Shown here: positions 1-22,967 of the stretch, in pieces | How the letters are laid out: every line of letters begins with the position of its first letter | How positions within the stretch are numbered: the first letter of the stretch is position 1 | IMG/VR virus record: IMGVR_UViG_3300020572_000044 | Coordinates: 1-22,967 of that record | Length of the DNA stretch: 22,967 bases | Strand: one strand, 5' to 3' | Origin: a virus | The notes under the pieces: generated by a model | The model's input: the letters and a program-made list of their open reading frames with translations, nothing else | Database searches by the model: none | What the model was told of the DNA's origin: nothing | Made by a program: the position numbers and the translations under genes

Positions 1-1
1 G

Positions 2-364
2 ACAATAATACAAAAAGTACAATCGAATCAAATTTGCCTAACACTTCAGGAGAAAACAACGATTGATATTCCAAAAAATTATTTATTTAGGTTTATTTCA
101 GAACAAAATAGGGTTGAATACAAATGTTATTTAACTGATATTTCTATTTCACCATCACGATTTAACCTATTTAATTTTATTGAATCAACAAATTTGACTT
201 TAAAACTTGGAGATTATATTTTAAAGGTGTATCAAATGCCAAACGGCGGAAGTGTTGACTATACACTTGGTAATCTTTGCGAAATAACAAAATGTAAAGT
301 GATTACAACGCCCACTTCAACGAGTGCTTATAATGCTATAATAACATCACAAATTTATGATTGA
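2..364 (+). CDS. Phage structural protein, 3' part (5' end outside window)
   Basis: Frame 2 is open from the first base to a TGA at 362-364 and gives about 120 residues; frame 1 has several stops here. No in-frame ATG occurs before about 235, so the start lies upstream. The visible part (FRFISEQNRVEYKCYLTDIS, then NLTLKLGDYILKVYQ) has the beta-rich pattern of small virion proteins that I associate with tail or baseplate genes in Bacteroidota phages; that link is from memory of the pattern only. The stop overlaps the portal ATG (357) by 8 bases, which suggests translational coupling. Confidence 0.7.
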   Translation, partial: TIIQKVQSNQICLTLQEKTTIDIPKNYLFRFISEQNRVEYKCYLTDISISPSRFNLFNFIESTNLTLKLGDYILKVYQMPNGGSVDYTLGNLCEITKCKVITTPTSTSAYNAIITSQIYD

Positions 365-2219
365 AAGAATTGAATTTAGGGAAGCACACATTCCAGAACC
401 TATTGAAATAACGGGAAAAAACGAGTGGATTTCGTGGGGTTCTGATAATTTGTATGCTCAATTTTTGATAGGTTTATATTATAACTCAAGTATTCATGGA
501 GGGATAATAAATTCAAAAACAAAATATATATTTTCAGATGGTATAGATTATAAAGGTGCTGATTTACAAAAGTGGGAGCTAATCAAAAAGAATGGCAACG
601 CACCTTATAGCTTTAATGAGATTGCTGCTTTTTGTGTAAAAGATTTTGAGTTATTAGATACTTTTTGCGTGTTATTTAGATTGAATCCAATTAGTAAATT
701 TTATGATATGCACCATGTTAGTGCGGAGCTTGTAAGAATTGGCGAAGATCAAGAATACTTTTTTTATTCAGAAAATTGGAAGGACAGATTACAAACATTT
801 GAAAAAACTGGCTACAAAAAAATAAAAAATATAAATGATTTTCAACGTGGGGATAAAGAGGTTATGCTTTATGTATCTTCAAAGGCTAAGCAATTTCAAA
901 TGGCTAGCGGAAAATTAACAAAAAATACTTATCCAATAGTAAGCTATTCGGGTGCGATTTCTTCAATCATGGCTAGTATTGAGATGAACCAATTTAGTTA
1001 CTTTGAAGCGGTAAACTCGTTTAAAAGTGGCACATTAATATCGGTAAACAATGGGGTGCCAAACTCGGAGGATGAAAGAAAACATATTTTAAAAGAATTA
1101 AAAGAGGGTGCAACTGCTAAGAATAACCAAGGCGGTATAACAGTAATGTTTTCGGATGGTAAGGAACGTGAACCTACAATTTCGCAAATCAACAGTAACG
1201 ATATGCCACAAAGATACTTGTTGGCAAAAGAATCAATCGTTGACGATATTATGGTAGGTCATTCAGTTATTTCACCGTCTTTATTTGGTATTAAAACACC
1301 CGGTCAACTTGGTGGGGGTGCTGAGTTAGAAACTGCTTATTCTTTGTTCATTACCAACTATGCAGGGGAGCGACAAAAGACAATTATTGACGCATTTATG
1401 TATGCTGAATACTTGCTAAATGATTTTTCAGGTGATTTATTTTTTATTGATAAACCTTTGAAGTTAACTGCTGGGAATTTAGAGAATACTGTTTCAAAAA
1501 AAATAGCTGATTTAAATCCATTAATTGCTCAGGCTGTAATTTCTAAGCTCACAACAAATGAACTTCGTGCAATGGCTGGCTTGCCTTCAATAATTAATGG
1601 AGATGTAATTGCAACTGGATTTCAAGAAACCTTTTCAGATGTTTTCAATTTATTTGATGGCTATGGAAGGAATGCTTCAGATTATGAAGTGGTAAAAGAA
1701 CGTGTACAAGACGAGTATGATGAACAAAGTGAAATTGATTTTAAGGATTTTTTCGCTAGTGATTTAAGTGCTGATCAACAGAAAATTATTACAATGGTTT
1801 CAAATGGTGAAAGCTATCAAGCCATCGTAAGTGCAATTGATAAAGGTGCTTCATTTGTAACTAAGCAATTAATTGACTTAGAAGCAAAAGGAATGATTAA
1901 AGGGTGGGAAGTGACAAGCAAGGGTAATGATAATAAAGCTTCAAATTTTGAGGTTGTTTATAAATATGCTTTGCGAGATGAATTAAGCGGCCCCGTATTA
2001 ATTGCAACGTCAAGAGATTTCTGCGTACAAATGATTGAAGCCAATAAAATCTTTTCAAGGGAAGAAATAAATAAAGTAGGGGAGCAAGCACAAAATAAAG
2101 GACTTGTAGAGGATTCAAATATATGGAGGTATAGAGGGGGCTGGCTTGGGCGTACAGGTTTGCCTGCATTACCAGCTTGTAGACACGTATGGAAACAACA
2201 ATTAATTAAAAAGAAATAA
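357..2219 (+). CDS. Phage portal protein with C-terminal extension
   Basis: This 620-residue protein is probably the portal, the dodecameric ring at the capsid vertex through which DNA is packaged. It has the portal-like N-terminal half (GIINSKTKYIFSDGIDYKG, a stem region around residues 190-320 with IMASIEMNQFSYFEAVNSF, and the SPSLFGIKT...GGGAELETAY stretch near 305-330). Beyond the usual portal core there is an acidic linker (about 440-465), a possible winged-helix-like stretch (about 470-520), and a C-terminal part with FCVQMIEAN, WRYRGGW and CRHVWKQ (about 555-616). The ending resembles C-terminal motifs of minor head or morphogenesis proteins, so a portal fused to a second head function is possible. 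The start overlaps the previous gene; the next gene begins one base after the stop. Confidence 0.8.
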   Translation: MIERIEFREAHIPEPIEITGKNEWISWGSDNLYAQFLIGLYYNSSIHGGIINSKTKYIFSDGIDYKGADLQKWELIKKNGNAPYSFNEIAAFCVKDFELLDTFCVLFRLNPISKFYDMHHVSAELVRIGEDQEYFFYSENWKDRLQTFEKTGYKKIKNINDFQRGDKEVMLYVSSKAKQFQMASGKLTKNTYPIVSYSGAISSIMASIEMNQFSYFEAVNSFKSGTLISVNNGVPNSEDERKHILKELKEGATAKNNQGGITVMFSDGKEREPTISQINSNDMPQRYLLAKESIVDDIMVGHSVISPSLFGIKTPGQLGGGAELETAYSLFITNYAGERQKTIIDAFMYAEYLLNDFSGDLFFIDKPLKLTAGNLENTVSKKIADLNPLIAQAVISKLTTNELRAMAGLPSIINGDVIATGFQETFSDVFNLFDGYGRNASDYEVVKERVQDEYDEQSEIDFKDFFASDLSADQQKIITMVSNGESYQAIVSAIDKGASFVTKQLIDLEAKGMIKGWEVTSKGNDNKASNFEVVYKYALRDELSGPVLIATSRDFCVQMIEANKIFSREEINKVGEQAQNKGLVEDSNIWRYRGGWLGRTGLPALPACRHVWKQQLIKKK

Positions 2220-2220
2220 T

Positions 2221-2748
2221 ATGGAAGCTTTTTTAATTTCAACTTACAATTTAAAAAATTTAGGTTTTATTTCGCAAAATGTAGATGATACTTTATTGTC
2301 AACAATAATCATAAGGGTTCAGGATACAATGATTGAACCAATTTTAGGAACTTCACTTTTTAAGAGATTGCTTACAGGAATAACAGCAAACAATTTGACC
2401 GCAAACGAAATCATTTTGTTGAATGAATATATTACTCCAACTATTGTAGCGGCTTGCGATGTAAGGGCGGTCAAACAAACAACCTACGAAATCCGAAATA
2501 AAACAACGGGAAAAAACAACGATGAAAATATAAATTCAGTAAGTGAATCTGAATCGGTACGCCTAGAAGATACACTTAGAAAAGATTTTGAATTTTATAG
2601 AAAAAGATGTATTAATTATTTAAGTGAAAATGCCACTTTGTATCCGCTTTATTATACCTTTGCACAGTTGCAGGGGTGGATATGTGACGAAAATAACACA
2701 ATCACACCAGACAAAGGATCAACGAGTACGAATATTTATTTTATATGA
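2221..2748 (+). CDS. Head-tail connector-like protein (DUF6712-like)
   Basis: 175 residues. The sequence has the look of the DUF6712 family of Bacteroidota phages, a presumed adaptor that closes the portal side of the head: an N-terminal DDTLLSTIIIRVQDTMIEPILGTSLFKRLL helical stretch, the middle part ending in NEYITPTIVAACDVRA, and a C-terminal helical block with DFEFYRKRCINYLSEN then YPLYY. Position right behind the portal and in front of a tail-terminator-like gene fits the connector role. The function is inferred from context and the family pattern. The start overlaps nothing; the stop overlaps the next ATG by 4 bases. Confidence 0.6.
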   Translation: MEAFLISTYNLKNLGFISQNVDDTLLSTIIIRVQDTMIEPILGTSLFKRLLTGITANNLTANEIILLNEYITPTIVAACDVRAVKQTTYEIRNKTTGKNNDENINSVSESESVRLEDTLRKDFEFYRKRCINYLSENATLYPLYYTFAQLQGWICDENNTITPDKGSTSTNIYFI

Positions 2749-3431
2749 TTTTTAGTATCAATCAATTATCAAATGAATTAAAGGTTTTGAGCAATGCTCA
2801 TTATCAACTTAATTCTTTTTTCTTTGGTAGTTTTTTAGATGCCATTCAAGACAGGTCTTTGAAATATCCTTTGATGAGTGTTGATTATCAAAGCGGTCAA
2901 TTAAAAGCTTCAGGCAATAGCTTAAATCTTTTCATCGTAATTGCTGATAAACAATACAAAGACAATAGCAACTTAATAGATGTCATTAGTGACACTATGC
3001 AAGTAGCTCGTGACCTCTATAATGTTTTTACAAAGTCAAGCCATTGGCAACAAATTTTAAGAGTAGATTCTGCAAATATTAATAAATTCATTGAAAAAGG
3101 TTCTGACTTTTGCGCTGGTCACATACTTAATTTAGGAGTGACTTTGCGAGATACAAATGGAATATGTGGTTTACCGATTGAAAATTATGACCTAGCCGCT
3201 CCAATACAAGGCTCAACAATAGTCATAAATACAACTGATAAATATTTTGTTTTTGAACAATTAACACTATCTACTACATGGGTAGTTAATCACAACTTAA
3301 ATAAACATTGCGTTGTTTTGGTAACCGATGAAACAGGAGAACCTATCGAGGTTGATGTCGATTATACCAATAACAACCAAGTAATAATAAATCTAAACAT
3401 AGCAGGGAAAGGCTTTGTTTATTGTAACTAA
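2745..3431 (+). CDS. Tail terminator/completion-like protein with fibre-type C-terminal domain
   Basis: 228 residues. The first 145 or so (PLMSVDYQSGQL, then a run of beta and helix) look like a tail-completion or tail-terminator protein that joins tail tube and connector; this rests mainly on its place behind the connector gene. The last 65 residues (FEQLTLSTTWVVNHNLNK, VVLVTDETGEP, NNNQVIINL, FVYCN) match a small beta domain that in Bacteroidota phages usually closes tail fibre or baseplate proteins. The combination in one polypeptide suggests a fusion. It starts inside the stop of the previous gene (ATGA overlap). Confidence 0.45.
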   Translation: MIFSINQLSNELKVLSNAHYQLNSFFFGSFLDAIQDRSLKYPLMSVDYQSGQLKASGNSLNLFIVIADKQYKDNSNLIDVISDTMQVARDLYNVFTKSSHWQQILRVDSANINKFIEKGSDFCAGHILNLGVTLRDTNGICGLPIENYDLAAPIQGSTIVINTTDKYFVFEQLTLSTTWVVNHNLNKHCVVLVTDETGEPIEVDVDYTNNNQVIINLNIAGKGFVYCN

Positions 3432-3454
3432 GTAACTAAATAACAAATATAAAA

Positions 3455-4855
3455 ATGAGTAAAGAAAAAAAGTTTTTTGTAGACATTAATCTGCAATCCC
3501 AAAAATTAACAAATGCTGTAATCGGAACAAATTCCGATATGACAAAACAAGGAGCTATCCGTTACAACGGTTCAGACCTTGAGTATTTTGATGGAACTGC
3601 GGTTCGTGCGTTGGCTACTGCTGCTGATTTAGCTGCATTAAATGCTGAAATTGGTTTAGATTTAGCTGAATTATCCGAGCAGGTTTCTTCAATGCTTTCA
3701 AACATTGATCCAGTTGCTTTGGATTCATTTACGGAATTATTAGCGGCTTTTCAAGCGGCAGATAGCTCTTTATCTACAACAATAAGCAACCTTTCAACAG
3801 CTTCAACTTCTGCTATCAATGCTGAAACAGCTAGAGCAACTGCGGCTGAAGGTGTATTAACAACAAATTTAGCTACTGAAGTATCCAATAGAACAAGCGC
3901 TGTTTCTTCTGAAGCAACAGCGAGAGAAAATGCGGATACTACTTTACAATCCAACATCACAACTGAGGCTAACTCTAGAAGTGCTGCGGATACGACACTT
4001 CAAACGAACATAACGAACGAAGCAACTGCAAGAGCGGCGGCGGATACAACGTTAACAACTAACTTGAATGCTGAAATTTCAAGAGCAACAGCAGCGGAAG
4101 CAACTTTAACAAGTGCTGTAAGTTCTGAAGCTACAACTAGAGCTTCAGCTGATACTACTTTGACAAATGCGGTTGCAACTGTTGCTGGTAATTTAGCGTC
4201 TGAAATTACTGCTGCTAGAGCTGCTGAAGTTGCTTTGGGTGTACGTATAGATAATGTACTTTCAAATATTGATGCTGCTGCTCTTGACTCTTTGACTGAA
4301 TTACTTGCTGCATTTCAAAGTGCTGATAGTTCTTTAACAAGTGCAATCAATTCACTTGCTAGCGCTCAAACTTCTGCATTAAATGCTGAGATTGCTCGTG
4401 CTACTGCTGCTGAAGCAACTTTAACTTCTGGAGCTTCAACAATTGCGGCTAACCTTGCAACTGAGATTACAAACAGAACAACTGCTGTAAGTGCTGCAAA
4501 TGCTTCTATTTCTGCTGAAGCGTCAAGAGCTACAAGTGCTGAAGGTGTTTTAACAAGCGCAATCGCTGCTGAACAAGCTAGAGCGGAAGCGGCTGAAGCA
4601 ACAGAAATCGCTGCTCGAAATACAGCAATCGCTGCGGAAAAAACAAGCTTTACAATTGCTACAAACGCATGGACTGCTGAAGGTTCACACTACAAACACA
4701 CTTCTTCAAATCCATTTAGTGCGGATGCAACAGGACACTTTTTAGTGAGCGGTGAAAATGCTGATTTTTCTTATGAAGTTACAAACTCAAACTTTATTGT
4801 TTATTCTAACTTTATTCCTAGTGCTTCAGTAAAATGTGCTTTCAAAAAGTTTTAA
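3455..4855 (+). CDS. Long tail fibre, Ala-rich coiled-coil repeats
   Basis: 466 residues. The N-terminus (KKFFVDINLQSQKLTNAV) is a probable anchor peptide shared with the gene at 4915. Residues about 120-400 are a long series of heptad-like repeats around ARATAAEATL / SRATSAEGVL / ATARENADTTL, typical of a trimeric coiled-coil shaft. A block LSNID..ALDS.TELLAAFQ.ADSSL occurs twice (about residues 82-107 and 268-293), so the shaft grew by duplication. The C-terminus from about 400 is non-repetitive and probably forms a globular tip. Very high Ala, Ser and Thr content. It is followed by an intrinsic terminator. Role: host attachment fibre, inferred from architecture. Confidence 0.8.
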   Translation: MSKEKKFFVDINLQSQKLTNAVIGTNSDMTKQGAIRYNGSDLEYFDGTAVRALATAADLAALNAEIGLDLAELSEQVSSMLSNIDPVALDSFTELLAAFQAADSSLSTTISNLSTASTSAINAETARATAAEGVLTTNLATEVSNRTSAVSSEATARENADTTLQSNITTEANSRSAADTTLQTNITNEATARAAADTTLTTNLNAEISRATAAEATLTSAVSSEATTRASADTTLTNAVATVAGNLASEITAARAAEVALGVRIDNVLSNIDAAALDSLTELLAAFQSADSSLTSAINSLASAQTSALNAEIARATAAEATLTSGASTIAANLATEITNRTTAVSAANASISAEASRATSAEGVLTSAIAAEQARAEAAEATEIAARNTAIAAEKTSFTIATNAWTAEGSHYKHTSSNPFSADATGHFLVSGENADFSYEVTNSNFIVYSNFIPSASVKCAFKKF

Positions 4856-4876
4856 TTTAAATTTAATTATTAATTT

Positions 4877-4902
4877 AGGGGATTGAAATATATCCCCTTT
4901 TT
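4877..4902 (+). terminator. Intrinsic terminator behind the long fibre gene
   Basis: AGGGGAT (4877-4883) pairs perfectly with ATCCCCT (4892-4898) around an 8-base loop, and T residues run to 4902. It sits 21 bases after the fibre stop and 12 bases before the next ATG, so it would lower expression of the downstream adhesin genes unless it is read through. Confidence 0.7.
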
Positions 4903-4914
4903 AAAAAAACAAAA

Positions 4915-5295
4915 ATGGCAGCAATAGAAAGAAAAATATACGTAGATTATAACCTACAAAATAATAAAATATCAAATGTTCACGCTGATTTATTTAACGT
5001 GGGGATTTCAAGAAAATCAATCAATTATGCTTTGCAAGCTACTGATAATTATAAGGTAATTGAAATGAATGTTTCAAGTGCAAATACAGTCACCATTTCA
5101 GCAAGTGTATTCTCTGCTGGCAATCAAGTCGTAGTTGAACAATACGGAGCAGGTCAAACATCATTCGTAGCTGGTGCAGGAATGACTTTAAGAAGTGATT
5201 CAGGAAAATTAAAAATTAGCGCTCAATATGGAGCTTGTACAATTGTTTTCAAAAGTGCAACGGAGGCAACTATTTATGGTAATTTAACAGCTTAA
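4915..5295 (+). CDS. Small tail fibre/tip protein sharing parts with both neighbours
   Basis: 126 residues. The N-terminus KIYVDYNLQNNKISNV mirrors KFFVDINLQSQKLTNA of the 3455 fibre, a likely docking peptide. From about residue 35 to the end it is closely similar to the last 95 residues of the protein at 5300 (YGAGQTSFVAGAGMTLRSD is identical in both apart from flanks; K-VIEMNV-SANT and SAGNQV also shared). It is thus anchor plus tip domain with no shaft. Probably a minor tail-tip or receptor-binding component; biochemical function is not shown by the sequence. The leader is A-rich and lies just behind a terminator. Confidence 0.6.
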   Translation: MAAIERKIYVDYNLQNNKISNVHADLFNVGISRKSINYALQATDNYKVIEMNVSSANTVTISASVFSAGNQVVVEQYGAGQTSFVAGAGMTLRSDSGKLKISAQYGACTIVFKSATEATIYGNLTA

Positions 5296-5299
5296 GAAA

Positions 5300-6469
5300 A
5301 TGGCATATAAAGTATACGCAAAAGGTAACTATCTGATATTACAGGATACTATCACAAATGAATTTTTTGAGGATGCGAAAGCAAATGTTTTAGTAAGAAA
5401 ATTGCTCGTTGCGGATACTTCTTATTCATTTACTTTTAAAGGTGGCACACCACAGATTAACAATGTGGCTTTGTCAGACCTTAAACAATTTGACGGAAGT
5501 GCGTGGGTTTCGGCTGCGGCTTTTGAAACTTTTATATTTTCAAATACGGGTTTTAATCCAGTTAGTCAGGAGCAACTAACGGACGTACAAACTGCTCTAA
5601 ACAACCTACAAGTTCAAAGTGGTGTAAGTTCATTCAACTTAGATCCCGTACTTTCTACTCAAAACAATCCACAAACTCCAAACGTTGGTGATCGTTATTT
5701 GATTGGTATAAATCCAACGGGTGACTGGATTGGTAAAGCTAACTATTTAGCTGAAGGCAACGGAACGGGATGGATTTATACCACTCCAATAAATGACATG
5801 ATTATTGTTGATACTTCGACTGATATAACATTTAGATACAATGGGACATCATGGGTACAATGGGGAGCTTCAAGTATTTTGCAAAATGGTAATAGGCTAG
5901 CGGCTACAATGACCATTGGAACAAATGATAATTATGGCGTTAAGATTAAAACAAATAATATTACAAGATTAACAATTGCAACTACTGCAATCACCGCTTC
6001 TTTACCTTTAGTTTTAAGCCAAGAAACACTAAACACTTTAGTTTATTTGGATGGATCAAAAGCTATTCGCTCATTATCAACTGCAACGTATCCTGATATA
6101 ACAGAACTTAGTTATGTGAAAGGTGCAACGTCAAGTATTCAAACTCAGTTAAATGCTAAATCCCCTCTTAATGTAACTTTAGATCGGAAGACAGCCTCTT
6201 ATACCTTAGTAGCTGGAGACAATGGCAAAGTAATTGAAATGAACGTAGCAAGTGCAAACACGTTAACTGTCAATACGGGCTTGTTTAGTGCGGGTAATCA
6301 AGTTTTGATTTCTCAGTATGGAGCAGGTCAAACTTCATTTGTCGCTGGTGCAGGAATGACACTAAGGAGTGACGGTGGAAAGTTGAAAATCGGTACTCAA
6401 TTTTCTTTAGCAACTTTAATATTTATTAGCGCAACCGAGGCGTATTTAACAGGAAACTTAATATTATGA
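5300..6469 (+). CDS. Tail fibre protein with DUF2793-like domain and tip domain
   Basis: 389 residues. The N-terminal 75 residues (DTITNEFFEDAKANVLVRKL) look like a fibre base domain. Residues about 122-190 (TPNVGDRYLIGINPTGDWIG, then GNGTGWIYTTPINDM) fit the DUF2793-like domain found in phage fibres. A region with SYVKGATSSIQTQLNAK (about 272-288) resembles the short helical linker common before fibre tips. The last 95 residues repeat the tip domain of the gene at 4915. It starts 4 bases after the previous stop and overlaps the next gene by 4 bases. Likely a host-binding fibre. Confidence 0.7.
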   Translation: MAYKVYAKGNYLILQDTITNEFFEDAKANVLVRKLLVADTSYSFTFKGGTPQINNVALSDLKQFDGSAWVSAAAFETFIFSNTGFNPVSQEQLTDVQTALNNLQVQSGVSSFNLDPVLSTQNNPQTPNVGDRYLIGINPTGDWIGKANYLAEGNGTGWIYTTPINDMIIVDTSTDITFRYNGTSWVQWGASSILQNGNRLAATMTIGTNDNYGVKIKTNNITRLTIATTAITASLPLVLSQETLNTLVYLDGSKAIRSLSTATYPDITELSYVKGATSSIQTQLNAKSPLNVTLDRKTASYTLVAGDNGKVIEMNVASANTLTVNTGLFSAGNQVLISQYGAGQTSFVAGAGMTLRSDGGKLKIGTQFSLATLIFISATEAYLTGNLIL

Positions 6470-7275
6470 TATTATCTACACATGGAATTATAGGGAGCAG
6501 TGTAACAGTTGCGAGCGGTGATGCTGATGCACTTGCATTTATTACAGCCGCTGGAATTACGGATACTACTCAAAAAAGTGCTATAAACACTTTGGTAACT
6601 GATTTAAAAACTGCAAATATTTGGACTAAAATGAAAGCACTTTATCCATTTGTTGGGGGTACAGCGGCTTCACATAGGTTCAACTTGAAAGACCCTAGAA
6701 CAGTTAATGCAGCGTTTTATTTAGATTTTATTGGTGGTGGTACGCATAGCTCAAATGGTTATTTACCAAATGGCACAACCGCTTATGCCAATACTAAGCT
6801 TATCCCTTCATCTTTAAACAACTACAATAGCCATTTATCTACATATAGCAGGTCACAAAGTTTAAACAGTGGTATTGATATTGGTGCTATTCAAGAAGGA
6901 AATTATTATTTACAAGTATATAGCGCTGGTTTATCTGGTTCAAGAGCAAGTCTTCAGAGAAATGATTCAGATTTTGCTGTTTTTACAAATGTGTTAACAA
7001 CGGGTCATTATATAGGTCAGATATTAAGCCAGTCAAATAGTAAGATATATAAAAATGGCGTTTTAAGAAATACTAATACAACTACTAATTCAATTACATT
7101 ACCTACATCTTCAGCTGTCTATATAGGGTCAGCCAATATAAATGGAACAGCTGGGGCTTACTCAAATCGAGAGTCAGCATTTGCCTCAATTGGTGATGGC
7201 TTAACAGATGGAGAATCAACAGCATTTTATACAGCCGTTCAAGCATACAACACAACTTTAAATAGACAAGTATAA
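6466..7275 (+). CDS. Phage adhesin-like protein, probable lectin-type beta-sandwich
   Basis: 269 residues. The opening segment ADALAFITAAGITDTTQKSA followed by NTLVTDLK and ALYPFVGGTAASHRFNLKDP is a recurrent pattern in hypothetical tail-cluster proteins of Bacteroidota phages. The rest is beta-rich with IYKNGVLRNT and SSAVYIGSANING, which recall concanavalin/LamG-type jelly-roll proteins that bind glycans, and DGLTDGESTAFYTAVQAYN at the end, typical of that group. Receptor binding is an inference from fold impression and position in the fibre cassette. Confidence 0.6.
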   Translation: MILSTHGIIGSSVTVASGDADALAFITAAGITDTTQKSAINTLVTDLKTANIWTKMKALYPFVGGTAASHRFNLKDPRTVNAAFYLDFIGGGTHSSNGYLPNGTTAYANTKLIPSSLNNYNSHLSTYSRSQSLNSGIDIGAIQEGNYYLQVYSAGLSGSRASLQRNDSDFAVFTNVLTTGHYIGQILSQSNSKIYKNGVLRNTNTTTNSITLPTSSAVYIGSANINGTAGAYSNRESAFASIGDGLTDGESTAFYTAVQAYNTTLNRQV

Positions 7276-7490
7276 TGAAAGTAAGACAATTAACAACAGA
7301 GCAAAAAGACTTATTAATCGGTCAAACATTTGACGGAGTTCAATACTTTAATCCAACTTTGGACGCAGATGGCAATTGGTTTATTTCAAATGAAGAAGTA
7401 AACGGATGCACTCATGAGGGTGTTTCTGAATGGATACATGAACTTGAAGAAATTGACCATAATCCAATTATAAATGAAGCGTTTAATTAA
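7275..7490 (+). CDS. Small acidic protein of the tail-fibre cluster, unknown function
   Basis: 71 residues. The sequence (LTTEQKDLLIGQTFDGVQYF, then FNPTLDADGNWFISNEEV) resembles small conserved proteins found next to fibre genes in Bacteroidota phages; I do not know a function. The start codon shares a base with the stop of the adhesin gene (7275), and its 3' end overlaps the next ATG by 17 bases, so it is surely part of the same transcript. A fibre chaperone role is conceivable but unsupported. Confidence 0.65.
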   Translation: MKVRQLTTEQKDLLIGQTFDGVQYFNPTLDADGNWFISNEEVNGCTHEGVSEWIHELEEIDHNPIINEAFN

Positions 7491-7665
7491 TCGTTGGAAC
7501 GCACCAACGCCTGCTTTCTGGCTTAAAGTTCAGAAGTTAGGAATAGTTGCAGGGAGTTTGGGAGTGGTGTTTATCGCTCCCCCTTTTGGCATGGCTGTAC
7601 TTGGTGGCTATCTTATAGCTACGGGTTCTGTAATAGGAGTTTTATCACAACTTACAATAAAATGA
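7474..7665 (+). CDS. Small membrane protein, holin candidate
   Basis: 63 residues: a short basic amphipathic head (MKRLINRWNAPTPAFWLKVQK), then two hydrophobic segments (about 22-37 and 39-60) separated by a Pro/Gly turn (APPFG). Size, topology and place between fibre and lysis enzyme genes fit a holin that permeabilises the inner membrane at the end of infection. No family-specific motif was recognised. It overlaps the next gene by 4 bases. Confidence 0.55.
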   Translation: MKRLINRWNAPTPAFWLKVQKLGIVAGSLGVVFIAPPFGMAVLGGYLIATGSVIGVLSQLTIK

Positions 7666-7931
7666 AAATGGAAATGTATAATTATATTTTGACTGGCTTA
7701 ATTGCTATAATTTCGTACTTTTTAAAGTGCGTAATAACTGAACATAAGCAGATGCAAAAAGAGGTTGTTGAACTTAGGAACAAAGTAGACCTCACACACC
7801 AAGCGAGCGAGATAAAGATACATAACATTGAAAAAGATTTACAAAATAGTTTGAAAGATTTAAACAAAAAAATAGATCATCTTACAACTTGCATTGATAA
7901 ATTATTTGAAATAAGCAGAAACCATGGTTAG
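7662..7931 (+). CDS. Membrane-anchored coiled-coil protein, lysis accessory candidate
   Basis: 89 residues. One N-terminal membrane span (YNYILTGLIAIISYFLKCVI, about 5-24) is followed by a long charged coiled coil (QKEVVELRNKVDLTHQ through NIEKDLQNSLKDLNKKIDHL). This layout is seen in XhlA-type holin partners and in inner-membrane spanin subunits. Position between a holin candidate and the lysis enzyme supports a lysis role, without a decisive motif. The stop overlaps the next ATG by 8 bases. Confidence 0.55.
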   Translation: MKMEMYNYILTGLIAIISYFLKCVITEHKQMQKEVVELRNKVDLTHQASEIKIHNIEKDLQNSLKDLNKKIDHLTTCIDKLFEISRNHG

Positions 7932-8502
7932 AAATTACACAGACTTAGAAATAATAAACAGAATTAGAGGGCTTAAATCATTCAAAGGTTTTCCGCTCCA
8001 AAGGTATATTGTAGGGATTCGTTCAAATGATGATATTACAAACAAGTATGATGATAAATTCTATATTTTTGAAGGGGAGCGTTTTATAACTATGACAACA
8101 GGCACAACCAATCCTGGTTCTCCAATTTTAGAAGCTGGCTTTTTGAAATACAATAAAGTTGGTGCGGCGGTTGTGAAAGCAAATGAATGCTATTACGACC
8201 TTTGGCAACATGGGTATCACATGGGAAAAATGGAGGCACTTCGACAAGTTAACCCTATTATAGTTTATCGTGACGGGGATCGTGACGGTAAAAGCGAAGA
8301 AATCGGAACGCCTATATCTGGACTTTATGGTATCAATTTTCACACAAATGATTACAATAAGTTTTCAAAAGAAATTAAAACAAACATAGGCAACTGGTCA
8401 GCAGGATGTCAAGTTGTAAATGACTGCGAAAAATATTATCAATTGATCCCGACTTTTCGAGTTCAAAAGTTTGTGACTTATTTTTTATTACAAGAATTTT
8501 AA
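7924..8502 (+). CDS. Putative lysis enzyme, L,D-transpeptidase-like His...SAGC signature
   Basis: 192 residues, no signal peptide. A central block (GYHMGKMEALRQ, PIIVYRDGDRDGKSEE) leads to GINFH (His140) and then GNWSAGCQVV (Ser159, Gly161, Cys162). A conserved His followed about 20 residues later by S-x-G-C is the catalytic layout of YkuD-type L,D-transpeptidases, which act on peptidoglycan peptide stems. The enzyme probably serves as the phage endolysin, because it follows the membrane lysis candidates and no lysozyme or amidase is seen elsewhere in the window. Whether it cleaves rather than cross-links peptidoglycan is not shown. This is the last gene of the late unit. Confidence 0.5.
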   Translation: MVRNYTDLEIINRIRGLKSFKGFPLQRYIVGIRSNDDITNKYDDKFYIFEGERFITMTTGTTNPGSPILEAGFLKYNKVGAAVVKANECYYDLWQHGYHMGKMEALRQVNPIIVYRDGDRDGKSEEIGTPISGLYGINFHTNDYNKFSKEIKTNIGNWSAGCQVVNDCEKYYQLIPTFRVQKFVTYFLLQEF

Positions 8503-8509
8503 ATAAAAG

Positions 8510-8540
8510 TTTGGTTATTAGTTTTAATTGTGTATATTTG
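8510..8540 (+). promoter_or_regulatory. Bacteroidota-type promoter for the 8572-10115 unit
   Basis: TTTG (8510-8513), 19 bases, then TATATTTG (8533-8540), an exact match to the TTTG / TAnnTTTG consensus of Bacteroidota housekeeping sigma factor. It overlaps a 14-bp inverted repeat, and the first start codon is at 8572. Confidence 0.8.
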
Positions 8541-8566
8541 TTATAGATATAACAATTAAAACTAAT
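8517..8566. repeat. 14-bp perfect inverted repeat flanking the -7 box (operator candidate)
   Basis: ATTAGTTTTAATTG (8517-8530) is the exact reverse complement of CAATTAAAACTAAT (8553-8566), with 22 bases between that contain the -7 element. No T run follows, so it is not an intrinsic terminator. A dimeric repressor site, or an RNA hairpin in the leader, are the natural readings. Confidence 0.75.
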
Positions 8567-8571
8567 TAATC

Positions 8572-8754
8572 ATGAGAGACTTTAATTTTAAACCACAAGG
8601 TTACGGAGCTTACCTTGTTGAGTACATTTCCCCAAAAACAAGCAAAATTTGGAAAAAAGTCATTACCGATATGCAAGTAATTGATGCAACCAAAAACGCT
8701 GAATACCCAAAAATCAAAGATATTGAACAACTAAAAAGGATGGTTAAATCATGA
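8572..8754 (+). CDS. Hypothetical small basic protein
   Basis: 60 residues, first gene of the unit controlled by the promoter at 8510. Sequence pattern (GYGAYLVEYISPKTSKIWKK, then ATKNAEYPKIKDIEQLKRMV) is rich in Lys and aromatic residues and looks like a small DNA/RNA-associated or regulatory phage protein, but no family was recognised. The stop overlaps the next ATG (ATGA). Confidence 0.6.
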   Translation: MRDFNFKPQGYGAYLVEYISPKTSKIWKKVITDMQVIDATKNAEYPKIKDIEQLKRMVKS

Positions 8755-8900
8755 CTAATCCTGAAAAAATGATCCTCTTTTTACTGGTTGTAATAAGCGG
8801 ATTAATCGGTTACATGGTTGGCGGTTACTATGTTTCTTTTTTAGCAGTCGTAGGTTTAATATTAATCTTTTCAATACTTACAGAAAATGACGAAAACTAA
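8751..8900 (+). CDS. 49-residue membrane protein
   Basis: MTNPEKMILFLLVV... reads through two hydrophobic segments (about residues 8-24 and 27-43) split by a GG-Y turn, with a short acidic tail (TENDEN). It starts in the ATGA overlap of the preceding gene and overlaps the following gene by 14 bases, which supports real translation. Function unknown; small two-span proteins in early phage units often alter the host membrane, but nothing specific can be said here. Confidence 0.6.
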   Translation: MTNPEKMILFLLVVISGLIGYMVGGYYVSFLAVVGLILIFSILTENDEN

Positions 8901-9225
8901 TAAAATATACTCAAAGATTTTCGGCTATGAAGAACCAGTTTACTTCTCAGATAGCGAGCTTACATTTGACTTTTTAAATGAAAGTGAATTAATGGCTTAC
9001 TCAAATGAAATGAAAGTACATTTAATCATTGACGATGGCGAGGTGTTTTCCTACGATGGCGATTTTCTTTGTTTCGTTGCTGATCTTGAACTATTTGGAG
9101 ACTTTGAAGAAAAGAACAAATGTGAAAAATGCATGGATACGGGTAAATTTAAAGAAACAATAGGGCTTAATTTACAAGAAACTTGGATTGAATGCGAATG
9201 CGATAAACACTATAAGTATGTTTAA
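8887..9225 (+). CDS. Acidic protein with C-terminal zinc-binding Cys cluster
   Basis: 112 residues. The N-terminal 75 are acidic and aromatic-rich (DSELTFDFLNESELMAY, DDGEVFSYDGDFLCF). The C-terminal part carries CEKCMDTG (about 79-86) and ECECDK (about 103-108), four cysteines in two CxxC/CxC pairs spaced like a DnaJ-type or treble-clef zinc ribbon. Function unknown. It overlaps genes on both sides (14 and 8 bases). Confidence 0.65.
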   Translation: MTKTNKIYSKIFGYEEPVYFSDSELTFDFLNESELMAYSNEMKVHLIIDDGEVFSYDGDFLCFVADLELFGDFEEKNKCEKCMDTGKFKETIGLNLQETWIECECDKHYKYV

Positions 9226-9424
9226 GTGCGAAATAAGAGCCATAGAGGAGCTTAAAAGAGAGAAACAAAGGAATATAGAGCTCGCCTCTATTGGTTCAAT
9301 CTTAGGGCATAAAAACGTGCCATATTATGAGGGTGAAGATATAGAGTTTAAACATCCTCGTTTCATGAGTGATTTAAGTCCAAGTGAACAAAAAATATTT
9401 AACAGTATAATTTTAAGAACATGA
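9218..9424 (+). CDS. Hypothetical small protein
   Basis: 68 residues from the ATG at 9218 (MFKCEIRAIEELKREKQRNI). An in-frame ATG exists at 9188, but that would place 38 bases in overlap with the previous gene; 9218 gives the 8-base overlap seen in neighbours. Charged helix at the N-terminus, then a compact part with HKNVPYYEGEDIEFKHP and DLSPSEQKIFNSIILR. Not recognised. Confidence 0.55.
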   Translation: MFKCEIRAIEELKREKQRNIELASIGSILGHKNVPYYEGEDIEFKHPRFMSDLSPSEQKIFNSIILRT

Positions 9425-9660
9425 CAAATTTTAAAGATAAAAACGGGATTGAAATATTGATTGACGATATAGTATTTGAACGGGTGCACGATCCGTGCGA
9501 GGTTAACCAAGAACTGATCATTTTTTCTAAGGTAAAAGAAATTAAAGGTAGGTTCTTCTTATTAACGGCTGGCTATGACTATTCAAAGACACCAATTAGC
9601 GAAATCATAACACTAGAAGAAAATCACTTGAATATTGAAGTATTAACTGAATTAAGATGA
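9421..9660 (+). CDS. Hypothetical small beta-rich protein
   Basis: 79 residues (FKDKNGIEILIDDIVFERVH, KVKEIKGRFFLLTAGYDYSK). The NGxEI...DDIVF start and KVxEIKGRFFL core look like a small SH3/KOW-like beta barrel, a common type of phage accessory protein, but I cannot assign a family. ATGA overlaps at both ends tie it to its neighbours. Confidence 0.6.
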   Translation: MTNFKDKNGIEILIDDIVFERVHDPCEVNQELIIFSKVKEIKGRFFLLTAGYDYSKTPISEIITLEENHLNIEVLTELR

Positions 9661-9878
9661 CACCAAAAGACAAAGCGAATGAGTTAGTAGATACATACCG
9701 AATAATGTTAATAAATGAAGATACTGATTTTGGTCAAGAGATCCTTTGCACTATTATAGCTAAAAAATCGTCATTAATTGCAGTTGATGAAATTATGAAA
9801 GCAATGGACGATGTAATGCTTCCTAATCCATTTAAACAATATTGGGAGCAAGTTAAACAAGAAATAAAAAAATTATAA
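9657..9878 (+). CDS. Hypothetical helical protein of Bacteroidota phage type
   Basis: 73 residues (TPKDKANELVDTYRIML, AKKSSLIAVDEIMKAMDD, YWEQVKQEIKKL). The pattern K-KA-ELV followed by A-K-S-LIAVDEI then PF--YWEQVK is one I know as a recurrent small protein in Bacteroidota phages and prophages, function unknown. Almost entirely helical. It starts in an ATGA overlap and the next ATG comes 3 bases after its stop. Confidence 0.65.
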   Translation: MTPKDKANELVDTYRIMLINEDTDFGQEILCTIIAKKSSLIAVDEIMKAMDDVMLPNPFKQYWEQVKQEIKKL

Positions 9879-9881
9879 CCC

Positions 9882-10115
9882 ATGGAAAAAACTAACCAAG
9901 TATTCTGGACAATGAAGGACGGAACACAAATAGACATTGATAATATGAGTATAAATCATTTAAGAAATACTTTAAAAATGATTATTAAAAATATAAAAGC
10001 AAAAAAACGCCTAACTCATCTACATGGAGAAATAGCACAACAAATGTATGATCAAATGATTGAAGAAGAATTCAGCAGTGATAGTGACTTTGAAATTTTT
10101 ATTGGTGAATTATAA
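9882..10115 (+). CDS. Hypothetical protein, last gene of the 8572 unit
   Basis: 77 residues (MKDGTQIDIDNMSINHLRNTLKM, KAKKRLTHLHGEIAQQMYDQ). The W-MKDG--I-I--MS-NHLRNTLKMI arrangement is typical of a small phage protein family seen in Bacteroidota, function unknown. An acidic tail (EEEFSSDSDFEIFIGEL) follows a basic helix. An intrinsic terminator lies 31 bases past the stop, which closes the unit. Confidence 0.6.
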   Translation: MEKTNQVFWTMKDGTQIDIDNMSINHLRNTLKMIIKNIKAKKRLTHLHGEIAQQMYDQMIEEEFSSDSDFEIFIGEL

Positions 10116-10145
10116 TTACTAACTTTACACCTCATGGTTTAGGTT

Positions 10146-10180
10146 CTGCGTCGCTCGAAAGGGTGGCGCAGTTTTTTTTT
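10146..10180 (+). terminator. Strong intrinsic terminator
   Basis: An 11-bp stem (10146-10156 with 10161-10171, three G-T wobbles) is capped by a GAAA tetraloop and followed by nine T (10172-10180). It ends the 8572-10115 transcript immediately before the repeat-rich non-coding region. Confidence 0.9.
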
Positions 10181-10441
10181 GGGAAATATTTAAAAATATC
10201 AAAACTAAAAGTTTCCCGTTTTAAAACAAGTTAAAAGTTTAATAATTAAATAGTTAAATCAAAAAAAAAATATTTATAAAAAAAAACAAATTATATAGCC
10301 CCTATACTATACCGTAAAAAATTATTTTTTTTCTGAAAAAAAGTTTAAAAGTTTCCCGATTGGTTTAACATATTATATATCAATAAATTACAAGGGAAAC
10401 TTTCGGGAAACTTTTACTTTATGGATTTTTAAATATTTCCC
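10181..10441. other. Symmetric inverted-repeat/iteron region, candidate replication origin
   Basis: No gene. A 17-bp sequence GGGAAATATTTAAAAAT (10181-10197) is repeated as its exact reverse complement at 10425-10441. Between them are four copies of the core GGGAAACTTT: two inverted (10208-10217, 10348-10357, both within AAAAGTTTCCCG) and two forward (10394-10403, 10405-10414). The interior is extremely AT-rich (A and T runs at 10259-10345). Iterons plus an AT-rich unwinding stretch, directly upstream of the primase/helicase genes, suggest the phage origin. Alternatives are a partition-type or repressor-binding array. Confidence 0.55.
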
Positions 10442-10522
10442 TAAAATTAAGCAAATGTAATTTATATTTAATTTTAAATAAATTTTGTTTTTATTTAGAA
10501 TCATTACAAATAAAAAAAGAGT

Positions 10523-10553
10523 ATTGTAGATTGATGAATAATTATTATATTTG
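10523..10553 (+). promoter_or_regulatory. Bacteroidota-type promoter for leader RNA and replication genes
   Basis: ATTG (10523-10526), 19 bases, TATATTTG (10546-10553). Same geometry as the promoters at 8510, 18126 and 18813. Transcription should start near 10559. Between the origin candidate and this promoter (10442-10522) only AT-rich sequence is seen. Confidence 0.75.
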
Positions 10554-10559
10554 TATTCG

Positions 10560-10660
10560 TTAAGGTTGATACAGAACCATAAACGATAAAGAAATTATTA
10601 GAAAGGTTTGTTGTGTTAGTAGGGCTGTATCCCCAAACGCACAACAAACCTTTTTTTTTT
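10560..10660 (+). ncRNA. Structured leader RNA with kissing-loop hairpins and intrinsic terminator
   Basis: Start is estimated from the promoter. Hairpin 1: GGTT (10564-10567), loop GATACAG (10568-10574), AACC (10575-10578). Hairpin 2: a perfect 14-bp stem (10602-10615 with 10640-10653) whose top carries GGG (10622-10624), loop CTGTATC (10625-10631), CCC (10632-10634). The two 7-base loops are exact reverse complements. The outer stem runs into T10 (10651-10660), so hairpin 2 is also an intrinsic terminator. A third GATACAG (10667-10673) ends one base before the HNH start codon. Either an attenuator for the replication operon, or a free small RNA of about 100 bases. No coding frame was found here. 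Confidence 0.7.
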
Positions 10661-10674
10661 AACATAGATACAGT

Positions 10675-11166
10675 ATGGAAAAAGAAGAATGGAAATCAAT
10701 TACAAATTATGAGGGACTTTACGAAGTCAGCTCTTTAGGTAATGTTAAATCGTTAGGTAACAATAAAACTAAAAAAGAAAAAGTTTTAAAGCCAAGATTA
10801 AATAGATGTGGGTATTATCAAGTTTATTTATCAAAGTTAAATGTACCTTCAACTTTTAATATCCACCAATTAGTAGCAGTAGCATTTTTAAATCATAAGC
10901 CTTGCGGTCATAAATTAGTAGTAGACCATATAAATAATAATAAAACAGATAATCGAGAAGATAATTTACAGATTGTAACACAAAGATTTAACACTTGTAA
11001 AATTAAAGTAAATTACACTTCAGAATTTAAAGGTGTATCATGGCATAAGCGAAGTAATAAATGGACATCAAGAATATCATTAGATAATAAAAGTATTCAT
11101 TTAGGAATGTTTGACTGTGAATTAAAAGCATCGTTAGCATATCAAAACAAATTAAAAACATTATGA
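10675..11166 (+). CDS. HNH homing-type endonuclease (NUMOD4 - HNH - AP2)
   Basis: 163 residues. NUMOD4 at the start (EEWKSITNYEGLYEVSSLGN), then an HNH core with IHQLVAVAFL (His64) and VDHINNNKTDNREDNL (about 83-98), then an AP2-like DNA-binding part (FKGVSWHKRSNKW, HLGMFDCELKASLAYQ). Free-standing endonucleases of this build cut DNA at specific sites and spread their own gene. It lies between the leader RNA and the primase; its TGA overlaps the primase ATG, so it is now built into the replication operon. No intron or split gene was seen nearby. Confidence 0.9.
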   Translation: MEKEEWKSITNYEGLYEVSSLGNVKSLGNNKTKKEKVLKPRLNRCGYYQVYLSKLNVPSTFNIHQLVAVAFLNHKPCGHKLVVDHINNNKTDNREDNLQIVTQRFNTCKIKVNYTSEFKGVSWHKRSNKWTSRISLDNKSIHLGMFDCELKASLAYQNKLKTL

Positions 11167-13628
11167 GTTTAATAGAATCAGCATTTGACATGCTAAACGA
11201 GGGGTTAAACCCTTTACCATTGAATAGTAATAAATCACCTAAATTAAAAAAAGGGCATAACTATTTGTATGAAAAGGTAAAAGAGGAAGATATAGAGAGT
11301 TTGTTTGCTTTTGCCGACAAGATTGGTATTTCGTGTGGATCTGTTTCAGATGGGTTTTATTGTTTAGACTTTGATAAACACAACGGTGAAAATATAGATG
11401 TTATTTACGATGCATTTATAAGCCAACCTTACATTTATTCTTTTATTGAGGAGGGTAAAATGTCTGTTTATAAAACAATGGGGGGTGGATATCATATTTA
11501 TTTTAGATACACTAAACAAGTTTTAAGCGGTGAAGTTTTTTCATTTTGGGATACTAAGTCTGTAATGATTGAAATACGTGGTAACGGTCAATATTGCGCT
11601 TGCTATCCAAGTGAGGGCTATACTCATTTAACAGGAGTTGAATATTTAAAACTAACTGAAATTGAAACTGAAAAAGAATGGCTTTCAATAAAAGATTTTG
11701 CTCATTCGTTTAATCTTTATAAAGAGCTAGTAAGCAAAAATAAGATAAGCACCAACGATAAAAAATGGGCGGATTCATGGAAAATTGACACACCTGATGG
11801 AAAATATAATTTAGAGTTTGAAAGCGAAGCAAAAGAAATATTATCAAAAGCAGGATGGCAAGTTACCGAACAAAAAGATATTGAATATTGGACTAGACCA
11901 AACAAAGATAGTAAGGATGGTTTTTCTGCAACCTTTGGGCATTTTAAAGGTATGTTCTATATTTTTTCTGAAGATGCTTCATGTAGACCTTTTAATGCAA
12001 GGCAAGCCTATTCACCTTTTAATATACTTACAGAATTAAAGTATGATGGTGATTGGAAAAGAGCAAAGGATGAGTTAAGGAAACGGTTTAACATGGTCGA
12101 TAACGAGGAGTTTTGGAGCAAAAACGAAAAAGGAAACTACTCATTAAACAACAAAAGATTTAAAGATTTTTTAGAAGCAAATGACTTTTTTAAAAATTCA
12201 CCGAATGAAGATAGTACATTTGACTTTATTCATAAAGATGGTATTTTCTTAAAAATTGTTTATGAAAAAGACATCAAAGATTTTGTTATTGATTGGATTG
12301 AAAAGAACCAATGCGATGAGGGAGTGTTTAATTTAATGACTGGTAACTTGAAGTTTTTTAAAAGAGATTACCTTTCGCTTTTAAAATCAAAACCAATTAA
12401 AACCTTAAAAGATACATCAACAGAATGCTATTCGTTTTATAAAAATTGTATCTTAAAAATAACAAAAGATGAAAAAAAGATATTAAGTTATTCCGATATT
12501 GATTTAGCTATTTGGCAAGATCAAGTTATTAATCGTGACTATTCTCCTTACGATCATCACCAAGCTGAATATAGAAAATTTATCTGGAAAATATCAGGTG
12601 AAAATGTTGAAAAATATAAAGCTTTTCAAAGTGTTATTGGATATTTAATGCATGGTTATAAAAATAATTCTAACAATAAAGCAATTGTTTTTAACGATGA
12701 AATTATTAGCGAAAACCCTAATGGACGAAGTGGCAAGGGTATCTTTTGGAATGCCTTAAAACATTTGCGAAAAGTTCAATCTTTGGATGGTAAAAACTTT
12801 GATTTCAATAAGCCTTTTCCTTATCAAAATGTTTCAACAGATTGTCAATTATTAATTTTTGATGATGTTAGGAAGAATTTTAACTTTGAGAATTTGTTTA
12901 GTGTAATTACAGAAGGTATAACGATTGAATACAAGGGTAAAAATTCAATAAAATTAGACGTTACTGAAAGCCCTAAAATAATGATCACGACTAATTATAC
13001 AATTAATGGGGATTCAGCTTCTTTTTTAGCACGAAAATATGAGGTAGAAATGAGCAGTTATTTTAATGATAAATTTACTCCTGTTCAGGAATTTGGGCAT
13101 CAACTTTTTAACGATTGGGATAAAGATGAATGGTTAAGATATGATAATTATATGAGTGAATGCGAAAAAATTTATTTGAATAAAGGATTAATTGAAATGC
13201 CTTTAAAAAATCTGAATTTTAGAAAGTTAGTAAATGATATTAGTGATGAAATGCATACTTATTTTCATGGTATTATTGAAAACAATGAATGGATGAGTGT
13301 AAAGGATGTTTATGATAATTTTTTGATTAACTATCCTGAATTGAAAAACAAAAATATTACTCAAAATATAGTGACTCGCAACTTAAAAAAATTCTGCGAA
13401 TATTACAATTGTATTTATGAAAACATAACTAGTCATGGAGCTTCAAGAATTAGACTTACAAAAAAAATATTAATTGAAGAAACACAAACTGAAGAACTAC
13501 AACCTAAAGAACCACAAACTGAAGAACCACAAGCTGAAGAAACACCGCAAGTCATTGGCAACAGACTCGTTAAAAATGAAATAGAGGAAGCAAATGAATG
13601 GGATTCACTTCAAAATAAAGTATTATGA
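11163..13628 (+). CDS. Replicative primase / SF3 (D5-like) helicase
   Basis: 821 residues. The N-terminal part is a PrimPol-type primase: GISCGSVSDGFYCLDFDKHN (about 55-74, with the acidic metal-binding pair CLDFD) and a later YKTMGGGYHIYFRY (about 104-117) and EIRGNGQYC. The C-terminal part is an SF3 helicase: Walker A NPNGRSGKGIF (about 516-526), Walker B LLIFDDV (about 562-568), motif C KIMITTNY (about 604-611). Such fused proteins unwind phage DNA and lay primers at the fork. A Glu/Pro/Gln linker with a repeated QTEE(P/L)Q unit follows at about 771-798. The start overlaps the HNH stop, the stop overlaps the SF2 helicase ATG. Confidence 0.85.
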   Translation: MSLIESAFDMLNEGLNPLPLNSNKSPKLKKGHNYLYEKVKEEDIESLFAFADKIGISCGSVSDGFYCLDFDKHNGENIDVIYDAFISQPYIYSFIEEGKMSVYKTMGGGYHIYFRYTKQVLSGEVFSFWDTKSVMIEIRGNGQYCACYPSEGYTHLTGVEYLKLTEIETEKEWLSIKDFAHSFNLYKELVSKNKISTNDKKWADSWKIDTPDGKYNLEFESEAKEILSKAGWQVTEQKDIEYWTRPNKDSKDGFSATFGHFKGMFYIFSEDASCRPFNARQAYSPFNILTELKYDGDWKRAKDELRKRFNMVDNEEFWSKNEKGNYSLNNKRFKDFLEANDFFKNSPNEDSTFDFIHKDGIFLKIVYEKDIKDFVIDWIEKNQCDEGVFNLMTGNLKFFKRDYLSLLKSKPIKTLKDTSTECYSFYKNCILKITKDEKKILSYSDIDLAIWQDQVINRDYSPYDHHQAEYRKFIWKISGENVEKYKAFQSVIGYLMHGYKNNSNNKAIVFNDEIISENPNGRSGKGIFWNALKHLRKVQSLDGKNFDFNKPFPYQNVSTDCQLLIFDDVRKNFNFENLFSVITEGITIEYKGKNSIKLDVTESPKIMITTNYTINGDSASFLARKYEVEMSSYFNDKFTPVQEFGHQLFNDWDKDEWLRYDNYMSECEKIYLNKGLIEMPLKNLNFRKLVNDISDEMHTYFHGIIENNEWMSVKDVYDNFLINYPELKNKNITQNIVTRNLKKFCEYYNCIYENITSHGASRIRLTKKILIEETQTEELQPKEPQTEEPQAEETPQVIGNRLVKNEIEEANEWDSLQNKVL

Positions 13629-14833
13629 AAAAAATACTTAGAGATTATCAAAGTGAATTTGCAAATAAAGCATATTTAATATTAAAAGAAAAAAAAATAG
13701 TTTATCTAGCGATGGAACCTCGCTGCGGAAAAACTGCAACAGCTTTAGAGACTTGTAGACTATACGGAGCTAAAAACGTTTTGTTTCTTACAAAGAAAAA
13801 AGCAATTAGTTCAATCCAAAATGACTATTATAGTTTTGGCTTTAAATTTAAAATAACAGTAATTAATGATGAACAATTAGAGAATATTAATAATAGCTTT
13901 GATTTAATTATACATGATGAGCATCACCGCTTTGGAGCATTCCCTAAACCATCAAAACGAGTTAAGGAATATAAATTGAAATACTCTTTTTTGCCTATGA
14001 TTTTTTTAAGTGGCACGCCTGCCGCTGAAAGTTATTCTCAAATGTTCCATCAATTTTGGGTAAGCTCGTACACCCCATTTAAACAATACGGAAGCTTTTA
14101 TAAGTGGTCAAAAACTTTCGTTAATGTAAAGCCAAAACACTTAGGTCATGGAGTTGTAAATGATTACTCCGATGCAAAAAAAGATTTGATTGATTTAGTG
14201 ATTGATCCTTATATTTTAAAATACACCCAAAAAGAAAGTGGCTTTGAGTCAAAGGTAAATGAACACGTGATTTACATTCCTGAACTTTGTCAAAACTTAA
14301 TATCAAAGCTAAAAAAAGACAAGGTTATTGTTGGCAAAGAAGAAACAATTTTAGCAGATTCGGGAGCTAAAATGATGCAGAAAATACACCAATTAGAAAG
14401 TGGCACAATTAAATTTGAAAGTGGTAAATCTCAAAGTTTAGATTACTCAAAAGCGATTTTCATTCGTGATAAATTTAAAGGCAAAAAGATAGCTATTCTT
14501 TATTATTACGTTGAGGAGCTTGAACTATTGAAGCAAGTTTTCCCTAACCATACAAATGATTTAAACGAGTTTAATACAACCGATAAAGATTTCATAGGTC
14601 AACAATATTCAACTGCATTAGGTGTAAACTTGTCAAAAGCAGAATGTTTAATTTTTTATAACTTTGGGTTTTCAGGCACAAATTTCATTCAGGCCAGAGA
14701 TCGAATGACAATTAAAGAAAGGCTTATTAACGATGTTTATTTTGTTTATGCAAAAGGATCATTAAGCGAAAAGATACACCAAGTGATAAAACAGAAAAAA
14801 AACTTTACCGAAGCACAATTTAAGAAATGTTAG
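13625..14833 (+). CDS. SF2 DNA helicase (DEAD/SNF2-like)
   Basis: 402 residues. Motif I MEPRCGKTA (GKT at 35-37), motif II DEHH (98-101), motif III SGTPAAES (129-136), and near the C-terminus a motif VI-like FIQARDRMTIK (about 354-364), where the usual second arginine spacing is altered. The Q-motif-like LRDYQSEFA lies at the start. Such enzymes remodel DNA at forks or during recombination in phages. It sits between primase/helicase and a VRR-NUC nuclease with overlaps on both sides, so all belong to one replication/repair operon. Confidence 0.85.
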   Translation: MKKILRDYQSEFANKAYLILKEKKIVYLAMEPRCGKTATALETCRLYGAKNVLFLTKKKAISSIQNDYYSFGFKFKITVINDEQLENINNSFDLIIHDEHHRFGAFPKPSKRVKEYKLKYSFLPMIFLSGTPAAESYSQMFHQFWVSSYTPFKQYGSFYKWSKTFVNVKPKHLGHGVVNDYSDAKKDLIDLVIDPYILKYTQKESGFESKVNEHVIYIPELCQNLISKLKKDKVIVGKEETILADSGAKMMQKIHQLESGTIKFESGKSQSLDYSKAIFIRDKFKGKKIAILYYYVEELELLKQVFPNHTNDLNEFNTTDKDFIGQQYSTALGVNLSKAECLIFYNFGFSGTNFIQARDRMTIKERLINDVYFVYAKGSLSEKIHQVIKQKKNFTEAQFKKC

Positions 14834-15093
14834 AAAGCAAGTTACAAGCTTCATGTATTAAGTACGCCAAATTAAAAGGCTGGTATGTTCTTAAAATTAT
14901 TAAATGCAATGTAAGCGGATTCCCTGACTGCACCCTTTTTAAGGACGGTCAAACAATATTTGTTGAGTTCAAAAGTGCAAATGGCTTACAATCTGAGCTT
15001 CAGAAATACCAACAAAAGTTATTAGAAAACCAAGGATTTAAATATTATTTAGTAAATAATTTAAATTATTTTAAAGAGATAGTAGTTTATTAA
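14827..15093 (+). CDS. VRR-NUC domain nuclease
   Basis: 88 residues, one stand-alone VRR-NUC domain: N-terminal E-LQ-SCIKYAKLKGWYVLKI, then FPDCTLF (catalytic Asp near 38), IFVEFKS (Glu and Lys near 52-54) and a C-terminal Q-YQQKLLENQGFKYY. These PD-(D/E)XK fold enzymes cut branched DNA; phage copies are usually encoded next to an SF2 helicase, as here (overlap of 7 bases). Last gene before the promoter at 15105. Confidence 0.85.
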   Translation: MLESKLQASCIKYAKLKGWYVLKIIKCNVSGFPDCTLFKDGQTIFVEFKSANGLQSELQKYQQKLLENQGFKYYLVNNLNYFKEIVVY

Positions 15094-15104
15094 TAATAAA
15101 TAGT

Positions 15105-15112
15105 TATATTTG
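15105..15112 (+). promoter_or_regulatory. Promoter -7 box for the recombination unit
   Basis: TATATTTG at 15105-15112, within TATATTTGTATATAA, a 15-mer that is repeated exactly at the promoter of 18149. A -33 box is poor (GTAG at 15082-15085, 19 bases upstream), so the promoter may need activation. The first gene starts at 15143. Confidence 0.55.
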
Positions 15113-15142
15113 TATATAATTAATAATTAAAAACTAGAAACC

Positions 15143-15295
15143 ATGAAAGCAAAAATTAAAGTAAAAAACAGATTTACATTTCCAACTTACACTGTAATGA
15201 TAGGAAATGAAGTAATACAAGGGTTCTATTCAAGAGCTGAAGCGGTTGTATTCAGAAACGATTTAAACAGCAAAATAATAGAATTAATCAACTAA
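15143..15295 (+). CDS. 50-residue hypothetical protein
   Basis: MKAKIKVKNRFTFPTYTVMI... reads as a small basic protein with FYSRAEAVVFRNDLNSKI near the end, which resembles a short helix-strand DNA-interacting fold, but no family can be named. It uses leader repeat copy 1 and follows the promoter at 15105. Coding is supported by the repeated leader and by a clean ORF. Confidence 0.55.
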   Translation: MKAKIKVKNRFTFPTYTVMIGNEVIQGFYSRAEAVVFRNDLNSKIIELIN

Positions 15296-15311
15296 TTAAA
15301 ACCTAGAAACC

Positions 15312-15488
15312 ATGAAAGCAGAAGACATTAAAGTAGGAATGAAAATTGAGTTAATGAGTGAAGGAAGAGTATTAGTTTTTGAAATAAAAGATATTGAAAA
15401 TGAAACTTTTAAAATATTCAATAAGTTTAGAACAAGTTGGTATGCGCCTTTAAGCTATATCAATGATAATTTAGTAGCAATTAATTAA
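15312..15488 (+). CDS. 58-residue hypothetical protein
   Basis: MKAEDIKVGMKIELMSEGRV... has the pattern of a small SH3-like or Hint-start barrel (DIKVGMKIELMSEGR, then F-IKDIENETFKIFNKF and YAPLSYI). Many phage early proteins of this size have it; the role is unknown. It starts 16 bases after the previous stop, with leader repeat copy 2. Confidence 0.6.
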   Translation: MKAEDIKVGMKIELMSEGRVLVFEIKDIENETFKIFNKFRTSWYAPLSYINDNLVAIN

Positions 15489-15500
15489 AACCTAGAAACC

Positions 15501-15719
15501 ATGAAAGATTTTACAAAAGAAATGAAAGAGGTCATTAAAAAACCATTTCATCACGATGAGTTAAAAGCACTTGTACACAAACACGCTTTAAGGATTGAAA
15601 ATGAAAAAAACAAAAAGTATAACTTATTACCTTCAACAGAAGGGATCTATTATTTTAAAGCTTCTATACAACTTTACGATTTAACTATTTATCAAATTAC
15701 CCTAAACTCAAACTCATGA
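15501..15719 (+). CDS. 72-residue hypothetical protein
   Basis: MKDFTKEMKEVIKKPFHHDE... is a charged helical head (KALVHKHALRIENEKNKKYN) with a beta-rich tail (GIYYFKASIQLYDLTIYQIT). Not recognised. It uses leader repeat copy 3, and its stop overlaps the start of the ERF gene by 4 bases, so it may be co-translated with the recombination proteins. Confidence 0.6.
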   Translation: MKDFTKEMKEVIKKPFHHDELKALVHKHALRIENEKNKKYNLLPSTEGIYYFKASIQLYDLTIYQITLNSNS

Positions 15720-16234
15720 AAAATTTAATCTTAATACAAGCAGAATTAAAATGCCCAAAAGGTTCGTTTAACTCCTTTGGAAAATACAAGTATCGAACAA
15801 GTGAACAACAACTTGAAGCCTTAAAACCATTCTTAAACAAGTACAATTGCTTACTTAATTTATCGGATGAAATTGTTATGCTAGGGTCAAAGTTTTTTTT
15901 AAAAGCAACAGCACATTTTGACGATGGAGAATTTAATATAGAGTCTTATGGCTATGCTGAACTAAGCGAACATAAAGGTATGAGTTCAGAGCAATGCACA
16001 GGAACAGCGTCAAGCTACGCTAGAAAGTACGCTATTAATGGTTTATTCTTAATTGACGAATCCGAAGCTGATATTGATTCAATTGCAAAAGATGATCGTG
16101 AAACATTAACAAACGAAAGGTTTGACAAAGCAGTTGAGAAAATACGTAAAAAAGAATACACGATTGACGAGCTGAAAGCTAAATTTAAACTAAACACAGC
16201 TCAAGAGGGGGCTTTATTACTTATTGAACTATGA
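15716..16234 (+). CDS. ERF-family single-strand annealing recombinase
   Basis: 172 residues. The ERF signature is clear: FNSFGKYKYRTSEQ (18-31), LKPFLNKY, LNLSDEIV, then KGMSSEQCTGTASSYARKYA (87-106) and NGLFLIDES. ERF proteins form rings on ssDNA and anneal complementary strands during phage recombination and concatemer formation. The C-terminal tail (TNERFDKAVEKIRKKEYTID) is a short variable extension. A YqaJ-like exonuclease (16700) and an ssDNA-binding protein (17614) in the same unit complete a Red-like set. Confidence 0.9.
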   Translation: MKNLILIQAELKCPKGSFNSFGKYKYRTSEQQLEALKPFLNKYNCLLNLSDEIVMLGSKFFLKATAHFDDGEFNIESYGYAELSEHKGMSSEQCTGTASSYARKYAINGLFLIDESEADIDSIAKDDRETLTNERFDKAVEKIRKKEYTIDELKAKFKLNTAQEGALLLIEL

Positions 16235-16419
16235 GTCTTTACTTAACTATCTTAACAATTTACTGGATAATCTTATTAATATTTTTAATATCAATTAATC
16301 CAAAACTTCCTACGGGATCAACACGAATAATCAGAAATTGGAATCAAGGCTTATTTATTTTCGGATGGTTAAGTTTTCTATTTTCCGCAGTATTAACATT
16401 TTTAATTCAATCATTATGA
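16231..16419 (+). CDS. Small two-span membrane protein
   Basis: 62 residues, two hydrophobic segments (about 3-22 and 40-60) joined by a short basic loop (NPKLPTGSTRIIRNWNQG). It overlaps the ERF gene and the next gene by 4 bases each. Function unknown; a membrane protein inside a recombination operon is common in small phage gene clusters and gives no functional hint. Confidence 0.6.
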   Translation: MSLYLTILTIYWIILLIFLISINPKLPTGSTRIIRNWNQGLFIFGWLSFLFSAVLTFLIQSL

Positions 16420-16703
16420 AAGTAACTTATGAATTATACGATAAAGAGGGTGAACCTTTAATGCGTTTAGAAGGAAAAGAATATATTGCTCCTATTGGTT
16501 CTGAAGTTATTTTCTATGATGATCAGGAGGATGTAAAAGGTCACTTTTTAGTAAGTGTTGAATTTATTAGCATAGTAATGTCTCACAGTTATTATATAGA
16601 TGAAGATACACTTTATATTAATTGTGAACCAATACAAGATTTATCAGAACACGATGAATCACAATTAAGAAAGTATAATAAAATAAAAAACAAAAGAAAA
16701 TGA
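16416..16703 (+). CDS. Hypothetical acidic beta-rich protein
   Basis: 95 residues from the ATG at 16416 (MKVTYELYDKEGEPLMRLEG). The frame is open upstream to 16338, but that would overlap the membrane protein almost fully, while 16416 gives the ATGA overlap used throughout. Sequence continues with GSEVIFYDDQEDVKGHFLVS and a charged tail (HDESQLRKYNKIKNKRK). No family recognised; the fold looks like a single small beta barrel. Confidence 0.6.
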   Translation: MKVTYELYDKEGEPLMRLEGKEYIAPIGSEVIFYDDQEDVKGHFLVSVEFISIVMSHSYYIDEDTLYINCEPIQDLSEHDESQLRKYNKIKNKRK

Positions 16704-17320
16704 AAATTAGATGTTCATCACTTCCGAAAATTTGCACCGCTTCAAAAGTCAAAGGAGCTTTAAGCGAGACAGCAAAAAGCTATATTAAAACAATAGCGAA
16801 ACAAGACTTCTACGGATACGAAACGGAGCTTAACAATAAGTACGTTAAGAAAGGTATAGAGTGTGAGGGAGCGGCTATATTGCTTTATAACAATGTGTTT
16901 TTTACGTCACACGAAAAGAATAAAGAAAGAAGGTCAACAGAAATAATTACAGGCGAATGCGACATCATAACTCCTGAATTAATTATAGACATTAAGTGTT
17001 CATGGTCATTTGAAACGTTCCCTGCAACTAATGAGGATATTACTTTGAAAGATTACGAATATCAACTAAGGGGCTATATGTACCTTTATGAAGTGAATAG
17101 TGCGGAGCTTGCTTATTGCATGGTAGACACTCCAGACCATTTAATTGGCTATGACAACGTGCAAATTCACAAAACAATAAACTCACCAATTGAAAGCTTA
17201 GTAACTACTTTAAGAATTGAACGAGATGAAAAGTTAGAAGCTGAAATGATAGAGAAAGTTCACATGGCACATGAATACTACAACGAGTATATTAACAAGT
17301 TAAATTTAAAAAACAAATGA
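16700..17320 (+). CDS. YqaJ/PD-(D/E)XK phage exonuclease
   Basis: 206 residues. Motifs: KGIECEGAAILLY (acidic Glu54/57), ITGECDII (Asp88), IIDIKCSW (Asp97, Lys99), YQLRGYMYLY (Gln122, 121-130) with the typical later Y--V--AELAY. This is the lambda-exonuclease/YqaJ type, a 5'-3' enzyme that makes the ssDNA tails used by annealing proteins; the ERF protein 0.5 kb upstream is the natural partner. The start N-terminal SSLPKICTASK is the usual lead-in of this family. ATGA overlaps at both ends. Confidence 0.85.
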   Translation: MKIRCSSLPKICTASKVKGALSETAKSYIKTIAKQDFYGYETELNNKYVKKGIECEGAAILLYNNVFFTSHEKNKERRSTEIITGECDIITPELIIDIKCSWSFETFPATNEDITLKDYEYQLRGYMYLYEVNSAELAYCMVDTPDHLIGYDNVQIHKTINSPIESLVTTLRIERDEKLEAEMIEKVHMAHEYYNEYINKLNLKNK

Positions 17321-17481
17321 ACAAAGAAACAAAAGAAAAAGCTGAAACTTTGCTAAGTCAGTTCCCGACCAAAGAGGCGGCTATTGAGACAGCCAAAGTC
17401 ATGGAGAAAGGCTTCAGAAAGTATTTAACCATCTGGACAAATGTCCGCAAATACATAGAGCAACATGAAAAATATAATTGA
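17317..17481 (+). CDS. 54-residue hypothetical helical protein
   Basis: MNKETKEKAETLLSQFPTKE... starts in the stop of the exonuclease gene and is a helical, charged peptide with TKEAAIETAKVMEKGFRKYL and TIWTNVRKYIEQH. It resembles small helix-turn-helix-like or adaptor phage proteins, but no family could be assigned. It overlaps the following gene by 17 bases. Confidence 0.55.
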   Translation: MNKETKEKAETLLSQFPTKEAAIETAKVMEKGFRKYLTIWTNVRKYIEQHEKYN

Positions 17482-17617
17482 TTTTAAAGACATTAACTTC
17501 TCGGTAATTGCTTCACATTTGAAGTACAATCGAAAAAGTTATAAAAAACAAAAGCTAGTTGAGAAAGCCTTTGAGATTGCAAATGAAGTATTAATTTTAA
17601 AACAAAAAGAACAATGA
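17465..17617 (+). CDS. 50-residue hypothetical basic protein
   Basis: MKNIIDFKDINFSVIASHLK... is a small basic helical protein (NRKSYKKQKLVEKAFEIANE). It starts 17 bases before the previous stop in another frame and its stop overlaps the next start by 4 bases. Not recognised; context suggests part of the replication/recombination set. Confidence 0.55.
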   Translation: MKNIIDFKDINFSVIASHLKYNRKSYKKQKLVEKAFEIANEVLILKQKEQ

Positions 17618-17913
17618 AAAATGAAATGAAGTTTACTGGTATTATTACTAATATCCTTGATGTTATCCAAGTAGGAAAAACAAAAAAAATTGAGTTTATT
17701 GTAACTGAAGAAGTTGATCAATATCCTCAGAGTGTTAAATTCTCAATCTATGGAGATGAGAAAGTAGATAAGTTTGAAAAGTTTAACAAGCTAAATGCAA
17801 GAGTAGATGTATCGTTTAATTTTCGCACAACTGAATGGAACGACAAGCATTTTACAAGTATAGAGGCTTGGAAAGTTTTTAAAGCTGAAGAGGTGAACGC
17901 AGAACCGTTTTAA
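17614..17913 (+). CDS. DUF3127-type OB-fold ssDNA-binding protein
   Basis: 99 residues. The pattern FTGIITNILDVIQVGKTKKI, then EFIVTEEVDQYPQSVKFSIY, YG-EKVDKFEKFNK and VDVSFNFRTTEWNDKHFTSI is that of the DUF3127 family, small OB-fold proteins in Bacteroidota that stand in for SSB. It closes the recombination unit (ERF, exonuclease, SSB-like), and an acidic tail (EEVNAEPF) at the end is consistent with SSB-type partner binding. It is followed by a non-coding structured region. Confidence 0.75.
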   Translation: MKNEMKFTGIITNILDVIQVGKTKKIEFIVTEEVDQYPQSVKFSIYGDEKVDKFEKFNKLNARVDVSFNFRTTEWNDKHFTSIEAWKVFKAEEVNAEPF

Positions 17914-17919
17914 TATGTC

Positions 17920-18055
17920 AGGTGGTGGCACTCTATAAAGCCTATCAAGGAGAGAGAACTCCCGAATAAACTCAGAGGTTGGAAATGAGCTAACCAACGA
18001 GCCACCACTTGTATATAACAAGAATATATACGCCACTCGATCATAAGTATAGGCG
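17920..18055 (+). ncRNA. Candidate structured RNA in a 269-base gene-free stretch
   Basis: No gene from 17914 to 18182. A 10-bp long-range stem (AGGTGGTGGC at 17920-17929 with GCCACCACTT at 18001-18010, one G-T) encloses two hairpins: GGAG/CTCC (17949-17952 and 17959-17962) and GTTGG/CCAAC (17978-17982 and 17994-17998). Directly behind come a perfect 7-bp hairpin GTATATA/TATATAC (18011-18017, 18025-18031) and CGCC/GGCG (18031-18034, 18052-18055). A local rise in GC against an AT-rich background supports a structured RNA. No riboswitch or ribozyme class was recognised. The rest (18056-18125) shows no clear feature. Confidence 0.45.
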
Positions 18056-18125
18056 CACTAACTTCTTCTCTCAATAGAACGCTGACAGCTCGGAATAGAC
18101 GGCATAATTTATTTTTATTAAAATA

Positions 18126-18156
18126 GTTGTATATTAATTATAAATGTGTATATTTG
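18126..18156 (+). promoter_or_regulatory. Bacteroidota-type promoter for the gene at 18183
   Basis: GTTG (18126-18129), 19 bases, TATATTTG (18149-18156). The 15-mer TATATTTGTATATAA is shared with the promoter at 15105, so the two may be co-regulated. Confidence 0.7.
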
Positions 18157-18182
18157 TATATAACCTTTAACAAATAGAAATT

Positions 18183-18389
18183 ATGAAAGCTGCTGAAATG
18201 ATCCAAACAGAATTAAAAAGAAGAAGTGATTTAGTAGAATGTTTACAATTTAGAAAACAAGCTGTAAAAGTTGCTAAAAAATTAGGAATTACTTCTGAGG
18301 AATGGAATAAAAATAAAATGGCTATTCTTTTAATGTTAGCTAACGAATTTTGTAAAAAAGAAAACGAATTAAGCCATGCAATTAAATAA
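18183..18389 (+). CDS. Hypothetical small helical protein
   Basis: 68 residues (MKAAEMIQTELKRRSDLVEC, KLGITSEEWNKNKMAILLML, ANEFCKKENELSHAIK). The LGI(T)xEEWNKNKMAILLMLANEFC part is a pattern I have met in Bacteroidota phage and host proteins, without a known function. It starts 26 bases behind its promoter and overlaps the next gene by 14 bases. Confidence 0.65.
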   Translation: MKAAEMIQTELKRRSDLVECLQFRKQAVKVAKKLGITSEEWNKNKMAILLMLANEFCKKENELSHAIK

Positions 18390-18531
18390 AACATACAGAT
18401 CAAAAACAGGGGCTAAAAGAACGCCCTTGTTTAATTCCGAATGCAATAGGTTTGTATTTGTTGAGTGTGTTTATTCATGTGGTAAAACAATTAACAAATG
18501 GTTTTGGATTAATCATAGATTATTTAAATAA
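18376..18531 (+). CDS. 51-residue hypothetical basic protein with Cys residues
   Basis: MQLNKTYRSKTGAKRTPLFN... is small and basic with three cysteines (SECNR, ECVYSCGK) and a Trp-rich end (KWFWINHRLFK). A metal-binding role is conceivable but the Cys spacing is not typical. It overlaps the previous gene by 14 bases in another frame; the next ATG follows after 9 bases. Confidence 0.5.
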   Translation: MQLNKTYRSKTGAKRTPLFNSECNRFVFVECVYSCGKTINKWFWINHRLFK

Positions 18532-18540
18532 ATAAAAATT

Positions 18541-18681
18541 ATGTGCGAATTAAATATTAATTACGATAGAGTTCCATTTACTTGTCCATATACTCAAGAA
18601 GAATGGAGAATAATAATAATTGAAAATGTAAAAAATCAAATTAAAAATTACAAAAGTATTTATCATGCAAGAAAAAATTGA
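18541..18681 (+). CDS. 46-residue hypothetical protein
   Basis: MCELNINYDRVPFTCPYTQE... followed by EWRIIIIENVKNQIKNYKSI is a short helical peptide with two early cysteines. It is placed in the same dense row of small genes and overlaps the next by 17 bases. Not recognised; moderate chance that it is real. Confidence 0.45.
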   Translation: MCELNINYDRVPFTCPYTQEEWRIIIIENVKNQIKNYKSIYHARKN

Positions 18682-18826
18682 CGAATTAAAGAAAAGGTTA
18701 ACGGGCAACCTTTACGATGATATGGATATTCATAACGAAATCTATGAGATCAAAAAACAAATGAATCCCGAAATAGTGAACAACCCACAACAAGACCAGG
18801 ACGAGTGCGAGGCTTGCGGTTCTTAA
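18665..18826 (+). CDS. 53-residue hypothetical protein ending in CEAC
   Basis: MQEKIDELKKRLTGNLYDDM... is a charged helical peptide (DIHNEIYEIKKQMNPEIVNN) with a C-terminal DECEACGS. A terminal CxxC is found in many small Bacteroidota phage proteins. The -33 box of the tRNA promoter lies inside its 3' end, so the next transcript starts right behind it. Confidence 0.55.
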   Translation: MQEKIDELKKRLTGNLYDDMDIHNEIYEIKKQMNPEIVNNPQQDQDECEACGS

Positions 18827-18849
18827 TTTTTATAGTACATTTGTACTAT
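18813..18849 (+). promoter_or_regulatory. tRNA promoter with palindromic -7 region
   Basis: CTTG (18813-18816), 19 bases, TACATTTG (18836-18843), ending 7 bases before the tRNA. A perfect palindrome ATAGTAC (18832-18838) / GTACTAT (18843-18849) with a 4-base centre overlaps the -7 box, so a repressor or activator could act here. Confidence 0.7.
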
Positions 18850-18923
18850 GGGGGATTAGCTCAGATGGCTAGAGCGACTGCTTTGCACGCAGTAGGTCAA
18901 CGGTTCGACTCCGTTATTCTCCA
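18850..18923 (+). tRNA. tRNA-Ala (anticodon UGC)
   Basis: 74 bases fold into a full cloverleaf. The acceptor GGGGGAT pairs with ATTCTCC with wobbles at 3-70 (the G3-U70 alanine identity pair) and 5-68. D-arm GCTC/GAGC, anticodon arm ACTGC/GCAGT around TTTGCAC (TGC), T-arm AACGG/CCGTT with TTCGACT. Discriminator A73; CCA is not encoded, so it is added after processing. It could support the Ala-rich fibre gene. It has its own promoter, and the next start codon lies only 2 bases downstream. Confidence 0.95.
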
Positions 18924-18925
18924 CT

Positions 18926-19171
18926 ATGATAAATATTATTTTAACATCGTTATTCATTAGCTTCTTACTAAGGGATGACTTAAATATAGGCTACTACTTA
19001 AGAAAGTGGCTAGGCATTCGTATTTCAAAATCTATAAAAATACTTGACTGTTTTCCTTGTTTTTCTTTTTGGATTAGTATTTTAGTAAGTATTTGTTTTT
19101 TACAAATATCTTTTGCACCTTTGTTTGTATTTGTATTTGGAAAAATTTATGAAACTATCGAAAAACGCTAA
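18926..19171 (+). CDS. Membrane protein directly behind the tRNA
   Basis: 81 residues. A hydrophobic start (MINIILTSLFISFLL), a basic amphipathic part (YYLRKWLGIRISKS), a CFPCF pair of cysteines, and a strong hydrophobic segment (SFWISILVSICFLQISFAPL, FVFVFG), about two to three membrane spans. The pattern D-FPCF-FWIS in the second half is typical of small phage and host membrane proteins in Bacteroidota, function unknown. The ATG lies 2 bases after tRNA base 73, so after tRNA 3' processing the mRNA would be almost leaderless. Confidence 0.65.
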   Translation: MINIILTSLFISFLLRDDLNIGYYLRKWLGIRISKSIKILDCFPCFSFWISILVSICFLQISFAPLFVFVFGKIYETIEKR

Positions 19172-19370
19172 ACAAAGCTGGGATGCCATTAAAGTAAAAG
19201 TGCTTAAAGGGGAGCTTGATTATACAAGGCATGAAAAATTACAAATACAAGAAGTTTACGCAGAACTAACGGGCTACGTGGCTCAAGTGGATGGCTGTCA
19301 AGGATGCTTAAGAGATGTGATACAATGTTTAATTAATAACTATGAAGCTAGTAAAATTATCAGAGGTTAA
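19149..19370 (+). CDS. Small protein with CxxC, unknown function
   Basis: 73 residues from ATG 19149 (MKLSKNAKQSWDAIKVKVLK). The frame is open from 19113, but the start at 19149 gives the modest overlap (23 bases) and the usual Lys-rich N-terminus. The second half (QIQEVYAELTGYVAQVDGCQ, GCLRDVIQCLINNY) has CxxC and a helix, typical of a short protein seen near terminase and modification genes in such phages. No function known. It overlaps the ParB-like gene by 29 bases. Confidence 0.6.
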   Translation: MKLSKNAKQSWDAIKVKVLKGELDYTRHEKLQIQEVYAELTGYVAQVDGCQGCLRDVIQCLINNYEASKIIRG

Positions 19371-19938
19371 GGTTAACCCAAATAACCCACGATTAATCAA
19401 AGACGATAACTTTAAAAAGTTGGTTCAGTCAATAAAAGACTTTCCAGAGATGTTAGATATTAGACCTATTGTAGTTAATCAGGATATGATTATTTTAGGT
19501 GGTAATATGAGATTTAAAGCTTGTAAAGAAGCTGGGTTAAAAGAAGTGCCGATTATAGTTGCAGATAACCTTACTGAAGAACAACAAAGGGAGTTTTTGA
19601 TTAAAGATAATACAAGCGGTGGAGAATGGGACTTTGAAATGTTAGCGAATGAATGGGATGTTGAGCAGTTATCTGAATGGGGTTTGGATGTTGGTGGATT
19701 TGATTTAGATAGCGATGAGTTAAGTACTGATTTTAGTTTGCCAGACGGAGATAAAGCACCATTTCAACAAATGACTTTTACTTTAGCAGATGAACAAGCG
19801 GAGCAAATAAAAAATGCAATAGCAGATATTAAAGCAACTGAAGATTATAAATATTGTGAAACATTAGGGAACGAAAACAGTAACGGAAACGCACTTTATT
19901 TAATTATTATGCAATGGGCAGAGCAAAGGAAATTATAG
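19342..19938 (+). CDS. ParB-like (ParB/sulfiredoxin fold) protein of a DNA-modification unit
   Basis: 198 residues. The ParB-N type domain covers about 1-75: KLSEVKVNPNNPRLIKDD, then RPIVVNQDMIILGGNMRFKA (GGN-R at 53-57) and GLKEVPIIV. The middle (LTEEQQREFLIKDNTSGGEW) and C-terminus (MTFTLADEQAEQIKNAI) fit the phage subgroup that accompanies DNA methylases or Mom enzymes. Members of this fold bind nucleotides and act in partitioning or DNA processing; in phage modification clusters the role is poorly defined. The next gene, a Mom-type enzyme, overlaps by 25 bases, so they are probably co-translated. Confidence 0.75.
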   Translation: MKLVKLSEVKVNPNNPRLIKDDNFKKLVQSIKDFPEMLDIRPIVVNQDMIILGGNMRFKACKEAGLKEVPIIVADNLTEEQQREFLIKDNTSGGEWDFEMLANEWDVEQLSEWGLDVGGFDLDSDELSTDFSLPDGDKAPFQQMTFTLADEQAEQIKNAIADIKATEDYKYCETLGNENSNGNALYLIIMQWAEQRKL

Positions 19939-20606
19939 TTAAAGTAGTACCAAGTAAGATAGCTAATGAGTTTGTGAAGAAACATCATTATAGCGGAAAG
20001 GTAGTGCCAAACTCAACTTTGCATTTTGGTTGTTTTTTAGATGAAAAATTACACGGGGTTATGAGTTATGGTAGTCCAATGGTTAAATCAAAAGTTATTC
20101 ATTACGTTGAAAATACAAAATGGAATGAAGTTATAGAATTAAATAGAATGGCTTTTGATGATTATTTGCCAAAATATTCTGAAAGTAGGTGTATTGCAAT
20201 AACAATTAAACTTATAAAAAAAAACGCACCACATATAAAATGGATTTTAAGTTTTAGTGATGGTAATTTATGCGGAGATGGAACTATTTACAGAGCAAGC
20301 GGTTTTAAATTAATAGGGGTTAATAAAAATACAAGTACTTATCAAATGCCAAACGGAGAAGTTGTTTGTAGTTTAACAAGTTCAGCACATAGAACAAAAG
20401 AAAGTAATGGTAAAAGTGGTACAAGTTGGATAAAAGATAATGGAGGTAAAAAATTAGATGGGTTTCAAATAAGATATATTTATTTGATAGATAAAAGCAA
20501 TAAAATAACCGTTCCAATATTACCATTTAGCAAAATAGATGAAATGGGAGCGGGGATGTATAAAGGAGAAAAAATAACAATAGCAGAGAGAAAAGAAAAT
20601 AATTAG
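19914..20606 (+). CDS. Mom-type GNAT enzyme, DNA adenine hypermodification
   Basis: 230 residues. The first 140 match the Mom pattern: KHHYSG (23-28), FGCFLDEKLHGVMSYGSP (38-55), IELNRMAFDD (74-83), KYSESR (87-92), WILSFSDG (110-117), GTIYRASGFKLIG (123-135). Mu Mom is a GNAT-fold protein that adds a carbamoylmethyl (glycinamide-type) group to N6 of adenine and so blocks restriction enzymes. The C-terminal 90 residues (TSSAHRTKESNGKSG and a long tail) are an extension not needed for the match. A ParB-like gene lies upstream and a tRNA-Gly-like RNA 18 bases downstream. Chemistry in this phage is inferred. Confidence 0.7.
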   Translation: MGRAKEIIVKVVPSKIANEFVKKHHYSGKVVPNSTLHFGCFLDEKLHGVMSYGSPMVKSKVIHYVENTKWNEVIELNRMAFDDYLPKYSESRCIAITIKLIKKNAPHIKWILSFSDGNLCGDGTIYRASGFKLIGVNKNTSTYQMPNGEVVCSLTSSAHRTKESNGKSGTSWIKDNGGKKLDGFQIRYIYLIDKSNKITVPILPFSKIDEMGAGMYKGEKITIAERKENN

Positions 20607-20624
20607 TATATTTACAAACTATAT

Positions 20625-20695
20625 GCGTGGTTAGCTTAAATAAAAAGCGTTAAACATTCCAGTTTAAAGATGGGGTTTACAACCACCACCACGCT
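20625..20695 (+). ncRNA. Degenerate tRNA-Gly(UCC)-like RNA behind the Mom gene
   Basis: Acceptor GCGTGGT (20625-20631) pairs perfectly with ACCACGC (20688-20694), then T73 (the glycine discriminator). T8-A9 follow; D-arm GCTT/AAGC has a 7-base loop AAATAAA that lacks the G18-G19 pair. The anticodon arm TTAAAC/GTTTAA (20650-20655, 20662-20667) closes ATTCCA, so TCC sits after a T33-like T, but with a 6-bp stem and 6-base loop. The T-arm (20671-20687) pairs poorly and its loop TTTACAA lacks C56 and A58. It is tRNA-like but unlikely to work on ribosomes. A packaging-site element before TerS is an alternative. No strong promoter; TATATTTA at 20607-20614 is a weak match. Confidence 0.5.
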
Positions 20696-20710
20696 CTAAA
20701 GCCTAAATAA

Positions 20711-21088
20711 ATGGCATACGACAAACAAAAGATATTTGAACAGGCAAAGGAAATGATAGTTAAACATAAGTTGGTTTTTATGGATGAAGTGCCTGATTTT
20801 TTGCCTTGTAGTCGATCAACTTTTTACGATTACTTTCCTGATGGCTCGGACGAATTGGACATCCTTAAAAGCCTTACTTCAGTAAACAAGACGCAGATAA
20901 AAGTATCTTTACGGTCAAAGTGGTACAAGTCAAATGCACCCGCTTTGCAAATGGCATTATATAAATTGACAGCAAACCCTGAAGAGCTTAAAAAACTTTC
21001 TATGCAATATATTGAAAGCGAGAATAAAAACACGAACTTCGACATAAATACTCTTTATGATAAAGAAGCACCCGAAGAATTGGAATAA
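20711..21088 (+). CDS. Terminase small subunit (TerS)
   Basis: 125 residues. A predicted helix-turn-helix (DEVPDFLPCSRSTFYDYFPD, about 25-44) at the N-terminus, then a helical part (INKTQIKVSLRSKWYKS-like, ALQMALYKLTANPEELKKLS) and an acidic tail, as in the TerS type of Bacteroidota phages that recognises the packaging start. It is followed by TerL with a 32-base overlap, the usual order. The start at 20711 lies 15 bases behind the tRNA-like element. Confidence 0.75.
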   Translation: MAYDKQKIFEQAKEMIVKHKLVFMDEVPDFLPCSRSTFYDYFPDGSDELDILKSLTSVNKTQIKVSLRSKWYKSNAPALQMALYKLTANPEELKKLSMQYIESENKNTNFDINTLYDKEAPEELE

Positions 21089-22268
21089 GCTAGGGAACGC
21101 TACGAGGTACTTTGTTGTAACAGGGGGGCGTGGTTCTGGTAAGTCTTTTGAGGTAGGTAGGTTTATAAGCTTGCTATCTTTTGAAGTAGGTCATAAAATA
21201 CTATTCACTAGGCAAACAATGACTTCAGCACATTTATCAATCATACCTGAATTTCAAGAAAAAATTGATTTGCTTAAATTAAATAATTCATTTGATATTC
21301 AGAAGTCCGAAATACTAAACAGGGATTCAGGGAGTAAAATAATCTTTAAAGGTATCAAAACAAGTTCAGGAGATCAGACCGCAAACCTTAAATCTTTGCA
21401 AGGTGTTACAACTTGGATAATAGATGAAGCTGAAGAACTTACAGATGAAACAACCTTTGATAAAATAAACTTTTCAATTAGGAAAAAAGGAAAACAAAAC
21501 AGGGTGATTCTTATTCTTAATCCAAGTACAAAAGAGCATTGGATTTATCAAAGATTCTTTGAACAGCAAGGCGTTGCGGAAGGATACAATGGTATAAAAA
21601 AAAACGTCACCTACATTAACACAACCTACTTAGATAATTTAGAAAACTTAGATGAGTCTTTTCTTTATGACATTGAACAAGTAAAGAAAAACAATCCTGA
21701 TAAATATAAGCACGTTATTCTAGGGAGTTGGTTAAACAAAGCGGATGGCGTTGTGTTTACCAATTGGAGGTTTGGGGAGTTCAATCCTGATAATTTGCAA
21801 ACGTCTTTTGGATTAGACTTTGGGTTTTCAATCGATCCTGATGCACTTGCTGAAGTTGCTATTGACAAAGCAAAAAAGATTATCTATGTAAAAGAACATA
21901 TTTACCAACGTGGCATAAAAACCCATATATTAGCAGAAATGTTAAAAGATAGGACTCAAGGCAAATTAATTATTGCAGATAGTGCTGAACCTAGATTGAT
22001 TGAAGATTTAAAGTTTAGCGGTGTAAATATAAAGAAAGTTAAAAAAGGAACGATTGAAAGTGGTATAATACGAATGCAGGACTTTGAAATAATAGTAGAG
22101 CAAAATAGTAGTAATATTGCAAAGGAATTTAATAACTATGTTTATTCAGATAAAAAGACTCATTTGTACGTTGATAACTATAACCATATTTGTGATGCGA
22201 TCCGTTATAATGTTATAAGTCAATTAGACAATCCTAATAGTGGAAAATATTTTATAAATACAATATGA
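21057..22268 (+). CDS. Terminase large subunit (TerL)
   Basis: 403 residues. ATPase: Walker A GGRGSGKS (23-30), Walker B IIDEAEE (121-127), coupling motif ILNPS (152-156 region). RNase H-like nuclease: GLDFGFSIDPDA (Asp254), IIADSAEP (Asp308) and HICDAIRY (Asp380). It is the motor and nuclease that packages DNA into the procapsid through the portal. Length is typical. The start overlaps TerS by 32 bases, the stop overlaps the next gene by 4 bases. Confidence 0.95.
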   Translation: MIKKHPKNWNKLGNATRYFVVTGGRGSGKSFEVGRFISLLSFEVGHKILFTRQTMTSAHLSIIPEFQEKIDLLKLNNSFDIQKSEILNRDSGSKIIFKGIKTSSGDQTANLKSLQGVTTWIIDEAEELTDETTFDKINFSIRKKGKQNRVILILNPSTKEHWIYQRFFEQQGVAEGYNGIKKNVTYINTTYLDNLENLDESFLYDIEQVKKNNPDKYKHVILGSWLNKADGVVFTNWRFGEFNPDNLQTSFGLDFGFSIDPDALAEVAIDKAKKIIYVKEHIYQRGIKTHILAEMLKDRTQGKLIIADSAEPRLIEDLKFSGVNIKKVKKGTIESGIIRMQDFEIIVEQNSSNIAKEFNNYVYSDKKTHLYVDNYNHICDAIRYNVISQLDNPNSGKYFINTI

Positions 22269-22852
22269 AAATAAAAGTACCGAAGACCATCAATGATTTA
22301 AGGATTAAACACATTGATATATTGAACGATGAAAAGTATAGAGGTGAAGATATTGACTTAGATACTATCGTGAATTTTGTTGCTGGCATAACAGGTGAAC
22401 GCTTAGATAAAATTAAGCAAGTAGACAAAGAAGACCTTTACAAAGTGTTTTATTATTGCATTGATTTATTTGATGGCTTTAAGATTACCGACCCAAAGAA
22501 AATAATAACAATAGAGGGATTGGATTATAAGTTGGTCGATCCAATGAAAGTTGGTATAGGTTGGCACATTGATATAAGTAAAAGTGACTTTGAAAAGAAT
22601 CCTGCATTACTAGCCGCTTCATGTTATTTGCCAGTTCAATGTAAACACTACGGTGAAACAGATGAGTATTCAAACATTAAATATCCAAGGTTTGAACGTG
22701 CTGAAATATTCAATAATCACATGGACTTACCTACGTACTTAAATGTACTTACTTTTTTTTTTCTCGAATCAATGAAACAAATGAAAAGGCATACGGCGTT
22801 TCAAAAGAGGGAGCTAAGGAAAATCAAAGTGTTTGGCTTTGGGAGCAATTAA
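22265..22852 (+). CDS. Tail-assembly-chaperone-like protein, zero-frame product
   Basis: 195 residues in the zero frame. The body (about 1-163: LRIKHIDILNDEKY, TIVNFVAGITGERLDKIKQV, KIITIEGLDYKLVDP, AASCYLPVQCKHY) reads as one globular protein; after the T10 run (22753-22762) the frame continues for about 30 residues of basic sequence that does not fit. In the -1 frame, the text after the run looks like a natural continuation. This is the layout of gpG/gpGT tail chaperones, which are made as short and frameshifted long forms. The name is inferred. It follows TerL with a 4-base overlap. Confidence 0.6.
   Translation: MKIKVPKTINDLRIKHIDILNDEKYRGEDIDLDTIVNFVAGITGERLDKIKQVDKEDLYKVFYYCIDLFDGFKITDPKKIITIEGLDYKLVDPMKVGIGWHIDISKSDFEKNPALLAASCYLPVQCKHYGETDEYSNIKYPRFERAEIFNNHMDLPTYLNVLTFFFLESMKQMKRHTAFQKRELRKIKVFGFGSN
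22753..22762 (+). promoter_or_regulatory. Candidate -1 ribosomal slippery site (T10)
   Basis: Ten T follow C22752. In the zero frame the run reads T_TTT_TTT (ACT TTT TTT TTT), a classical X_XXY_YYZ heptamer. A -1 slip gives a fused protein that stays open to the window end. No strong hairpin was seen right behind it, so a homopolymer sequencing error is the main alternative. Confidence 0.5.
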
Positions 22853-22967
22853 TAGATATGATTTCAAAAGAATATAGAATGAGTTGGGACGATGTTACTA
22901 AATTAAATATATTTACTTTTAATCATTACGTTAATTTTCTTAACTTTAAAGCCAAAGAACAAATACG
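22759..22967 (+). CDS. -1 frame extension of the 22265 gene, 3' part outside window
   Basis: From the T run, the -1 frame is open to the end of the window: SRINETNEKAYGVSKEGAKE, then WLWEQLIDMISKEYRMSWDD and TFNHYVNFLNFKAKEQI. It has normal codon use and the W-WEQL--M...MSWDDV---NI--F--YV-FL look of a tail-chaperone T domain. A separate start at the ATG 22858 (MISKEYRMSWDDV) would lose this first part. So either a frameshift fusion or a continuous gene hit by an indel. The tape measure gene may follow beyond the window. Confidence 0.55.

Follow-up and report, generated by a model that had tools for sequence, protein, structure and literature searches.

The stretch of DNA analysed here, which we call the window, is a 22,967-base virus contig from a phage of flavobacterial type. 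Its replication operon, on the plus strand, opens with a NUMOD4-HNH(-AP2) homing-type endonuclease gene at 10675–11166 (Pfam NUMOD4, 7e-15, and HNH_3, 6e-7; PHROG HNH endonuclease). This is followed by a Prim-Pol/DUF5906 replication protein of the primase-helicase type at 11163–13628 (Pfam; PHROG DNA polymerase/primase) and, in the same operon, by a DEAD/ResIII-type helicase at 13625–14833 (Pfam and PHROG). Upstream of the operon's leader, iteron-like AAAGTTTCCCG and CGGGAAACTTT repeats at 10206–10416 (direct repeats D3 and D5, inverted repeats I1 and I12) form a possible origin. The region that holds them, 10110–10420, is AT-rich, also contains CCCCTATAC and has an origin-like look. Stretches rich in GAAACTTTC lie in a similar arrangement 5' of the leader in three relatives (L012, L015 and L034). 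The terminase gene is located at 21057–22268, about 10 kb from the leader. The window also encodes a phage tRNA (18850–18923) and a Mom-like DNA modification protein (19914–20606; PHROG 1384, 7e-52), the latter adjoining a ParB/methyltransferase-like protein.

The leader, on the plus strand, contains two hairpins and three short words. Hairpin 1, GGTT-GATACAG-AACC (10564–10578), presents word A, GATACAG, in its loop (10568–10574), and its stem shows compensating changes in relatives. Hairpin 2 (10602–10660) has the make-up of an intrinsic terminator or attenuator, with a GC-containing stem and a T run located between promoter and gene. Its outer arms, 10602–10615 and 10640–10653, form a perfect 14-bp stem, inside which an internal loop leads to a 3-bp inner stem in the hairpin GGG-CTGTATC-CCC (10622–10634), and a T10 run occupies 10651–10660. 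The apical loop, word B (CTGTATC, 10625–10631), is the exact reverse complement of word A, at an A–B distance of 57 nt. Word C, again GATACAG, lies at 10667–10673, one base before the ATG start codon at 10675, and occurs in relatives as well. The earlier note had described the hairpins, their 7-base loops, the T10 run and the third GATACAG; each was found where it had been placed, and the coordinates and the exact complementarity of the two loops were confirmed base by base. The internal loop of the window (10616–10640) consists of AGUA opposite CAAA, a variant of a bulged-G-type motif. In most leaders of the window's own scaffold and in the HNH-linked leaders described below, AGUA opposite GAA between the outer and inner stems matches the bulged-G (sarcin-ricin/loop E) consensus, and scaffold F1 and L005 carry UGAA opposite GGA.

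A promoter is predicted at 10524–10553 from the sequence, the consensus and the relatives, with TTG at 10524–10526, a 19-nt interval and a −7 box, TATATTTG, at 10546–10553. The sigma-A consensus of Bacteroidetes and Flavobacterium, TAnnTTTG, sits at −12 to −5 (PMC9723704). Because the TATATTTG box fits this consensus, the RNA is expected to start at about 10558. Boxes of the same type also lie directly 5' of the relatives' leaders, and that of the L090 leader has diverged. The window RNA from 10559 folds with −29.1 kcal/mol (z = −5.3), and none of 200 shuffles was as good. In dinucleotide shuffles, the 7-mer in the terminator loop matched the upstream part with p = 0.012 and the downstream part with p = 0.015, and the same word was matched on both sides with a frequency of 5e-5. 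Across 28 whole contigs and two partial records, 31 of 85 promoter-plus-terminator candidates had an upstream complement of at least 7 nt to the terminator loop; when loops were swapped between genomes, 2.9 were expected. No such leader was found in five other Bacteroidetes-type phage records (two covered in part), where 0 of 13 candidates had an upstream loop complement. The shuffles, the swapped loops, these other phage records and the covariation described below rule out a chance origin of the word matches.

A primase search of relatives gave 45 loci, whose upstream regions were read for leaders. Scanning upstream for a promoter and a terminator with a complementary loop revealed leaders laid out alike but with different words. 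Pattern scans returned 10 stretches for the window's own scaffold (W), 73 for scaffold F1 (43 distinct forms) and, for a fragment of type 2, 36 matches, about 24 of them real leaders (16 distinct forms); such exact-pattern searches bias the conserved flanks and not the words. Reading was extended to 28 whole contigs, the window and a partial record of 18 kb; many of the contigs are incomplete genomes. Three or more RNA scaffolds, and some minor ones, can be distinguished (44 and 14 aligned distinct leaders, and about 8 of the window's type), all placed at the start of a replication operon in uncultured Bacteroidetes-type phages. The leaders carry more than 20 different words, and complementarity is nearly always retained. 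Exact GGTTGATACAGAACC matches numbered 39, with only the near-copy L048 of further use, and when annotated phages were searched at the DNA level with the leaders as query, only chance-level matches appeared. In one relative, G029 (34,251 bases), the primase gene is matched at either end of the contig, so that the record probably represents a circularly permuted, near-complete genome of some 34 kb.

There is usually one recognised leader per genome, heading the replication operon, and in most contigs it is followed by the primase or by a different replication module (DUF6291 with a DnaB/RecA-like ATPase). Second leaders with their own words stand before HNH genes in six contigs and before a second module in G024. 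The HNH-linked type lies directly 5' of NUMOD4/HNH at L005:6555, L087:3991, G011:6221 (minus strand) and G017:408 (minus strand), and on the minus strand of L138 and L167. Its A/B words are GTCGCAG, GTCGCTG, GTTACGG, ATTGCGG and GTGGACG. Homing endonucleases may travel with their own leader.

It is the relatives that mark the observation as functional, through covariation of the words. In 43 of 44 aligned F1 leaders word A is exactly complementary to word B, and the 44th is too once realigned, its A word CATCCTAC pairing exactly with GTAGGATG. The F1 A words include GGCTTCAC, GGTCTGAC, GTCTTCAC, GATCTGAC, GCTCTCAC, GCCTTCAC, GCTCTGAC and GGTCTCAC, each with an exact B partner. The A:B helix is 98.6% paired, and four of its eight pairs have changed on both sides, giving 56 double-change cells that may stem from few events within one lineage counted many times. 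For the whole structure including the pseudoknot, 99.5% of cells pair, and double-change cells number 77, where shuffles give 19.8. Sliding the structure along the alignment lowers pairing to 63% or less; these controls and the independent scaffolds carry the weight because shuffles do not model relatedness. The earlier note had let its reading depend on whether relatives keep the hairpins but lose the loop complementarity. They do not: the loops change and stay complementary.

In scaffold W the three words change together, GATACAG/CTGTATC/GATACAG in the window corresponding to AGTACAG/CTGTACT/AGTACAG in other leaders (L006, L089 and others have AGTACAG as word A with matching B and C). The stem of hairpin 1 compensates independently (GGTT/AACC, GTT/AAC, AGAG/CTCT, GATG/CATC). 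Word C is present in L006, L089–L091, L093, L094 and G003 (L028), and in all type 2 leaders. In G003, word A is CATCCACT and word C (CATCCAC) runs up to the ATG; in L087, A and B are retained and C is mismatched. Type 2 leaders are without word A, and an AAAGG/CCTTT inner stem carries their B loop. Across their six word groups, B matches C near the start codon over 7–9 nt, compared with a mean of 4.5 for cross-comparisons, and a second, often shorter C copy follows the first in tandem. A segment of type 2 leaders, TTTGCGGTTAGCTGCCC(A/T)GTAAAA (for example in L034:2918–2990), is nearly constant, unlike B and C; the search pattern spanned its first 16 bases. This segment may be a binding site for a protein or ligand.

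F1 leaders show no word C: the match of each B near its own start codon (3.52 nt) is no better than in random swaps across leaders (3.57 nt). A third target elsewhere in F1 genomes was rejected, as the A word recurs only as A, B or scattered sites and nowhere near another start codon. In two related AGTACAG-word genomes, an extra AGTACAG precedes an ATG on the minus strand (AAGTACAGATACAATG; G008:20494 and G011:608), a possible second target in trans. Many F1 terminators (L013 to L203) contain a short ATG-to-stop frame through word B, such as the ten-codon MNLEVKPQRI. It is possibly a leader peptide and more likely incidental; we set the peptide aside, as the frame is absent from W and type 2 leaders and its middle follows the word and not a codon pattern.

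The words turn over rapidly. G022 and G030 have primases that are 99.6% identical over 780 residues and carry the words GATCTGAC and GCTCTCAC, respectively. The first 100 nt of their leaders are 89% identical, compared with 94% and 97% in the adjacent 100-nt bins upstream and downstream, and most of the flanks are 96–100% identical. Four of the differing leader sites lie in the words, two in A and their two partners in B. The scaffold itself can also differ, as in L020 (F1) and L029 (type 2), whose primases are 87.5% identical, and whole leaders are also swapped between close relatives. Words, and even scaffolds, are thus replaced faster than the gene behind them. Such turnover is the behaviour of specificity determinants; it is not proof of trans action.

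The closest known arrangement is that of the CI RNA of satellite phage P4, which is reported to pair with an upstream seqA and a downstream seqC and to cause termination (PMC4825925). A word search of the replication-operon strand of P4 (X51522) gave TTCACAGG at 8651, CCTGTGAA at 8463 and TTCACAGGA at 8384, the last ending ten bases before an ATG. We read these as seqA, seqB and seqC, in agreement with the published description of CI (PMC4825925). In both systems an untranslated leader heads a replication operon that includes a primase-helicase (the genes are HNH/Prim-Pol/helicase in the window, the primase or another module in relatives). In both, A, B and C follow in this order on one strand, with B complementary to the other two (in the window, most W leaders and G003; the P4 word has 8 nt) and C just upstream of an ATG, and in P4 a short RNA has been reported to pair with A and C (PMC4825925). 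The window differs in that B forms the apical loop of an intrinsic terminator, and in its A–B distance (57 nt, compared with 188 in P4). Moreover, relatives may lack A or C and show no sign of lysogeny, and in P4 the processing of a longer transcript yields the CI RNA. Immunity in the lysogenic, P4 sense is unlikely here because no tyrosine integrase was found in 33 contig records (serine integrases lay outside the search) and two exact patterns found no copy of F1 or type 2 leaders in GTDB genomes. Judged by word layout, the leader would thus work like P4 CI, and we do not claim membership.

Other small RNAs resemble the leader in part. The C4 antisense RNA of phages P1 and P7 is a short RNA upstream of its own operon that pairs near a translation start. 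It shares with the leader its nature as a short phage RNA in front of its own operon; however, the window has no covariance-model match to it. The Rfam 15 covariance models, including C4 antisense RNA (RF01695), gave sub-threshold chance matches and none above the gathering cut-off, and a known Rfam family was therefore rejected as the identity of the leader. ColE1 RNA I and RNA II interact through 7-nt complementary hairpin loops, and changes of word define compatibility. The earlier note had drawn this comparison; it holds for the kissing loops and fails for the antisense arrangement, as A and B lie on one strand of one predicted transcript at a phage replication operon, and no antisense gene was seen. 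Attenuators in the leaders of plasmid rep genes (pT181 and pMV158 RNAII class) likewise use a small RNA to control a replication gene at the level of termination or translation, but those countertranscripts come from the opposite strand, whereas the window RNA would form the 5' end of the operon transcript itself.

We propose that the leader gives rise to a terminated RNA of about 100 nt that, like P4 CI, controls its own replication operon by RNA–RNA pairing, a reading that we consider somewhat probable. Transcription from the promoter before 10558 would mostly halt at the built-in terminator, and the resulting RNA would expose word B in its apical loop. Made from every genome copy, it would build up with the number of phage genomes. 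Word B could then pair with A in the 5' hairpin of later nascent transcripts and affect read-through by the polymerase, and/or pair with C, where present, beside the start codon and block translation initiation. Members of the Bacteroidetes lack Shine-Dalgarno sequences and are sensitive to structure, and to the bases, immediately 5' of the start codon (PMC6847099). Covering C should therefore matter. The outcome would be negative feedback on primase and helicase supply, and a co-infecting phage that carries an identical word might be excluded as well. Words would diversify on a stable scaffold because only matching words interact. The earlier note's suggestion of a switch, attenuator or trans-acting RNA on the replication operon thus stands as the leading reading, with covarying loops. 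HNH, which the note counts among the controlled genes, is not the conserved target, as in other relatives the leader immediately precedes the primase or a replication module of an unrelated kind.

Against action in trans, no single target is universal: F1 leaders lack C and type 2 leaders lack A. Because the F1 A word is absent near other start codons, everything could happen within one molecule. The leader might then be a cis-only, riboswitch-like attenuator, in which A–B kissing in one nascent RNA tunes terminator formation, possibly with a protein or ligand at the internal loop, and read-through B–C pairing only folds away the start codon. We take this main rival as a realistic possibility that falls short of probable. 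A is the sole genomic partner of B in F1, the conserved internal loop (UGAA/GGA in F1, AGUA/GAA-like in most W and HNH-linked leaders) fits a rigid tertiary fold, and B–C pairing is the minimum-energy fold of the type 2 read-through RNA. However, a structural helix needs no word change between near-identical phages, C copies beyond the terminator would be unneeded, and type 2 is entirely without A.

Word change also bears on a reading of the words as DNA, namely as inverted or direct protein binding sites with incidental hairpins. GATACAG and CTGTATC are one DNA site in two orientations, and type 2 has tandem C copies. Yet the words lie exactly in hairpin loops, the stems covary independently, the A–B spacing differs by single bases, and the word changes while the downstream primase is 99.6% identical, although a separate repressor might still take part; we find such an operator highly improbable. 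Control of copy number by kissing words, as in ColE1, with the terminated transcript priming or licensing replication at the repeats, is very unlikely in our judgement. It would account for the iteron-like repeats directly upstream and the similar sequence before other leaders, but the operon has its own Prim-Pol, both words are on one strand with no RNA II/RNA I antisense pair seen, and the origin is itself putative. An assembly RNA resembling phi29 pRNA, forming rings through two complementary loops on one small RNA, is barely credible, as type 2 has one such loop and the element belongs to the replication operon and is not tied to the terminase genes.

Self-encoded antisense control of the P4 type is mainly known from satellites and prophages of enterobacteria. 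The leaders described here have independent-looking scaffolds and appear to act in a P4-like manner in widespread, uncultured and apparently non-integrating phages. We suggest, tentatively and as a rather doubtful extension of the P4-like reading, that apparently non-integrating phages of Bacteroidetes carry an exchangeable RNA identity tag of 7–8 nt at the head of the replication operon. A phage's own terminated leader would silence the replication genes of any co-infecting phage with an identical tag, which amounts to RNA-based superinfection exclusion, and selection for new tags would drive the coordinated change of two or three words. The more than 20 matched words are a natural library with which specificity can be tested directly in small reporters, and the leaders offer orthogonal RNA parts for Bacteroidetes. 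If true, the proposal would mean an RNA-based incompatibility between phages without lysogeny.
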